Assembly: GCA_017446265.1 (NCBI GenBank) | Contig: JAFSRD010000027.1 | Coordinates: forward strand, 1 to 64,000 | Reading direction: 5' to 3' | DNA length: 64,000 bases | Source: Treponema sp. | Lineage (GTDB): Bacteria; Spirochaetota; Spirochaetia; Treponematales; Treponemataceae | Shown: in pieces, positions 1-64,000 of the stretch | Position numbering within the stretch: the stretch's first letter is position 1 | How the letters are laid out: each line of letters opens with the position of its first letter | Program-made: the position numbers and the translations under genes | The notes under the pieces: model-generated | The model's input: the letters and a program-made list of their open reading frames with translations, nothing else | Database searches by the model: none | Told to the model about the DNA's origin: nothing

Positions 1-189
1 TGAGTGCCGTTAAAGCGGCACTCAAACAGTCGCCCTGAAAAGAAAGAAATCTTGTGCCACAAGGACTTTTACGAAATTGTGGTCAAAGGAGAAAACACTG
101 ATTAACTCGCATTCGAGTTAATCAGTGTTTTCTTGAGCGTGATGCCGTTGAAACGGCAACACACTTAAGGAAGTCGCCCCGAAAGAAAA
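1..189. repeat. Hairpin-rich lead-in with two imperfect repeat copies
   Basis: Three hairpins lie in 160 bases. Bases 1-9 pair with 16-24 (TGAGTGCCG/CGGCACTCA). Bases 91-109 pair perfectly with 114-132 (19 bp, 4-base loop). Bases 143-149 pair with 152-158 (TGCCGTT/AACGGCA). The first and third hairpins are each followed by an AGTCGCCC[CT]GAAA-like string, so the block looks like two diverged copies of one element. No long open frame starts here. It could be a remnant small RNA, terminators of a lost neighbour, or an extragenic palindromic element; the sequence does not decide. Confidence 0.55.
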
Positions 190-861
190 ATGGAAGACAA
201 GCAGCGTGATTACAATCTTCTTTCTGAAATAAAGGCCTCAAATTATGGTGTCGAGTTTATTCCATTTTACCGCGACCGCTATCGTGATATTGCGAACATT
301 AAAATCGATGAAGCAAAGAACAAGGTTGAAAAGCAGTCAGAAAAACTTCGTGATGTCTTTCTCCATGATTTTGTTGCAGAACTGAAACGTATTCCTTTTG
401 GTCGGGATATTTATCAGTTCAAGATGGAAGAAAAATCTGACTGCCAGATTTTCTTTACTATTTGCAAGAATCTTGAACTCTATTCGAAAAGCCCTGATTT
501 GTTTACCGAGTGCACGGTGAGCGATGAAAAGTTTGCAGATGACGTGCAGTCTTTCTTAAATAAAATTCTTGATACGGAGCAGGAAGAGGATTATTCAGAT
601 TACCGAAACTATTTTACTTATGATATGACTATCCGAAGCCACATTGGAGATGAAGAATCTGAAATGGATTTATCTAAAAAACAAGGTTCTGCTTCTGGTG
701 GCGAAAAACAGACTCCTTGCTTTATCGTGTTTGCAGCCAGTCTCATGCAGTTTTATCCCAAAGATATATGCTGTGCCCGCATCGCATTCATAAGCATTGG
801 CCAGCACATTGACAACACGGTTTCACTCTACATTCAGGAAAAACACACAAAGCCTGTGTAA
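190..861 (+). pseudogene. Wadjet JetC-like SMC ATPase, C-terminal remnant
   Basis: The 223-residue frame matches my memory of the C-terminal head of JetC/MksF-type SMC-like ATPases: a coiled-coil-like Lys/Glu-rich start, a YSDYRNYFTYDM segment, then the ABC signature-type SGGEKQTP followed by an AASLMQ helix. The family then continues with a strand and a Walker B block (FDEAF...). Here homology stops after ARIAFI and an unrelated tail follows. Family proteins also have extra residues between the AELKR and PFGRDIY segments, so there is probably an internal deletion too. The N-terminal Walker A and arms are absent. No Shine-Dalgarno precedes the ATG. I infer a dead fragment of a plasmid-defence system; no JetA, B or D partner is visible. 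Confidence 0.7.
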
Positions 862-896
862 GGATTTAGAAAATAGAGAAAAACTGTGTGTTTTTC
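838..896. terminator. Inverted repeat at end of JetC remnant
   Basis: A perfect 12-bp inverted repeat (838-849 GAAAAACACACA with 885-896) spans the stop codon of the remnant. The 35-base loop is long and the right arm carries the T run. It may act as a terminator, or mark the junction of the truncation. Confidence 0.4.
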
Positions 897-1033
897 TTTG
901 GGAAAGACCGGAAAAAATTGTCGCTATTTTATACTATCTCTAGGATAAAATGTATAATCTATATTTAAGGCATGTCGATTTCTCTTATAGAAAGATTTTA
1001 CCTTTTATATTATACTGAAATTGAGGCGCTTTT

Positions 1034-1993
1034 ATGGCAACGGCAGATCAGGTTAAAAGTCTTATAAAGGCTTTTTGCGATAATGACAAAGAAAAATTTA
1101 AGACAGTCTCTTTGCAAATTGCAGCTTATGAAGCTATGCATGGTCATGAAGCTGTTGCCAGAGATATTAAAAAACTCTTAGATAGTGTTGGGCGATATAA
1201 TTCTCTCCTAAAGATTAACAATCAGAACCAAATGCTTGAGAGTTTGTTGCCAACTAATAGATTGAAAGATTTGGTTGTATCAGCAGAAGTAAAAGACAAA
1301 CTTGAAAGAATAATCAACGAATATCGTAATCGTAATAAGCTTGCAAAATTTGGTTTATGCAATAGAAGAAGAATTTTACTTGAAGGAAAATCTGGTACGG
1401 GAAAAACTTTTACTGCTTCGGTAATAGCTGGAGAGTTGGACTTGCCTTTATATATTATCCAGATGGATAAAATTATAACCAAGTTCATGGGAGAAACAAG
1501 CGTAAAGCTCCGCCAGATTTTTGATGAGATTATGAATTCTCAGGGAGTTTATCTTTTTGATGAATTTGATGCTTTAGGAGCTGACCGAAATTTTGATAAT
1601 GAAGTAGGAGAAGCTCGCAGAATACTAAATTCGTTCTTACAATTTGTTGAACAGGATTTTTCTGACAGTATCGTTATTGCAGCTACCAATAATCAAAAAC
1701 TGCTCGACCAGGCTTTGTTCAGAAGATTTGATGATGTTTTGCATTATGGCTTACCAGATGAAGAACAGATAAAAAAGATTTTTGATATAACACTTAAAGA
1801 TTACTCAGATTCATTCCTCTATACAGAAAGTTTAATTTCTACTGCAAAGGGATTGTGCCATGCAGAAATTATTAATGCATGCAATGATGCTGTAAAGGAA
1901 TCTATTCTTACTGATAAAGAATTAACTGAACAATCTGTTATGGGCCATCTTAATGAGCGTTCGGATATTTATGTCTCTGTAAAGGGGGCATAA
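1034..1993 (+). CDS. AAA+ ATPase, small, defence-type
   Basis: This intact 319-residue AAA+ ATPase has Walker A GKSGTGKT (118-125), Walker B YLFDE (173-177), sensor-1 asparagines in AATNN (near 219) and paired arginine-finger candidates RR (230-231). The first 100 residues are a helical substrate or adaptor region. A GAGG ribosome site lies 8 bases before the ATG, with a TATAAT at 953-958. The central region resembles ATPases that, as I recall, are encoded just upstream of subtilisin-like S8 proteases. The next gene here begins MENILLK, as such proteases often do, but ends after 14 codons. The ATPase therefore appears to be an orphan. Substrate and role are inferred; the ATPase fold is clear. 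Confidence 0.8.
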   Translation: MATADQVKSLIKAFCDNDKEKFKTVSLQIAAYEAMHGHEAVARDIKKLLDSVGRYNSLLKINNQNQMLESLLPTNRLKDLVVSAEVKDKLERIINEYRNRNKLAKFGLCNRRRILLEGKSGTGKTFTASVIAGELDLPLYIIQMDKIITKFMGETSVKLRQIFDEIMNSQGVYLFDEFDALGADRNFDNEVGEARRILNSFLQFVEQDFSDSIVIAATNNQKLLDQALFRRFDDVLHYGLPDEEQIKKIFDITLKDYSDSFLYTESLISTAKGLCHAEIINACNDAVKESILTDKELTEQSVMGHLNERSDIYVSVKGA

Positions 1994-1998
1994 ATTAA

Positions 1999-2043
1999 AT
2001 GGAAAATATACTTTTAAAAAATGTTGCTAGAGGAATGAGGTAG
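1999..2043 (+). pseudogene. Truncated start of the AAA ATPase partner gene
   Basis: A frame of 14 codons (MENILLKNVARGMR) starts 5 bases after the ATPase stop, as a co-transcribed partner would, and ends at TAG 2041-2043. The stop lies inside a 31-bp duplicated segment that belongs to the following antitoxin. The most economical reading is that a larger partner gene (possibly an S8 subtilase) was deleted and its 5' end joined to the toxin-antitoxin module. So short a fragment cannot prove identity. Confidence 0.35.
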
Positions 2044-2092
2044 CAAAATGTATGCCACTACAGGAATGAGGTAGCAAAATGTACGCCACTAC
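2031..2092 (+). repeat. 31-bp tandem duplication over the antitoxin start
   Basis: Bases 2031-2061 and 2062-2092 are the same 31-bp unit with one mismatch. Each unit carries a GGAATGAGG ribosome-site-like stretch and an ATG-TA[TC]-GCC start. The first copy's frame runs MYATTGMR then stops, so only the second copy gives the full antitoxin. It is an upstream mini-frame that may dampen translation, or a scar of the deletion joining this module to the ATPase gene. Confidence 0.85.
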
Positions 2093-2282
2093 AGGAATAA
2101 TTCAAGGTAATGCAGTTCTGACAGATGATAGTTCTCTTGAACGCTACAATGGACGAAAAGTCGTTATAACTGTTTTAGAAGATGAGAAAAACTTTGCCAC
2201 GCTGCAAGATGAAAAACTGTTTGAGTATTCTGACTCCCTCATATCCCAAAACATGGAAGCCTACAAGGAACTTGCAAAGTGA
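2079..2282 (+). CDS. Type II antitoxin, partner of Doc
   Basis: This 67-residue protein begins MYATTGIIQGN and contains a YNGRKVVITVL segment. This is a small AbrB/Phd-like antitoxin layout seen ahead of Doc toxins in many bacteria. The acidic C-terminal half should be the toxin-binding tail. The ATG at 2079 has GGAATGAGG 7-15 bases upstream. Its stop overlaps the GTG of the next gene (GTGA), so the two are translationally coupled. It would neutralise the Doc kinase and autoregulate the operon. The partner toxin is truncated, so the antitoxin may be a leftover. Confidence 0.65.
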   Translation: MYATTGIIQGNAVLTDDSSLERYNGRKVVITVLEDEKNFATLQDEKLFEYSDSLISQNMEAYKELAK

Positions 2283-2599
2283 TTTTCTTTGGCTTTGAGC
2301 AGGTAATAAAACTTCACAGTTTGCTTATTGCAAAAACAGGCGGGATGTACGGACTTCGCGACGCAAATCTTTTGGATTCTACCTTGAAGTCTCCGTTTCA
2401 GACTTTTGGCGGAAACGAATTATATCCCGACATTTTTGACAAGGCTGCACAACTATGCTTCTCTCTCATAAAAGATCATCCCTTTGCGGATGGAAACAAG
2501 AGAATTGGAATTCACCTTACCCTATTGTTTTTGAAAATAAACGGTAAAAATATAGAATATTTCCAAATTATGCTCGTTTTGTATCTTTGTCAGAAATAA
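2279..2599 (+). pseudogene. doc: Doc/Fic-family toxin with replaced C-terminus
   Basis: Doc toxins phosphorylate and inactivate elongation factor Tu through a Fic fold. Here the core is intact for about 94 residues: GGMYGLRD near 21-28 and the Fic motif HPFADGNKR at 67-75. Translation starts at GTG overlapping the antitoxin stop. After NGKNIEY the sequence leaves the family, and the remaining dozen codons read out of frame through a fragment of hsdM. Doc proteins usually have about 125 residues, so the last helices are missing. I infer a recombination junction near 2555-2562 and a probably inactive toxin, though the catalytic motif survives. Confidence 0.7.
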
Positions 2600-2871
2600 A
2601 AGCAAATGATTATAATCTTAACATTCCTCGTTATATAGCCGCTATTGATCGGGAAATCAAACAGAATATTTCTGCACACCTTAATTGAAAATAAGTGGTT
2701 CGTAACACTTGCAGAAAATATGATTGCTGAATTACAGAATGTTGTTCAAAAGATTGTAACGGAAGTAACAGACTTACAGGAAAGGTATGAATGTACGTTG
2801 GATGAATTGGAGTCCAACTGTGTAATACCTTGTCCAAAAAAGTTGCAGGGTATTTGAAAGAACTGGGGTAG
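2560..2871 (+). pseudogene. hsdM: Type I restriction HsdM, degraded C-terminal remnant
   Basis: The frame starting at base 2560 reads NYARFVSLSEIKANDYNLNI then PRYIAAID and stops at 2686-2688. This block is characteristic of the C-terminal part of type I methyltransferase subunits. A second frame (about 2690-2830) reads a coiled-coil-like stretch with LQERYECTLDELES. A third frame ends KKVAGYLKELG at TAG 2869-2871, again like an HsdM C-terminus. The gene is thus broken by at least one stop and one frameshift, and its catalytic N-terminal part is missing. No hsdS or hsdR follows. Confidence 0.65.
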
Positions 2872-3044
2872 GTTGGTGGAAAATGATAAAGCATTGCAGT
2901 GTCGAAAGTAAAGTGAAAATAGGTAGCAACTTTCTATGATAAAAAGTGTCACTTTTCAGCGTCCGCCTTTGTCAGCACCAACGCAAAGGATATATCTTTT
3001 TGCCTGCATTATAGATTTTAGGCATCTGCAATAAACAATACTCC

Positions 3045-3073
3045 TTGTCCGTTTACTTTCCTTTTGCTATACT
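3045..3073 (+). promoter_or_regulatory. Promoter of CoA-binding gene, leaderless spacing
   Basis: TTGTCC (3045-3050), 17 bases, TATACT (3068-3073) preceded by an extended TG. The ATG at 3080 is only 6 bases beyond the -10 and has no ribosome-binding sequence, so the transcript would start at or next to the start codon. Between 2872 and 3044 I see no gene. Confidence 0.55.
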
Positions 3074-3079
3074 TCCTAC

Positions 3080-3445
3080 ATGGACTTAAAAGAAATAATG
3101 AATCAGCAGGTGTTTGCTGTAGCAGGCGACACGCTCAATGAAGCAAAGTATGCGTACAAAATTAAGCACGGACTTTTGGAACAAGGCTACACGGTCTATG
3201 CAATCGGAAAAGAGCTAAAAACTTTCAACGATGCTCCCGTGGAAATTGACATTATCGACCTCTGCATAAATCCAGTGAAAGGTCTTGCACTCATCAAAGA
3301 ATGTAAAAAAGACTTCAAGTGCATTGTAATTCAACCTGGCGCAGAAAGCGAAGAGCTCCTTGCATATCTTGACGAGACGGGAAAGCCATACATTCAAGGC
3401 TGCGTACTTGTGGGATTGAATTTGTATGGAAAAGGGAAGAAGTAG
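3080..3445 (+). CDS. CoA-binding (YccU-like) protein
   Basis: A 121-residue single-domain protein of the CoA_binding Rossmann fold (YccU family). N-terminal beta-alpha units (VFAVAGDTLNEAKYAYKI) precede a GYTVYAIG strand and the conserved C-terminal part with KCIVIQPGAESEELL and YIQGCVLVGL. Family members bind CoA or nucleotides; no reaction is established. The gene stands alone, with defence remnants upstream and a strong promoter for the next gene downstream. It is the first ordinary chromosomal gene after the A+T-rich accessory block. Confidence 0.8.
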   Translation: MDLKEIMNQQVFAVAGDTLNEAKYAYKIKHGLLEQGYTVYAIGKELKTFNDAPVEIDIIDLCINPVKGLALIKECKKDFKCIVIQPGAESEELLAYLDETGKPYIQGCVLVGLNLYGKGKK

Positions 3446-3467
3446 CGTTTCAGGTTTAATAATATTC

Positions 3468-3495
3468 TTGACAAAATATTTCGTAAATGCATAAT
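3468..3495 (+). promoter_or_regulatory. Promoter of flavocytochrome-like gene
   Basis: TTGACA (3468-3473), 16 bases, CATAAT (3490-3495), leaving an untranslated leader of about 100 bases before an AAGGAGG ribosome site and the ATG at 3603. Confidence 0.6.
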
Positions 3496-3602
3496 AAAAA
3501 GAAAAAAAACGTAATGCACAATTATTACACACACGTATCCATTCAAGAGAGTTAAAACGAGGAGAGACAAAACGCGTAAAAAATTTCATTAAGGAGGCAT
3601 AT

Positions 3603-5867
3603 ATGAAATTTTTGGATAACCGCTTTTTGTCAAAAATTGCGATTTTATCTGTCTGTTTAGGCGTGATTCTCATGGTTGTTGGATGCAGCAATAGCGGAGC
3701 TAAAAACATCAAATGGGATTATCAAGCTGATGTTGTTATCGTTGGAGCAGGTGGCGCAGGATTGCCTGCCGGCTTGAAAGCGTTGGAAGACGGCGCATCT
3801 GTGCTGTTCGTTGAAACGAACTGGGATGTTGGCGGTCATGCGGCGGTGAGCGAAGGTCAGTTGCATTCAGGCGGCAGTACTGTTTCCCAACAAGAATGGG
3901 GAATCGATGACTCTGCTGATTTGTATTATTTTGATCATACACGTGGCGGTGCGCCCGATGCCCGTTACAATGACCGTGCGTATACCCGCTCCATTGCCAA
4001 CAGCATGGCAGAAAGCTACAATTTCATTTTGCAAAATGGTGTAAAAGTGCTTGACATTGAGCCTATGGTTCGAAGCTATTACCGAGATGGCGGCACTGAT
4101 CCTGACAGCGTAGGGCGTATGACATATGCAGACAGCGCAGAGTGGGTGAACGAATATACAGGTACTACTGCTGCTGGCGTCGCGGTAACACGCCCGCTTG
4201 AAAAATCACTTCGAGAAAAAGGCGCAAAATTCCTCCTCAACTACCACATGGATAAAATCTATCGCGAAGATGTCCTTTCGGGAAAAGTTTTGGGCGTGCA
4301 AGCAAGTTATACGCCGCATGTGTTGCCAGGCGAAACAAAACCTTTAACAAGCCTTATGTCTGAAGGAAATATTGAAAGCACCAAGCAGATGCTGAATATC
4401 AAAGCAAACAAAGGTGTTATCATTGCAACAGGCGGTTCCACTGGGAATGTAGCGTTCCGTACAATGTTTGATGCGCGGCTTGGTCCCGAATATGACGGGC
4501 TTGGCGGCATGCCGTTTTCAGACCAAGATGCGTCAGGCGAAATCGCTGCCATGGAGATAGGCGCGGCGCTTGCATCTTTGTCATCGTATCAGATGTTGGA
4601 AGGCGGCGCTCAGATGAAAGCTCCGAGCCGCATCGGATGCCAATATGGATACGGCAGAGGATTTATGCGAGACAGCAAAATCTGGGCGTTGTCGAGAGCT
4701 ACAGGAATTGAAATGGATTACGGCAGCATGATTATTGTCAATATGCTTGGCGCGAGGTTTGGCAACGAAGATGATTACGGCGGAGTTTTTCCTGGCGTTG
4801 CATATCAAGAGTTTCTTAATAATGCAGCAAGCAGTGTGTTCATAGATCCCGATGGAGACGGCAACGCCGAATGCTATGGCGGTCCTATATGGGCGATTGT
4901 TGATGAAGCGGCAGCGAAGCGCAACGACTGGGTTATGGAGCAGGGCGTACTTGATTTTGATAGCGGCTATGCCTTTAAAGCAGACACATTGGAAGAGCTC
5001 GCCCAGAAAGTGGTTAATAAATATTACGAGCACATAAAGATGGATCCAAAGACGCTCGTGGACACTGTTGCCCGCTACAACAATTTTGTTGCAGTGGGTA
5101 AAGATGGCGACTGGGGCAAAAAATCTTTGGAGCATCCTATTAAGACGGGTCCGTTCTATGCGTTGTGGGCTGTGTCGAATATACACGACACGCTTGCAGG
5201 TTTGCGCGTTGACGAGAACATGCAGGTTGTAGACTTGCGTGGCAAGTTGATTCCTAACTTGTTCTGTGCAGGAGAAGCGAGCGGCGGCATGCGTGTGCAT
5301 GGACTTGGACGCGTCATTACGAGCGGCTACATTGCGGGGCGTGCGGCAGTTTCCGTAGACAAAGATGGATTTGCAACTGCAAAGACATCGCTCGACAAAA
5401 TGTATGCAGGTAGCGAAACGAACGACATGACAAAGACCGACAAAGCTGCATACTACTCACAGCGCGGCTCAACGATGATGACTAAAACGCATTCTGAAAA
5501 AGAAGCGGAACTTGCAGCGATTGCGTCTGGCAGAGCGACAGCTGCAACAGGAAGTTCTTTTATGAGCTATACGAGCGCAGTTACGACGACAGCTTCTGGC
5601 AACATGTTTGTGGGCGCATCCGATAAAGGTATGGGCGGCACGATTCGCTTGCAAATCACTGTTGAAAACGGCAAAATAACTGCTATCAAAATAATCAAGC
5701 ATAACGAAACGCCAGGCATCGGTCCTGAGGCGATGGAAAAGCTTACAGCGCAGGCGCTTCAAAAACAGAGCGCAGAGCTTGACGTTGTTTCTGGTGCAAC
5801 TATGACATCAAATGCTTTTATGGAAGCGCTTGCACTTGCTCTGAAAAAAGCTAATGGGAACCGTTAA
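3603..5867 (+). CDS. Flavocytochrome c-type FAD/FMN reductase, lipoprotein
   Basis: This 754-residue exported reductase belongs to the fumarate/urocanate reductase superfamily. A lipoprotein signal ends at Cys28 (MVVGC). The FAD Rossmann motif VVIVGAGGAG covers 44-53, and the FAD_binding_2 core fills roughly 40-590. A C-terminal FMN_bind domain (about 655-750) ends with SGATMTS (730-736), the motif to which ApbE-type flavin transferases attach FMN through a threonine phosphodiester. No haem CxxCH motif is present, so electrons probably reach FMN from membrane carriers. By family it reduces an unsaturated carboxylate outside the cytoplasm, such as urocanate or fumarate; the substrate cannot be read from sequence. 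The gene is monocistronic, with its own promoter and a downstream terminator. Confidence 0.85.
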   Translation: MKFLDNRFLSKIAILSVCLGVILMVVGCSNSGAKNIKWDYQADVVIVGAGGAGLPAGLKALEDGASVLFVETNWDVGGHAAVSEGQLHSGGSTVSQQEWGIDDSADLYYFDHTRGGAPDARYNDRAYTRSIANSMAESYNFILQNGVKVLDIEPMVRSYYRDGGTDPDSVGRMTYADSAEWVNEYTGTTAAGVAVTRPLEKSLREKGAKFLLNYHMDKIYREDVLSGKVLGVQASYTPHVLPGETKPLTSLMSEGNIESTKQMLNIKANKGVIIATGGSTGNVAFRTMFDARLGPEYDGLGGMPFSDQDASGEIAAMEIGAALASLSSYQMLEGGAQMKAPSRIGCQYGYGRGFMRDSKIWALSRATGIEMDYGSMIIVNMLGARFGNEDDYGGVFPGVAYQEFLNNAASSVFIDPDGDGNAECYGGPIWAIVDEAAAKRNDWVMEQGVLDFDSGYAFKADTLEELAQKVVNKYYEHIKMDPKTLVDTVARYNNFVAVGKDGDWGKKSLEHPIKTGPFYALWAVSNIHDTLAGLRVDENMQVVDLRGKLIPNLFCAGEASGGMRVHGLGRVITSGYIAGRAAVSVDKDGFATAKTSLDKMYAGSETNDMTKTDKAAYYSQRGSTMMTKTHSEKEAELAAIASGRATAATGSSFMSYTSAVTTTASGNMFVGASDKGMGGTIRLQITVENGKITAIKIIKHNETPGIGPEAMEKLTAQALQKQSAELDVVSGATMTSNAFMEALALALKKANGNR

Positions 5868-5996
5868 AAACTTCAGTTTTTAGAGATGCCCTAATATGTA
5901 AGTTTTTTCTGTAGTTTTTTATGGGCTGCCTGAAAAGTGTCATTGTCAGGTGCAATCTGGCAATGACGGCACCACGCTTTCTGGCAGCCTTTTTCT
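5865..5996 (+). terminator. Stop-codon palindrome and two-tier terminator hairpin
   Basis: The stop codon opens a palindrome (TAAAAACTTCAGTTTTTA, 5865-5882) that recurs at 22484-22500, again at a gene end. Further on, 5924-5930 pairs with 5983-5989 (GGCTGCC/GGCAGCC), followed by a T run. Inside it a second 10-bp stem forms between TCATTGTCAG and CTGGCAATGA with one G-T pair. The outer hairpin is a good intrinsic terminator. Confidence 0.7.
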
Positions 5997-6048
5997 CTAG
6001 TGTAAAGTACTAAAAATATGCTATACTCAAATTGTACTGGAGGTGTGC

Positions 6049-7032
6049 ATGAATGTACTTGTCATCGGCGGAGCGGGATATATAGGCAGTCACGTTGTTA
6101 AAGAATTGTTAAAGCAGGGACACAGTGTAACAGTGTTCGATAATCTTTCAAGCGGGCTGCGTCAAAATCTTTTTGCAAAGGCGCAATTCATCTACGGCAA
6201 CATCCTTATTCCGCAAGATGTAGATGCCGTTTTTGCAAAAAGATTCGATGCATTTATTCATCTTGCGGCATTCAAAGCGGCAGGCGAATCTATGGTGCAG
6301 CCTGAAAAATATTCTGTCAATAACATCACAGGCACGCTCAATATCTTGAACGCAGCAGTTTTACACGACTGCAAGCACATGGTGTTCTCATCGTCTGCGG
6401 CGGTGTTTGGCGAGCCGCGGTATCTCCCGATTGACGAAGCGCATCCTAAAAATCCAGAAAACTATTACGGCTACACAAAGCTTTCAATAGAGGAGTTTAT
6501 GGCGTGGTACGAAAAGTTGCGCGGCTTGAAGTTTGCGGCACTCCGCTATTTCAACGCCGCAGGCTACGATGTAGAAGGCGAGCTTTTTGGGCTTGAACAG
6601 AATCCTGCCAACTTGCTGCCTGTCGTCATGGAAGTTGCGTGCGGCATGCGCGAGAAACTTAAAATATTTGGCAGCGATTACGACACGCGTGACGGCACAT
6701 GCATTCGTGATTACGTGCATGTTTCAGATTTGGCTGTTGCGCATGTGCGTGCGCTTGACTATATTGCCAAAAATAAAAAAAGCATTACGCTTAATCTTGG
6801 CAGTGAGACTGGCACTACAGTGAATGAGATTGTAACAGCTGCCCGCCGCATTACTGGGAAGCAGATTCCCGCAGAGCATGTCGCACGCAGGGCAGGAGAT
6901 CCCGCGTCGCTCGTAGCTTCTGCAAAGCTTGCCTATGAAGTGCTCGGTTGGAAAGCGCAATACTCCGATGTAGAGACGATTGTTAAATCTACATGGACTG
7001 CATACGAGAAAAACGCGGTACATCACACGTAA
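6049..7032 (+). CDS. galE: UDP-glucose 4-epimerase
   Basis: GalE interconverts UDP-glucose and UDP-galactose with bound NAD. The protein of 327 residues shows the N-terminal NAD motif GGAGYIG (7-13) and FDNLSSG. The serine-rich strand SSSAAVFGE and the YYGYTK active-site tyrosine/lysine pair follow, then RYFNAAG and an IRDYVHV segment, all typical of this SDR enzyme. The start is the ATG at 6049, five bases after GGAGG; an upstream in-frame GTG lies inside that ribosome site. A TATACT at 6022-6027 is the likely -10. It could feed galactose into glycolysis or supply UDP-sugars for surface glycans; no gal neighbours are present. Confidence 0.93.
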   Translation: MNVLVIGGAGYIGSHVVKELLKQGHSVTVFDNLSSGLRQNLFAKAQFIYGNILIPQDVDAVFAKRFDAFIHLAAFKAAGESMVQPEKYSVNNITGTLNILNAAVLHDCKHMVFSSSAAVFGEPRYLPIDEAHPKNPENYYGYTKLSIEEFMAWYEKLRGLKFAALRYFNAAGYDVEGELFGLEQNPANLLPVVMEVACGMREKLKIFGSDYDTRDGTCIRDYVHVSDLAVAHVRALDYIAKNKKSITLNLGSETGTTVNEIVTAARRITGKQIPAEHVARRAGDPASLVASAKLAYEVLGWKAQYSDVETIVKSTWTAYEKNAVHHT

Positions 7033-7128
7033 GAATTATTATAGAGGCATCTCAAAAAATTGTAGTGCCATAAAATGATGCTGCTGCGTCACAATGCAGT
7101 GAATATGTGGGCAGGTGGAGGTACTTGC

Positions 7129-8361
7129 ATGAATGACAGTGAATTGAAAAAATTATTTGACTATATTGAATCTTCTACGCGCGAGATGATTGAGCTTGAA
7201 ACAACGCTTACCGCGCATCCTGCGCTTGCGCCAGAAAACGGCGGCGATGGCGAAGTTGAAAAGTGCGAGGCGCTTCTTGCCTGGCTTGCACAAAACGGGC
7301 TGCCCGCAGCGATTCGGTACGATGCGCCTGACAGTCGTGTTTCAAGCGGCAAGCGTCCGAATGCTGTTGTCACCATTCCCGGTAAATCTGACGACTATGC
7401 TGTGTGGGTTATGGCGCATCTTGATGTTGTGCCTGTTGGCGAAAAATCGCTATGGCATACGGACCCATGGAGCGTCGTTGAAAAAGACGGCAAGTTGTAC
7501 GGACGTGGCGTTGAAGACAATCAGCAGGGGCTTGTGTCTGGCGTGTTTGCCGCGCTTGCCTATGTAAAAAACAACATGATGCCTGAACACACAGTCAAAC
7601 TTTTGTTTATGGCAGATGAAGAAGTTGGCAGCACATATGGCATAAAATACGTGCTCAAAGAGCATGAGCATCTTTTTCGCAAAGAAGATGTGATTGTAAT
7701 TCCTGACGGCGGCGACGAGCGCGGTGAAACGATTGAAGTTGCAGAAAAAAATATTGTGTGGTTGCGCTTTCACGTTGTCGGAAAACAGACTCACGGCTCG
7801 CGCCCCGACACAGGAGCAAACGCATGCCTTGCTGCAGACGAACTTGCGCTTTTGCTCCACGACATGAAAACTGTTTTTGACAAGCGCGACCCGCTCTTTA
7901 CGCCTGACTGCTCCACGTTTGAGCCGACAATGCGCCTTGCAAATGTCGAGGGCATCAATATCATACCGGGCAACGATGTGTTCTGCATGGACTGCCGCAT
8001 TCTTCCGTGTTATTCCATAAAAGAAGTGCTCGCCGAAGTTGACAAGCGGTGTGCCGTAATCGAAAAAAAATACGGCGTAAAAGTGGAATACACAACGCCG
8101 CAGTCAGAAGAATCTCCTGCAACGCCAGTAGATTCTCCCATTGTAAAAAAACTTTCTGAAGCGATTAAAAAAGCGCACGGAAAAACTGCGCGGACAATCG
8201 GCATTGGCGGCGGCACTGTTGCGGCCCCGCTCCGTGTGCTCGGTTACAATGCTGCCGTGTGGAGCACGCTCGACGACATGGCGCATCAGCCGAATGAATA
8301 TTGCGTTATTGACAATATTGTTGCTGATGCAAAAACACTTGCTGTGCTTTTCAGTTTGTAG
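7129..8361 (+). CDS. M20-family metallopeptidase (Sapep-like dipeptidase)
   Basis: This 410-residue cytoplasmic zinc peptidase of family M20 has first metal ligand HLD (His97, with Asp99), GRGVEDN bridging aspartate (near 130), DEEVG with the catalytic glutamates (163-167), a central lid domain with the THGS motif, and a final HQPNEY. Members of this branch hydrolyse dipeptides or trim short peptides; specificity is inferred. The ATG at 7129 follows GGTGGAGG by seven bases, so the 18 in-frame upstream codons are not used. It lies 96 bases after galE and 22 bases before the zinc-ribbon gene. Confidence 0.85.
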   Translation: MNDSELKKLFDYIESSTREMIELETTLTAHPALAPENGGDGEVEKCEALLAWLAQNGLPAAIRYDAPDSRVSSGKRPNAVVTIPGKSDDYAVWVMAHLDVVPVGEKSLWHTDPWSVVEKDGKLYGRGVEDNQQGLVSGVFAALAYVKNNMMPEHTVKLLFMADEEVGSTYGIKYVLKEHEHLFRKEDVIVIPDGGDERGETIEVAEKNIVWLRFHVVGKQTHGSRPDTGANACLAADELALLLHDMKTVFDKRDPLFTPDCSTFEPTMRLANVEGINIIPGNDVFCMDCRILPCYSIKEVLAEVDKRCAVIEKKYGVKVEYTTPQSEESPATPVDSPIVKKLSEAIKKAHGKTARTIGIGGGTVAAPLRVLGYNAAVWSTLDDMAHQPNEYCVIDNIVADAKTLAVLFSL

Positions 8362-8383
8362 CGTTTTAATAAAGGAGGATGTG

Positions 8384-9142
8384 ATGTTTTGTCAAAATTG
8401 TGGAACAGAGTTTTTGAGTGGCGCGTATTTCTGTCCGAATTGTGGTGCAAAAATTATTAACAATGGCACTAGAGAACAGCCGCATGTGGAGGCAACGCAG
8501 CCGCATGAAGACATGTATGCTGAAAACAATTACACTACGCACAAAAACCATGAACAACAATCGGAGCGCGTGCACGCAGAGGGCGAGCCGCAACCGATGC
8601 ATGAACATGATGAAAACCTGCTCATGCGTGCGTATCTTTCTTGCAGCGTTTCGTCCGATGTACTGACAAAGCCAGTTGCACATTATATAAAAGCATTTGA
8701 GAAATTTAACAGCGGTGTAACGAAGGCGAATTGGAACTGGGCGGCGTTCTTTTTTGGCGGTTGGAACCTTATGTATCGCAGGAGTTACATGTGGGGCATT
8801 CTTATTGAGGTTGCATCGTGGATTATCGTTGGTGCAACGGCAGGAATAGGGCTTATCACTGCTCTTGTGCGCGGCGCATTCCTTGACTATGTGCACTACA
8901 TGCGCTATACGCAGATGCGCTCGCAAGCACAGGCAGCGCACCCGAACGACATCGGCAAACAGTGCGAATATTTAGCAACAGCAGGCGGCGTGAATAAAGC
9001 TATAATCGCTATCTGCATTGTGTGCTCTATTTTTTATGCAGTGTTTACTGTGGGGCTTGTTGCCGTGGGCATATTTACATTTGAAAAAATGTTTGATTTT
9101 GCAGAGGATATATTCGACGGCTTCAAACGGTTTGATTTGTAG
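8384..9142 (+). CDS. Zinc-ribbon DUF2628-type membrane protein
   Basis: The protein has 252 residues. It opens with a zinc ribbon (CQNCG at 3-7, CPNCG at 17-21), then a His/Glu/Gln-rich spacer of about 80 residues. The DUF2628-like part follows, with WNWAAFFFGGWNLMYRR before a hydrophobic helix, and a last transmembrane helix near the C-terminus. The ATG follows AAAGGAGG. Proteins of this design are widespread and of unknown function; the ribbon should be cytoplasmic. It sits 22 bases after the M20 gene and its stop is one base before the amylase start, so it is probably co-transcribed with both. Confidence 0.75.
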   Translation: MFCQNCGTEFLSGAYFCPNCGAKIINNGTREQPHVEATQPHEDMYAENNYTTHKNHEQQSERVHAEGEPQPMHEHDENLLMRAYLSCSVSSDVLTKPVAHYIKAFEKFNSGVTKANWNWAAFFFGGWNLMYRRSYMWGILIEVASWIIVGATAGIGLITALVRGAFLDYVHYMRYTQMRSQAQAAHPNDIGKQCEYLATAGGVNKAIIAICIVCSIFYAVFTVGLVAVGIFTFEKMFDFAEDIFDGFKRFDL

Positions 9143-9143
9143 T

Positions 9144-10910
9144 ATGGATTTTTCTGCGGTTGCACATTATGCGTTTGATAATTATTGCTATCCGCTTGAC
9201 AAAGACAACCTTGCAATAAACATACGCACGGGAAAAGATATTGTGCGTGTCGCGCTCATCTGGGGAGACCCGTTTACTGGCGGCATTTTTGGAGGCAAAT
9301 GGAACTGGCACGGCGAGCGCATTGAGATAGCGCGCGTAAAAGAGCTTCCAAATCATTTGTGGTGGTCAACAGTCGTGCAGCCTCCATTTAAACGGTGCCG
9401 TTATTTTTTTGAGCTTGATGACGGTGTGCGCGTCATGCTGTATTGCGAAAACGGTTTTTTTACTGAATCAGAATTGCGCGCAAAGTCGATGCCCGCACCG
9501 TTTATCTTTCCTTGGATGAACGAAGTTGACATTTGCGCTCCTCCTGTATGGGCGCGCAGCACCGTGTGGTATCAGATTTTTCCGTCGCGCTTTTGTCGCG
9601 TTGCGTGCAGTTCTGATGTTGCGCCATGCTGCGAGTGGGCTCCGCCGTACCGTGCAGTAACGAACGAAGAAAAATATGGCGGCAATTTGCAAGGCATAAT
9701 CAGCCGCCTTGATTACCTTGAACAACTTGGCGTAAACGGCATCTACTTGAACCCCGTGAACAGCGCGCCATCCGAGCATAAGTACGACACGACAGACTAT
9801 TTTACAATCGATGCTTCATTTGGCACGAAAGACGACATGAAGCGCCTTGTTGCGCAAGCGCACGCGCGTGGAATCAAGATTATGCTCGATGGCGTATTCA
9901 ATCATACTGGATGGGATTTTTTTGCCTGGCAGGATGTGCTCAAAAATCGTGAACGCTCGAAGTATGCATCATGGTATATTATTAACAATTTTGATTTTGA
10001 CAAAGAACAGCATTCTGCCGCGCAAGACGGAAACTATTTTGCATTTGCATTCGTAGACAACATGCCCAAGCTCAACACGAGCAATCCCGAAGTACGAGAT
10101 TATGTGCTACGCGCATGCGAGATGTGGGTACGGGAATATGATATTGATGCAATTCGCCTTGATGTTGCGAATGAACTTTCGCACGTTTTTTGCCAAGAAC
10201 TTCATACGCGTCTTAAAAAACTCAAGAGCGATTTTTTTATTGTAGGAGAAGTGTGGCACAATGCGCTTCCCTGGTTGCGCGGCAACGAATTCGATGCTGT
10301 CATGAATTATCCGTTGCAAAATGCCATCTCAAATTTTGCGCTTACGCCGACGATGGCCGCAAAAACATGTGAGCAACATGTCAATCGCTGCCTTGCCATG
10401 TATTACGAGCAGACGACATGCGTTCAGTTTAATTTGCTCGACAGTCATGATACAATCAGGCTCGTCACAAAGACGGAAAACCGCGATGCAACTTTGCAAC
10501 AATTTGCGTTTTTATTTTCAATGCCCGGTTCCGTATGCATCTATTACGGTACCGAAGTGCTGCTTGCAGGCGATTATGACCCTGATTGCCGTCGGTGCAT
10601 GCCGTGGAAAGAAATTGATGACGGACAGTATGCAGAGGAGTTTGCATTTATGCAGTCGCTCATTGCGCTTCGAAAAACACATGAAGCGATGCGCAGCGTA
10701 GACATGCAATTCGTGTATGGCGAAAATGCTCCAGAGAATGGGCGTGTTGTTCACCTGAAAAAGAAATCTGACAGCGAGACGCTCAATTTATTTTTTAACT
10801 TTGGCAGCAACGACATACACTGTAATTTTTTGCATGGCAACGTGCTTCTTGCACGCTGCTGTGACGGCAACACGTTGCACAGCGGCGGTTTTGCCATAGT
10901 CAAAGCGTGA
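9144..10910 (+). CDS. Cytoplasmic neopullulanase/cyclomaltodextrinase (GH13)
   Basis: A 588-residue GH13_20-type enzyme without signal peptide. An N-terminal CBM34-like beta domain (about 1-125) is followed by the (beta/alpha)8 barrel starting at VWYQIFPSRF. The four GH13 regions are visible: DGVFNHTG (near 249), IRLDVANE with nucleophile Asp340, VGEVWHN with acid/base Glu369, and DSHD with Asp436. Such enzymes split maltodextrins, cyclodextrins or pullulan inside the cell. This gives it the last step of the locus that follows: products imported by MalEFG would be its substrates. It starts directly after the preceding stop, without a ribosome site of its own, so coupling is likely. Confidence 0.88.
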   Translation: MDFSAVAHYAFDNYCYPLDKDNLAINIRTGKDIVRVALIWGDPFTGGIFGGKWNWHGERIEIARVKELPNHLWWSTVVQPPFKRCRYFFELDDGVRVMLYCENGFFTESELRAKSMPAPFIFPWMNEVDICAPPVWARSTVWYQIFPSRFCRVACSSDVAPCCEWAPPYRAVTNEEKYGGNLQGIISRLDYLEQLGVNGIYLNPVNSAPSEHKYDTTDYFTIDASFGTKDDMKRLVAQAHARGIKIMLDGVFNHTGWDFFAWQDVLKNRERSKYASWYIINNFDFDKEQHSAAQDGNYFAFAFVDNMPKLNTSNPEVRDYVLRACEMWVREYDIDAIRLDVANELSHVFCQELHTRLKKLKSDFFIVGEVWHNALPWLRGNEFDAVMNYPLQNAISNFALTPTMAAKTCEQHVNRCLAMYYEQTTCVQFNLLDSHDTIRLVTKTENRDATLQQFAFLFSMPGSVCIYYGTEVLLAGDYDPDCRRCMPWKEIDDGQYAEEFAFMQSLIALRKTHEAMRSVDMQFVYGENAPENGRVVHLKKKSDSETLNLFFNFGSNDIHCNFLHGNVLLARCCDGNTLHSGGFAIVKA

Positions 10911-11221
10911 TATGGCGCCAGTGATTCATGCAGAGCGTCAGACAGCGGTGCTCGCATCAAGATAGATGGTATTCAACCCTCGCCACGAATAATTTCCGTA
11001 CAGTTTATATCACGAAGTGATGTATTGAACCTTTCGCGCGAATAAAAAAATCACTATATCCTGCTTGAATATAACAAAATTTTAATTTTTATACAAAAAT
11101 ACCGCACAATTGCACAAAAAATACATTTTTGCGCAAAAAAACATGTTTTTTTCCTTGACAAATTGCGAATCTCGGTTAAAAATTATGTATAAAATATAAC
11201 AATTAATTAAGGAGGACGCAA
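10911..11221 (+). promoter_or_regulatory. Control region of the alpha-glucan operon
   Basis: No gene is visible in these 311 bases. ATCAC-GAA-GTGAT (near 11009-11021) is palindromic. Bases 11110-11120 and 11126-11136 form an 11-bp inverted repeat (TTGCACAAAAA/TTTTTGCGCAA, one mismatch). It abuts a perfect 18-bp palindrome of A7-CATG-T7 (11135-11152). TTGACA follows at 11155-11160, and a TATAAA near 11188-11193 is too far for a standard spacer, so the -10 is uncertain. AAGGAGG precedes the ATG at 11222. The stacked palindromes look like a repressor or activator site. Confidence 0.5.
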
Positions 11222-13327
11222 ATGAAAAAAATGTGTGCTTTCATTCTTGCTGTGTTGCTATGCGCCGCAACTTTTGCAGATGTATCAGTGAAAAAGCTTG
11301 CGGACGGCAACATTGAAGTGACGTTCTTTTATGGAAATCCACGTGCACAAGAAGTTGTTATTGCCGGCGATTTTACCGATTGGCAAAGTGGCGCGCTGCC
11401 GATGACCAAAGGTGAAAAGGGCTGGACATTTATAAAAGTTGTGCCGCCTGGAACTGTTATGAAATATAAATTTATTTCTGATGGCAATTGGACAGAAGAC
11501 TTGAACGAGCCTGACAAAATTGATGACGGCTTTGGCGGGCACAACGGGCTTGTAGATGTAGATGTGCTCGTTGCGGCAGCGAGCGGCGAAGCATCTGTTG
11601 TTGCTGCGAGACCGACAATTAAATTCGGCACATGGTCAATGCTCGGCTATCAGATGTTGTGGGGAGACGGCTCAAAAGACAATCGCGGTACGCTCGACAG
11701 CGCAGGGCTCAATCTTAAATCATACTTGAAGATAAGCGGTGAAGCGCTCAAAAATTTTCCTGTATATTTTGAAATTGCGCTTGCAGAGCAGGATAATTTT
11801 AATAACTTGTATGAAAAAGGCAAGACGAGTTGGGGAACAGGATGGACTAATTTGCTTGTGGATACGATTTTTGATCCCACATATTATTATGGTGGACAGG
11901 CTGCGGCTGCGTCATATCTCGGTCATTTGAAGATTGGTTTTAACACGCCGTATGTCAATTGGACAACGGGTTACAAATATGCAAAGCTCCCGCCGCATAC
12001 AAACGTCAACTGGGTGACTGTTGACAAGGAATGGGAGGCGGGCTACAGCTCAATTGGCGGTTTCAATCATTTTGATTTTGCGCCGCTTTTCAATAAAGTG
12101 CTCGACGGAACGGGCGTAGAAGTGAATGCGGTAATTGCTCCAAACCGCACGGCAGACAGAGCGGGAAAGCAGTACGGCCTATACACCTATGGCAATGTCC
12201 GCTTTACTGTTGGTGGATTCTCTCAGTATTTTGACGTCCAGTATAACGGTGCATTCGGCACAACGTTTAAAGAAATCTTCAAATTCGTTATGGAAGAAGA
12301 TTTCATTTTCGGCTATCAGGGAACATTTGGTCCTGTAACAGCAAAAGCGAACGTATTGTTCAATTTGTACGGTTCCTCTGTTTCCGGTCCGTATAAGATT
12401 AAATATTCTCCGCCGTCATCTGATGTTGGCGCTGTTGACGAAAATCCAGAGAAAAAAATTGACAACACTGCGTTCAATATCAATGCATCATACAGCGGCG
12501 ATTACATCGGTGCAACGCTTGGTTATCGATGGCGCGGCGCTCAAGCAAGCATGATGTATGTTGAAGACAACAATGATGACGACCACCGCAACATCTCTGA
12601 CCAGCTTGGGTATCGCAATACGCAGATGATTTGGGGTGATGTGCATGGGCTGCTCGCGTATGACTCGCTCACGCTTGGACTGCGTGGCGACATGACTATG
12701 ATTCTTCACAAAGATGCAGACTACTGGTATGACGCGACAACAAAGTTTGCTGATAAAACTGCGTTGCTCTTCCACTTCCGTCCGTACTTTAAGCTTGACT
12801 TCGACGCATTGCTTGCGTTTCCTGCGATGCTTGACGGGTATATGCAATTTGATGCAATGACAAAAGACATGTTTGTGCGCAGCAGGGCTGCACATTTTAT
12901 TGTGGCTGATGCGGGCTTGCGCTACACGCAGACATTTGAAAACGATGCAGTGAAAAAGCTCACGGCTACATATGCATTTGACAATCTCGGTGCGGAATAT
13001 CTTTTCAATACGCTTTCTGCAGATATTACGTTCAAATATGATTTTATTGCGTCGTTTGGCATAGGGCTTCGTACAAAGAGTGCAAAATCTGATTTTGCAA
13101 GTCCGTTCGCACTATATGCAGGCGTGCAGAAAAAAATCAAACCGATGTATGCGCCGACAGCATACTTGCAAATTATGTACGGCATGGATCCGTATAAATC
13201 ATTTGGCGACGGACCTGTTGCATACAACTACAACTCAAACAGTTACACGTGGTATCGCGACAGGAGCGGCCGCAGTGATTACGATGGCAAGACAGCAATT
13301 CGTCTCGGTCTCATGTGGGATCTCTAA
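11222..13327 (+). CDS. Outer-membrane barrel with N-terminal glycogen-binding domain
   Basis: This 701-residue protein has a signal peptide (cleavage near residue 20, AATFA). It is followed by a CBM48/AMPK-type glycogen-binding E-set domain (about 22-105): VVIAGDFTDW, then KYKFISDGNW, the aromatic pair that usually grips alpha-glucan. The rest is rich in alternating aromatic/polar strands with Gly/Asn/Asp turns and ends TAIRLGLMWDL, as an outer-membrane beta barrel would. No catalytic motif is present. It is the first gene of the glucan operon, before a lipoprotein, pullulanase and MalEFG. I infer a glucan-binding porin, functionally similar to LamB or SusC but unrelated in architecture. The barrel call rests on composition only. 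Confidence 0.75.
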   Translation: MKKMCAFILAVLLCAATFADVSVKKLADGNIEVTFFYGNPRAQEVVIAGDFTDWQSGALPMTKGEKGWTFIKVVPPGTVMKYKFISDGNWTEDLNEPDKIDDGFGGHNGLVDVDVLVAAASGEASVVAARPTIKFGTWSMLGYQMLWGDGSKDNRGTLDSAGLNLKSYLKISGEALKNFPVYFEIALAEQDNFNNLYEKGKTSWGTGWTNLLVDTIFDPTYYYGGQAAAASYLGHLKIGFNTPYVNWTTGYKYAKLPPHTNVNWVTVDKEWEAGYSSIGGFNHFDFAPLFNKVLDGTGVEVNAVIAPNRTADRAGKQYGLYTYGNVRFTVGGFSQYFDVQYNGAFGTTFKEIFKFVMEEDFIFGYQGTFGPVTAKANVLFNLYGSSVSGPYKIKYSPPSSDVGAVDENPEKKIDNTAFNINASYSGDYIGATLGYRWRGAQASMMYVEDNNDDDHRNISDQLGYRNTQMIWGDVHGLLAYDSLTLGLRGDMTMILHKDADYWYDATTKFADKTALLFHFRPYFKLDFDALLAFPAMLDGYMQFDAMTKDMFVRSRAAHFIVADAGLRYTQTFENDAVKKLTATYAFDNLGAEYLFNTLSADITFKYDFIASFGIGLRTKSAKSDFASPFALYAGVQKKIKPMYAPTAYLQIMYGMDPYKSFGDGPVAYNYNSNSYTWYRDRSGRSDYDGKTAIRLGLMWDL

Positions 13328-13345
13328 ACGAATTTAGGAGGAACG

Positions 13346-13894
13346 ATGATGAAAAAATTAATAATAACGATTGCGACAGGTGCGCTCATGCTGTTTGTCG
13401 GCTGTCCGACTCAGCATCGTAATTTAAGCTATCCAAACTACGCACTGCCGTTTGATGTCGCGCTCACGACAACGACGAACACTGCGCAGGCGTTGGTAGT
13501 AAGTGTGCCAACGGTACAAGAATACAGCAAATATACATTTACCATAACAAATCTTGCTGCGGACATAGGCAAACAGTTTGTCGTGGCAGGTGCAAGTATC
13601 AGTTCGACAGCATCAAATTTTGCTGACAACTGGAATGTGGAAGCAGATAAAATTACTGACAAAGGGCTGTCTGGCACTGTCGATGGCACGGGAACGCTTT
13701 CCATTACGTTTTATGGCAAAAAACCAAGTTGGGCATCAAGAAATTCGGCGATGTTTAAAATCTGCCAATACGGTACCTGGAATAATCCGTATTTCCAAAC
13801 AGGAGGAGATAACGGCTTTGTGGACAACTCAAATACTGGCACGGCAAGCGGTAACTATGATGTTACGGTAACAATTGATGCAAGCAAATTCTAG
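13346..13894 (+). CDS. Small lipoprotein of glucan locus, unknown function
   Basis: A 182-residue lipoprotein; the signal ends at the cysteine of LFVGC (about residue 20). The remainder is Thr/Asn/Ser-rich with predicted beta strands and an aromatic patch near the end (GTWNNPYFQTGG). I do not recognise a family. AGGAGG precedes two consecutive ATGs (13346, 13349); either may be used. Lying between the glucan-binding barrel and the pullulanase, and followed by a terminator, it would be made in excess over the downstream enzymes. I infer a surface or periplasmic glucan-binding accessory. Confidence 0.7.
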   Translation: MMKKLIITIATGALMLFVGCPTQHRNLSYPNYALPFDVALTTTTNTAQALVVSVPTVQEYSKYTFTITNLAADIGKQFVVAGASISSTASNFADNWNVEADKITDKGLSGTVDGTGTLSITFYGKKPSWASRNSAMFKICQYGTWNNPYFQTGGDNGFVDNSNTGTASGNYDVTVTIDASKF

Positions 13895-13904
13895 GTAATC
13901 GTGC

Positions 13905-13936
13905 GGGGCTGTCGCAGTCAGTGGCAGCCCCATTTT
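13905..13936 (+). terminator. Intra-operon terminator
   Basis: GGGGCTG pairs with CAGCCCC around a 13-base loop, followed by ATTTT. It lies between the lipoprotein and the pullulanase, with no clear new promoter before 13993. Partial read-through would give high barrel and lipoprotein output and lower enzyme and transporter output. Confidence 0.65.
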
Positions 13937-13992
13937 GCAAGTGCTTTGACCGCTGTCGGAGCATTTGCAAAATGCAATAAGCGAGGATTGCC

Positions 13993-16722
13993 ATGGTAAA
14001 AAAGTATTTGCCTATTGTTTGTGTGTTTTGCCTGTGCGTATTTTTGTTGCCGCTTGTGGCTCAGCACATGCCCGGTACATTTGAAAATGCTGCGCCTGCT
14101 TCGCTTGAAGCAGTGCTTGCGCTCGACAAAACGCTCAATCTTTCTGGAGACGAGCTTGTCGTGTACTACGTGCGCCCCGACAAAAACTACGCACCGTGGG
14201 CGCTGTGGGTGTGGGCAAATCCAGGTGGCGACGGCAATGCGTTGTGGAGTTACACGCAAAGGTGGAGTGAAAAAGATGGCATTGGCTACATGCGGTTGCG
14301 TCTTGATGGGAGCGACACGGGCGGCGTAAAACCTGTGGCAGAAAATGGCGGGATTGGCCTCATTGTGCGGCAAAAAGATGGCTGGATAAAAGATGGCGAT
14401 GATGACCGCCTGTGGAATGTCAACACATCAAAAAAGATTGTTATTTTTTCAGGGGACACAATGACATATGCAGCAGAACCGTACAAACCATCCATAACAT
14501 CGGCAGAACTTTCTTCACCACGCACTATCAATCTTACATTGTCAGGAAAGTACGCGCTCGGTTCTGGAGCATCGGGGTTTGTCGTTTCAGATGAACAGGG
14601 GAAACGCATTGCTGTTGTGAGCGCGCAAAACGCTGATGGCGGCGCATCGAATTTTACTGCGGGCGTTGTGCTTGCGCTTGCTGAAAACGCCCCGCTTTCT
14701 ACAAGGCTGCGCGTGTCGCATGCTGATTTTCGCGGTACAACGACGGTAGATGCAAGCGCGCTCACTGTAAAGATAGCGGAGCAGACAGTGCCGTCAGAAA
14801 ACGTGCAGCTCGGTATGACGTATGAAAACGGCAGCGCGTCTTTTGCACTGTGGGCTCCTACATCGTCTTCGGCGACGCTCAACCTGTATTTGCGCGACAC
14901 AGCGACACGCCCCGACTATACTGTCCGCATGATAAAAAACGATGCAACAGGCGTGTGGTGGTGCAGGTTTGCTGTGATTGATCCCGACGGCATGTTCTAC
15001 GATTTTACGCTTGTCAATGCGCATGGCTCTGTGACTGTGCTTGACCCATACGCTGTCTCTATGGCAGCATACCGAAACGATGGAACAGTAGGGCGGGGTG
15101 CAATTGTCGACTTGAACAGTCCGAAAGCGTTGCCTGACGGCGGCATGGCATCGTATGTACAGCTTGCAAAACGGGAAGATGCGGTCATCTATGAAATGTC
15201 TGTGCGCGATTTTACTATCAGTTCCGATGCACATGTGCGAGCTGTTCCCGGCACATATGCTGCATTCATTGAAAAGATACCGTATCTTAAAAGTTTGGGC
15301 ATTACGCACGTGCAGCTCATGCCTGTGATCAATTTTTTCTACAATGACGAGTTCAACACATCATATGAAAATTCTGGTTCCGTGAATGGCAACAACTACA
15401 ACTGGGGCTATGACCCGCACAACTATTTTACGCCAGAAGGATGGTTTGCAACTGATGCGCGCGACCCGTATTGCCGTGTGCGCGAGCTTAGAGAGCTTGT
15501 CAACGAATGTCACAAAGCGGGAATAGGCGTGCTGCTCGATGTTGTGTACAACCATATGGCAGAAACGCGCTTCCTTGATGATATTGTGCCGGGCTACTAT
15601 TTCCGCATGAACGAGCGCGGCAGTTGTACGAATGCATCTGGGTGCGGCAACGACACTGCTACAGAGCGCACGATGATGAAGCGGCTCGTTGTCGATTCTA
15701 CGTTGCACTGGGTAAAGAATTATATGATTGACGGATTCCGTTTTGACCTCATGGGGCTCATGGAGTCATCATCAGTTCTCGAGTCATATGCAGCATGTGC
15801 AAAAGTGAATCCGTTTGTTCTCTTTGAAGGCGAAGGGTGGAAAATGTACAACGGTTCTGAAGATACTGTCGGCATGGATCAAAACTACATGACAAAGACG
15901 GACAACGTTGCCGTATTCAATGACGAGTTCCGAGATTTATTAAAAGCAGGCGGTTTCAACGAAACAGGACGCGGTTTCATCACTGGCAAAGGTGTTGACT
16001 CCGAAAGATTGTTCCGCAACTGCATTGGAAGCCCTGTTGTCAATTATCGTGCAGATTCTTCTGGCGACAATCTTCAATATCTCGTGTGCCATGACGGGCT
16101 TACGTTGCACGACAGCGTTGTGCATAATCTCAAGCTTGATGAAATGCGTGACCGTGCAGAGATTATCAAGCGCTTGAAGCTTGGCAATTTTTTTGCGCTT
16201 ACCTCGCAGGGAATTGCATTTTTGCATGGCGGGCAAGAGCGTGGCAGAACAAAGCCAAATGTGGCAAACGCAAAGAATGAATGCATAGGCAATTTTGTGC
16301 GCAACAGCTACGATTCATCAGACAACATAAATCAGTTCGTGTGGGAAATTGATGAAGATTATCAAACGCTTCTTGATTATACAAAAAGTTTGATTGCGCT
16401 TCGCCGCGCATTCAACGTGTTCAGGATAGGCGATGCAACAAAAATTGCCAAGCGTGCGCAGCTCTTGCAGATTGATGATGCGGAGCGTCTTGTGTTCGGC
16501 TATTCAATACAAGATGGCGATAGCTTATGGATTATCCTCGTGAACGGGAAAAAAGAAGCTGCGCGAATCAATGTGCGTACAAGTTTGAAAAATGCGCGCG
16601 TGATTGTCGATGCTGAAAACGTAAATGCTGACGGCATTAAAATTCCAAAAGGTGTTGCAATGCGCGGCAGGCTTGTTATCCTTGATGGGCTCACTGCAAC
16701 GATTATCCGCGTGGAAAAATGA
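13993..16722 (+). CDS. pulA: Secreted type I pullulanase
   Basis: A 909-residue debranching enzyme that cleaves alpha-1,6 bonds of pullulan and branched dextrins. It has a signal peptide (about 1-23). A CBM41-type starch-binding domain follows (about 45-140, with WALWVWANPGGDG). Then come a beta linker, a CBM48 (about 270-370) and a GH13_14 barrel with YNWGYDPHNYF and LLDVVYNHM. The nucleophile is Asp585 in FRFDLMG, the acid/base Glu614 in EGEGW, and the third acid Asp701 in CHDGLTLHD. There is no lipobox, so it is periplasmic or released. It lies downstream of the intra-operon terminator and 101 bases before malE. Confidence 0.92.
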   Translation: MVKKYLPIVCVFCLCVFLLPLVAQHMPGTFENAAPASLEAVLALDKTLNLSGDELVVYYVRPDKNYAPWALWVWANPGGDGNALWSYTQRWSEKDGIGYMRLRLDGSDTGGVKPVAENGGIGLIVRQKDGWIKDGDDDRLWNVNTSKKIVIFSGDTMTYAAEPYKPSITSAELSSPRTINLTLSGKYALGSGASGFVVSDEQGKRIAVVSAQNADGGASNFTAGVVLALAENAPLSTRLRVSHADFRGTTTVDASALTVKIAEQTVPSENVQLGMTYENGSASFALWAPTSSSATLNLYLRDTATRPDYTVRMIKNDATGVWWCRFAVIDPDGMFYDFTLVNAHGSVTVLDPYAVSMAAYRNDGTVGRGAIVDLNSPKALPDGGMASYVQLAKREDAVIYEMSVRDFTISSDAHVRAVPGTYAAFIEKIPYLKSLGITHVQLMPVINFFYNDEFNTSYENSGSVNGNNYNWGYDPHNYFTPEGWFATDARDPYCRVRELRELVNECHKAGIGVLLDVVYNHMAETRFLDDIVPGYYFRMNERGSCTNASGCGNDTATERTMMKRLVVDSTLHWVKNYMIDGFRFDLMGLMESSSVLESYAACAKVNPFVLFEGEGWKMYNGSEDTVGMDQNYMTKTDNVAVFNDEFRDLLKAGGFNETGRGFITGKGVDSERLFRNCIGSPVVNYRADSSGDNLQYLVCHDGLTLHDSVVHNLKLDEMRDRAEIIKRLKLGNFFALTSQGIAFLHGGQERGRTKPNVANAKNECIGNFVRNSYDSSDNINQFVWEIDEDYQTLLDYTKSLIALRRAFNVFRIGDATKIAKRAQLLQIDDAERLVFGYSIQDGDSLWIILVNGKKEAARINVRTSLKNARVIVDAENVNADGIKIPKGVAMRGRLVILDGLTATIIRVEK

Positions 16723-16823
16723 TGCTGTGCATGGTGCGTTGCGTTTTAGAGCATCGTTGGAATTGGCAAAATCCGGTGTGGCCGGTATGTATAAAATCTT
16801 TATGAACAATGGAGGCATATTCT

Positions 16824-18005
16824 ATGATGAAAAAAATTGCGTGCATGTTTGCAGTTGTTGCACTGTGTGCTTCGCTGTTTGCAGCTCCGGCAAAGCGCAT
16901 AACGCTCAAAGTGTGGGAATCCGACGGTCCTGAAAAAGAATTTGTCATGTGGGCTATCAGGGAATTCAGGAAGACGCATAAACGCACCATGATTACCTAT
17001 GAGCCTGTCGGCTCTACAGATTCACGTGCAAAGATTGAGCTCGATGGACCTGCTGGTGTCGGTGCCGATGTATTTGTCGCGCCGCACGACCACATAGGTG
17101 CACTTGTAAATGGCGGTCACGTTGTGCCTATTTCAAACAGCGCGTATCTGAATCAATTCATTCCTGCTGCGAAAACAGCTTCCACGTACAACGGCAAGGC
17201 GTATGGCTATCCGCTCGGTATTGAAACATATGCGCTCTTCTACAACAAAAAGCTTATTAAAAATCCGCCGAAGACGTGGGAAGAAATCATTCAGTTTGCA
17301 AAGACATATAACGACAAGACGCAGAATAAGTATGCGCTCGTGTGGGCAGTCGGCGACGGCTATTATCAATACATGTTCATGAGTTCGTTTGGCGCACAGC
17401 TTTTTGGACCAAACGGCAACGATAGAAAACAGCACAGCATCAACAGTGCTGCTTCTATTAAAGGGCTTACGTATTTGCAAAATTTGCGGAAGCAGATTCT
17501 TGATGTGCCGTCCGCTGACATGACGGGCGATTTTTGCAATTCTTCATTCATTGAAGGCAAAGCTGCAATGATTATTACGGGTCCGTGGAAAATAGCTGAC
17601 TTCACAAAATCAGGTGTTGATTTTGGCATTGCAACATTGCCAGAATTTCCCGAGCAAAACAAACCTGCAACATCATTTTCAGGCGTGCGCCTTGCATTTG
17701 TGAGCTCATACTCGGAAGAACCGGAAGAAGCGGCTGCGTTTGCAGAATTCTTAACAAGCAGGGAAGCGTTGCTCAAACGATTTGAAATGACGCGTCAGAT
17801 TCCTCCGCGTACTGACATTACGACAAATGATCCGCTCTCAAATGGCATTCTTGCGCAGACAAAATACGCAGTGCCTATGCCGACCATTCCGCAGATGGGC
17901 ACGTACTGGTCAGCTATGAACGCGGCATATGCAGGCATTTGGGATGGCGACGACGTAAGGACGGCGCTCAACTCGGCAGCTGCTGCGATGGACGGCGCAC
18001 GCTAG
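16824..18005 (+). CDS. malE: Maltodextrin-binding protein
   Basis: MalE-type extracellular solute-binding protein (family 1) of 393 residues. The signal peptide ends near LFAAPA. The mature start KRITLKVWE is followed by GVGADVFVAPHD, YPLGIETYALFYNKKL and a MIITGPWKI segment, all typical of maltose/maltodextrin binders. There is no lipobox cysteine, so the protein should be soluble in the periplasm. GGAGG lies 8 bases before ATG 16824; a second ATG is adjacent. It captures maltodextrins for MalFG. No malK ATPase gene is in the window, so an ATPase must come from elsewhere. Confidence 0.9.
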   Translation: MMKKIACMFAVVALCASLFAAPAKRITLKVWESDGPEKEFVMWAIREFRKTHKRTMITYEPVGSTDSRAKIELDGPAGVGADVFVAPHDHIGALVNGGHVVPISNSAYLNQFIPAAKTASTYNGKAYGYPLGIETYALFYNKKLIKNPPKTWEEIIQFAKTYNDKTQNKYALVWAVGDGYYQYMFMSSFGAQLFGPNGNDRKQHSINSAASIKGLTYLQNLRKQILDVPSADMTGDFCNSSFIEGKAAMIITGPWKIADFTKSGVDFGIATLPEFPEQNKPATSFSGVRLAFVSSYSEEPEEAAAFAEFLTSREALLKRFEMTRQIPPRTDITTNDPLSNGILAQTKYAVPMPTIPQMGTYWSAMNAAYAGIWDGDDVRTALNSAAAAMDGAR

Positions 18006-18035
18006 TTGTCGAGCGGCAATGGGAAAATGGATGGA

Positions 18036-19970
18036 ATGAGCAACATAAATCCTGCAAAAGTAAAAAAAGCGCCGTTTGCCTCTGCCTGTTTTATGGGGCT
18101 TGGACAGATTTTGTTCTTGCGGCAATTTATACGCGGCGCAATCCTTATGCTTTTTGAACTCGTCATGCTCTGCTTTGTTGTCTTTGGCACAAAAAAAATC
18201 ATACCTGCTGACAATGCTGAAAACGAATACATGCACGGCACGCCTGATGCAGTTGCGATGATTGCATATCTTGCAGAGCATGAATATGCGCAGCTCAACG
18301 ACATGCTTGTTGCGCGTGAAAAAAAAGCAGAACGCTATATACGGACGCACCTTGCTTCGTGGACAAAAAAAATCACACGCCATTACAACAAACGTGATGC
18401 AGCGCTCGGCGAAGAAGTGCAAACATTTTTTGATGAATTTGTGCCGCTATATGCAGACGCAATTGATTATTCCGACCCCTATGCTGTCGAGGATGCTGTT
18501 TTTGAAATAGCAGATGCGGTAGAAATTGCTGTTGCTGATTTCCAGCTCGCGCGTGATGAAGACGACTCATATGAAGATGTTGTCGTTGCAGACGGTGAAA
18601 AATTCATAGACAGGTTTATCGCCATGACGGAAAAATCTGACCGCGCGCTCAGCAAAGCGATGGCAAACATGGCCATAGCTAATGGGGAGGCAGAGCTGTT
18701 CGACAAGCATTATGACGGCTGCGCGCTATGCAAACGAGCTGCTGCATCGGGGCGTCGAACGCTCGGACATCGCGCATGGTTCCGTGGTCCTATTGTTGCT
18801 GCATTGGCGGGGCTTGTGACGCTCGGTTCTGTTCAGCCGACAACGGTAATAAAATATGCAGACCATTCAATCTTTATGATGATAAACGGCCTGCTTGTCA
18901 TTATCATCCTTGCGATTTTTTTTGTCACATATGCATTTAATATCATATATGCAAAAAAAGATGCTGAAAAAATCATAAAGAACAACAAGTTTCCAACATT
19001 CAGCGAGTCGCGCAACGACATTGCGCAGAATTCGTTCGCAGTCATAGGCATTGCGCCGTGCATCATCATGATTGCGTTTTTTACGGTAATACCGCTTTTA
19101 TTCTTCGCGCTCGTTGCATTTACAAATTACTCGTCGCCCGACCACATACCGCCGAACAATCTCGTTGATTGGGTGGGATTTGAAAACTTTGTTACCATGT
19201 TTAGTTCAAAGGGGAGCAGCAGCGGGCAATGGTTCAGTACATTCGGACGAGTTGCGCTGTGGACTGTTGTGTGGGCGGTGTGCTCAACATTCACGTGTTT
19301 TTTTGCAGGATTTTTTTTCGCAGTCATCTTACAGGACAAGCGCATAAAGATTCCAAAACTATACCGTACAATATTTATCCTTCCCTATGCCATACCAACA
19401 ATGCTTTCACTTTTTATTTGGGCAAATTTATTAAATGGCACATTTGGCCCTATCAACCGCACGCTCATGTATTTTCAATTTATTGCAGAAGGCATTCCGT
19501 GGCTTTCAAATCCGGTAATGGCGAAATTCTCGCTCATTCTTGTCAATATCTGGATAGGATTCCCGTATAGCATGATTCTCATTACGAGCAGCATGACAGC
19601 TATTTCAAATTCTGTGTACGAAGCAGCTACTATCGATGGTGCAAACAAGTGGATGCAATTTAGAAGCATTACGTTTCCGCTCGTTATGTTCCAGCTAAAA
19701 CCAATCCTCATCATGCAGTTTGCGGCAAACATTAACAATTTTGGGGCGGTGTTTTTTCTCACTTCTGGAGGTCCGAATCTGCCTGACACAATTTCCACGC
19801 AAGCAGGTGCTACCGACATTTTGATTTCGTGGATTTACAAGCTGACAATGAACACGCCCAACATGTATAACCTCGCTTCTGTACTTTCAATTCTCGTGTT
19901 TGTCGTACTCGTGCCATTTGCGCTCTACAACTTCATGCGCACAAAATCATTTAAGGAAGGTGAAGTATGA
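18036..19970 (+). CDS. malF: Maltodextrin ABC permease MalF with large insertion
   Basis: The permease core (from about residue 245) carries the usual MalF helices and the cytoplasmic EAA loop (YEAATIDGANKWMQFRSITFP). The N-terminus has the Gram-positive-type GLGQI helix. Between that first helix and RGPIVAALAG lie about 200 extra residues (50-248), acidic and helical, with a CALC pair near the end; most MalF proteins have only a short loop there. With 644 residues it exceeds the 430-515 typical of the family. Start is uncertain: TTG 18006 and ATG 18027 are alternatives and none has a strong ribosome site. malE is 30 bases upstream and malG overlaps the stop by 4 bases. Confidence 0.87.
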   Translation: MSNINPAKVKKAPFASACFMGLGQILFLRQFIRGAILMLFELVMLCFVVFGTKKIIPADNAENEYMHGTPDAVAMIAYLAEHEYAQLNDMLVAREKKAERYIRTHLASWTKKITRHYNKRDAALGEEVQTFFDEFVPLYADAIDYSDPYAVEDAVFEIADAVEIAVADFQLARDEDDSYEDVVVADGEKFIDRFIAMTEKSDRALSKAMANMAIANGEAELFDKHYDGCALCKRAAASGRRTLGHRAWFRGPIVAALAGLVTLGSVQPTTVIKYADHSIFMMINGLLVIIILAIFFVTYAFNIIYAKKDAEKIIKNNKFPTFSESRNDIAQNSFAVIGIAPCIIMIAFFTVIPLLFFALVAFTNYSSPDHIPPNNLVDWVGFENFVTMFSSKGSSSGQWFSTFGRVALWTVVWAVCSTFTCFFAGFFFAVILQDKRIKIPKLYRTIFILPYAIPTMLSLFIWANLLNGTFGPINRTLMYFQFIAEGIPWLSNPVMAKFSLILVNIWIGFPYSMILITSSMTAISNSVYEAATIDGANKWMQFRSITFPLVMFQLKPILIMQFAANINNFGAVFFLTSGGPNLPDTISTQAGATDILISWIYKLTMNTPNMYNLASVLSILVFVVLVPFALYNFMRTKSFKEGEV

Positions 19971-20854
19971 ACGAAAACAGAACATGCAGCAATTCGCCTG
20001 TTGTCATTATTTTGACAGCAATATTAATAATTCAACTCCTTGTAGTGCTGTATCCTATTGCATTCACTATAAGTGCAGCTTTTACAAAATCAAACTCGCT
20101 TGCAGCAACGTCAATAGTGCCATTTCCCAAAGAGCCGTCGTTGTACCAGTTTCGGCGGCTGCTTACGCCTTCAGACCAGTTTGTAAAAGGTACGACAGAT
20201 GTGCACGGCACAAATTACGTACATTGGTACTTCAACACGCTCAAAGTTGCCTGTCTGAATACGGTACTGACTGTCATTTTGTGCAGCCTTGCAGGATATA
20301 TCTTTTCGCGTTTTACGTTTCCGTTTCGTAGAACGGTTATGGCATCTATGGTCATCTTGCAGATGTTTCCAAGTTTTATCGGCATGATTGCAACGTATGT
20401 CATCTTGTGGAAGATAAACGGGCTCGACACATTGTGGGGGCTTGTGCTTGTGTATTCAGCGGGAAGCATTCCGTTCAATTCGTGGCTGATGAAAGGATAT
20501 TTTGACACTGTGCCAAAAGAACTTGCCGAAGCTGCATACATTGACGGCGCCACGCCATTTACTGCGTTTTTGCGCGTTGTGCTGCCTGCTGCAAAACCGC
20601 AACTCATATTTCTTGCGCTCACGAGCTTTACCGGTCCGTGGATGGATTTTATTTTTCCGCGCCTTGTGTTGCGCAGCGACAGCAAAAAAACGCTTGCGGT
20701 AGGTTTATTTGAAATGATCAACAATCGTGCAGCAGACAATTTTACCATGTTTGCAGCAGGTGCGCTTCTTGTTGCAGTTCCGTTTACCATTTTGTTTATG
20801 GCGGGACAAAAGTCGCTCATTCAATCGCTTGCAGGAACAGGGGGCAAAGAATGA
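19967..20854 (+). CDS. malG: Maltodextrin ABC permease MalG
   Basis: MalG, 295 residues, six predicted membrane helices. The binding-protein-dependent permease signature loop reads ELAEAAYIDGATPFTAFLRVVLP, which couples to the ATPase. WFNTLKVA precedes the second helix and NSWLMKGYFD the loop, as in other MalG. The start codon overlaps malF's stop (ATGA), and its own stop overlaps the amylase start in the same way, so all three are translationally coupled. It forms the inner-membrane channel with MalF. Confidence 0.93.
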   Translation: MNENRTCSNSPVVIILTAILIIQLLVVLYPIAFTISAAFTKSNSLAATSIVPFPKEPSLYQFRRLLTPSDQFVKGTTDVHGTNYVHWYFNTLKVACLNTVLTVILCSLAGYIFSRFTFPFRRTVMASMVILQMFPSFIGMIATYVILWKINGLDTLWGLVLVYSAGSIPFNSWLMKGYFDTVPKELAEAAYIDGATPFTAFLRVVLPAAKPQLIFLALTSFTGPWMDFIFPRLVLRSDSKKTLAVGLFEMINNRAADNFTMFAAGALLVAVPFTILFMAGQKSLIQSLAGTGGKE

Positions 20855-22473
20855 CGTATAAAAAATTATTAATTTTATTCTGCGCGTCGTTATTGCTTGA
20901 GGCGTGCATGTCTTCTGCAAAAGATGCTCGCACACATGGTGGTGCAAATATCGGAGTGGCAGCGCTTCCTCGCCATGCCGTGTTGCCATCTGAAGGCGTG
21001 TACTACAGCCTTTTTGTGCGTTCGTTCGCTGACTCAAATGGTGATGGCATTGGCGATTTTAACGGATTGATTTCGAAACTTGACTACCTCAACGATGGCG
21101 ATGACGCAACGACAGATGATTTAGGCATTACTGGCATATGGCTTTTGCCAATTTACCCGACGCAAACATATCACGGGTATGATGTAGACGATTACTACGA
21201 TGTGAATCCGCAGTACGGTACTATGGCAGACTTTGAGCGGCTGCTTGCCGAATGCGAGAAGCGCGGCATCTCCGTTATCCTCGATATGATGTGCAATCAC
21301 TCGTCACTATATAATCAGTGGTTCATTGATTCGCGCAATCCAAATGATGCGCACCGTTCGTGGTACCGCTGGATTTCAGCAGACGATTCACGATTTAGCC
21401 TTCGTCAACAGATTTGGGGACACAATGTCTGGAACGCTTATAACGGCTGCTACTACGCAGGAATTTTTTCGTCGCATATGCCAGACTTCAATCTCGACAG
21501 TCAGGAGTTGCGGCAGGAGTTCAAAAAGGTGATGAAATTTTGGCTTGACAAAGGTGTTGCTGGTTTTCGATACGACGCTGCAAGCCATGTATACAACAGC
21601 GCAAAAACACCGCCCGGCACAAACTCTATTGAAAAAGGTGTTGCCTGGTGGAAGGAGATTGTCGAGTATAATAAAAGCGTACGACCAGATGCATACATAG
21701 TTGGAGAGGTGTGGGAGCCTGCTTCGACACGCGCGCAATATATGGCGGGACTCGGCTCTACGTTCCATTTTGACATGGGCACAAGAATCGTGGATGAGAT
21801 ACGCTCGCAGAGTGCTGCAAATAACAATTACGCTGCCGCATTGCAAGGTGAATATGAGCGATATGCGCAATCAAATCCTGATTACAAAGATGCGCCATTT
21901 TTGTCTAACCACGATCAGAATCGCATTGCAGGTTTGTTGCGCGGTCAAGTGCCGCAGTTGAAGCTTGCAGCTGCAATGTACATTTTTGCAGAGGGCGTGC
22001 CGTTCATCTATTACGGCGAAGAGATAGGCATGATGGGAGCAAAGCCTGACGAGCAGCTGCGCACGCCAATGATATGGAATGTTGCCAACCGTGACAAATT
22101 GCAAACGACGTGGGAAACGTCACGTTATAATAAAAATACATTGAGCGTTGCCGAGCAGGAAAAAGATCCTGACTCGCTGTTGCAGTTTTACAAGCGCGTT
22201 ATCAGAATAAAGACCGCTCACCCTGCGCTGTATCGTGGGCGATTTACGGCGCTGTCAACAGGCAACGAATTTGTTTCGTCATGGGCAATGGAATATGAAT
22301 CTGAAAAAGCGTTTGTGCTTCACAACTTGTCTCCAGAAAAAACGGCTGTTCAGATTCCAGAAGCGTATAATCTGCCTATTGTGTTTTCAACGTACAAAGG
22401 AACCGCTGCAACTTCAAACGGATATTTGACAATTCCTCCGTTCTGTTCAGTTGTGCTGGCGGAACATAAATAA
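20851..22473 (+). CDS. Lipoprotein alpha-amylase (GH13)
   Basis: A 540-residue GH13 enzyme with a lipoprotein signal (Cys in LLEAC, near residue 19). The barrel begins VYYSLFVRSFADSNGDGIGDF. Catalytic landmarks: MMCNHSS, nucleophile Asp242 in FRYDAASH, acid/base Glu286 in VGEVWEP, Asp355 in SNHDQNR. The short C-terminal domain carries no starch-binding module. The FADSNGDGIGDFNGL calcium/QPDLN-type region fits alpha-amylases and oligo-glucosidases. As an anchored enzyme encoded at the end of the transporter operon it should trim dextrins in the periplasm or at the surface just before uptake. Its start overlaps malG's stop. Confidence 0.9.
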   Translation: MTYKKLLILFCASLLLEACMSSAKDARTHGGANIGVAALPRHAVLPSEGVYYSLFVRSFADSNGDGIGDFNGLISKLDYLNDGDDATTDDLGITGIWLLPIYPTQTYHGYDVDDYYDVNPQYGTMADFERLLAECEKRGISVILDMMCNHSSLYNQWFIDSRNPNDAHRSWYRWISADDSRFSLRQQIWGHNVWNAYNGCYYAGIFSSHMPDFNLDSQELRQEFKKVMKFWLDKGVAGFRYDAASHVYNSAKTPPGTNSIEKGVAWWKEIVEYNKSVRPDAYIVGEVWEPASTRAQYMAGLGSTFHFDMGTRIVDEIRSQSAANNNYAAALQGEYERYAQSNPDYKDAPFLSNHDQNRIAGLLRGQVPQLKLAAAMYIFAEGVPFIYYGEEIGMMGAKPDEQLRTPMIWNVANRDKLQTTWETSRYNKNTLSVAEQEKDPDSLLQFYKRVIRIKTAHPALYRGRFTALSTGNEFVSSWAMEYESEKAFVLHNLSPEKTAVQIPEAYNLPIVFSTYKGTAATSNGYLTIPPFCSVVLAEHK

Positions 22474-22483
22474 TGGGAGCCTC

Positions 22484-22500
22484 TAAAAACTTCAGTTTTA
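22484..22500. terminator. Bidirectional terminator palindrome
   Basis: TAAAAAC-TTCA-GTTTTA sits exactly between the converging amylase and M16-like genes and includes the latter's stop codon. The same palindrome overlaps the stop codon at 5865. It probably terminates both transcripts. Confidence 0.5.
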
Positions 22501-25359
22501 CCGTTTTGCATCTTTTGAATACAGACGAAGCGGCACTGCTCCTGAAAAATATGCTTCGCAGAGCGCGACAACTGTTTCTTGTGAGACAGAATTAATAATT
22601 TCATAATTTGTTAAATACTGTACAGCATCTTTTTTGCTGTTGCCGCTTATAGCGCTTTCAAGCCCTTCGTGTATGAGCAGTGCAGTGCCGCGGTTCGTCT
22701 GCGTGCCTGAAAGTGCAGCGAGCACCCAGTTGTTTTTCAATTCTTCTGCCAGTTGCAAAAATGTTTCTGCATCTTGTGCGTCTTGCAAGATTTGTGCAAC
22801 AGTCTCTTCGTACAATTTATCGATTTGATTTGTGCTGTCCACGTGCGTAATAGTGATTGCCGCCGCTTGCATGGCGTATGTTGCCGCTTCTGCGCGCACC
22901 GACATGTCTGTCGAAATAGCTGCCACTTTTTTTTCAAGACGAGAGCGCAACGTATGTACGAGCGCATTGAATACGGCAAAATCAGGGGAGGCGGGCTTTG
23001 GAGATGGAAGCCAATATTGTGCAGGGTCTGAAAAGTTCGTTGTTGGTACGAGCACGAGCGGGCGCGGGCCTGCTTTTTCTGCGCTTATGTCAGTCATAAA
23101 AAGATGGCGGAGCGTTACGCGGATACGCTTGTTGCGCGGAAACTGCGGAGCCACTGTCGAGATTGCCCGTGCGTCGCGCGAAGTTTGTGGTAAAAAAATG
23201 CCGAGCGACGATTCAAGCGCGCTTTTAATAAGCTCTTCGTGAAAATTGCCGACAACTACTACTGTGTATTTTCCTGCGTCAAGCAGTTGCGGGTATGATG
23301 TGAGTATGTCTGTGTACTGCACATGTTCAAGGATGTCGCGGTCGCTGTCAAATAGTGCGGTGTACGGTGTTCCTGCAAAAAGTTCGTATATTGCACGGCT
23401 ATATAATTGATTTATCGTGTTGCCGTTGTGAAGCCGCTTTTGAGAGCGGGCATCGTATACAAGTCCGTCTGCTTGCGCTGGCAAAATATTGCCGTAAACG
23501 AGCGCGCGAGATATGCACGGAATGATTACGTTCATGTCATCGGAAAGGCTTTCAACCGATATTGTGCCGCTTGTTAAATTTGTTTCTGCGCGCACTGAAG
23601 GCGTTCCGTCAATTGCGCCATTCGCTTTTTGCCTATTGACTTCCTTCTGAATATTGTCTGCGAGTGCGTTTATTAAGATTGAAAAGAATCCCGGGTTTGA
23701 TGCGCTTGAAAGTGCGCCGCCATGTATAGAAAGAAGTATGAGTGCAGATGACGATGATTCATTTTTTTTAAATATGACGGGAATGCCATTTTTAAGGCAG
23801 TCCGATGAAAATTGTGCCTTGTTCTGTTCAATATAAAGTGGTTCGTTGTCGCTTTCCATTTCTTTGCGTGAATCTGAAAAGGCGAGATTGCTGTCTGTAA
23901 TGTTTTTATACAACGCCTGCGTGTACCATGAGCCGTTTTTTTGCGTTATTAATTCGTATCCTGCATTTTTAAATTCTTTTGCAAAACGATTGTAGCTGTC
24001 GCTGTTTACGAGTACAAAAACGAACGGCATTTCTTCACTATATGCGTGTTGCAGTTCTGCGCTATTAAAATTAATAATTTCATTAGGGCGTGAAAGCAAC
24101 CGATTTACAAGAGGCATCCCATCATGGTGCGTTGTGTCTGAAACAGCCCATAACGCAGAAAGCGTTTCCATGAGTTGCGTCGAAGAGCCGAACAATTCGC
24201 TGTAACCCGCAACAAGTGCCCCACGCGTTGCAATAAGTTCTTCGCCGAGTAGTGTGCGTGCCGCCTCTTTTGCACAATCGACAAAAAGTTCAGCTTGTTC
24301 TGCGGGAGAAGTTTTTGTTTTTTCAAGGAGCGACTGAAATATGAGTCGCGACTCGCCATTCTTATGCGCAGCAGCAACATTTATATATTCTGAGCCACGT
24401 ACTGCAAGTTCATTGTGTGAAAGCACCGATTTTTTGAACGACGATGCATATGCGTTGAAACTTGCAGCAGCGACATCTGCCTGCACCATTGAAAGGCTTT
24501 TATATTGCACAACAATTTGTGTCAAGTCGTCAGAGAAAACAGGGTCAGCCATGACAAATTTTCGCTGTTCTGTTTTGCTCTTTGCCGCAAGTATCTTTTG
24601 TGTGTTGCCGCTCTGCTGTACGGCAACTGTGCCTCCTTGCCACATGCCAAATGTTTTTTCTGCAAGCGCAAGCGCATATTCTTTTGTAATGCCTCCGCTT
24701 ATAAAGAGCGCGCTGTTTTTGGGTACATAATATGTGCGCGCAATGTTCATCAAAATAGAACGAACTTCTGCAATCGGCGTATTTGTAAAAAGCGCAGGGT
24801 ATACGCCTGTGTCCTGCTTCCATGGGGCATCTGCATACACACGCGCGTCAATGCTCGCGTTGATAAATCCTGCCGTACTGTATGAGTAATTCATCACTTC
24901 ATTTTTGAGTGCAGTAAATTGTGCTTGCATCTCTTTGTCGCTGAACACTGGCGCAAATGCGCAGTATGCCAATTCTTCAAGTGTTGTTTCCACTTGCGAA
25001 GGCGCAACTGTCAAAATGTAGTGCGCAACGTCTGCCGTGCATTCGGCAGTTGCATTGGAAATGAGCCATGCATTATCCTGCGCATATGACGTCTTTCCAG
25101 CAGTTGAAAAAAGACGCGTATATAATGGAAAAAATCCTGCTGTTTCAGGTGTTTGCATGCTCACGCCTGCGCGGCATGCGTATTCAATTCTGATGGGCGC
25201 GGATGCAAAATCTTCAAGCACAAAAATCTGCATGCCGTTTTCAAGCGTGTATTCTGCAAATCCTGCGGGAGCGTTTGCATGAGCTGCTGCAGTGTATAAA
25301 AAAAAGGCAGTTGCAAAAAGTGAAATTGATAATGTATGTTTTGGCAGACGACTTATCAT
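22498..25359 (-). CDS. M16-like periplasmic protein, zinc motif lost
   Basis: A 953-residue protein with a signal peptide (about 1-30) and the four-domain layout of M16 peptidases: YTLENGMQIFVLED begins the first domain and NGIPVIFKKN the second half. Active M16 enzymes carry HxxEH in the first domain. Here the aligned segment reads FFPLYTRLF, with neither histidine nor glutamate. The second half also lacks the motif, as is normal. It is therefore probably a chamber-forming or binding pseudopeptidase. It converges with the glucan operon and diverges from DUF4954. No ribosome site is visible; an extended -10 lies 9 bases before the ATG. Confidence 0.8.
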   Translation of the reverse strand: MISRLPKHTLSISLFATAFFLYTAAAHANAPAGFAEYTLENGMQIFVLEDFASAPIRIEYACRAGVSMQTPETAGFFPLYTRLFSTAGKTSYAQDNAWLISNATAECTADVAHYILTVAPSQVETTLEELAYCAFAPVFSDKEMQAQFTALKNEVMNYSYSTAGFINASIDARVYADAPWKQDTGVYPALFTNTPIAEVRSILMNIARTYYVPKNSALFISGGITKEYALALAEKTFGMWQGGTVAVQQSGNTQKILAAKSKTEQRKFVMADPVFSDDLTQIVVQYKSLSMVQADVAAASFNAYASSFKKSVLSHNELAVRGSEYINVAAAHKNGESRLIFQSLLEKTKTSPAEQAELFVDCAKEAARTLLGEELIATRGALVAGYSELFGSSTQLMETLSALWAVSDTTHHDGMPLVNRLLSRPNEIINFNSAELQHAYSEEMPFVFVLVNSDSYNRFAKEFKNAGYELITQKNGSWYTQALYKNITDSNLAFSDSRKEMESDNEPLYIEQNKAQFSSDCLKNGIPVIFKKNESSSSALILLSIHGGALSSASNPGFFSILINALADNIQKEVNRQKANGAIDGTPSVRAETNLTSGTISVESLSDDMNVIIPCISRALVYGNILPAQADGLVYDARSQKRLHNGNTINQLYSRAIYELFAGTPYTALFDSDRDILEHVQYTDILTSYPQLLDAGKYTVVVVGNFHEELIKSALESSLGIFLPQTSRDARAISTVAPQFPRNKRIRVTLRHLFMTDISAEKAGPRPLVLVPTTNFSDPAQYWLPSPKPASPDFAVFNALVHTLRSRLEKKVAAISTDMSVRAEAATYAMQAAAITITHVDSTNQIDKLYEETVAQILQDAQDAETFLQLAEELKNNWVLAALSGTQTNRGTALLIHEGLESAISGNSKKDAVQYLTNYEIINSVSQETVVALCEAYFSGAVPLRLYSKDAKR

Positions 25360-25368
25360 AGCGATTTC

Positions 25369-25478
25369 AGTATATCAAAATGCCGACGGGAATAAAAGAT
25401 GCGTGTTGGTTGTTGTGCACAGGTTGTCAATATAAAAAAAACGTACACTTTACAAATTGCCATGTCTATAGGTAGAAT
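25369..25478. promoter_or_regulatory. Divergent leaderless-type promoters
   Basis: Minus strand: extended -10 TGATATACT (hexamer at 25369-25374) ends 9 bases before the M16-like ATG. Plus strand: TTTACA (25449-25454), 18 bases, TAGAAT (25473-25478) ends 8 bases before the DUF4954 ATG at 25487. Neither gene has a Shine-Dalgarno sequence. Transcription start points expected 6-8 bases after the -10 would leave almost no leader. Confidence 0.5.
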
Positions 25479-25486
25479 GACGCAAC

Positions 25487-27670
25487 ATGATAAAGGTAAC
25501 GTACAACAACGCAGAAAACGAGCAAATTGCCATACCTGCAGAATTGCTCAAAAACAAACGGCATCTTACAAAAAATGAGATTGCTGCGCTCGAAAAAAAT
25601 CTCAATTCGTGCGACGATGCCTCGTGGCGCAATGTATATGTGGACGAGCAATTTTTTGATGCGTCGCTTATAAGGAGTTCATCATTTTCTGGATTTGTTA
25701 TTATTGGAAAACTACGTGCGGCAACATTGAAGTATCACGATTTAGAGCTTGAAACAGGAATCTATCGTTCAAAATTAATAAATGTTGCGACTGGCGATGA
25801 CAACGTGATTTGCAATGTTGCATATTTGGAAAATTATCGTCTTGGCAATACAGTCATGCTGTTCAATATTCAAGAGATGAGCTGTACGCATCATGCAAAA
25901 TTCGGAAATGGTGTTTTAAAAAATGGAGAGCCTGAATCGAATCGCATATGGATTGATATTGCCAACGAAAACGGCGGTCGTGCCGTGCTTCCGTTTGAGA
26001 CGATGATTCCTGCCGATGCATATGTGTGGTCGCGCTACCGTGAAGACGAACAGCTGATGAAGCGTTTTTTTGCGTTTACTGAGCGTGGCAATGACGGCGG
26101 TCTTGGAACATATGGCATCGTAGAAAGCAATGTAGTCATCAAAAATACAACGCTTTTAAAAGATGCAAAAATAGGAGAGTGCACATATATTAAGGGTGCG
26201 TTCAAATTGAAAAATATTACAGTGCTGTCGTCTCCTGAAGAGCCTTCGCAAATTGGAGAAGGCGTTGAAATGGTAAACGGCATTATGGGCTATGGCAGCC
26301 GTATATTTTATCAAGCTGTTGCAGTGCGATTTGTCATTGGCAGGAACTGTCAGCTCAAATACGGAGCACGATTGTTAAATTCTGTACTTGGCGACAACTC
26401 TACAATTTCGTGTTGTGAGATTCTTAATAATTTGCTTTTCCCATTTCATGAGCAGCATCACAACTCTTCGTTTCTTATTGCGTCAACAATTATGGGGCAG
26501 TCGAATATTGCATCTGGTGCAACAATCGGCAGTAATCACAATTCACGAAGTCCTGATGGAGAATTGATTGCGCACCGTGGATTTTGGCCCGGTCTTGCGA
26601 GCGATTTCAAGCACAACAGCAAGTTTGCCTCGTTCGTGCTCGTTGCAAAAGGGTCGTATCAATATGAGCTTGACATACCGTACCCGTTTTCGCTCGTTGC
26701 GCTTGGTGAAAATGGCGATAGCAGCGTGCACATTATTCCTGCATGGTGGTTTATGTACGATATGTTTGCGATTGTGCGCAATCAATATAAATTTAAAAAA
26801 CGGGATAAACGTACTGTAAAAGTGCAACATATTGAAACGAATCCATTTGCGCCCGACACGATGCAAGAGTTATTAACTGCTTGCGAAAGAATTATCGATT
26901 TGACTGCTAGTGCGCTTCCGCATCTTGATAGACAATTTTTTCAGCGTGCTGTTGCTAAAACAACTGCTTCTAGCAATCAAGAAAAAATGCGCACGGCGGC
27001 AAAACTATTTCTTGAAAAAAATCATGAAGCTGATTTTACGTTGCGAGATGAGCAGTGCCAAAAAAAATACGGCGCGACAATTTTTAAACCCGCATATGCG
27101 TATTGGTTATATCGCAGAATTGTTAAATATTTTGCTGCACGTGAAATTGTTGCCTGGTGCGCAGACTGTGGCAGTGCAATTTTTTCACATGAAGAAATTA
27201 CTAAAATTAATTCGTTCCCGCTTTTTACCGTCTGGTGCAATATAGGCGGTCAAGTGATGCCGGAAGAAAAAGTGAACGAACTTTTGAAAAATGTAAAAAG
27301 CGATGTACTGCACAGTTGGGAAGATGTGCACGCTTTTTACAATGAATGTGAATCTCAGTATAAAAATTATAAAGCACGATATGCGGTGCATGTGCTTGAG
27401 CTGTTGTATAACGAAAAAATTATTAATTTTACGAAAACGATATATGACGATATTGTGCAGGAAGTTATTGCTGTTTCAAATGATATGTATAATGAATCAG
27501 TTGCTTCACGAGAAAAAGATTATACTGATTGCTATCGCAAAATGGTGTATCGCAATGACAAAGAGATGGCTGTTGTGCTCGGCACGCTTGACTCAAATGA
27601 TTTTCTGCAAACACTCAAAGATGACACAGAATCATTTAATAAAAGCTTGCAGATGATGTTTGGAAGATAA
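25487..27670 (+). CDS. DUF4954 left-handed beta-helix protein
   Basis: The 727-residue protein matches the DUF4954 family, known from spirochaetes and Bacteroidetes. Hexapeptide-like repeats run from about residue 80 to 370 (IGECTYIKG, IGEGVEMVNG, IGRNCQLKYG, IASGATIGSNHNSR), building a left-handed beta helix like those of sugar-nucleotide acyl- or nucleotidyltransferases. A helical C-terminal region of about 300 residues follows. No signal peptide. By fold it may handle nucleotide sugars; the reaction is unknown. It is transcribed alone, from a promoter with leaderless spacing, and is followed by a hairpin. Confidence 0.75.
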   Translation: MIKVTYNNAENEQIAIPAELLKNKRHLTKNEIAALEKNLNSCDDASWRNVYVDEQFFDASLIRSSSFSGFVIIGKLRAATLKYHDLELETGIYRSKLINVATGDDNVICNVAYLENYRLGNTVMLFNIQEMSCTHHAKFGNGVLKNGEPESNRIWIDIANENGGRAVLPFETMIPADAYVWSRYREDEQLMKRFFAFTERGNDGGLGTYGIVESNVVIKNTTLLKDAKIGECTYIKGAFKLKNITVLSSPEEPSQIGEGVEMVNGIMGYGSRIFYQAVAVRFVIGRNCQLKYGARLLNSVLGDNSTISCCEILNNLLFPFHEQHHNSSFLIASTIMGQSNIASGATIGSNHNSRSPDGELIAHRGFWPGLASDFKHNSKFASFVLVAKGSYQYELDIPYPFSLVALGENGDSSVHIIPAWWFMYDMFAIVRNQYKFKKRDKRTVKVQHIETNPFAPDTMQELLTACERIIDLTASALPHLDRQFFQRAVAKTTASSNQEKMRTAAKLFLEKNHEADFTLRDEQCQKKYGATIFKPAYAYWLYRRIVKYFAAREIVAWCADCGSAIFSHEEITKINSFPLFTVWCNIGGQVMPEEKVNELLKNVKSDVLHSWEDVHAFYNECESQYKNYKARYAVHVLELLYNEKIINFTKTIYDDIVQEVIAVSNDMYNESVASREKDYTDCYRKMVYRNDKEMAVVLGTLDSNDFLQTLKDDTESFNKSLQMMFGR

Positions 27671-27675
27671 AGGGA

Positions 27676-27715
27676 CTGGGAAAAAGAAACCTTTTGAAAG
27701 GTTGCGTTTTCCCAG
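27676..27715 (+). terminator. Long hairpin after DUF4954 gene
   Basis: CTGGGAAAA pairs with TTTTCCCAG, and inside it AACCTTTTGAAAGGTT is itself palindromic, giving one long near-continuous stem. No U tract follows directly, so it may stabilise the mRNA end rather than terminate. Confidence 0.5.
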
Positions 27716-27754
27716 CGAAAATATTGCAGGGTATTGAGGCAGCGAATGCCTGTA

Positions 27755-27843
27755 TTGACTTTTTTTTTATTTTTGCCATACTATACGTATGGTATATTTA
27801 ACGCTACTACTAGACAATCGTCTCTTTTTTTGTCAACGTTGAC
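27755..27843 (+). promoter_or_regulatory. leuA promoter with flanking palindromes
   Basis: TTGACT (27755-27760) is followed after 18 bases by TACTAT (27779-27784). The -10 lies inside the inverted repeat CCATAC-TATAC-GTATGG, a plausible operator. Downstream, GTCAACGTTGAC (27832-27843) is a perfect 12-bp palindrome in the leader. The leader is about 170 bases long. Confidence 0.5.
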
Positions 27844-27877
27844 GGTGTGTTGTATAGTTGTATGCTAAACAAAGTGC

Positions 27878-27911
27878 AAACCTGTCGCGTGGAGGCAGGT
27901 TTTTTGTTTTT
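27878..27911 (+). terminator. Attenuator-like terminator in the leuA leader
   Basis: AAACCTG (27878-27884) pairs with CAGGTTT (27896-27902) over an 11-base loop and is followed by a T-rich tail. It is a complete intrinsic terminator about 50 bases before leuA, hence a likely attenuator. I see no T-box core and no leucine-rich leader peptide. An in-frame ATG at 27862 would run through the hairpin straight into leuA. Confidence 0.6.
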
Positions 27912-27963
27912 AAAGCGTGCCGTACGTGACAATAAAAATTGGCAAGTATTGAGAGGTAGAAAA

Positions 27964-29649
27964 ATGGCAAGTATGAATTCAAACGGCAAGTACGCTCAGT
28001 TTCCGCAGATTCCGATTGAAAAGCGCGAATGGCCTGACAAGCTCATCACAAAAGCGCCCATATGGTGCTCTGTTGATTTGCGCGATGGGAATCAAGCGCT
28101 CGTAAATCCTATGGGTGTTGAACAAAAGCTCGCATTTTTTGATTTGCTTGTAAAGTTGGGCTTCAAAGAAATTGAAGTGGGTTTCCCGTCTGCATCTGAA
28201 ACTGAATACACATTTTTGCGTCGTCTTATTGACGAGAACCGCGTGCCCGATGACGTTACGCTGCAAGTGCTTTGTCAAGCACGCGAGCATCTTGTTAAAA
28301 AAACGTTTGAGTCGCTCAAAGGTGCAAAACGCGTAATCTTTCACATTTATAATTCAACTTCCCCTGCGCAGCGGAACTACACATTTGGCATGACAAAGGA
28401 GCAAGTCAAGCAGCTTGCAGTTGACGGCGTAAAGTGTGTGCAGGACTGTCTTGCTTTTAAAGGTGAAACTGACATACGCTTGCAGTATTCGCCTGAAAGC
28501 TTTTCAACGACAGAAATTGAATATGCGGTTGACGTGTGCGAAGCGGTAAAAGCGCAGTGGGAAAAGACGAGCAGCAAAATTATTTTGAATTTGCCGACTA
28601 CTGTAGAATGTGCCTTGCCCAATATTTTTGCAGATCAGGTGGAATATTTTTGCAAGCACATTACAAAACGCGAGAATGTAACGGTAAGCATTCACAATCA
28701 TAATGACAGAGGCGAGGGCGTTGCTTCGTGCGAGCTTGCGCTTCTTGCAGGAGCAGATAGAGTTGAAGGCACGCTGTTTGGAAACGGTGAGCGCACGGGC
28801 AATCTCGATATTGTAAATGTTGCGCTCAACATGTATACGCAGGGCGTTGACCCAAGACTGGACTTTTCGCATATTGATGATGTGAGATGTCAGTATGAGA
28901 TTTTTACCGGCATGACAGTAGGACCTCGCGTGCCGTATGCCGGTGAACTCGTGTTTACGGCTTTTTCAGGTTCGCACCAAGACGCAATACGCAAGGGCAT
29001 GGCGGCGCGCGAAAAGATGGAAAGCGATGCGTTGTGGGATGTGCCATACTTGACGATTGACCCGCATGACATAGGGCGAAAGTATGAAGGCATTATCAGG
29101 ATAAACAGCCAGAGCGGAAAAGGCGGCGCCGCATTTATTCTTGAAAACGATTACGGCATTGTAATGCCGAAAGCTATGCATGCCCGTTTTGGAGAAATTA
29201 TTAAAATTGCTGCAGATGAGGCGCAGCGCGAGCTTATGCCGAGCGAGATTTATGCTTGCTTTGAAAACGCCTGGCTCAAAAAGGCGGCGCCGCTTAAAAT
29301 AGTTGATTTGAATGAAACGCACCTTGACAGCGAAAGCGCAAGCAGCGATTACGTGCTGTGTCGTGCAGTTGTTGAGTGGAACGGCGAAAAACATTCTATT
29401 GGGGCAAAAGGGAACGGACCGCTTGATGCGTTTGTGAATGCGCTCAAAGCGACGAACGCGCCGCACTTCAACATTACGTCGTTTCACGAGCACAGCATTG
29501 GCACGGGCAGCAACACGAGCGCTATGGCATACGTGCAGATTGCAATGGAAAATGGCAGCACTGCGTGGGGCGTTGGGAAGAGCAGCAATGTAGGGCGCGC
29601 GGGTGTTGCTGCGGTGGTGAGCGCAATCAATTTTGCATGGGGTAAATAA
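27964..29649 (+). CDS. leuA: 2-isopropylmalate synthase
   Basis: First committed step of leucine synthesis: acetyl-CoA plus 2-ketoisovalerate gives 2-isopropylmalate. The 561 residues match the long LeuA type. The HMGL-like barrel starts KAPIWCSVDLRDGNQAL with metal-binding Asp41, includes the metal pair in VSIHNHNDRGEG, and ends in a regulatory LeuA_dimer domain (about 430-561), site of leucine feedback. The ATG at 27964 follows GAGAGG; upstream in-frame codons from 27862 are open but cross the attenuator. No other leu or ilv genes are adjacent. Confidence 0.9.
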   Translation: MASMNSNGKYAQFPQIPIEKREWPDKLITKAPIWCSVDLRDGNQALVNPMGVEQKLAFFDLLVKLGFKEIEVGFPSASETEYTFLRRLIDENRVPDDVTLQVLCQAREHLVKKTFESLKGAKRVIFHIYNSTSPAQRNYTFGMTKEQVKQLAVDGVKCVQDCLAFKGETDIRLQYSPESFSTTEIEYAVDVCEAVKAQWEKTSSKIILNLPTTVECALPNIFADQVEYFCKHITKRENVTVSIHNHNDRGEGVASCELALLAGADRVEGTLFGNGERTGNLDIVNVALNMYTQGVDPRLDFSHIDDVRCQYEIFTGMTVGPRVPYAGELVFTAFSGSHQDAIRKGMAAREKMESDALWDVPYLTIDPHDIGRKYEGIIRINSQSGKGGAAFILENDYGIVMPKAMHARFGEIIKIAADEAQRELMPSEIYACFENAWLKKAAPLKIVDLNETHLDSESASSDYVLCRAVVEWNGEKHSIGAKGNGPLDAFVNALKATNAPHFNITSFHEHSIGTGSNTSAMAYVQIAMENGSTAWGVGKSSNVGRAGVAAVVSAINFAWGK

Positions 29650-29750
29650 GAGAGGGCGTGAAATGTTGTCTAAACAGAAAAGCAGGCATTTTATTCGTGC
29701 GGATGGTTCAACGTACCGCTTCGCAATAAAACTGTATAGTGAGGAAAAAT

Positions 29751-30842
29751 ATGAAAAATAACTTGGTAAAAAATGTGTTTTGTGCGTTCAAGGCGATTGG
29801 AGCGACTGTGCTCGTTGTAGTGTGTGTGTTTGTGCTGTTCATATTATTTTTGACTGCTGTTGAATACCGCCCGAAAGAAACGGAAACGCTTGCTGTTGAT
29901 GCAAACACATTGCGTACAGTTGCTTTAGGTGAGCCGATAACTGTGATGACGTGGAACATTGGCTACGGTGCGCTCGGCGACAACGCTGATTTTTTTATGG
30001 ACGGTGGCACAATGGTACGGACAGCAAGCCGAGCGCGCGTTCAAGAAAATCTTGCAGGCATTGCAGAAGTGGTAAATAGTATTGCGCCTGACGTTTTGTT
30101 TTTGCAGGAAGTTGACCGCGCCTCTTCTCGTTCGCACAAGATTGATGAAGTTGCATACATGCGCTCTGCATTGCAACCGTATGCAAGTTCTTTTGCAAAC
30201 AATTACAAAGTTGCGTATGTGCCGTATCCCGTTCCGCCGCTTGGAAAAGTTGACTCTGGCGTGCTTTTGATGAGCGTGTTTGGCATTGCCTCAAGTGAAC
30301 GCGTGCAACTTCCCATTTCGTTTTCATGGCCGGTGCGTGTAGCAAATTTAAAGCGCTGTCTTATTGTGAGCCGCGTGCCTGTAGCAAATTCAAGCAAAGA
30401 GCTTGTGCTCATCAACTTGCATTTGGAAGCATATGATGAGGGCGAGGGCAAAATTGCGCAGACTGCCCTGTTTAAAGATGTCGTGCAAAAAGAAATTGAT
30501 GACGGCAACTATGTCATAGCAGGCGGTGATTTCAATCAAGTGTTTTCAAACGTAGACGACTCGCGCTACCCTGCGCAAGAGGGAAAATGGCAGGCGGGAA
30601 AAATTGATGTTGCATCTTTTTCAGACGATGTGCGCTTTTTGATGGATGCCAAAATACCTACATGCCGTTCGCTCGACCAACCATACAAAGATGCTGACAA
30701 ATCATCGTTTCAGTACTATGTCATAGACGGTTTTGTCGTTTCTGCGAATGTAGCAGTTGCATCGTGCACGACGCAAGATGTAGGCTTTGTGCATTCGGAC
30801 CACAATCCGCTTGTTATGGAAGTGACGCTCACGGTTGAGTAA
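29751..30842 (+). CDS. Membrane-anchored endonuclease/exonuclease/phosphatase
   Basis: 363 residues. An N-terminal transmembrane anchor (about 10-32) is followed by an EEP-fold domain with all its landmarks: MTWNIGYG, the metal-binding glutamate in LFLQEVD, AGGDFNQV, and the C-terminal SDHNPL. Superfamily members cut nucleic acids, sphingomyelin or inositol phosphates; the exported location favours a phospholipid or extracellular nucleic acid target. GAGG precedes ATG 29751. It begins 101 bases after leuA, separate in function. Confidence 0.8.
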   Translation: MKNNLVKNVFCAFKAIGATVLVVVCVFVLFILFLTAVEYRPKETETLAVDANTLRTVALGEPITVMTWNIGYGALGDNADFFMDGGTMVRTASRARVQENLAGIAEVVNSIAPDVLFLQEVDRASSRSHKIDEVAYMRSALQPYASSFANNYKVAYVPYPVPPLGKVDSGVLLMSVFGIASSERVQLPISFSWPVRVANLKRCLIVSRVPVANSSKELVLINLHLEAYDEGEGKIAQTALFKDVVQKEIDDGNYVIAGGDFNQVFSNVDDSRYPAQEGKWQAGKIDVASFSDDVRFLMDAKIPTCRSLDQPYKDADKSSFQYYVIDGFVVSANVAVASCTTQDVGFVHSDHNPLVMEVTLTVE

Positions 30843-30943
30843 AGGTCGTCACGCACGCTATTTCAGTGCGCATTTTAAACGCTTTGCTTATATGCGTGGC
30901 GCACTTTGAAGCGAAAACTAGGTTTTCAATTTGCGTGTGTTGC

Positions 30944-31651
30944 TTAAAATTCTTTGTACAGTTTTGGCAGTTCTCGAATCCACACATCTGCCATGTATGC
31001 GTAGCCTTTTTCGTTCGGATGAATGCCGTCTGCGCACATGAGTTCACGGAAGTCACTGCGCTCAAGCATTGCCATGCGCATGTCCACCAGTTGCACGTTG
31101 TTTTTGTGCGCGTATTTTACGATGTTGAGCGAGTACAGTTCATGACGCGAATACAAACGGAATATGTCGTCGTGCAAGAACGCGCGGATGTTCACTTCAT
31201 TTTGTTCCAGCGTAATCGTTTTGTACCAGCGGTCGAGCACAAGCGGCGGCATGGTCATCAGAAGCGGTGTAATGCGGTATTCGCGAAGCGTATGCACCAT
31301 TTCGTTCATCATGCGAAGAAACTCTGGCAACGGATTGCGTGGTTCGTGCGGTACATTAGGATTTTCACTTACCGACGGCCAGTCGTAGTCGCAATCGTTG
31401 CCGCCGCTTTCGATAATGCCTATATCACAGACAAGTCCGCGCTCCATATCGCGATTCAACGTGCGTTGTGATTTATTGATGATATTGCCGAATACACTTT
31501 TGTTAATAAGTTCAAAATGGAGCGTTTTTGATGCGAGCGTGAGGCTATTTGTATTGTCGAGAATTTCAAAACGGTGATCGCTCAATCCTGTGACTGCGCC
31601 TTTTAAAATTGAGTCGCCCCATACGGCTATTGTGTTGATTCCATTTTTCAT
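30944..31651 (-). CDS. GDSL/SGNH-type hydrolase
   Basis: 235 residues with the four SGNH blocks: GDSILKG (nucleophile Ser near 14), a glycine oxyanion residue in the KSVFGN segment, GGND (near 90) and DGIHPNEKG with the catalytic Asp/His at the end. No signal peptide, so it is a cytoplasmic esterase or lipase of unknown substrate. There is no ribosome site; an extended -10 (TGATACTAT) lies 9 bases before the ATG. It converges with the EEP gene, about 100 bases away. Confidence 0.82.
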   Translation of the reverse strand: MKNGINTIAVWGDSILKGAVTGLSDHRFEILDNTNSLTLASKTLHFELINKSVFGNIINKSQRTLNRDMERGLVCDIGIIESGGNDCDYDWPSVSENPNVPHEPRNPLPEFLRMMNEMVHTLREYRITPLLMTMPPLVLDRWYKTITLEQNEVNIRAFLHDDIFRLYSRHELYSLNIVKYAHKNNVQLVDMRMAMLERSDFRELMCADGIHPNEKGYAYMADVWIRELPKLYKEF

Positions 31652-31707
31652 GTAGCAATAATAGTATCACAGCAAAGCAGAAAAAGCTAGATAAGCGAGG
31701 TGAAGCA

Positions 31708-31780
31708 CACGGAAATCGCTTTTTAAGCGCTTGCGTTAATGAAAACAGCAGTGCACGCTCTGTGAAAACTGATTTCCGTG
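31708..31780. repeat. 10-bp inverted repeat in hisB-GDSL spacer
   Basis: CACGGAAATC (31708-31717) pairs with GATTTCCGTG (31771-31780) around 53 bases that contain a smaller AGCGCTT-type palindrome. It lies downstream of hisB and upstream of the GDSL gene, both on the minus strand. It may be the hisB transcript end or an operator. Confidence 0.45.
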
Positions 31781-31810
31781 GTAAATTGTCTGCGTGCAAA
31801 AAATAGCTGT

Positions 31811-32431
31811 TTATACAATTACGCCTTTTGTTGAAGGGATTTTGCCGCGTGTGCGTTCATCACGTGCTGTTGCTTGGCGAAGCGCGCGGGAGGCCGCTTT
31901 GAAGAGCGCCTCCATTTTGTGATGGTCACTGCGGCCGCGCAGCGTGTCTAGGTGCACATTGCATTTTGCGCCTGTTGCAAATCCTTGCCAAAAATCTTCA
32001 AAGCAGTCTGTCTGAAAGTTTGCGTCTTTTCCGTCTGCCCCGCGCGACACGAGCGGTATGCCGGTAAGTTCTGCATTGCACACAAGGTACGGGCGTCCAC
32101 CAAAATCGACGGCGGCACGCACGAGCGTTTCATCCATTGGGTAGATGAAAAATCCTGTGCGGTAGATGCCCGAGCAGTCTCCGAGCGCTTTTGCAAAACA
32201 CATGCCGAGCACAATGCCTGCATCTTCAATGAGGTGATGCTGGTCAACGTGCAGGTCGCCTGAAAGCGTGCCGCACAAATCAAACATGCCGTGTTTGCAA
32301 AATGCGCGCAGCATGTGGTCAAAAAAGCCGATAGGATTTTGCACGTTGTATTCGCCACTGCCATCGAGGTTGAGTGTGAGTGCAATTTGCGTTTCGGTTG
32401 TGTTTCGTTCAATTGTTGCAATTCGTTCCAT
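31811..32431 (-). CDS. hisB: Imidazoleglycerol-phosphate dehydratase
   Basis: HisB dehydrates imidazoleglycerol phosphate in histidine synthesis. The 206 residues are a monofunctional enzyme with RNTTETQI at the start and both manganese-binding repeats: FFDHMLRAF with DQHHLIEDAG in the first half, and SDHHKMEALFKAASRAL in the second. I start it at the ATG 32431 because upstream in-frame codons are not family-like. No ribosome site is seen; TATAAT (32442-32447, minus strand) lies 10 bases before the ATG. Only hisG accompanies it; the other his genes are elsewhere. Confidence 0.92.
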   Translation of the reverse strand: MERIATIERNTTETQIALTLNLDGSGEYNVQNPIGFFDHMLRAFCKHGMFDLCGTLSGDLHVDQHHLIEDAGIVLGMCFAKALGDCSGIYRTGFFIYPMDETLVRAAVDFGGRPYLVCNAELTGIPLVSRGADGKDANFQTDCFEDFWQGFATGAKCNVHLDTLRGRSDHHKMEALFKAASRALRQATARDERTRGKIPSTKGVIV

Positions 32432-32506
32432 AATTTTACTAATTATACTGCTAAATAGCATTGACTGGCTATTGCATAAAAAGCATCTGCTTTGCAACCC
32501 TCGCGT

Positions 32507-33379
32507 CTACGGCATAACTTTTCGCAACTCATATTCAAGGATGTCTGTTGCACCGAGCGCCTGTAGTTTGGGGAGCAATGCCGGCACTTCGTTTTTTTGC
32601 ACAGCGATTTTTATAGCGTAACCGCGCTCGCCGAAGAGCGGACTTACTGTAGGGCTCTTCATTGCGGGCATGCCGTTTACAAGCGCGTCGAATTTTTCTT
32701 TTGCGCAGTTCATTTCAAGCATGACGCGCTCGCGTGCGTTGAGCACCGCCTGCACAAGCATTTTGAATTCCATAATCTTTTGCTTTTTCTGCGGATTGCT
32801 CATTGCCACTTTTGAAGCGTACAAGCGCGTTGAAGAGTCCATGAGCGTGTCTACAATTTTGAGATTGTTTGCGCGCAGCGACGAGCCAGTGCTCGTGTTG
32901 TCAACGAGAATTTGCGCGAGCGCGTTTTCATCATCTTTTACAAACCCCTCGCTTGTGCCCCACGTGCGAAAAATCTTTCCGTTGATATGTTTGTTGCGAA
33001 TCCACTGCGCGCTCAAATTTTGATATTCAGTTGCAATTGTCACAGGCTCTGTCACAAGCGCGTCAAAATTGAGCGTGTCGGGAATTGCTGCAACAACGCG
33101 CACAGGGTCAAATCCCAAATCAACGATTTCTTCAATGTCATTTTCCGCACCGTTTTCGTACACCCAATCTTTGCCAGAAAATCCAATGTCAGCTTTACCG
33201 TGCGCGAGCAAATTGCTCACAATCTGCGGCTTTACTACTTGAAACGCCAAATCTTTTTGATTTGTCATAGGAAAATACGTACGGTCGGGAAGATATATAG
33301 AAATACCCACATCATCAAGCAACTTACGCACAGATTCATAGATTCTGCCTTTTGCAAGAAGGATTTTAAGCTTGCTCAT
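32507..33379 (-). CDS. hisG: ATP phosphoribosyltransferase, long form
   Basis: HisG joins ATP and PRPP in the first step of histidine synthesis and is inhibited by histidine. At 290 residues it is the long form: catalytic part with KILLAKGRI and ADIGFSGKDW, the PRPP loop in DNTSTGSSLRANNL, and a C-terminal HisG_C domain (about 215-290, ending GATDILEYELRKV) that binds the inhibitor, so no HisZ is needed. The ATG lacks a ribosome site; TATAGT ends 6 bases before it. hisB follows 75 bases downstream with its own -10. Confidence 0.92.
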   Translation of the reverse strand: MSKLKILLAKGRIYESVRKLLDDVGISIYLPDRTYFPMTNQKDLAFQVVKPQIVSNLLAHGKADIGFSGKDWVYENGAENDIEEIVDLGFDPVRVVAAIPDTLNFDALVTEPVTIATEYQNLSAQWIRNKHINGKIFRTWGTSEGFVKDDENALAQILVDNTSTGSSLRANNLKIVDTLMDSSTRLYASKVAMSNPQKKQKIMEFKMLVQAVLNARERVMLEMNCAKEKFDALVNGMPAMKSPTVSPLFGERGYAIKIAVQKNEVPALLPKLQALGATDILEYELRKVMP

Positions 33380-33440
33380 GTCTTTACTATAGCTGAACAG
33401 AAAGAAAAAATCTAGAGCGAGCGGTCTGCGCTAATACGAA

Positions 33441-33469
33441 TTGACGAAAACGTTCTTTTAGTCTATAAT
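33441..33469 (+). promoter_or_regulatory. secG promoter
   Basis: TTGACG (33441-33446), 17 bases, TATAAT (33464-33469). It leaves a leader of about 50 bases with a normal GGAG ribosome site before secG, unlike the divergent hisG. Confidence 0.65.
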
Positions 33470-33528
33470 GCATACCGCTATTCACGTTTTCCGCCAATGT
33501 ACTGTGCGGACGAATATTGGAGTTATCT

Positions 33529-33879
33529 ATGAATGCTATTCGTATAATTTTGTTTGTCGCATTTGGCATAGCGTGCTTTTTGCTCATCCTTCTTGTACTT
33601 TTTCAAGACGATGGACAGAGCGGCATGGGCGGTCTTTTAGGCGGACGCGGAACTGCTGCATTTGGCTCTCACTCTGCAAGCATCCTCACAAAAACGACAT
33701 TTGTGCTCGTTGTGCTTTTCTTTGCATTTACGCTGTCGCTGTCGTTGCTCAACAAAAAACCGCGCTTGCAGCAAAATCTTGCTCCTGCTGGACAAACGCA
33801 GGAGTCTCCTGAGCAGACGCAGCCTGGCAACTGGTGGCAGTCATCAGAAACTGCTACGGAAAGCGACGCACAGGATTAA
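33529..33879 (+). CDS. secG: Preprotein translocase subunit SecG
   Basis: SecG supports SecYEG-mediated export. The 116-residue protein has the two helices (about 5-25 and 52-72), joined by the conserved glycine-rich loop QDDGQSGMGGLLGGRGTAAF. A Gln/Glu-rich C-terminal tail of 40 residues is longer than in E. coli. The ATG at 33529 follows GGAG; an in-frame TTG lies within that site. Confidence 0.88.
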   Translation: MNAIRIILFVAFGIACFLLILLVLFQDDGQSGMGGLLGGRGTAAFGSHSASILTKTTFVLVVLFFAFTLSLSLLNKKPRLQQNLAPAGQTQESPEQTQPGNWWQSSETATESDAQD

Positions 33880-33927
33880 TAAATTCGCCACCCATGACTG
33901 CGGGCATCGTCTGCCGTATAAAAATTG

Positions 33928-34719
33928 ATGACTGAAAATTGTTACGAAATACTCGGAGTAAATCACAATGCGTCGGCTGCTGAAATAAAGCACGCATTTA
34001 GGCAAAAAGCAAAAGAATATCATCCTGACACAGCGCAGGGGAGTAGCGCGCAAGCGACAGCAAGATTCCGCCAGCTTGTACGCGCATACGACATTCTTTC
34101 CGACGCGCGGCAACGTTCAATTTTTGACAATTCTTTTTTTAATAAGTTTCACATAAAGCAGCGATCTGGAGATTTTTTTGACTATCATGCCTGGCTCATG
34201 CAGCGTGAGGATGACGAGAGCCGTGCAAAATTAATATTCTGGAATGTCATGCATCATCGTGAAGATGAAGCTGTCGAAGAATACAAGCGCATGGCGTCAA
34301 GCCGTCCTGATTTTAATTTGAAAAGATGGTTTACATACAAAGATTTCATGGATTATGGCTACATACTCGCAGAAGAGCTTACAGTCCGCGGCGAATTTTA
34401 CGATGCGTTTTTGCTTCTTGAAGAAATTATTAAAATGGAAAAAATGCATAATTATTTCCGCATATTTTTTCCCGAAGTGATTTCGTTTACGCTGCATATT
34501 TTAAAACGCAACATAGACGGAAACGTGAGTGACGAACTTGCGCTTGACGCGTGGGAGCGCGCGCTTGATTTGGGATTTTCACCGCGTGACGACGCTTTCT
34601 TTTTAAAAAAAATAGCTGTAGTATATGCACGGATGGGAGATTCGCACACTGCAAATGTTTGTTTCGCGGAGAGCGCGCGGTTGAGTGGAAAAGATATAAA
34701 TGCGTCATGCCAAAAGTAG
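33928..34719 (+). CDS. J-domain protein with helical C-terminus
   Basis: 263 residues with a J domain at 5-65 including HPD (32-34), which stimulates DnaK ATPase. After a short linker there is no Gly/Phe or zinc-finger region; instead a helical, TPR-like part (about 95-255) that probably binds a client or partner. It is thus a class III J protein, not DnaJ itself. There is no ribosome site. TATAAA (33917-33922), 17 bases after ATGACT, lies 5 bases before the ATG. An in-frame TTG precedes it. Confidence 0.82.
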   Translation: MTENCYEILGVNHNASAAEIKHAFRQKAKEYHPDTAQGSSAQATARFRQLVRAYDILSDARQRSIFDNSFFNKFHIKQRSGDFFDYHAWLMQREDDESRAKLIFWNVMHHREDEAVEEYKRMASSRPDFNLKRWFTYKDFMDYGYILAEELTVRGEFYDAFLLLEEIIKMEKMHNYFRIFFPEVISFTLHILKRNIDGNVSDELALDAWERALDLGFSPRDDAFFLKKIAVVYARMGDSHTANVCFAESARLSGKDINASCQK

Positions 34720-34788
34720 CGCCATCTGCAAAGGTTGCAGGCATTGTGAAATTTGCTGCGTTTGCTTTGTGCGCAATTGAGGAACTAT

Positions 34789-35550
34789 ATGATACGACTT
34801 AAAAATGACGATGAAATCAATGGCATACGAAAGTCATGCCACTTGCTTGCAGACATGTTCAACGAAATTTTGCCGCGCGTAAAAGCGGGCATGTCCACAA
34901 AAGATGTTGACAACATGTGCAGGGATTTTATGAAAGCGCATAATGTCAAAACGGCGTGGGCGCGTGAAAATTTTCCCGGTTGCGTGTGCATCAGCGTCAA
35001 CGATGAAGTGATTCATGGAATCCCGTCAACGAAAAAAATTATTCACGATGGCGATTTAGTCTCCATCGATGCAGGAATAGACCTTGACGGCTACATAAGC
35101 GACTCATCGCACACTGTGCAGCTTGGCAATGTGCGCCCTGAATGGAAAATGCTCGATGACATAACGCGTCGCTGTCTTTCTGCGGGAATTGAAGCATGCA
35201 AAGCGGGCAACAGGATACGCGACATTGCAGCTGCCGTCAGCGCAATTGCTGAGCAGCATCACTACGGAATAGTGTACGAGTATTGCGGTCACGGCGTAGG
35301 GCTTGACGTGCACGAAGACCCATCAGTTCCCAACTGCCTTGAACGAGGCGGACCTAATCCGCGCATTCAAGCGGGCATGGTGCTTGCAATTGAGCCGATG
35401 ATAAACTTGGGCAGCGCAGATGTCGTGCTTGCAGACGACGGTTGGACAGTGCTCACTGCTGACGGCAGTGTTTCTGCGCACGAGGAGCACACTGTTGCAG
35501 TTTTTAAAGACCACACGGAAATCCTTACTGCGCTTGATTATGCTTCATAG
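34789..35550 (+). CDS. map: Methionine aminopeptidase, type I
   Basis: Removes the initiator methionine. The 253 residues show all five metal ligands of M24A: two aspartates in DAGIDLDGYISDSSHTV, His in HGVGLDVHE, Glu in LAIEPMI and Glu in AHEEHTVAV. There is no N-terminal zinc-finger extension. The ATG at 34789 follows GAGG by six bases. It lies between the J-protein and htrA. Confidence 0.93.
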   Translation: MIRLKNDDEINGIRKSCHLLADMFNEILPRVKAGMSTKDVDNMCRDFMKAHNVKTAWARENFPGCVCISVNDEVIHGIPSTKKIIHDGDLVSIDAGIDLDGYISDSSHTVQLGNVRPEWKMLDDITRRCLSAGIEACKAGNRIRDIAAAVSAIAEQHHYGIVYEYCGHGVGLDVHEDPSVPNCLERGGPNPRIQAGMVLAIEPMINLGSADVVLADDGWTVLTADGSVSAHEEHTVAVFKDHTEILTALDYAS

Positions 35551-35659
35551 TGACGCATGTGTGTTGCTTTGCATGTATAAAATTATTAAAAAGCGGCAAC
35601 TGGTTTCCTTGTTGTAACAGGAAATTAGTAAAAAATGTAAAATATTTTTGTAACACTTT

Positions 35660-35688
35660 TTGCTGAAATTTTATTATTTTGATATAAG
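35660..35688 (+). promoter_or_regulatory. Candidate htrA promoter
   Basis: TTGCTG (35660-35665), 17 bases, TATAAG (35683-35688); a TATAAA also lies at 35694-35699. The leader of about 55 bases ends in GGAGG. No heat-shock CIRCE element is visible. Confidence 0.45.
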
Positions 35689-35749
35689 CGGTGTATAAAC
35701 GGCGCGTTTTACAAATGCGTTTTCACGCGCTTATTTTTGGAGGCTCTGT

Positions 35750-37228
35750 ATGAAAACATGGACAAAACGTATAATCGGCATAACTGCTGCTGCGGCATTT
35801 GCATTTGCAGTGGTGTCATTCTCGTGCAGAAATACGCAGGTAAGCGGCACGGCAGACACGGCGTTTGCAGAGACGCGCGCTATTTCTCCTATTCCTGCAG
35901 ATTCATTGAAGATAATTCAAGCCATGCAGGATTCTTTTCGCGCCATCAGCGACACGCTGCTCCCATCAGTTGTGGAAGTTGACGTAACTGAAACAAAAAC
36001 GATGCGCTCAAATCCGCTCGGCGACTTGCCGTTTTTCTTTTTTGGCGTGCCTAATCAAAACAACGGCAGAGAGCGTCAGTATGAGCAAAAAGGGCTTGGA
36101 AGCGGCGTCATTGTGCGGCGCACTGGCAACACAATTTACGTGCTCACAAATAATCACGTAGCAGGTGAAGCGACGAAAATTTCTGTAAAACTCAATGACG
36201 GCCGCACATTTGACGGCAAGCTTGTCGGTGCAGACGAGCGCATGGACATTGCGCTTGTGTCGTTTGAGTCGAGCGACAAAACTATTCCTGTAGCTGCGCT
36301 CGGCGACTCGGACAACGTGCGCACAGGCGACATCTGCTTTGCGATGGGCGCACCGCTTGGTTACAATCAGTCTGTCACGCAGGGCATTATCAGCGCGACG
36401 GGAAGAAGCGGCAAAGGCATCGGCAGCATCAGTGACTTCATTCAGACGGACACTGCAATCAATCAGGGCAATTCGGGCGGTCCGCTCATCAACATTTACG
36501 GCGAAGTGATTGGCATTAACACATGGATTGCCTCGCAGTCGGGCGGCTCGCAGGGGCTGGGCTTTGCAATCCCGATTAACAATATTAAAAGCGCCATTGA
36601 CGATTTTATTAAAGATGGAAAAGTGGCTTACGGCTGGCTTGGCGTTTCGCTTGTAGAAGTGACTGACGAATACAAAGAAGCGCTTGGTATTGCAAATAAA
36701 GACGGTGCGTTTGCCTCGCAGATTTTCCGCGACTCGCCTGCACAAAAAGGCGGCATTCAACCGGGCGACTACATCGTTTCGCTCAACGGCAAAGCGGTAA
36801 GAGATACAAACCAGCTCGTGCGCGATGTAGGCAATCTCAAAGCGGGAAGCACCGCGTCGTTTGAAGTGCTGCGCGGCAAGCAGACTATAAAGCTCTCGGT
36901 AAAAATTGAGGCGCGTTCTGAAAATGTCTCGAACGACAACGCAAAACTCTGGCCTGGCTTTATTGCAGTGCCGCTCACGGAAGATACGCGCAAAGAGCTC
37001 AAACTGGAAAACGTACGCGTGCAGGGCGTTGCGGTTACAAGCGTTATTGAAAAATCTCCGGCGGCTTCGTTGCGCTTGCAAAACGGCGATGTGATTACCG
37101 CAGTAAACGGCAAGTCTGTGAACTCGCTTGAGCAGTTCTATGCAGAACTTGGCAAAGCAAACCGCAGCGTAAACTTCGATGTGTACTCAAACGGCGGCAC
37201 AATCACTACAGGCACATATAAGTTTTAA
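35750..37228 (+). CDS. htrA: Periplasmic serine protease HtrA/DegP
   Basis: A 492-residue S1C protease with two PDZ domains. The signal ends at a lipobox-like VSFSC (Cys26), so it may be lipid-anchored. Catalytic triad: His136 in TNNHV, Asp166 in RMDIALV, Ser242 in GNSGGPL. PDZ1 covers about 290-375 and PDZ2 about 400-485. It degrades or refolds misfolded periplasmic proteins. GGAGG precedes the ATG. A terminator follows. A second, divergent paralogue is encoded at 56630. Confidence 0.93.
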   Translation: MKTWTKRIIGITAAAAFAFAVVSFSCRNTQVSGTADTAFAETRAISPIPADSLKIIQAMQDSFRAISDTLLPSVVEVDVTETKTMRSNPLGDLPFFFFGVPNQNNGRERQYEQKGLGSGVIVRRTGNTIYVLTNNHVAGEATKISVKLNDGRTFDGKLVGADERMDIALVSFESSDKTIPVAALGDSDNVRTGDICFAMGAPLGYNQSVTQGIISATGRSGKGIGSISDFIQTDTAINQGNSGGPLINIYGEVIGINTWIASQSGGSQGLGFAIPINNIKSAIDDFIKDGKVAYGWLGVSLVEVTDEYKEALGIANKDGAFASQIFRDSPAQKGGIQPGDYIVSLNGKAVRDTNQLVRDVGNLKAGSTASFEVLRGKQTIKLSVKIEARSENVSNDNAKLWPGFIAVPLTEDTRKELKLENVRVQGVAVTSVIEKSPAASLRLQNGDVITAVNGKSVNSLEQFYAELGKANRSVNFDVYSNGGTITTGTYKF

Positions 37229-37237
37229 TAAATAATA

Positions 37238-37298
37238 GGGGCTGTCAAAAAAGAATGGCCATATGCTGTGAACTTATTAGACAGCCCTTTCTTTTTCT
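37238..37298 (+). terminator. htrA terminator
   Basis: GGGGCTGTC (37238-37246) pairs with GACAGCCC (37280-37287) and is followed by TTTCTTTTTC. The loop is 33 bases. The GGGCTGTC arm resembles other gene-end hairpins in this window. Confidence 0.65.
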
Positions 37299-37330
37299 CC
37301 AGCCCGCGTTTTCTTCCGAGCTTTCAATCG

Positions 37331-37744
37331 CTACAGACACATGCTTCGCTTGCGGTTTTGCTTTATTTCACTTCTCAGTTTTTTGAGTTTGAGCCTGCGT
37401 TCTCGTGCAGCTTTTGTTGGTTTGGTAGGTTTCCGTTTTTTTTGCGCACGCGCTGCTACAGTAATTTTTTGCTCAAGGCGTGCAAGTGCAATTTCCCTGT
37501 TTCGTTCTTGAAATCGCTCGTCCTGCACCGCTACTGTCAAATTGCCGTTGTGAATGTTATGTGCAAGCCGCTGCGTAACGAGCGCACGTTCTGCGTCTGA
37601 AAGCCCTGTAAGTTTGTCGAGCGAAATTGCTGCATGCACTTTTGTGTTCACTTTATTTACGTTTTGACCGCCTGCCCCGCCTGACCGCGCAAACGTCATC
37701 ACTGTGTGAGAAACAATGCTTTCGTGTAGCTTCGCTTTATCCAT
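37331..37744 (-). CDS. arfB: Alternative ribosome-rescue factor ArfB
   Basis: A codon-independent peptidyl-tRNA hydrolase that frees stalled ribosomes. At 137 residues it has the release-factor core with the catalytic GGQ in RSGGAGGQNVNKV (near 25) and a Lys/Arg-rich C-terminal tail of about 40 residues that probes the empty mRNA channel. There is no codon-recognition domain, so it is not RF1 or RF2. Promoter TTGCCA-17-TATACT ends 7 bases before the ATG and there is no ribosome site. Confidence 0.9.
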   Translation of the reverse strand: MDKAKLHESIVSHTVMTFARSGGAGGQNVNKVNTKVHAAISLDKLTGLSDAERALVTQRLAHNIHNGNLTVAVQDERFQERNREIALARLEQKITVAARAQKKRKPTKPTKAARERRLKLKKLRSEIKQNRKRSMCL

Positions 37745-37751
37745 GCGCTTT

Positions 37752-37803
37752 AGTATAACGTATTGTTAAGGTTATGGCAAAAGAACTGCGCGCATGATAT
37801 ACT
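37752..37803. promoter_or_regulatory. Divergent promoters of arfB and ABC exporter
   Basis: Minus strand: TTGCCA (37775-37780) and TATACT (37752-37757) with a 17-base spacer, 7 bases before the arfB ATG. Plus strand: extended -10 TGATATACT (hexamer 37798-37803), 7 bases before the exporter ATG at 37811. Both start codons lack a ribosome site, so both mRNAs would be leaderless. Confidence 0.55.
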
Positions 37804-37810
37804 TGTCGGC

Positions 37811-39553
37811 ATGTCTGTCATAAAAAAATTGACGGCGGGGCTTGAAAAAAAATATGTCGTCTACACATTTCTTTCTCCACTTACCATGTTCGGAGAAGTT
37901 GTCATGGAGACTGCCATTCCGTACATAATGGCAAAAATCATTGACGAGGGAATCGCTCATCACGATGTTGCCTATGTAGTGCGCACCGGCCTCTTTATGA
38001 TTGCGTGCTCGTGCGTTTCGCTTGTGTGCGGCGCGGCGGGCGGGCGATTCTCGTCTGTGGCGTCGCAGGGGTTCTCGCATAATTTACGGCGCAATCTCTT
38101 TGCAAACGTACAGAATTTTTCATTCTCAAATGTCGATAAGTTCAGCACTGCATCGCTCGTTACGCGCCTGACAACTGATGTGACGAACGCGCAGAATGTG
38201 TATCAAACGATTATCCGCGTGAGTGTCCGCGCGCCGCTTATGCTCGTGTCGGGAGCAGCCATGGCGTGCATGATAAACACGCGCCTCGCATCAATTTTTC
38301 TTGTGTCCATTCCTGTCATTGTAATCGCTATTGCTGCGCTTGCTTCCATCGCGTATCCGCGGTTTCAAAAAATGCTTGCAAAATACGACAAGCTCAACAG
38401 CACGATTCAAGAAAACTTGATTGCAATACGTGTTGTAAAAGCATTTGTGCGCGGAAAATTTGAAATTGACAAATTTGAAAATGCGGCCGGCGATGTGCGC
38501 AACGCGCACGTGCACGCAGAAAAATGCATTGTGTTGCTTTCGCCCATTATGCAGATGACTGTATACGCTACAATCATCGCGGCGTTGTGGTTCGGCGGCA
38601 CCATGATAATTGCAGGCAGCATGAAAACTGGCGAGCTTGTAAGCTTCCTTTCATATGTGACGCAAATCCTTATGTCGCTTATGATGCTTGGCATGATTTT
38701 TGTCTCAATAGTGCTTTCACGTGCTTCAATGACGCGTATTCTTGAAGTGCTCAATGAGCGGAGCAACATTGCTTCTCCTCAAAATGCGCTTACAGAAGTG
38801 AAAGACGGCTCAATTGATTTTGATGAGGTGTCGTTCAGCTACAGCAAAAGCGCAGAAAAATTTCAGCTTGAAAAAATCAATTTACACATTGCCAGTGGCG
38901 ATGTCATAGGCATTATCGGCGGCACAGGCTCGTCAAAGACAACGCTTGTCTCGCTCATTCCGCGCTTGTACGATGCAACAGAAGGCTGCGTGCGTGTCGG
39001 CGGCGTTGACGTGCGCTCATATGATTTAGTTGCGCTTCGTAACAGCGTTGCGATGGCGCTCCAAAAAAATGTGCTGTTTTCAGGCACGATAAAAGAAAAT
39101 CTGTTGTGGGGAAACAAGAATGCAACTGACGAAGAAATTGCTGATGCATGTAGAGCCGCCGACGCGGAAAGTTTTATCAATTCGTTTCCTGACGGTTACG
39201 AGACGGTGCTGAGACAGGGCGGCGTCAACATTTCAGGCGGGCAAAAGCAGCGGCTTTGCATTGCCCGCGCGTTGCTCAAGAACCCCAAGATATTGATTCT
39301 CGACGACAGCACGAGCGCAGTTGACACGGCCACAGAAGCGCGAATTAGAAGTGCGCTCAAGGAGGCGCATCCTAAAACAACAAAAATAATAATCGCACAG
39401 CGCATCTGTTCTGTGCAAGATGCGGACATGATTTTTGTGCTTGCAGGCGGCAAAATTAACGGGTATGGAACGCACGAAACGTTATTAAAATCAAACACCA
39501 TTTACAGAGAAGTGTACGAGTCGCAGCAGACGAGCGGCGACGCAGATTTGTAA
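37811..39553 (+). CDS. Heterodimeric ABC exporter subunit, degenerate ATP site
   Basis: 580 residues: six membrane helices (about 15-310) fused to a nucleotide-binding domain. Walker A reads GGTGSSKT (370-377), with serine in place of the invariant glycine before lysine. The signature is canonical (ISGGQ), and Walker B is followed by Asp499 where the catalytic glutamate should be (ILDDSTSAVD). This is the half with the non-hydrolysing site of an EfrA/MdlA-type heterodimer. The partner lies 14 bases downstream. Drugs, peptides or lipids are possible cargo. Confidence 0.85.
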   Translation: MSVIKKLTAGLEKKYVVYTFLSPLTMFGEVVMETAIPYIMAKIIDEGIAHHDVAYVVRTGLFMIACSCVSLVCGAAGGRFSSVASQGFSHNLRRNLFANVQNFSFSNVDKFSTASLVTRLTTDVTNAQNVYQTIIRVSVRAPLMLVSGAAMACMINTRLASIFLVSIPVIVIAIAALASIAYPRFQKMLAKYDKLNSTIQENLIAIRVVKAFVRGKFEIDKFENAAGDVRNAHVHAEKCIVLLSPIMQMTVYATIIAALWFGGTMIIAGSMKTGELVSFLSYVTQILMSLMMLGMIFVSIVLSRASMTRILEVLNERSNIASPQNALTEVKDGSIDFDEVSFSYSKSAEKFQLEKINLHIASGDVIGIIGGTGSSKTTLVSLIPRLYDATEGCVRVGGVDVRSYDLVALRNSVAMALQKNVLFSGTIKENLLWGNKNATDEEIADACRAADAESFINSFPDGYETVLRQGGVNISGGQKQRLCIARALLKNPKILILDDSTSAVDTATEARIRSALKEAHPKTTKIIIAQRICSVQDADMIFVLAGGKINGYGTHETLLKSNTIYREVYESQQTSGDADL

Positions 39554-39567
39554 AGCGGGGAGGAAAC

Positions 39568-41466
39568 ATGCCGAGACCAGGACAGCAAGAACAAAAAGGA
39601 TACGCAAAGCCTCAACATACGCGAAACACATTGCGGAGGCTGTTTGCCTATATGCTCGTGCACAAAGCGCTGTGGGTTGTGGTGTTCATAACGGTGGGCA
39701 TAAGCGCCGCCGCGAGCGTTGCAAGCTCATATGTCATTAAGCCTGCGCTCAACAACTACATTATTCCGTTTGTGGGAAAGCAGCATGTTGATTTGGGCGG
39801 ATTTATCAAAATGCTTGCATTCACGTTTGCCATGTTTGCGGCAGGCTCGCTTGCTTCGTGGGTGAACGCGCGCCTTACGCTGCACATTGCAACAGATGTG
39901 CTGTACAAGCTGCGCGTCGATGTATTTGCAAAACTTGAAACGCTTCCCATAAAATATTATGACGCGCATCCGCATGGCGAGATTATGTCGCGCTTTACAA
40001 ACGACATAGACACGCTGCGCGACATGTTGAGTCAAAGCATGCCGCAGTTGCTCTCTTCGCTCATAACGGTGGCGAGCATTTTTGTGATGATGATTGTGCT
40101 CAATCCCGTGCTCGCTGTTGTCGTTGTAGCTTCAATTGCGCTTATCATGCTGCTTGCAGTAAAAATTGGGAAGCTCAGCGCAGCGTCGTTTCGCGAGCAG
40201 CAAAAAAATCTCGGCACGGTGAACGGCTACATTGAAGAATTAATTGAAGGGCAGCGCGTTGTAAAAGTATTCAACTACGAAGACGAAGCTATTGCAAAAT
40301 TTGCAGAGATTAATAATGATTTGCGCGCAGCAGGAACGCGGGCAAACACATATGCGAGCATTCTTATGCCGTTGCTCGGAAACCTTTCGCATGTGCAGTA
40401 CGCGCTCGTTGCAATGCTCGGCTCGCTCTTTGTCATACGCGGTTTGCTCGACATCGGCACAATAGCAGCATTTCTCCAATACACGCGCAATTTCAGCCGT
40501 CCTATTACAATGATGAGCCAGCAGTTCAACGGCGTGCTGAACGCGCTTGCCGGTGCAGAGCGCATTTTTGCAATCATTGATGAAGAAGCAGAGATTGATG
40601 AAGGCACGATTAGACTAGTAAACGCGTATGAAGCGGCAGACAGAAGCGCGCAAAGCAACAAGCGTCTTGTGCAGTCGTATGCTGCCACTGGCGAGTGGGC
40701 GTGGAAAAATCCTGCGGAGGTAAATCTTATTAAGCTGCGCGGCGAAGTTGTGTTCGACAATGTGACGTTTGGTTACGTGAGCGAAAAAACAGTGCTCCAC
40801 AATATTTGCATTCACGCAAAGCCTGCCCAAAAGATTGCACTCGTCGGCTCTACAGGAAGCGGCAAGACTACAATCATCAATTTGCTTACGCGGTTTTACG
40901 ATGTTGACGAAGGCACAATCACCTACGACGGCATCCGGCTCGACAGCATTAAAAAAGACGATTTGCGACGCTCGCTCGGCATGGTGCTGCAGGAGACGCA
41001 CCTTTTTTCCGGCACTATTCGCGACAACATCCGCTACGGAAATCTTGAAGCAAGCGCTGTGCAAATAGAAGACGCTGCACGCCTTGCAAACGCAGACTCA
41101 TTTATCAAACAACTTGAAGACGGCTATGACACAGTTATTTCTGGCAACGGTGGCATTTTGAGTCAGGGACAGCGGCAGCTTCTTGCCATTGCGCGAGCGG
41201 CAGTTGCAAACCCGCCCGTGCTCGTGCTCGACGAAGCGACAAGCTCAATAGATACGAGAACAGAAGCGCTCATTCAAAAAGGCATGGACAGTTTGATGCA
41301 AGGTAGAACAGTGTTTGTGATAGCGCACCGTTTGAGCACTGTGCGCAACGCAGACGAAATTATTGTGCTCGAAAAAGGCACGATTATTGAGCGCGGCACG
41401 CACGATGAGCTGCTCGCACAAAAAGGACGCTACTGTCAGCTGTATACGGGCAACGCGGTGATGTGA
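39568..41466 (+). CDS. Heterodimeric ABC exporter subunit, catalytic
   Basis: 632 residues: six membrane helices (about 25-330), a short linker of 50 extra residues (345-390), then a canonical ATPase domain with Walker A GSTGSGKT (427-434), signature LSQGQ and Walker B LVLDEATSSID with catalytic glutamate. It should hydrolyse ATP for the pair. The C-terminal 225 bp of the gene are repeated almost exactly at 43317. The copy ends in codons NAVTL while this one ends NAVM, so this 3' end may have been rebuilt by recombination. Confidence 0.88.
   Translation: MPRPGQQEQKGYAKPQHTRNTLRRLFAYMLVHKALWVVVFITVGISAAASVASSYVIKPALNNYIIPFVGKQHVDLGGFIKMLAFTFAMFAAGSLASWVNARLTLHIATDVLYKLRVDVFAKLETLPIKYYDAHPHGEIMSRFTNDIDTLRDMLSQSMPQLLSSLITVASIFVMMIVLNPVLAVVVVASIALIMLLAVKIGKLSAASFREQQKNLGTVNGYIEELIEGQRVVKVFNYEDEAIAKFAEINNDLRAAGTRANTYASILMPLLGNLSHVQYALVAMLGSLFVIRGLLDIGTIAAFLQYTRNFSRPITMMSQQFNGVLNALAGAERIFAIIDEEAEIDEGTIRLVNAYEAADRSAQSNKRLVQSYAATGEWAWKNPAEVNLIKLRGEVVFDNVTFGYVSEKTVLHNICIHAKPAQKIALVGSTGSGKTTIINLLTRFYDVDEGTITYDGIRLDSIKKDDLRRSLGMVLQETHLFSGTIRDNIRYGNLEASAVQIEDAARLANADSFIKQLEDGYDTVISGNGGILSQGQRQLLAIARAAVANPPVLVLDEATSSIDTRTEALIQKGMDSLMQGRTVFVIAHRLSTVRNADEIIVLEKGTIIERGTHDELLAQKGRYCQLYTGNAVM
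41237..41461 (+). repeat. 225-bp direct repeat, copy 1
   Basis: Identical to 43317-43541 apart from two transitions (41361 and 41370), at a constant offset of 2,080 bases. This copy codes for the last part of the catalytic ABC subunit, from the Walker B threonine-serine onward. Confidence 0.93.
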
Positions 41467-41650
41467 TGGCAAAAGCGTGCTGCCAAAATGCGACGACAAC
41501 ATTTTCATGAGAAATGAATGCTAATCAATCATTGCGCCAGGTCCTCGACCTCCACTAGAGCATGCATTATGAATGCATGAAAAGATGTATTGAAACAGAG
41601 CAGCGAACGGCACTTGCAGTACACGATTTTTTGGAGCACGCTGCTTCAAG

Positions 41651-41741
41651 AGCCGTGCTTGCAGGGTTTGGTAACCCTCATCCGCGCCATTAGATTTACT
41701 AATTCATGGCGCGGACGCTTCGCGCCCTTCCAGCACGGGCT
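41651..41741. ncRNA. Structured, cloverleaf-like element
   Basis: An outer stem (AGCCGTGCT 41651-41659 with AGCACGGGCT 41732-41741, one bulge) encloses two hairpins: GGGTT/AACCC (41664-41677) and CCGCGCCAT/ATGGCGCGG (41682-41714). A further short CATGCAT/ATGCATG palindrome lies upstream at 41561-41579. No tRNA arm motifs or tRNA-length match. It could be an RNA, a terminator of the minus-strand gene at 41740, or a recombination site. No protein gene is visible from 41467 to 41739. Confidence 0.4.
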
Positions 41742-42015
41742 AGCTGCTTACAAGATGCTGCCAGTTTTGCAGAGTTGCCTGCATCTTATCCTTATTATCC
41801 GTATATTGCAGCAAGATGAAAAGCAGTTCTTCTCTCGTTTTTACGCCGAACGCCTTGAATGCGCCCACCATTTCTTTTTTGACCACGGAATAATTCCTGG
41901 CAAAATGGCGAGCCACAGAACGATGAAAGTGACTGTTTTGATTGTTGCCGCTACAAGAACAACAGTAGCGCACATGTTCAAGAGGCGATGCAACAGTTTT
42001 TGTATGTTCGCTCAT
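41740..42015 (-). CDS. Hypothetical small cysteine-containing protein
   Basis: A 91-residue frame that I do not recognise. A CCSC cluster and histidines lie in the first third, then a basic/amphipathic helical part (YSVVKKEMVGAFKAF). TTGTGA-17-TATAAT precedes it on the minus strand, 12 bases before the ATG, which supports expression; there is no ribosome site. Its 3' end abuts the structured element. It may be a gene of an inserted segment, or chance. Confidence 0.35.
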   Translation of the reverse strand: MSEHTKTVASPLEHVRYCCSCSGNNQNSHFHRSVARHFARNYSVVKKEMVGAFKAFGVKTREELLFILLQYTDNKDKMQATLQNWQHLVSS

Positions 42016-42095
42016 GTCATAACAAAAATTATATCATAGGTGCTATATTGTCACAAAATAAAGTACGAACTTCGGTTGTTTCTTCTCAAAAAATA

Positions 42096-42123
42096 TTGAC
42101 AAATCAGTTTTTCGTAGTATCAT
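42096..42123 (+). promoter_or_regulatory. Promoter of glycine-zipper lipoprotein
   Basis: TTGACA (42096-42101), 16 bases, TATCAT (42118-42123), followed by a 50-base leader with AAGGAG before the GTG start at 42176. Confidence 0.65.
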
Positions 42124-42175
42124 TTTAAACGTAGTGACGTATGTTGCTAGAATTTTATTTTACAAGGAGCTAGTT

Positions 42176-42530
42176 GTGAAACTCAAAGAACCTATTTTAG
42201 GGTTTGCTGTTCTGGCAAGTGTAGTCATGGGATGCATTGCGAGGCGATATTACAAATGACACTGCTAATAATCGTGGTGCATTATTAAACTGGCTAAAAG
42301 CACAACGTAAAAAAATTGCTATGTGCGCGGCATCAGATGCAGCAGGTGCTGCTATTGGAGCAGGGCTAGGAGCTTTAATGGGAGCTGCCGCAAGTGGACC
42401 TGGCGCAGCGGCAGGAGCTGTGATTGGAGCTATTGTTGTTGGAGGTGCATCATCAGCTCAAGGTTGGAGAACAGGTGAATTTTCTATAGTTGTGCCATTG
42501 ACAGACTTGGAAAAACGATTGGGCAAATAA
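42176..42530 (+). pseudogene. Frameshifted glycine-zipper lipoprotein
   Basis: GTG at 42176 opens a lipoprotein signal (hydrophobic core FAVLASVVMGC) but that frame stops at 42257-42259. From about 42237 the next frame continues with RGDITNDTANN, a Lys/Arg helix and a 38-residue Gly/Ala-rich stretch (GAAIGAGLGALMGAA and onward), a glycine zipper that usually spans or inserts in membranes, ending EKRLGK. One base extra or missing next to the lipobox cysteine would restore a 117-residue lipoprotein. It is a pseudogene, a sequencing error, or a switch by frameshifting. Confidence 0.65.
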
Positions 42531-42611
42531 AATAATATTACGTTGCGATGCTTTATTCCTCGTAACGTAATCGTTATCCTATTGTTTTCAGCGAAACAAG
42601 GAGTATCTTTT

Positions 42612-43331
42612 ATGCAAAATATTTTCTGCCTCAAAAAACTGTGCACTGCCCTTGCCGCATTTATGTTTGCCGCTTCCGCACTGTTTGCCAATGTCGAGCT
42701 CGACATAAACTACTACGGCGTTCCGATGATGAATATATACACAACAAAAAACAACGAAAAATTTGCACATAAGTCAGCATTGGGCATTGATAATTATTGG
42801 GGATTTTATTTTTCTTCTCCAACTGATTTTATGGACATCGGCATTTCGCTCGGGGTCGGCGCGGACTTTTTCCGCAATGTGCACATGCCGACACTTTCAA
42901 CGACAACGCCTTTTTCTGCACAAAAAGTTTCGTTCAACTGGGTGACAGATATTTTTCTAAATGTTGCACCTGTCGTTCGATTTACCATTAATGAGTGTCA
43001 TTCATTTGTAGTGTCGCTTGGTACGCAATTTCGCATGACGCTTGGAGAAAAAACAGGAGCAGAAGACATCGCGCTTTTTGCATGGCAAATAGACCTCCCT
43101 ATTCATGCAGGCTATCGATTGTGGTTTTTGAACAAAGACACGTTCCAACTTGGACTTTCGGCAGGGGCTCATTTTGTCATTCCGTGCGGCGTCGTATACG
43201 CGGGCGAAATAACGAGAGGCGGCACAACCGAAGAATATGAAGGCTGGATACGCGGCGGCTTTGGCACAAAATTGTATGCGGGAGTGTGCATGAATTTTGG
43301 CGACAGAAGGAAGCTCCGACAAGCTCAATAG
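42612..43331 (+). CDS. Small outer-membrane barrel protein, altered C-terminus
   Basis: 239 residues with a signal peptide (ASALFA, near 23) and alternating aromatic/polar strands ([41 protein letters not shown]), like other small treponemal barrels. No family assigned. AAGGAG lies 8 bases before ATG 42612. The reading frame runs across the repeat junction at 43317: after GDRRK the last five residues (LRQAQ) are translated from the inserted ABC fragment, so the natural stop is lost. It is the main gene of the segment between the two 225-bp repeats. Confidence 0.7.
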
Positions 43332-43549
43332 ATACGAGAACAGAAGCGCTCATTCAAAAAGGCATGGACAGTTTGATGCAAGGTAGAACAGTGTTTGTGA
43401 TAGCGCACCGTTTGAGCACTGTGCGCAACGCAGACGAAATCATTGTGCTTGAAAAAGGCACGATTATTGAGCGCGGCACGCACGATGAGCTGCTCGCACA
43501 AAAAGGACGCTACTGTCAGCTGTATACGGGCAACGCGGTGACGTTGTAA
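43317..43549 (+). pseudogene. ABC exporter C-terminal fragment (direct repeat copy 2)
   Basis: Bases 43317-43541 repeat 41237-41461 with two mismatches. Read in the same frame they give the last 75 residues of the catalytic ABC subunit from [11 protein letters not shown], ending GNAVTL and TAA at 43547-43549. Walker A, signature and membrane part are absent. The fragment is not expressed as an ATPase. Its end probably is the original end of the ABC gene, separated from it by an inserted segment. Confidence 0.88.
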
Positions 43550-43581
43550 CGGCGGCTGTCGAGACATGCGTTGTTGCAGCA

Positions 43582-43600
43582 TAGGACGCAAAAGTCCATG
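43582..43600 (+). repeat. 19-bp hairpin repeat, left copy
   Basis: TAGGACGCAAAAGTCCATG, containing the hairpin GGAC/GTCC. The identical 19 bases recur at 44839-44857, so the two copies bracket the lipoprotein gene at 43698. Confidence 0.85.
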
Positions 43601-43697
43601 CACGGGGCAAAAAAACGCTTGTCAGATGTAATAAAGTATTGTATAATTATAATGTATAGTTAAATGCGGGTGGTGTGTTTACTAGGAGGTGTTTATT

Positions 43698-44831
43698 ATG
43701 ATAAAGAAAATTTTATTGTGTGTGGCGGCTTTTATTGCCGCTGCATGCCTTGTCTCTTGCGCCGACATTTTTAACGGCAGTGGGCAGGACGGCGTTACCG
43801 TTACAATTCCTGCATTTTCACGCGCTTCTAACGCAAGCCGTGCCGCAAGTACTGACAGCACGCATAGCGGCTGGAATGTGTACGCGTACCTTATAAGCAA
43901 GGATGCAGACAGCACGGTATTGGGGGCGGTTTCCTCGTTTCAAAACAAGTATCACCTTAGCGCAATGAAAGAGGTCGCTGCCAACCCCGGCATTTTGCAG
44001 GCAGTGTCGTATAAGGGTGTCGATTTTTCGCACGATGTGCCGGTAAAGTTTCAGCGCGTAAAGCCGGGCACCGAATACTTTGTGCTGCTCGCCATTACAT
44101 ATGAGCTACCCACTAATTTAGATGCAAAAGAAGAAGTCGTTGTGTTTTCAGGTATGAGCCCGCAAAACGCGCTTGGAGGCGACTCTACTGGTGCTGCTTT
44201 TTCCCCGCGTATTGCCGCATGCCACACTGCACAGTCGGGCGTGAACGAGGTTGCGCTTTCGCTGAAGAAGAACAATGACACCAGTGTGTACTTTGTCTCG
44301 AAGGACGGTAGTGCCGAGCCGTCGCAAAGCACGCCCAGTAAGCCGTGTGCATTTCCGTTGTTGTCCAGCGGCACCTATGTCATCATCTTAACAGAGGATG
44401 TTACCTGTAGTTCACTTGATATTGCTAATTTCTCCGCAACGATAATGTCGCTTCCGGGAAAAGCATGTATGCTTACATTAAAAGATGACAAGGATTCTTT
44501 TAAAGAGCTGGATATTTGTCAGAGCGGCACGCTTGCGCTTGTCGATGTCACGCTCGTTGCAAAAGGAGGAATAGTCAGGGCATATGGTGCGCTTGCAGTT
44601 GGCGGTGCGGTGCGAATAGTGCTGCACGACGAGAAAGCATATATTGACCTGGAAGAAAACAGCAACGTTTTCCTTGTAAGTCCGCCTGAACTCGCGGCAG
44701 GCAAGAAAATCTGCACAATTAAAATGCTGAAACCCAAGCAGGAGTGCACCTTGTCAAACTATTTTAAAGGGTTTGACGACCCTGCCGCCTATTTTAATAT
44801 AGAATATTCTTCCGGTCCCACAAGTGATTGA
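43698..44831 (+). CDS. Beta-helix-like lipoprotein
   Basis: A 377-residue lipoprotein, acylated at the Cys of CLVSC (near 21). An Ala/Ser-rich stretch with ASNASRAAS follows, then an N-terminal beta domain (about 50-190, WNVYAYLISKD). The C-terminal region (about 225-345) has short strands (YVIILTEDV, LDIANFSA, LDICQSGTLALVDVTL, AYGALAVGG) like a right-handed beta helix. Similar surface lipoproteins occur in treponemes as clustered families; function unknown. AGGAGG lies 8 bases before the ATG at 43698. It is flanked by two identical 19-bp repeats. Confidence 0.72.
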   Translation: MIKKILLCVAAFIAAACLVSCADIFNGSGQDGVTVTIPAFSRASNASRAASTDSTHSGWNVYAYLISKDADSTVLGAVSSFQNKYHLSAMKEVAANPGILQAVSYKGVDFSHDVPVKFQRVKPGTEYFVLLAITYELPTNLDAKEEVVVFSGMSPQNALGGDSTGAAFSPRIAACHTAQSGVNEVALSLKKNNDTSVYFVSKDGSAEPSQSTPSKPCAFPLLSSGTYVIILTEDVTCSSLDIANFSATIMSLPGKACMLTLKDDKDSFKELDICQSGTLALVDVTLVAKGGIVRAYGALAVGGAVRIVLHDEKAYIDLEENSNVFLVSPPELAAGKKICTIKMLKPKQECTLSNYFKGFDDPAAYFNIEYSSGPTSD

Positions 44832-44838
44832 ACGCTAT

Positions 44839-44857
44839 TAGGACGCAAAAGTCCATG
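44839..44857 (+). repeat. 19-bp hairpin repeat, right copy
   Basis: Identical to 43582-43600. It begins 8 bases after the lipoprotein stop codon. Such placement suggests either a gene-end hairpin or a boundary of a movable cassette. Confidence 0.85.
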
Positions 44858-45082
44858 TACTGGGCTTTTGCCTCCTTGCCCTCTATGCTTTTATTAAAGT
44901 GCTGCTATGGAGTGTTTGTTGAAACAGCGAAAATAATGTAAATCTTGAAATGGCGCAGGCGAAGTTCCTGCAAAGTTGCGTGCAACGCTTGGCGGGTTTT
45001 CGCCGAGAGCCTTTGTTTAGATTTGCACGTATCAACTTGTATTTAGATTGACACTCTATAGCAACAATATGCAAAAAATGTC
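44858..45082 (+). other. Spacer with three consecutive small hairpins
   Basis: No gene is seen. Three hairpins follow one another: GCAGG/CCTGC (44955-44971), GTTGC/GCAAC (44975-44986), and TTGGCG/CGCCGA (44989-45006). They lie upstream of the rplU promoter, so they are not in the ribosomal leader. They may be an unrecognised small RNA or the 3' end of the lipoprotein transcript. Confidence 0.45.
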
Positions 45083-45110
45083 TTGACAGCATTATATATT
45101 TTTTGATAAA
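45083..45110 (+). promoter_or_regulatory. rplU operon promoter
   Basis: TTGACA (45083-45088) with a GATAAA at 45105-45110 after 16 bases. The leader before the L21 ATG is about 80 bases and carries GGAAAGGAGC. Confidence 0.6.
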
Positions 45111-45194
45111 ATGCTTTTTACCCATGTCGTGCGGCGGAGTATCCGTTTGTGCGTTGGAGTTTTCTTCGTGGTTTTTGATGGGAAAGGAGCAGAT

Positions 45195-45509
45195 ATGTAC
45201 GCACTTATTGAATATAAAGGCAGGCAGTATAAGGCAGAAAAAGATGCAGAACTTACGTTTGACAAACTTTCTGTAGAGAAGGGAGCTACAATAGACATAG
45301 ACTCTGTGTTGCTTGTAAGCGACGGCAGTGCTGTGAGTGTCGGTGCGCCGTATGTAGCAGGCGCAAAAGTAAAAGTTGAAGTTGGCGAAACGTACCGCGA
45401 CAAAAAAGTGCTCGTGTTCAAGTATAAGTCAAAGAAAGACTATCACCGACTTCGTGGTCACCGTCAATCGTATACGAAAGTTACAGTAAAGGAAATAACG
45501 ACAGCGTGA
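45195..45509 (+). CDS. rplU: Ribosomal protein L21
   Basis: 104 residues starting MYALIEYKGRQYKAEKD, the standard L21 opening, and ending with the RNA-binding KSKKDYHRLRGHRQSYTKV block. AAGGAGC lies 5 bases before ATG 45195. First gene of the classic rplU-prp-rpmA order; its stop overlaps the next start (GTGA). Confidence 0.96.
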   Translation: MYALIEYKGRQYKAEKDAELTFDKLSVEKGATIDIDSVLLVSDGSAVSVGAPYVAGAKVKVEVGETYRDKKVLVFKYKSKKDYHRLRGHRQSYTKVTVKEITTA

Positions 45510-45835
45510 TTTCTGTGCTTCTGGTGCGCAATGCAGACGGCGAGTTTTGTTCATGCAGTGCACACGGTCATGCGGGGTTTGCCGCTCACGGAAGCGACAT
45601 TGTGTGCAGCTCCGTTACTGTTTTGCTGCGGACGGCAATGCACGTGCTTTCTGAAACTGCGGGTGTTGTGCTTACGTCGCAGACGCGTGAGCGCGGTTCG
45701 TTGGAGTTCGGCGTTGAAAAAAAAACAGTTTCGCCCGAACTGACGGCAAGGCTCATATACGCGGCAGATTTTCTTGAAACGGGAATCGCTGCTCTTGCAC
45801 GTGAATATCCGCAGCATGTTGCGTTAAAAATATAG
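45506..45835 (+). CDS. prp: Ribosomal-processing cysteine protease Prp-like
   Basis: 109 residues of the Prp/YsxB family, always encoded between L21 and L27. The catalytic His lies in GHAGF (near 23) and the Cys in DIVCSSVTVLL (near 34). In Firmicutes Prp trims an N-terminal extension from L27. Here L27 begins [10 protein letters not shown] and has no extension, so the substrate must differ or the role is structural. GTG start, coupled to rplU. Confidence 0.88.
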   Translation: MISVLLVRNADGEFCSCSAHGHAGFAAHGSDIVCSSVTVLLRTAMHVLSETAGVVLTSQTRERGSLEFGVEKKTVSPELTARLIYAADFLETGIAALAREYPQHVALKI

Positions 45836-45866
45836 TAGAGAACTTTTATAGAACGGGGTAATAACT

Positions 45867-46124
45867 ATGGGAAGATCAAAAGGCGGAAGCGGCGCTAAAA
45901 ACGGACGTGATTCAAATGCTAAACATCTTGGCATAAAGCGATACGGCGGCGAAACTGTTACGGCTGGCTCAATACTTGTTAAGCAGCGCGGCACGAAATT
46001 TTTTCCGGGCAAAAATGTCAAACGCGCAGGCGACGACAGCCTTTTTGCTACAATGGACGGTACTGTTGTGTTTCACAAGCGCATGAACAGAAAATATATT
46101 TCCATTGCGCCAGCGAATGTGTAA
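45867..46124 (+). CDS. rpmA: Ribosomal protein L27
   Basis: 85 residues with the conserved N-terminus [18 protein letters not shown], which reaches the peptidyl-transferase centre, and [21 protein letters not shown]. No cleavable leader precedes it. The ribosome site is weak (ACGGGG). A strong terminator follows. Confidence 0.95.
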
Positions 46125-46143
46125 GATTAGTTTGTAAAGCAAC

Positions 46144-46180
46144 TGCCCGGTTCAGTAGTATCTGCGCCGGGCATTTTTTT
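46144..46180 (+). terminator. rpmA terminator
   Basis: TGCCCGG (46144-46150) pairs with CCGGGCA (46167-46173) and is followed by seven T. A textbook intrinsic terminator separating the ribosomal genes from obgE. Confidence 0.85.
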
Positions 46181-46229
46181 ACGATGGTGAATAGGCAGCG
46201 TCGTTGCTGTGAGTGGTTGGTATAAAGCT

Positions 46230-47357
46230 ATGATTAATTTTGCTGATGAAGCTGTAATCGAGGTGCGCAGCGGCAAGGGCGGAAACGGCTGCATTTCGTT
46301 CAGGCGCGAAAAGTATATTCCGCGCGGAGGACCGAACGGCGGCGACGGCGGCAAAGGCGGCGATGTGCTTTTTTGTGTTAAGCGCAATATGCGCACGCTT
46401 GCAAAATTGCGCAATAAGGTGGTATTCAAAGCGAAGAACGGCGGCGACGGCTCAAGTTGGAATAAATTTGGCAAGGACGGCGATGATGTGATGATTGCCG
46501 TTCCGCCCGGCACGACTATTCGCGATGCGGAAACTGGCGAACTTATTAAAGAATTTACCGATGAGGATGAAAGCGAGCAGTTTTTGTTTTTAAAAGGCGG
46601 CAAAGGCGGTTGGGGCAATGTGCACTTTAAGTCGTCAACAAATCAAGCGCCGCGCTATGCGCATTCTGGCACGCCGGGCGAAGTGCGCACGTTGAAAGTG
46701 GAGCTTTCTGTCATGGCAGATGTAGGGCTCGTCGGTTTTCCGAATGCAGGAAAATCTTCGCTGCTTGCAGCATGTACAAATGCGCGCCCGAAAGTTGCAC
46801 CATATCCATTTACTACAAAGATTCCTAATCTCGGCGTGCTGCACGTAGACGACGAGCGAGACATTATCATTGCAGATATTCCCGGCATCATTGAAGGCGC
46901 GTCTGAAGGCGTTGGGCTGGGCATTCAGTTTTTAAAACATATTTCGCGCACGTCGTGCCTCATCTTCATGATTGACTGCGCAGACGAAAACTGTCGCACT
47001 GCATACAGTACGCTCAAAAGCGAGCTTGCGTCTTTTTCAGCGGAGCTTGCGTCTAAACCGCGCATGGTGCTGTGCAATAAAATAGATGTTGCAGGTGCAA
47101 AAGAGCGCGCAAAAGAGGTTGTCGACGCAATACACGCAGACGAGCCTGACACAGCAGTGATTGCAGTTTCGGTAACTGCAAACATGAACATGCGGGGTGC
47201 AAAGTTGCACATCATTAAAATGGTTGACGAGCAAATGGTTGGCGAGCGTGAAAGCGGCAGGCAAGAACAGCCTGTCTCCTCGTTTCTTGCCTCGCGCTCT
47301 GTTGACGAAACTATGAAAGTGCAGTATCCGGGAAGCGAGCGGGCGGAGGCAGAATGA
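46230..47357 (+). CDS. obgE: Obg GTPase
   Basis: A 375-residue ribosome-associated GTPase needed for 50S maturation. It has the glycine-rich Obg fold (1-158, with GGNGCISFRREK and GGDGGKGG), then a G domain with P-loop GFPNAGKSS, switch II DIPGIIEGA and NKID. Past about 330 the C-terminal tail is short and lacks the OCT domain of some members. I choose ATG 46230 because it gives the usual MINFADEA start; GTG 46209 is the alternative. nadD overlaps its stop by 4 bases. Confidence 0.94.
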   Translation: MINFADEAVIEVRSGKGGNGCISFRREKYIPRGGPNGGDGGKGGDVLFCVKRNMRTLAKLRNKVVFKAKNGGDGSSWNKFGKDGDDVMIAVPPGTTIRDAETGELIKEFTDEDESEQFLFLKGGKGGWGNVHFKSSTNQAPRYAHSGTPGEVRTLKVELSVMADVGLVGFPNAGKSSLLAACTNARPKVAPYPFTTKIPNLGVLHVDDERDIIIADIPGIIEGASEGVGLGIQFLKHISRTSCLIFMIDCADENCRTAYSTLKSELASFSAELASKPRMVLCNKIDVAGAKERAKEVVDAIHADEPDTAVIAVSVTANMNMRGAKLHIIKMVDEQMVGERESGRQEQPVSSFLASRSVDETMKVQYPGSERAEAE

Positions 47358-48004
47358 AGCTTGCGCTGCTCGGAGGAAGCTTTAATCCGCTCCACATTGG
47401 CCATGCGATGCTCGCAGAAACTGTTGTAACAGAGCTCGGCTACGATACAGTGCTGTTTGTGCCTGCATTTATTCCGCCGCACAAAACATTTGCAGATGCG
47501 CCGAGCGCGCAGGACAGGTTCAACATGACCTTGTCGTTTTGCCGCAATTCTGCGCACTTTGAAGCGACAGACTGTGAAATTGCACGCGGCGGCGTTTCGT
47601 ACACGTTCGACACAGTGCAATTTATTATCGATAAATTTAAAGGCATATTGACGGAAAAGCCCGCGCTCATCATGGGGCAGGAAAACGCGGCAGAATTTGA
47701 CAAGTGGCATCGCGCCAATGAGCTTGTGCATATTGCAAACATCATCATTGCGCGGCGGAGCGAAAGCGAGCGCGTCATAGACACAGCGGCATTTGAAAAC
47801 AAACCGACAGGCAGCTACACGGGCGGGTTTGACAAAGGGGAGCTCGTGTTTCCGCATGCGCATGTGCTCCTTGAAAACCCGTTGCTGCCAATTTCGTCAA
47901 CTGATGTTCGCGCGCGCATTGCAAGCGGCAAGAGTTGGCGTTATCTTGTGCCTGAACGCGTTTTTCAGTATATTATAAAGCACAAACTGTATGGATATAG
48001 ATGA
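47354..48004 (+). CDS. nadD: Nicotinate-nucleotide adenylyltransferase
   Basis: Transfers AMP to nicotinate mononucleotide in NAD synthesis. The 216 residues show the nucleotidyltransferase motif GGSFNPLHIGH (7-17), VPAFIPPHK, and the ISSTDVRARI motif near 180. Overlaps obgE by ATGA and yqeK by 14 bases, a tight operon. Confidence 0.94.
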   Translation: MKLALLGGSFNPLHIGHAMLAETVVTELGYDTVLFVPAFIPPHKTFADAPSAQDRFNMTLSFCRNSAHFEATDCEIARGGVSYTFDTVQFIIDKFKGILTEKPALIMGQENAAEFDKWHRANELVHIANIIIARRSESERVIDTAAFENKPTGSYTGGFDKGELVFPHAHVLLENPLLPISSTDVRARIASGKSWRYLVPERVFQYIIKHKLYGYR

Positions 48005-48569
48005 GTTGCAGCAAACAGCAGAACGCGTGAAGCGTCATGCTCAATCAGTTTTGCCGAAATCGCGCTGGGAGCATTCTGTGCGCGTTGCGGAAACTGCCGC
48101 GTTGTTGTGCAAAAGATACGGCGTAGACGAATTGCGCGGCTATTTTGCAGGCATTGCGCACGACATGTGTAAAAACATGACCGATGACGGGCTTATAGCG
48201 CTTGCGTTGCGCGACGGCAATGAGCTTTCCGCGCTTGAAAAGGCAAAGCCGTCGCTGCTTCATGGACGCGCGGCAGCAGTACAGCTTGCAAGCGACTTTG
48301 GTGTGCGCGACGAACACATTCTTGAAGCGGTGCGGTGCCACACATTCGGCAAGTCGGGCATGTGCACGCTTGCAAAAATCATTTATGTAGCAGATAAAAT
48401 TGAACCAGGTCGCGCTCACATGACGGCAACGTATTTTAATAAATTATTACTATTGGAGCTTGACGAATTGGTAAAAACAGTGCTTGAAGAGAATATCGCA
48501 TATCTTGCTAAAAAAGGTTGTGAGTTGGCAGTTGATACGCGAGCGTTTTTGGCATCGCTAAAAAGATAA
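47991..48569 (+). CDS. yqeK: YqeK, HD-domain Ap4A hydrolase-like
   Basis: 192 residues with HD-domain metal ligands: His in RWEHSVRVAE, HD in GIAHDMCKN, His in LLHGRAAA and Asp in YVADKIEPGR. YqeK enzymes split diadenosine tetraphosphate symmetrically to ADP. It overlaps the end of nadD, as in many bacteria. Confidence 0.9.
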   Translation: MDIDELQQTAERVKRHAQSVLPKSRWEHSVRVAETAALLCKRYGVDELRGYFAGIAHDMCKNMTDDGLIALALRDGNELSALEKAKPSLLHGRAAAVQLASDFGVRDEHILEAVRCHTFGKSGMCTLAKIIYVADKIEPGRAHMTATYFNKLLLLELDELVKTVLEENIAYLAKKGCELAVDTRAFLASLKR

Positions 48570-48632
48570 AGTACACATTGCACAAATGTGGTTGGCAGTG
48601 TGCGGGAATGCTTTCTTAGAGGAACTAGGTAA

Positions 48633-49820
48633 ATGCGTGACGAGCAGAAAGGGCTCATTTTTTTATTGCTTATAGTGCTCATTGTTGCAGGCGTTGCTGT
48701 TGTCGTCGCCCTTTCGTTGCGTACGGACACTGTCGGTGAAAGCCTTGAAAACGACCAAGTGATACGTGCGCTTTACGTCATTGTGGACGGTCAAGAAAAC
48801 GCTGTGATGACAGAAGTTGTTGTGTATTATCCTGTGTCTAAAAAAACTGCTGTTATAAATATTCCGTACAACATCGGAGCCGTTTACGCAAGTCTTGGTA
48901 GAGTTGACGGCATTGCAGTCATCTACAAGGAAAAAGGCATTGACGCGTACCGCCGTGAGATAGAAAATCTTCTCGGCACGTCAATCCCTTTTTATTCTGT
49001 TATCACGATTGACAATTTTATCAAGCTAACTGATTTGTTGGGCGGTATGCGCGTCTTTGTTCCTGAGCCTGTTGACGCTGTTTCTGAAGATGGCGAGCGA
49101 TGGCTGTTGCCGTCTGGAGCTGTTACACTCGACGGCGATAAGATGGCAACATATTTGCGTTATCGGCTGCCCGGCGAAACAGATGCAACTGTCTACGAGC
49201 GGTATCAGAATGTTATGATTGCATATTTTACACAGTTGAATGAAAATAGGACGCTTGTCTTGTCTAGGAAAACAATTGGCAATTTATCGTCGCTCATTAA
49301 AAATAATCTTGACCAAGAGGATTTCCAAACATTCATGAGTTTTCTTGCCGACATGAACACTGAATACATTATCAAGCAAAACGTTACCGGCACAATGCGC
49401 AGCGTGGATGGCAAGATGCTCGTGTTCCCGCTCAACGGCGGTGATTTTATCAAGCAGGCTGTTGCGCAGTCAACGCACATGCTCATCTCAACAGGCAACG
49501 CAATGGCAAGTCGCATATACGTGCTCGAAATTAAAAACGGTACGACAGTGCAGGGGCTTGCACGCAATACGGGAATCTTGTATCAAAATGCGAGCTATGA
49601 AATTTTGCGCACGACGAATGCAGACAGAAATGATTACGAGCATACGGTGATTATTGACCATATTGGCAATAGCGAAATTGCTCAAATAGTTGGCGATTTT
49701 ATTCGTTGCAAAAATATTGTAGAAGAAGACATAAGTGCAGATGCGCCGAACGAGTCTGCTGCACACGTTGACTTTACCATCATACTTGGAAAAGATTTTG
49801 ACGGTCGATATGTGCGCTGA
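48633..49820 (+). CDS. LytR-CpsA-Psr family protein with LytR_C domain
   Basis: A 395-residue protein anchored by one helix (8-29). The LCP region (about 45-230) has an arginine-rich catalytic patch with YLRYRLPG and ERYQNVM. A C-terminal LytR_C domain (about 295-390, beginning near IYVLEIKNGT) follows. LCP proteins transfer polyprenyl-linked glycans onto acceptors. Treponemes lack teichoic acids, so the acceptor is unknown. It sits between yqeK and rsfS. Confidence 0.85.
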   Translation: MRDEQKGLIFLLLIVLIVAGVAVVVALSLRTDTVGESLENDQVIRALYVIVDGQENAVMTEVVVYYPVSKKTAVINIPYNIGAVYASLGRVDGIAVIYKEKGIDAYRREIENLLGTSIPFYSVITIDNFIKLTDLLGGMRVFVPEPVDAVSEDGERWLLPSGAVTLDGDKMATYLRYRLPGETDATVYERYQNVMIAYFTQLNENRTLVLSRKTIGNLSSLIKNNLDQEDFQTFMSFLADMNTEYIIKQNVTGTMRSVDGKMLVFPLNGGDFIKQAVAQSTHMLISTGNAMASRIYVLEIKNGTTVQGLARNTGILYQNASYEILRTTNADRNDYEHTVIIDHIGNSEIAQIVGDFIRCKNIVEEDISADAPNESAAHVDFTIILGKDFDGRYVR

Positions 49821-49846
49821 CATGTTTTGTTGTTAAGGAATGTAGT

Positions 49847-50203
49847 ATGAAGAATGCAGAACAAAAAGCAAAAGAAATTGCATGTTTGCTTGAAGACGGC
49901 AAAGGGAAAAACATTGCGTTGCTCGACATTTCCCAGTTGAACGGCTGGACTGATTTTTTTGTCATAGCAACAGTCTCAAGTTCTGCGCATTGGCAAGGGC
50001 TATATAAACAAGTAAAAGAATATGCAAAAGAAAACAGTATGGAAATGCATATCACTAACAGAAAACTTAAAGACGGAAACGACTGGAATCTTCTTGACTT
50101 TGGCTCCATTGTGATTCATTTGATGTCTGAAGACGCGCGTACCTTTTACGATTTGGAAAAGCTATGGCATGCTGCGCGCTTTGTCGATTTTCACGCAGAT
50201 TAA
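49847..50203 (+). CDS. rsfS: Ribosomal silencing factor RsfS
   Basis: 118 residues of the Iojap/RsfS family, which binds L14 and blocks 50S-30S joining in starvation. Characteristic blocks are DISQLNGWTDFFVIATVSSSAH and DWNLLDFGSIVIHLM, followed by FYDLEKLW. AAGGAA precedes the ATG. Last gene of the obgE-nadD-yqeK-LCP-rsfS run. Confidence 0.93.
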   Translation: MKNAEQKAKEIACLLEDGKGKNIALLDISQLNGWTDFFVIATVSSSAHWQGLYKQVKEYAKENSMEMHITNRKLKDGNDWNLLDFGSIVIHLMSEDARTFYDLEKLWHAARFVDFHAD

Positions 50204-50253
50204 AGAACATGCTGATTAAACTCAAATGCGAGGCAATCGGCGTTTCTTAACAA

Positions 50254-50550
50254 TTACTCGTCGTCGAAGTCCTCTTCGTCAAGAAAATCTTCATCATCAG
50301 AAAGTTCATCGCCGTCGATAATGCTGCTGTATCCGTCTTCGTCTTCATAGTCATCATACGGCTCGTCTACATCATCGTCTTCTTCAAACACATCGTCAAA
50401 AAGATATGTGTCTTCATCAAACTCATCAAGCGTTTCATCGCTTTCCTCATCATCGAAATCGTCATCGTCGAAATCGTCTTCGTATTCGTCGTCGTACAGA
50501 AACAGTTCGTTTGCGAGCGAAAACAGAAGAATGTCGTCTGTAGCAGCCAT
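50254..50550 (-). CDS. Extremely acidic small protein
   Basis: 98 residues, of which 53 are Asp or Glu and none is Lys, Arg or His. A short hydrophobic N-terminal part (ILLFSLANELFLY) is followed by repeating acidic clusters with Phe and Tyr spaced through them. AAGGAGC lies before the ATG at 50550 on the minus strand, so this start is firm; the in-frame ATG at 50598 is less likely. No family recognised. The composition recalls DNA mimics, histone-like chaperones or the delta subunit of RNA polymerase, but no homology is claimed. Confidence 0.72.
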   Translation of the reverse strand: MAATDDILLFSLANELFLYDDEYEDDFDDDDFDDEESDETLDEFDEDTYLFDDVFEEDDDVDEPYDDYEDEDGYSSIIDGDELSDDEDFLDEEDFDDE

Positions 50551-50669
50551 ATAGCTCCTTTTCAAGCCGTGCGTAAGCGACGTGCCCTCATCTACCAACT
50601 GTAATTGACAGTCGTGTTTATGTCAACTAGGCAGCCACGTCAAAATGTGTTTTTGGCAAAATATATTTA

Positions 50670-50698
50670 TTGACACAATTGTTGCAAATTGCTATAAT
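50670..50698 (+). promoter_or_regulatory. Perfect consensus promoter of ispE, leaderless
   Basis: TTGACA (50670-50675), exactly 17 bases, TATAAT (50693-50698). The ispE ATG is at 50707, eight bases after the -10, so transcription should start at or one or two bases before it. There is no room for a ribosome site. Confidence 0.85.
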
Positions 50699-50706
50699 AG
50701 TACGTT

Positions 50707-51579
50707 ATGATGACGGAAGTCTGTATATGTGCTCCGGCAAAGATAAACATGAGTTTGCGAGTTTTGCCGGGCGCGCAGGGCGGATTTCATGCGGTGGAAA
50801 GCATTATGCAGACAGTAACGCTCGTTGACGAACTGCATGTGTGTTTGACTAAAACAGATGGAGAGTGTCTTGTTTTATGCAATGAAACGCTTTCGGAAAA
50901 TAACACCATTATGTCATCGTATAAAGCGTTTTGTGCTGTCGTCGGAAAAAATGTTCCTGGTGTACGTGTACATCTGACAAAACGAATTCCTTCGGGCGGC
51001 GGACTAGGCGGCGGTTCTTCGGATGCTGCTGCTTTTGTAAAGGCGCTGGAATTATTGAGCGGAATAACGCTTTCCACGCACCAAAAAAAAGAGATTGCAG
51101 CTCAAATTGGTTGCGATGTGTTCTTTTTTTTGTTTTGTGGCGCGGAAGGCTGTGCAGTAGTGACAGGTCGCGGCGAAATAGTCAAGCCTATTCAGGCGCG
51201 CCGCGATTTGCATGTGCTGCTTGTTTTTCCTGAAGTTAAAAGTTCGACAAAAGAAGCGTATGTGCTTGTTGATGAATATTTTAATTCAGGAAAAACAGTT
51301 GTGTGCCCGGCCCCGACGGAATTAGAAACTGTATACAATGCTCCGGTTTCCGACTGGAATTTTGCAAACAGTTTTACTCCGTCTTTGGTGAATCGGTTCG
51401 CGGAAATCGGCAGCGCGCTCAGCGACGTGCGCAGCGCAGGTGCGTTGTTTGCAGAAATGTCCGGTTCCGGTTCTACGGTTTACGGGATTTTCCCCTCTGA
51501 AAAAGAAGCGGAAAATGCCCTGTATGAGCTTGCTCAACGCTGGAAAGGTTGCGTCGTGCGTCCTTTCTGTTGCAAATAG
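50707..51579 (+). CDS. ispE: 4-diphosphocytidyl-2-C-methylerythritol kinase
   Basis: IspE phosphorylates CDP-methylerythritol in the non-mevalonate isoprenoid route. The 290 residues have the GHMP-kinase layout: [11 protein letters not shown] with the catalytic lysine, the ATP loop [15 protein letters not shown] (near 97-111), GCDVFFFL with the catalytic aspartate, and the C-terminal [10 protein letters not shown]. The start is ATG 50707 or the adjacent ATG 50710; the family N-terminus allows nothing else. spoVG follows 26 bases later. Confidence 0.93.
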
Positions 51580-51605
51580 GCTTGTTCGCGAGAACGGAGG
51601 AATGT

Positions 51606-51917
51606 ATGCAGATTACGGAGTTGCGGATTCGAAAAGTGGAAGGCGAGGGCAAATTGCGCGCCTATGTGACGGTCACATTTGGTAACTGCTTTGTTGTGCA
51701 TAACGTGAAGATTATTGAAGGCAAAAATGGTTTGTTTATCGCAATGCCGAGCAGAAAAACGGCAAGCGGTGAATACAAGGATGTTGCGCATCCTATCAGT
51801 CCGGAATTTCGGTCTGAGCTCCAGAATAAAATTCTGGATGAATATAATGCCGGTCATGTTGAAGAAGCTGGTGCGCCCGACGATGCGCCTACTTCTCCTG
51901 TTGACGGCAGCATATAG
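51606..51917 (+). CDS. spoVG: SpoVG nucleic-acid-binding regulator
   Basis: 103 residues: [21 protein letters not shown], then the conserved [11 protein letters not shown] and FIAMPSRK, then an acidic tail. SpoVG in spirochaetes such as Borrelia binds DNA and RNA site-specifically. GGAGG lies 5 bases before ATG 51606. Two hairpins follow. Confidence 0.94.
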
Positions 51918-51925
51918 GGAGCCTT

Positions 51926-52061
51926 GAAAAACTGCACAGGGCAGCAAAGCATCTGGGCAGTTTTCGCGGTAACTGTGCTTTTGCAGAGTTGTCTAAAATT
52001 GTGTGTTGGCGCCATGCACGATGCGGCATTTATAAATGAACGCATTATATTTTTAGACAGC
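51926..52061 (+). terminator. Two inverted repeats between spoVG and tRNA-Gln
   Basis: GAAAAACTGC (51926-51935) pairs with GCAGTTTTC (51957-51965), a hairpin without T tail. Further on, GTTGTCTAAAA (51988-51998) pairs with TTTTAGACAGC (52051-52061) over a 52-base loop. The second ends 22 bases before the tRNA. No gene lies in this interval. Confidence 0.5.
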
Positions 52062-52082
52062 TTCTGTTCAACATGTTTTTAT

Positions 52083-52155
52083 TGGGACGTCGGCAAGCGG
52101 TAAGCCCCCGGCTTTTGGTGCCGGTATTCCACAGGTTCGAATCCTGTCGTCCCAG
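52083..52155 (+). tRNA. tRNA-Gln (TTG)
   Basis: Cloverleaf: acceptor TGGGACG/CGTCCCA, D arm with AAGCGGTAAG, anticodon stem CCGGC/GCCGG with loop TTTTGGT (anticodon TTG), T arm with GGTTCGAATCC, discriminator G. CCA is not encoded. Confidence 0.96.
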
Positions 52156-52276
52156 CTATATGGAGAGATCTCGTGTTGATTTCCGCCATGCGGAATCAGT
52201 ACAACTGTAAATGCAGTGTTTTTTTTGAAAATATGAGCTCTGTTTTGTGTGGCGGAGTGATATAAGGAGTTCGAAA

Positions 52277-52831
52277 ATGGATCAGGCAATTATCAATGCA
52301 AAAACTCGTACGACGACTGGTAAAACAGCAGCAAAGCGGTTGCGTGCTGCAGGTCGTCTTCCCGCTGTCATGTACGACGCAAAAGGTGTGGCAACAATGC
52401 TTGAGATTGACGAGAATGAGTTTAACAAAGTGTGGCGCGCCATTACGCCGACAACGCTCGTTTCATTGAAAATAGACGGTTCTGAAGCGCACGATGCGTT
52501 CATCAAAGATACAGAATACAGCATTCTCAACGACAGGGTGCTCCATGCGGATTTTTTTGAGCCGTCCGCAGAACAGCTGCTTACAGCAAAGTTTAAGGTG
52601 TCGTATACGGGAACGTCGAGCGGCGTTCTCAAAGGCGGCTTTATGCTCAAGCATTTGCCGGAAATACAGGTAAAGGCTGTGGCAAAGAAAATGCCGCACG
52701 CCGTTGTTGCAGACATCTCTGCGCTTGAAATAGGCGATGTGCTCCGTGTTAAAGATTTAAAGCTTGGCGAGGGGGTTGCTGTTCTTACAGACGGTGATTC
52801 GCCGCTTGTGAGCATAAAGCCCGCGCGATAA
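52277..52831 (+). CDS. rplY: Ribosomal protein L25, Ctc form
   Basis: The 5S rRNA-binding L25 with the C-terminal TL5/Ctc domain, 184 residues. The L25 half (1-92) includes RLRAAGRLPAVMYD; the beta domain follows (93-184), with KGGFMLKHLPEIQVKA. AAGGAG lies before the ATG at 52277. It follows tRNA-Gln, as in other treponemes. Confidence 0.93.
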   Translation: MDQAIINAKTRTTTGKTAAKRLRAAGRLPAVMYDAKGVATMLEIDENEFNKVWRAITPTTLVSLKIDGSEAHDAFIKDTEYSILNDRVLHADFFEPSAEQLLTAKFKVSYTGTSSGVLKGGFMLKHLPEIQVKAVAKKMPHAVVADISALEIGDVLRVKDLKLGEGVAVLTDGDSPLVSIKPAR

Positions 52832-52940
52832 CATGCTGTATCATTTTGACGGACAGTCAAAAACGGCATGATGTTATAGCTATTTTTGTTTTAAAATCAT
52901 TTTATTAAATAGACTACCGCGTAAAATACGAGATACGGGC

Positions 52941-54446
52941 ATGAGCCAAGACGATGCAGTAAGCGTGCAGTTTATCAATCGCGTGCGGGAATCGCTTTTT
53001 GAGTGCGGCATAGATGTTTTGTTGCGCGAAACAAAAACCGCACAAAATGGCGTAGTGCAGGTGGCGGCGCAACGCGGAACTGAAGTGCTGTCGTGCGGAA
53101 CAGAGCACATTCAGCTCGGTGTTGCTGTTTCAGGAGGCGCAGATTCTGTTGCGCTTTTTGTTGCGCTTGCACACATTTTAAAAACTTTGCCTGCCGCGCT
53201 TCACGTAATTACCATAAATCACAATATGCGAAGCGAAAAAGAATCGCTTGGTGACGTGCAGCATGTACAGCAGCTATGCACTGATTTTGCTGCGCGCGGC
53301 TTTTCTGTTGACTGCACATGCGTGACGTTTGAGCGCGGGGCTGTTGCGCAGTGTGCAGAACAGCGCGGCGGCGGCAAAGAAGAAGCTGCCCGTTTTTTAC
53401 GATATAAAGCGTTTGAAGATTTTGCCGCGCAAAAAAATCTTTTTAAACTATGCCTCGCGCACACAAAAAATGACAACGTAGAGACTGTGCTTATGCGCTT
53501 TTTGCACGGTGGTAGCGCGCTCGGCATAAAAAAAACGCGCGGTATTTTTGCGCGGCCGCTCCTCAATGTGACGCGCGCAGAAATAGAGCGGTTTTTGAAC
53601 GCGCAGCACATTTCATGGCGCACCGACAGCACAAATGACGACATATCGTATGAGCGGAACAAGATGAGGCGTGTTGTTATTCCGTTTCTCAATACTGCTG
53701 TTCCCGAGTGGCAAAGTGCTGTGCTTTTGCGCGCGCAAAAAACTGCGGAAGATGATGACGCTCTTTCTGAAATTGCTGCACACATTTCGTGGCGCGCAGA
53801 CGAATCTAAAAAAATGCTGTGCCTGGAGCGCGTTTCATTTTGTGCGCAAAAGCGTGCGGTGCAAATGCGGTTGTTGTATCGCGCGTTTAACGAGGTGGCG
53901 CAAAATGCTGTGGCAAGCCGCGTACCGTATCGATTTGTGGAGCGCATTTGTAACGCCGCGCGCAGTTCAAGCGTTTTTAAAGAAAGCGTTGCGGGCGTTT
54001 GCGTTGAGCTCGACGAGCGGACGGTATGTGTAAAAAAAGCGGAAGCAAGCACATTAGGCGGCGAGCAAAACGTGGCTGACTGCGGTTTTTTTGCTATAGT
54101 GGAGCGCGCAGGCACATATTCGCTTCCATTTGGAACTATTTCTGCAACAGTTGCTGCGGACGGAAAAATGGAGCTCGCGTTTGAACGTGAAACCACGGCG
54201 CGGGAATCATGCGTGTGTCATGTGCCTGTTTCGTTTCCGTTTTGCATACGGAGTCGTCAGGTTGGCGATGAAATTGCGACTGCACACGGTGGTGCAAAAG
54301 CTGTTTCAGATATTTTTTCAAATTGGAAAGTGTCGCTTGCAGATAGAGCGCGCATTCCGCTTGTGCAGGAACTGCCGTCGCAGGAGATTGTGTGCATTTT
54401 GGGAAGTGTGTGCGGCTATAGTGACTGGACAGTAAAACGCCGATAA
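52941..54446 (+). CDS. tilS: tRNA(Ile)-lysidine synthase
   Basis: TilS turns the wobble C of the AUA-reading tRNA-Ile into lysidine. The 501 residues have the PP-loop SGGADS (near 65), INHNMR, AHTKNDNVETVLMRFLHG and RTDSTNDD, all TilS hallmarks. A C-terminal TilS_C-like domain ends near 500 (IRSRQVGDEI, FSNWKVSLADRARIPL). A 60-residue N-terminal extension precedes the PP-loop. The ribosome site is poor. Confidence 0.92.
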   Translation: MSQDDAVSVQFINRVRESLFECGIDVLLRETKTAQNGVVQVAAQRGTEVLSCGTEHIQLGVAVSGGADSVALFVALAHILKTLPAALHVITINHNMRSEKESLGDVQHVQQLCTDFAARGFSVDCTCVTFERGAVAQCAEQRGGGKEEAARFLRYKAFEDFAAQKNLFKLCLAHTKNDNVETVLMRFLHGGSALGIKKTRGIFARPLLNVTRAEIERFLNAQHISWRTDSTNDDISYERNKMRRVVIPFLNTAVPEWQSAVLLRAQKTAEDDDALSEIAAHISWRADESKKMLCLERVSFCAQKRAVQMRLLYRAFNEVAQNAVASRVPYRFVERICNAARSSSVFKESVAGVCVELDERTVCVKKAEASTLGGEQNVADCGFFAIVERAGTYSLPFGTISATVAADGKMELAFERETTARESCVCHVPVSFPFCIRSRQVGDEIATAHGGAKAVSDIFSNWKVSLADRARIPLVQELPSQEIVCILGSVCGYSDWTVKRR

Positions 54447-54465
54447 TACATTGAGGTTGTGTAAA

Positions 54466-56610
54466 TTGTATACGATAAAAAAAATAGCGCGTGTCATTTT
54501 GTTCAGCACGTTGCTTTTTGTCAATTTTTCTGCATTGCTTTTTGCGCAGAACGCGTCGCTTGCCGCTGCAAACAGAAAAACTGCCGTCCGCTTTTTAAAG
54601 CTTGCCGAAGATTATCTTACGCAGCGCATATGGAGCAGCGCGCTTGCCCAAGCGCAGATGGGGCTTGCTTATGACGACACCGTTGCAGACTTGTGGTACA
54701 TTCAGGCGGCATCGCTCATCAATCTTGGGAAGAGCCGTGCGGAAGTGCTGCCGCTTGTTGCAAAAGCGCTCACTGAAGGCGAGTGGGTGGATTACAATCG
54801 AGATGGCGCGCGCATTCTCTATGCAGATTTGTTGTGTGACACGGGCAGCTACGAACAGGCGCTCGGTGTGCTTGATGCATTGCCATTCATCTATTCTGCC
54901 GATGCTGAATACATCAGGATAAAATCATACTACAGAATGAAAACTGATGATGCTGTTGAAAAAGCTCGCAGCAAAGTGAACAGCGCGCGAAAAATTTATC
55001 CAAAAGACATGCGCTTTCCCCGCCTCTTTTTTCGCTACGAATACGCAATGAAAAGTGACAGCACGCCTGTACTCGTGCAATCTATTGCAAATTCATTCAT
55101 CGCGAAAATGCCTGAATACGACAATCCCGATGCGGAACTCGAAATATATGCCGCGCTTTTTGCAGAAGGCGAAGCGCAAAAACGAATGCTACAGGCGTTT
55201 GCCGCGCACAATATGGAGCATCCGTTGTATGCGGCAGCGGCAGTTTCTGCGGGGCTGCTTGCACAGCAGCGCGCGCTCAAATATTTTTTTGATTTTGCAG
55301 ATAAGTCTATTCCGCTGTGGATGCTGCTTGAATTTGCGCACGTTGTTACGGAGCAGGACGTAAAGAATGATTTTGCTGCGCGCCTTACTGCATATGACGG
55401 CACGCTCACAATAGACACAAACGGCGACTTGGAGCCGAATCTCATTGTAGCGTATTCACGCGGTCGCCCTGCATCAATTACGTGGGACGCAAATAACGAC
55501 AATGTATACGAGTGGAGCGCAACATGCGATTTTGGCGTGCCTGTTTCGCTCGACGTGATGAGTGGCGGCATTGCAGTCCATTACGGAACATATCCTGCAA
55601 TAGCTACGGCAACATTTAAAGGAAGAGATGACAACGTGGGCGACGTAACATTTCACCTCGTTGATGAAACATATATGTGGACGCCGTTTGCCATCATAGC
55701 GCAGGAGCAGTTGAAAAATCATCTGCATGTTGATTTTTTTGTTCCTGTCGTGAACACGGACGTTGCACCTATTGCTTCTGATGCGCTTTTTGCGGCGGCA
55801 TCAAGCTATGAAGTGCCGAGCAGCGAACGCGACGGTGGCATGATCACGTTCACAGTGCTCGACGGAAAAGTGCAAACGGCAGATTATTATTCTTACGATG
55901 CGCTTTACGCGCATGCTGTTTTTGAAAACGGGCTGCCTTCCATGCGCTCAATAGACAACGATGGCGATGGCATTTTTGAAACGGTAGAAGTGTTCGGTTA
56001 CGACCCGGAAAATGTGTTGCGAAACGCATATGCTGATGCAGCGCAAATCGCCGCGAATTTATTTGGACTTCCTGCCGACACTGGCATATATGTCAAGATG
56101 ATTCAGATTGACAGCGACGCGGATACTGTTATAGACTTTGTAGAAGAATATTTTGCTGACAGCGGGAAACGAACAACATGGGATATTGACGGCGATGGCT
56201 TGTGGGACATGCAGCATGTGCGTCATCCGCAAAAAGCAGGCGAGCATCTCATAGAAGATTCGTCGTTCTATCTGCTTCCGGAGCGCACGCTTGTTACCGT
56301 GACGAGTATTGACAACACGCCGTCAAAAGTCGTTTCAAATGGTGTGGAGCGCGAAGTATATTCGGGAAAAAAAAGCGGCGTGTATTGGATTGGGAAAAAT
56401 GGCTCTGAAGAAGACGAAACGCGTGCGCTTGAGGCGCTTGCCAATACGGTGCAAGGCATTTCTGTGCTCGTGGAAAGCGGCAGGCGGCAGCTGCTTGCTG
56501 TGCGTGTAAGCAATAATTGCTACGTGAGCATTATGTCGGAGCAAGAAACTGCGGAGCTCGAAGAAGAAGCGCCGCTTGAGGCAGAGCGCGTTGATACACA
56601 CATTGAGTGA
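54466..56610 (+). CDS. Periplasmic TPR protein with calcium-type loops
   Basis: A 714-residue exported protein: signal peptide (about 1-28), then TPR-like helices (about 35-240). A beta-rich C-terminal part carries repeated DxDxD[GA]-type loops: DTNGDLEPN, DANNDNVYEW, DNDGDGIFET, DSDADTVIDF, DIDGDGLWDM. These are EF-hand/dockerin-like calcium loops. Treponemal homologues of unknown function exist. The start is TTG 54466, nine bases after GAGG; TTGs at 54451 and 54457 lie in or before that site. It lies between tilS and a second HtrA. Confidence 0.75.
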   Translation: MYTIKKIARVILFSTLLFVNFSALLFAQNASLAAANRKTAVRFLKLAEDYLTQRIWSSALAQAQMGLAYDDTVADLWYIQAASLINLGKSRAEVLPLVAKALTEGEWVDYNRDGARILYADLLCDTGSYEQALGVLDALPFIYSADAEYIRIKSYYRMKTDDAVEKARSKVNSARKIYPKDMRFPRLFFRYEYAMKSDSTPVLVQSIANSFIAKMPEYDNPDAELEIYAALFAEGEAQKRMLQAFAAHNMEHPLYAAAAVSAGLLAQQRALKYFFDFADKSIPLWMLLEFAHVVTEQDVKNDFAARLTAYDGTLTIDTNGDLEPNLIVAYSRGRPASITWDANNDNVYEWSATCDFGVPVSLDVMSGGIAVHYGTYPAIATATFKGRDDNVGDVTFHLVDETYMWTPFAIIAQEQLKNHLHVDFFVPVVNTDVAPIASDALFAAASSYEVPSSERDGGMITFTVLDGKVQTADYYSYDALYAHAVFENGLPSMRSIDNDGDGIFETVEVFGYDPENVLRNAYADAAQIAANLFGLPADTGIYVKMIQIDSDADTVIDFVEEYFADSGKRTTWDIDGDGLWDMQHVRHPQKAGEHLIEDSSFYLLPERTLVTVTSIDNTPSKVVSNGVEREVYSGKKSGVYWIGKNGSEEDETRALEALANTVQGISVLVESGRRQLLAVRVSNNCYVSIMSEQETAELEEEAPLEAERVDTHIE

Positions 56611-56629
56611 CACGCTGTTTGAGGTAAAG

Positions 56630-58330
56630 ATGAATTGTGCTGATGTAATCAATAAATCTGTCGCATGCAGCGTAGCACGATATGCTCGTAAAATATTGCA
56701 GTTGCGGCTTGTCGCTATGGTAATTTTTTTTGCGCTTTGTTTTTTATATGTGCTGATTTCATGCCGATCGCTCCATGAGCCGAAGTCAGTATACGAGCGA
56801 TTGAACTACACTGAAGCAGATGTGTATGAAAACGAAAAAAAGCGCATTATAAAACTTGCAGAGTCGGCTCCTGTCGAAGCGTTGTGGAGCGCGAAACTCT
56901 TGGGCGACGAGGAAGCTGTTGCGGTCTCTGCGCAAAAGACGCTTGAATTATATAACAAATCTATTGGCGAAAAAAAATTTCTCGATGCACTAAAATATTT
57001 CCGCTCGCTTAAATCAAGCGGCGAAGGAAAACTGCTTCCAAGAACGGCAAGCGAGGAAACGCTGCGTTCCTATGTGCTCCACGATGTGCCCGGACTTTCT
57101 GTTGCCGAGCAGCATTTGCCAAAAACGATTGCAGATTGCATAAACGCAACAGTTACCGTCTGGGTGGCGCGCGGCATTGCGATTAAAAACGGCATGGGCT
57201 ATGCAGATAACGTGATAGGTTCTGGTTTTTTTATCGACAAGCGTGGTTACATAGTGACAAATTATCACGTCATTGAAGATATGGTGAACCCAAAAAACGA
57301 GCGGTATTCCCGTCTGTATGTAAAACTCGCTTCTGACAGCGACACGCGCATTCCTGCAAAAGTTGTAGGGTACGATGCAGTGCTCGACTTGGCGCTGCTC
57401 AAAGCGGAAGTAGATGCGCCGTTTGTGCTTGCACTCGGAACAAGCAGCGACTTGGAAGTAGGCGACAGAGTTTCTGCAATCGGAACGCCGCTCGGACTCG
57501 ACGGCACGCTTACACAGGGCATTGTTTCTGCAATAGGCAGAAAACTTTTTACAACAGGAAGCGTATTGCAGATTGATACGGCAATCAATTCGGGCAATTC
57601 CGGCGGTCCGCTCATAGATTCGCATATGCGCGTGCAGGCAGTTGTGTTTGCAGGCATACGGGAGTTGCAGGGATTGAACTTTGCAATTCCCGTTGAATAC
57701 TTGCGCCAAAATTTGCCAGTGCTTTATCGTGGCGGCGCGCTTAAACATGCCTGGACCGCTTCGTACGGGCACACAAAAAAAAGCAGTGACGGCAAGGAAA
57801 ATCTTGGGCTTGAAGTGCAGTACGTTATGCCCGGTGGGAGCATGCACCGCGCAGGATTTATGTCTGGCGATGTCATTACATCGTTCGACGGAAAAAAAGT
57901 AAGTTCAATTGAGACGATGCAGGATATTTTGCGGAGTTACACGCCAGACACGATTGGTATTTGTGAATTTTTGCGCGGCGATGAAAAGCACGCGCAGCTT
58001 GTGTACCTTGCCCCACGCCCTGAAAATCCAGGCCATGAAATCTATAATAGTGACTTAATAACGGGTTCGTTCGTTCCGATTTTTGGCATGAAGCTTGTGG
58101 CTGCTTCCACATCAAGCCGCCGCGCATTTGCCGTCACAGAAATTATCAATGGAAGTATTGCGGACGAGACGGGCTTTTCGGAGAACGACCCCATAAATAT
58201 TTCTTCAGTCAATTTCAGCGACGACAACAGCAGGTTGCACGCTTCAATTTATACGCGCCGCCGTAAAAAAGGATTTCTCGACATTGGCATGGTGCTTTCA
58301 GCTGTGCTCGACAGCCCGTATTATTTTTAA
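56630..58330 (+). CDS. Second HtrA-type serine protease, divergent
   Basis: 566 residues. A lipoprotein-like signal ends VLISC (Cys45), followed by a helical region of about 130 residues not found in DegP. The trypsin domain has His213 (TNYHVIED), Asp253 (LDLALLK) and Ser324 (NSGNSGGPL). One clear PDZ (about 385-460, GLEVQYVMPGG) is followed by a C-terminal beta domain of 100 residues. ATG 56630 follows GAGGTA. Adjacent to the TPR protein (19 bases), so the two may cooperate. Confidence 0.87.
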   Translation: MNCADVINKSVACSVARYARKILQLRLVAMVIFFALCFLYVLISCRSLHEPKSVYERLNYTEADVYENEKKRIIKLAESAPVEALWSAKLLGDEEAVAVSAQKTLELYNKSIGEKKFLDALKYFRSLKSSGEGKLLPRTASEETLRSYVLHDVPGLSVAEQHLPKTIADCINATVTVWVARGIAIKNGMGYADNVIGSGFFIDKRGYIVTNYHVIEDMVNPKNERYSRLYVKLASDSDTRIPAKVVGYDAVLDLALLKAEVDAPFVLALGTSSDLEVGDRVSAIGTPLGLDGTLTQGIVSAIGRKLFTTGSVLQIDTAINSGNSGGPLIDSHMRVQAVVFAGIRELQGLNFAIPVEYLRQNLPVLYRGGALKHAWTASYGHTKKSSDGKENLGLEVQYVMPGGSMHRAGFMSGDVITSFDGKKVSSIETMQDILRSYTPDTIGICEFLRGDEKHAQLVYLAPRPENPGHEIYNSDLITGSFVPIFGMKLVAASTSSRRAFAVTEIINGSIADETGFSENDPINISSVNFSDDNSRLHASIYTRRRKKGFLDIGMVLSAVLDSPYYF

Positions 58331-58338
58331 GGTGATTT

Positions 58339-60150
58339 ATGACAGGCATGAACTACAAGCGCAATTTTTGCATTACTGCACACATTGACCACGGAAAATC
58401 GACGCTCTCCGATAGACTCATTCAAAAAGGCAACATTATTGATGTGCGCAAAATGAAAGACCAGCTGCTCGACAATATGGATATTGAGCGCGAGCGTGGC
58501 ATCACAATTAAAAGTCAGGCGGTGACAATTCCGTACAGAGCGAAAGACGGCAACGACTACGAGCTCAATTTTGTTGACACTCCCGGACACGTCGATTTTT
58601 CGTATGAAGTTTCACGTGCAATCGCTTCGTGTGAAGGTGCGCTTTTGTTAATTGATGCCACGCAAGGAGTTGAGTCGCAGACAGTAAGCAACATGTATAT
58701 GGCGCTTGAGCATGATTTAACAATCGTGCCCGTTATTAATAAAATTGACTTGGCATCTGCCGATGTCGAAGGTACAAAAGCGCAAATTACAAAAGAGCTC
58801 GGGCTTGACGGCGATGCTGCCATATCTGTGTCTGCGAAAACTGGCGAAGGCGTTGACGACTTGCTTGAAGCGATTGTTAATTTTTTCCCACCGCCACAGG
58901 GAGATCCCGCGGCAAAGACGCGCGCGCTTATCTTTGACTGCGACTACAACGAATACCGCGGTGTTATCGTTCACGTGCGCGTCATGGACGGCTGCATAAA
59001 AAAAGATGATGTTATCCGCATGATGAGCAATGGCGCTGAATACAAAGTTGAGCAGACAGGCATTTTTAAAATCGATTTTGAAGAGACTGTCGCACTTGAA
59101 GCAGGCGATGTCGGTTACATCATTGCAGGCATCAAGACGGTGGGAGATGTACGCGTTGGCGACACGATTACGCTTGCAGCTAACCCCGTTGCAGAAGCTC
59201 TTCCAGGATTTAAAGATGTAAAGCCTGTCGTGTATTCGTCAATTTATCCTATGGACTCAAACGAATACGAGGAACTAAAAAATGCGCTTGAAAAACTAAA
59301 GCTCAACGATGCGAGCCTCATCTATGAAAAAGACAATTCGCTTGCGCTCGGAAACGGATTTCGTTGCGGCTTCCTTGGACTTTTGCATCTCGAAGTGATT
59401 CAAGAGCGGCTTGAGCGCGACTATGACCAGTCAGTTATTTTTACCGCTCCTTCCGTGCGCTACAAACTTTTGCTCACAAGTGGAGAGGAAGTGTTCATAG
59501 ACAATCCGTCAGAATATCCTGACGGCAGAATTAAAAGCGCAGAGGAGCCATACATAAGGGCAGCGATTATTACGCCGTCGCAGTATTTGGGCGCGCTCAT
59601 GGAGCTGTGCAAGCAAAAGCGTGGAGAGCAGACGAACATGGTGTACCTCGATGAAAAGCGCGTTGAGCTTACCTACGAAATGCCGCTCTCCGAAGTGCTT
59701 TTTGATTTTTACGACAAGCTCAAAAGCTATAGTCGTGGCTATGCATCGTTTGATTACGACATAATCGGCTACCGTCCTACGCGGCTGGTAAAAGTTGATT
59801 TTCTTGTGAACGGCAAACCTGTTGACGCGCTTTCGCAGCTCACATTTGAAGACAACGCATCCGAGCGCGCGCATAAAGTCTGTGAACGGCTTAAAGGCGA
59901 AATTGCACGGGAGCAGTTTAAAATTGCAATTCAAGGGGCAATTGGCGGGCACATCATTGCACGCGAAACGGTGAATCCTGTACGCAAAGATGTGCTTGCA
60001 AAATGTTACGGCGGCGACATTACGCGAAAGCGCAAACTCCTCGAAAAACAAAAAGAAGGCAAGAAGCGCATGAAAATAGTGGGCAATGTAGCAATCCCGC
60101 AGTCAGCGTTTCTCGCGGTGCTCAAAGAAAACGAGAACGAAAAACGCTGA
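58339..60150 (+). CDS. lepA: Elongation factor 4 (LepA)
   Basis: A back-translocating ribosomal GTPase of 603 residues. G domain: AHIDHGKSTLSDRL, RGITIKS, DTPGHVDF, NKIDL. Domain II and the EF-G-like V domain follow, then the LepA-specific C-terminus with GGDITRKRKLLEKQKEGKKRMK. AAGGTG precedes the ATG; eight bases separate it from the protease gene. Confidence 0.96.
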   Translation: MTGMNYKRNFCITAHIDHGKSTLSDRLIQKGNIIDVRKMKDQLLDNMDIERERGITIKSQAVTIPYRAKDGNDYELNFVDTPGHVDFSYEVSRAIASCEGALLLIDATQGVESQTVSNMYMALEHDLTIVPVINKIDLASADVEGTKAQITKELGLDGDAAISVSAKTGEGVDDLLEAIVNFFPPPQGDPAAKTRALIFDCDYNEYRGVIVHVRVMDGCIKKDDVIRMMSNGAEYKVEQTGIFKIDFEETVALEAGDVGYIIAGIKTVGDVRVGDTITLAANPVAEALPGFKDVKPVVYSSIYPMDSNEYEELKNALEKLKLNDASLIYEKDNSLALGNGFRCGFLGLLHLEVIQERLERDYDQSVIFTAPSVRYKLLLTSGEEVFIDNPSEYPDGRIKSAEEPYIRAAIITPSQYLGALMELCKQKRGEQTNMVYLDEKRVELTYEMPLSEVLFDFYDKLKSYSRGYASFDYDIIGYRPTRLVKVDFLVNGKPVDALSQLTFEDNASERAHKVCERLKGEIAREQFKIAIQGAIGGHIIARETVNPVRKDVLAKCYGGDITRKRKLLEKQKEGKKRMKIVGNVAIPQSAFLAVLKENENEKR

Positions 60151-60220
60151 CAGTTTTGTTGCGCTATCTGTGATGTATGGAAAAAAATACCCCGCATAAA
60201 CAGCGGGGTATTTTACTTGA

Positions 60221-61945
<1,725 letters not shown>

Positions 61946-62000
61946 TCATTTTTTTATGGGAAAAGCGCGTAAAAACGACATTTGTACACAATTTAAAAGC

Positions 62001-62840
62001 ATGAAAGTATGTAAATTTTTATTGTGCCGCAAGATGCATTTTTTGCGTTTTGCCTGTGCTGTGTTGCTTGCTATAAGCTTGTCGGCGTGCACATTTTCTC
62101 ATCGAACGACATCTGTGTCGTTTGCGCTGCCTGCATGGCCGCAAGATGCGGGTTTTCCGTCACTTGCATATTGGCATGTATATTCCACAAACGGCGCAGA
62201 TTGTGTAGTGCAATCGGAAATCGCTTCAATTTCGCTTGAGGTCTCTCCTATAACGCCTGTTGCAATCATAGCGCAGCCCATAACAAAACACGGCGAAAGA
62301 GAAGCAGCATTTTTCCATCCTGCAGGCTGTGTATACCCTGCGACAAACGAAATCACCTGGCAAAACGGATTTGCTGCAGCAACATGCATGAACCTGTACA
62401 ATGCTTCGTCAAACGAAAAAGTTGAAACAGCGCGCTATCTTGCTTCATTCAACTGGAAAAAAATGTGCGACTCTGTTTTAGCAAAGTCAAACAATACATT
62501 GTACGACCCGTGGAAAGCTGACATGCATGCTGTATGCTCCTCGATTGCAGCTCATTCGTTCAGCGTGTCGTTGCTTGCCATGAAACGGACGATGGAAATT
62601 GAAATGGCATTTCTTGCACAACTTGCAACGGCACGCGGCATGCATAATGCATATTTTTTACCGCAATATGTTCCGCTCTACGAAACGCAACGCGCATCGG
62701 GAAAGACAGTGGCAAAGCGCGGCGATGTGAACAGTTTTTTATGCACGGAGCAAACGATTGCCGTAGTAATGCCGCCCGCAACAGGAAGTGTGATGACACT
62801 TGAAATATCAGCCGTACCAGTATACACTGGTAGGAAATGA
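62001..62840 (+). CDS. Lipoprotein of unknown function beside groEL
   Basis: A 279-residue lipoprotein; signal ends at Cys in ISLSAC. Mature part with FPSLAYWHVYSTNG near its start and helical segments in the second half. Homologous small lipoproteins lie next to groEL in other treponemes. Function unknown. The start is uncertain: ATG 61956, 62001 or 62034 all keep the signal, and none has a ribosome site. Its stop overlaps the next start (ATGA), so the two are coupled. Confidence 0.65.
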   Translation: MKVCKFLLCRKMHFLRFACAVLLAISLSACTFSHRTTSVSFALPAWPQDAGFPSLAYWHVYSTNGADCVVQSEIASISLEVSPITPVAIIAQPITKHGEREAAFFHPAGCVYPATNEITWQNGFAAATCMNLYNASSNEKVETARYLASFNWKKMCDSVLAKSNNTLYDPWKADMHAVCSSIAAHSFSVSLLAMKRTMEIEMAFLAQLATARGMHNAYFLPQYVPLYETQRASGKTVAKRGDVNSFLCTEQTIAVVMPPATGSVMTLEISAVPVYTGRK

Positions 62841-64000
62841 AGTGTAGAAGTTTTGCCGCGCTTTGCGCGATTTTAGCATGTGTTGCATGCAGCAAAAAAA
62901 CTGCTCGTCAAGCACGCGCACTGCCTGATGCTGTGCCGCTCGAAAAAAATACGCACACGTGGTATTGCTTTTCTGACGGCGCAATCATGGAGGTAGACGT
63001 GCCGCAGCATGCACCGCTGCAGCCTGAAAATCCATGGACAGAAGCGGTGCGCATATCTTCAGCTTCAAGTTCTCTTGGGAACGGCACTGCTGCTCCAAAC
63101 GCGTATGCGCTCGTCAATCGCATTGGCGTGCTTGTGTTCAGCGGAAACTCGTTTCACTTGTATGCTGACGCGGAGATATTCGCAAACAGGACGGTGGGAA
63201 ATCTCGTGTTTCAAAACGACACGCCTGTGTTCTCGCTCTACAAGAGTACGTTTTTCAATACGACGCTTGACGATGCGCAGAACATGCATCAATTTCTTGT
63301 GCAATTTGATGTGGCTCAGCGCCTTGCGTATCCGCTCATCACGTGTGCAGACATTGGGCTTGCGTCTCATTCAGAAGTGACTGACTACGTGTGGGACGGC
63401 AATACATTCATCTGTTCGGTAAAAACAGTTGGCAAAGAAAAGAATGAATTCACCTATCTTTCTGTGCAGCCAAAAGTACCGCTGCTTGCACTCTCAGGCG
63501 CAAACAGCAGGAATAATTTATTAATCTCGTCTGTTGATCAAGATGTGTTCCGTTCTCTCGTTGTACCCGCACCGTTTGAAACAGCGCCTGCGCGTTTAAA
63601 AGAGGCGCTTGCTTCGCTTGAGGAACATGCGGTATTTTTCATCACATGCCATACAGCAGGCGGTCATTCGCCGCGCAACTATTCAAATCAGCACGATGGT
63701 GATGTAGCTGTTCCGCTTTCAGGCAATGCGCTTATTGCAGACACATATGTGTGCGTGCTGTTCAGTGACGGTACAACATACATAAAAGGCGCGCTGTATG
63801 GCAAGCATATCATGGGCAACAACACTGTACGCGCATTTCGTTTGCCACGCCTTCCTGCCGATTACAAATACTCGTCGTTTGCAATTTCAGGAACAACGCT
63901 GTACGCGGCGTGGGAAGAGACAGCATTTTATAAAACAAGACGAAGCGGTTTTCTATCTGTTGACTTGGATGCAGTATTGTATAACAGCATTGCAGGAGGA
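62837..64000 (+). CDS. Lipoprotein, runs off the window end
   Basis: ATG 62837 overlaps the previous stop. The open frame continues for 388 codons to the last base without a stop, so the gene is partial. Signal MKCRSFAALCAILACVAC, with the lipobox Cys at 18. The mature part is beta-rich with repeated short hydrophobic strands (GVLVFSGNSFHLYA, FAISGTTLYAAWEE, GFLSVDLDAV), suggesting a beta-propeller-like fold. No family recognised. It forms an operon with the preceding lipoprotein. Confidence 0.75.
   Translation, partial: MKCRSFAALCAILACVACSKKTARQARALPDAVPLEKNTHTWYCFSDGAIMEVDVPQHAPLQPENPWTEAVRISSASSSLGNGTAAPNAYALVNRIGVLVFSGNSFHLYADAEIFANRTVGNLVFQNDTPVFSLYKSTFFNTTLDDAQNMHQFLVQFDVAQRLAYPLITCADIGLASHSEVTDYVWDGNTFICSVKTVGKEKNEFTYLSVQPKVPLLALSGANSRNNLLISSVDQDVFRSLVVPAPFETAPARLKEALASLEEHAVFFITCHTAGGHSPRNYSNQHDGDVAVPLSGNALIADTYVCVLFSDGTTYIKGALYGKHIMGNNTVRAFRLPRLPADYKYSSFAISGTTLYAAWEETAFYKTRRSGFLSVDLDAVLYNSIAGG

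Follow-up and report, generated by a model that had tools for sequence, protein, structure and literature searches.

By what route do starch products cross the outer membrane of a spirochaete if neither LamB nor SusCD serves? A 64,000-nucleotide stretch of a Treponema sp. contig (the window) contains a seven-gene operon (11222-22473) that bears on this question, encoding, in order, a CBM48-barrel protein, a 182-residue lipoprotein, a secreted pullulanase, MalE, MalF, MalG, and a lipoprotein amylase (Table 1). We consider it probable that this operon serves the uptake of alpha-glucan (starch or glycogen) through a large pore in the outer membrane, beneath which a glycogen-binding domain is attached.

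Table 1. Features of the operon and its upstream region, with the basis for each assignment
Feature	Position	Strand	Evidence
Neopullulanase/cyclomaltodextrinase-like GH13, cytoplasmic, 588 aa	9144-10910	+	Pfam Alpha-amylase 4.6e-69, Alpha-amylase_N 3.1e-19
Promoter-like site TTGACA-N17-AAAAAT, ahead of barrel gene	11155-11183	+	consensus match only
Shine-Dalgarno AGGAGG of barrel gene	11210-11215	+	sequence
CBM48-barrel, 701 aa	11222-13327	+	Pfam, AlphaFold2, Foldseek, VIA, topology, 25- and 33-member alignments
CBM48/AMPK-type glycogen-binding domain	11279-11563	+	Pfam, PDB sequence match, conserved residues
Predicted beta-barrel, 24 strands	11615-13324	+	AlphaFold2, fold search, loop topology
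Lipoprotein, 182 aa, lipobox LFVGC, barrel's partner slot	13346-13894	+	sequence
Secreted type I pullulanase, 909 aa, PUD-CBM48-GH13-SpuA_C	13993-16722	+	Pfam/NCBIfam
MalE-type maltodextrin-binding protein	16824-18005 (alternative start 16809)	+	SBP_bac_8 1.6e-44
MalF-type permease, 654 aa, long N-terminal extension	18006-19970	+	BPD_transp_1
MalG-type permease, 295 aa	19967-20854	+	BPD_transp_1
Lipoprotein alpha-amylase, GH13 + SusG-type C-terminus, lipobox LLEAC	20851-22473	+	PF00128 5.8e-83, PF23915 SusG_C 3.5e-10

All genes named in the initial annotation are present at the positions given for them, including the cytoplasmic neopullulanase that it had placed immediately upstream. The latter carries both GH13 and Alpha-amylase_N domains, has no signal peptide evident in its sequence, and lies 311 bp from the barrel gene, probably outside the operon proper; in several Treponema loci, too, an orthologue precedes the barrel gene. 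The promoter-like site ahead of the barrel gene is weak, as 26 such sites were found against 18.7 expected in shuffles, and an Rfam scan of the window returned only a tRNA and no riboswitch. For malE, the start at 16824 (MMKK...) is more likely than that at 16809. Among specific NCBIfam families, the two permease genes score best against MalF and MalG, although below the curated equivalog cut-offs, while for the malE gene the MalE family comes second; no MalK ATPase is encoded within the operon. The 2.2 Mb genome has seven GH13 matches, three of them within these 13 kb, so their clustering is not due to chance.

The 701-residue protein consists of a signal peptide (1-19), a CBM48 domain (20-114), a linker (115-131), and a barrel region (132-701) ending in ...MWDL. 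Residues 41-114 match the Pfam family AMPK1_CBM (PF16561; E 2.3e-9, 37.7 bits against a cut-off of 26.8), and the protein also scores just over the cut-off for CBM_48 (PF02922; E 8.3e-5, 23.3 bits against 22.4). Its PDB sequence match is the glycogen-binding domain of AMPK beta1 (E 3.5e-7). Four residues, W54, K83, W90, and N108, are invariant in 25/25 family members and align to AMPK beta1 positions that we take to be ligand contacts. Residues 130-701 match no Pfam or NCBIfam family. The check that the initial annotation had attached to this architecture, a look for a missing barrel or for an enzyme in residues 110-701, returned a predicted barrel and no enzyme domain: Pfam, NCBIfam, and PDB sequence searches gave no enzyme match in that region, and weak Homer matches there (E about 0.2) were taken as chance.

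AlphaFold2 models the protein with a pLDDT of 83 and a pTM of 0.72 as about 24 antiparallel strands, a count taken from DSSP of a single model that may be off by two. The leading structural matches of this model in Foldseek and VIA are all outer-membrane barrels, with VIA Z-scores of 18.3 for AlgE, 17.6 for chitoporin, 16.9 for the PapC usher (rmsd 4.5 over 390 residues, extending to the C-terminus), and 15.3 for maltoporin, which other porins outscore. TM-scores from Foldseek do not rise above 0.37 over the query; at such low values the resemblance is to barrels as a class and not a close match of fold. Together with the predicted signal peptide, amphipathic antiparallel strands, and aromatic-rich C-terminal strand, these results support the proposal that the protein is a CBM48-fused outer-membrane barrel. 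The pore was also proposed to be unlike LamB and SusC, and by sequence it is: the protein matches neither the TonB plug/receptor families (PF07715/PF00593) nor LamB (PF02264), which is likewise absent from the genome under a search that was positive in control genomes. The only TonB plug of the genome sits on another contig (C32).

With AlgE at the head of the VIA list, the barrel could instead export polysaccharide, as do AlgE and BcsC, with a periplasmic CBM48 feeding glucan outward; exporters often carry periplasmic N-terminal domains. However, AlgE ties within one Z unit with the uptake porins OccK, chitoporin, and MOMP, and the operon combines secreted and lipoprotein glucan-degrading enzymes with a MalEFG importer and has no synthase. 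We regard export as very unlikely.

The topology of the model suggests on which side of the membrane the glycogen-binding domain lies. Between strands, the 12 odd loops have a mean length of 20 residues and differ in length from one family member to another, whereas the 11 even turns have a mean of 4.9 residues and are mostly of fixed length (p 2e-4). Because long, variable outer loops alternate with short, fixed turns, both barrel termini, and hence CBM48, are predicted to be periplasmic; loop lengths thus put the domain in the periplasm and not at the surface. The initial annotation had described a complete capture-to-import path for alpha-glucan, read here as having CBM48 capture polymer outside the cell; the gene content of that path is supported and the outside placement of CBM48 is not. 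Outside capture would have the N-terminus threaded to the surface or held at the barrel's external opening. A polymer-binding domain would be useful there, and the ligand residues are intact, but the loop pattern places the N-terminus in the periplasm, as is the rule for even-strand outer-membrane barrels, and partner lipoproteins in several loci already bring starch-binding modules. We judge this placement unlikely.

CBM48 could also be folded into the lumen as a plug or gate opened by ligand, comparable to the SusC plug but independent of TonB. The linker to strand 1 is short, and a 24-strand pore would be leaky unless occluded. Against this, no plug family is matched anywhere in the protein, and the proteins of other phyla that carry two CBM48 domains (described below) would need a plug of a different size, making a lumenal CBM48 improbable. 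A periplasmic CBM48 below the pore is the arrangement considered hereafter.

The gene directly after the barrel encodes a lipobox protein in 35/35 named loci and in 10/10 others elsewhere in Spirochaetia, accounting for all 45 spirochaete barrels inspected. Under a strict automatic rule the figures are 31/33, against a background of 19% among the other genes of these loci (binomial p 2e-20, a value that overstates independence, as the genomes are related). Six of these partners contain a starch-binding module over cut-off: CBM26 at loci L083, L084, L087, and L096, CBM20 at L076, and SusF_SusE at L093, with a further SusF_SusE match at L081 falling below cut-off. The 182-residue lipoprotein of the window has no Pfam domain over cut-off and no recognisable CBM, and a PDB profile search with it found nothing; neither it nor the partners in other loci match the SusD family. 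The slot is conserved and its sequence is not.

The barrel also travels with maltodextrin import. An orthologue of malE is present in 25 of 32 barrel genomes and in 12 of 163 others (Fisher p 1.6e-16, likewise overstated by the relatedness of the genomes), and across about 37 family genomes these orthologues show 57-83% identity. The remaining seven barrel genomes lack one. GH13/pullulanase genes adjoin most barrels; at locus L045 none of GH13 type lies within about 10 kb. The suggested co-occurrence of barrel, 182-residue lipoprotein, and mal genes is thus borne out for the barrel with malE; the lipoprotein itself is present in few lineages, and only its slot is universal.

These observations are consistent with the following model. 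Capture at the cell surface would be the task of the partner lipoprotein, which would keep starch or glycogen close to the outer membrane. Judging by their families, the secreted pullulanase and the amylase lipoprotein would cut it. The resulting maltodextrins may cross the predicted 24-strand pore, and the periplasmic CBM48 may bind the emerging chains and raise their local concentration, either favouring net inward movement or keeping the chains for periplasmic enzymes. MalE, MalF, and MalG would then carry maltodextrins inward to be degraded by the cytoplasmic neopullulanase. Since the pore lacks a TonB plug, passage is probably passive, aided by binding on both sides.

The CBM48-barrel and lipoprotein pair is found in Treponema socranskii, T. 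saccharophilum, T. porcinum, T. ruminis, Rectinema subterraneum, and Brucepastera parasyntrophica. The initial suggestion of a spirochaete-specific system holds for the barrel family, which is restricted to spirochaetes within the searches made, but not for the architecture, as the same layout recurs in MAGs of Krumholzibacteria, Cloacimonadota, Zixibacteria, and Elusimicrobia. Those proteins have one or two secreted CBM48 domains and a barrel-like region with an aromatic last residue (modelled at a lower confidence, pLDDT 68), and a lipoprotein gene lies downstream in 14/14, its product being itself a CBM48 protein where tested. In one (L141), a GH57-CBM20 amylase and malEFG come after the pair, in the same order. 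Six loci (L107, L108, L110, L112, L118, and L119) were left out, encoding GH13/GH57 enzymes or other CBM48 proteins and no barrels. The barrels of the two groups have no detectable homology: full-length hhalign gives a probability of 99.6%, owed to CBM48, and the barrels alone give 0.7%. They may still share a very distant common origin. A tentative, somewhat doubtful reading is that large pores of separate origin each came to carry a glycogen-binding domain on the periplasmic side and to have a starch-binding lipoprotein as constant partner, with two-sided polymer binding, and not TonB energy, driving the import of long maltodextrins recurrently across phyla.

We found no published description of a CBM48 or glycogen-binding domain on an outer-membrane barrel, in spirochaetes or as a maltoporin, in a search covering a minority of subscription papers, and a survey of 76 outer-membrane pore families makes no mention of glycogen, starch, or CBM (PMC4827864). 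As far as we found, no description exists of how spirochaetes, with neither LamB nor SusCD, carry starch products through their outer membrane, and the operon looks like one such undescribed mode of starch-fragment uptake. Spirochaetes are abundant in the rumen and gut, and the operon offers a concrete candidate for this passage with a fixed two-gene signature, a CBM48-barrel followed by a lipoprotein. Should the periplasmic CBM48 indeed serve as a receiver, long chains could be drawn inward by simple means and without TonB, and the reappearance of this arrangement in other phyla would suggest that the solution was reached more than once.

The CBM48 domain belongs to the same sequence family, over cut-off, as the AMPK beta glycogen-binding domain, with conserved ligand-contact residues; here it is secreted and joined to an outer-membrane barrel in place of a GH13 enzyme or kinase subunit. 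The description of the locus as Sus-like is apt for its logic and not for homology to SusC or SusD. As in the Bacteroidetes Sus (SusCDEFG), an outer-membrane pore is combined with a binding lipoprotein and a lipoprotein amylase, the pore and lipoprotein genes are adjacent and universally paired, and the amylase has the SusG-type C-terminus; SusF_SusE occurs over cut-off in one partner slot (L093) and nowhere in the window. In contrast to Sus, the pore has no TonB plug or SusC family match, the partner is not SusD, and the inner membrane is crossed by way of a MalEFG-type ABC importer. With the enterobacterial maltose system (LamB, MalEFGK, PulA, MalS) the operon shares MalEFG, a secreted pullulanase, and a plug-less outer-membrane pore, but its pore differs from LamB in sequence, is predicted to have about 24 strands against the 18 of the trimeric LamB barrel, and bears CBM48, and a constant lipoprotein partner is added.

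The operon lies on contig C12 of a 2.2-Mb genome and has intergenic gaps of, in order, 18, 98, about 100 and 0 bp, with overlaps thereafter; at its 3' end it abuts an opposite-strand gene. Pfam supports every product but the lipoprotein, for which that database gives no domain, and three of the seven GH13 matches of the whole genome fall in this region. About 250 N-terminal residues of the MalF-like permease are unmatched by the shorter MalF homologues of several loci. By eye, the product of the convergent gene resembles an insulinase-type (M16) peptidase.

Features of the operon and of compared loci
Locus	Position	Strand	Feature
Window	11222-22473	+	Operon: CBM48-barrel (701 aa), lipoprotein (182 aa), pullulanase (909 aa), MalE, MalF, MalG, lipoprotein amylase
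Window	11222-13327	+	CBM48-barrel: signal peptide, CBM48, linker, predicted outer-membrane (OM) barrel
Window	13346-13894	+	Partner lipoprotein
Window	18006-19970	+	MalF-like permease, 654 aa
Window	22498-25359	-	Large gene, 953 aa, convergent with operon
L045	14911-15369		Short secreted CBM48 protein
L052	12297-12656		Short secreted CBM48 protein
L064	8533-8916		Short secreted CBM48 protein
L102	7516-13279		Tandem double barrel-lipoprotein pair
L157	4228-10377		Tandem double barrel-lipoprotein pair
L158	8217-14028		Tandem double barrel-lipoprotein pair
L068	10001-18047		Region with barrel gene split by in-frame stops (2 TGA) and shortened amylase frame
L083, L084, L087, L096			CBM26 partners, above curated cut-off
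L076			CBM20 partner, above curated cut-off
L093			SusF_SusE partner, above curated cut-off

The initial annotation had proposed that the first gene encodes an OM barrel, and this is supported by structure prediction and family searches. An AlphaFold2 model built from an alignment (A2) of 33 homologues (mean pLDDT 83.2, pTM 0.72) has a CBM48-like strand set at residues 20-112, then about 24 strands spanning 132 to 700. Its top Foldseek matches are without exception OM barrels (ushers, LptD, TonB receptors, AlgE, porins), at TM-scores over the query of at most 0.37, and VIA gives Z 15-18 against AlgE, OccK, chitoporin, MOMP, PapC and maltoporin. In nearly all homologues the last three residues follow the pattern aromatic-acidic-aliphatic/aromatic (WDL, WDF or WEF in most), and Pfam and NCBIfam detect neither an enzyme family nor a TonB plug family.

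In OM barrels, periplasmic turns are as a rule short and outer loops long. The odd inter-strand loops of the model (10, 42, 27, 10, 13, 32, 28, 20, 12, 5, 9 and 37 residues), most of which vary widely in length across homologues, are longer than the mostly constant even turns (2, 4, 14, 2, 2, 3, 4, 8, 5, 3 and 7 residues; Mann-Whitney p 2e-4), so strand 1 would begin in the periplasm. CBM48, previously cast as an outside-capture domain, is thereby placed by the predicted model in the periplasm or the barrel lumen. Two stretches of outer loop, 253-280 (YAK, W264, T266, W271, AGY) and 307-319 (PN, R313, G315, G319), hold motifs that are among the best conserved of the barrel and may form a sugar-selecting constriction.

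At E 3.5e-7, the CBM48 sequence aligns to the glycogen-binding domain of AMPK beta1. Its W54, K83, W90 and N108, invariant across 25 homologues (in a wider set, position 90 is W in 29/33 and Y in 4/33), line up with what we take to be the AMPK beta1 ligand-contact residues. Three loci also encode small secreted proteins of 119-152 aa that lack a barrel and share 50-65% identity with the signal peptide and CBM48 of the barrel protein; these may be remnants, or may act in the periplasm as free glycogen-binding proteins.

Among barrel genes of named spirochaete loci with downstream sequence, a lipoprotein gene (signal peptide and lipobox cysteine) follows in 35/35, counting the lipoboxes LSFMGC, FAFMGC and TFFWSC, which lie outside the search pattern and were recognised by eye; it starts -47 to +200 nt from the barrel stop. 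Eight additional spirochaete genomes contribute 10 barrels, and the same rule holds for 10/10 of these. Under a stricter automatic rule, a lipoprotein is next in 31 of 33 barrels versus 33 of 172 other genes of the same loci, a background that is high because these loci abound in lipoprotein amylases. Partner sequence is unconserved among loci (129 to 874 aa), and the window's member has clear relatives in few lineages only. Since six partners carry starch-binding modules, the slot is best read as a starch-binding lipoprotein, of which the 182-aa protein would be a diverged member. Tandem pairs in three loci suggest that barrel and lipoprotein duplicate as a unit.

Barrel sequence occurs in 32 of 195 genomes of the family, a count that omits genomes with CBM48-only matches and includes a few contig-edge fragments. 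A malE orthologue is present in 25/32 barrel genomes versus 12/163 barrel-less ones, these genomes not being independent. The window's barrel has its nearest relatives in Treponema. Among the named carriers, T. saccharophilum has two copies and T. porcinum has three; the others are Treponema socranskii, T. ruminis, Rectinema subterraneum, Brucepastera parasyntrophica and a Gracilinema caldarium MAG. In T. socranskii ATCC 35536 (L068) the barrel gene is split and the amylase reading frame shortened, reflecting either draft-sequence error or a decaying locus; another copy from this species (L069) is intact. A contig assigned to the Firmicute MAG Acetatifactor (L093) bears a Treponema-type barrel and lipoprotein and is probably mis-binned. 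Across the phylum (296 genomes), genomes with barrel matches belong to the same taxonomic order or to further families within its class; beyond these, matches are CBM48-sized only.

Beyond spirochaetes, the scan that gave the named carriers also found secreted proteins in which a single CBM48 domain, or a pair of them, precedes a long region with an aromatic last residue. They come from Krumholzibacteria, Cloacimonadota, Zixibacteria and Elusimicrobia, all represented here by MAGs, so a spirochaete-specific design, as once suggested, is not supported. Six of these genomes have one full-length copy each. A lipobox gene (126-155 aa) lies downstream in all 14 barrels with enough DNA, and the partners, where tested or matched, are CBM48 proteins. 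Structural matches to the model of one such barrel protein (L141; pLDDT 68) include, at Z 13.5 and rmsd 1.6, the AMPK CBM and, at Z about 13, the OM barrels AlgE, CymA and chitoporin. Profiles restricted to the barrel give no match between spirochaetes and the other phyla, so the simpler reading is that the fusion arose independently in each group; distant common descent of the barrels is a possible alternative.

Gene order, families, barrel class, loop-based topology, pairing and conservation were all shown computationally. In the mechanism we propose, the barrel would act as a pore for alpha-glucan, with the partner lipoprotein probably on the outer side of the membrane and CBM48 serving as receiver; as there is no plug, import would be passive. 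We conclude that the operon is a real variant of alpha-glucan uptake, as far as we could find without earlier description, to whose initial annotation our analysis adds a revised placing of the binding domain and a reach past spirochaetes: the L141 order (barrel, CBM48-lipoprotein, CBM48-GH57-CBM20, malE, malF, malG) is nearly that of the Treponema operon.
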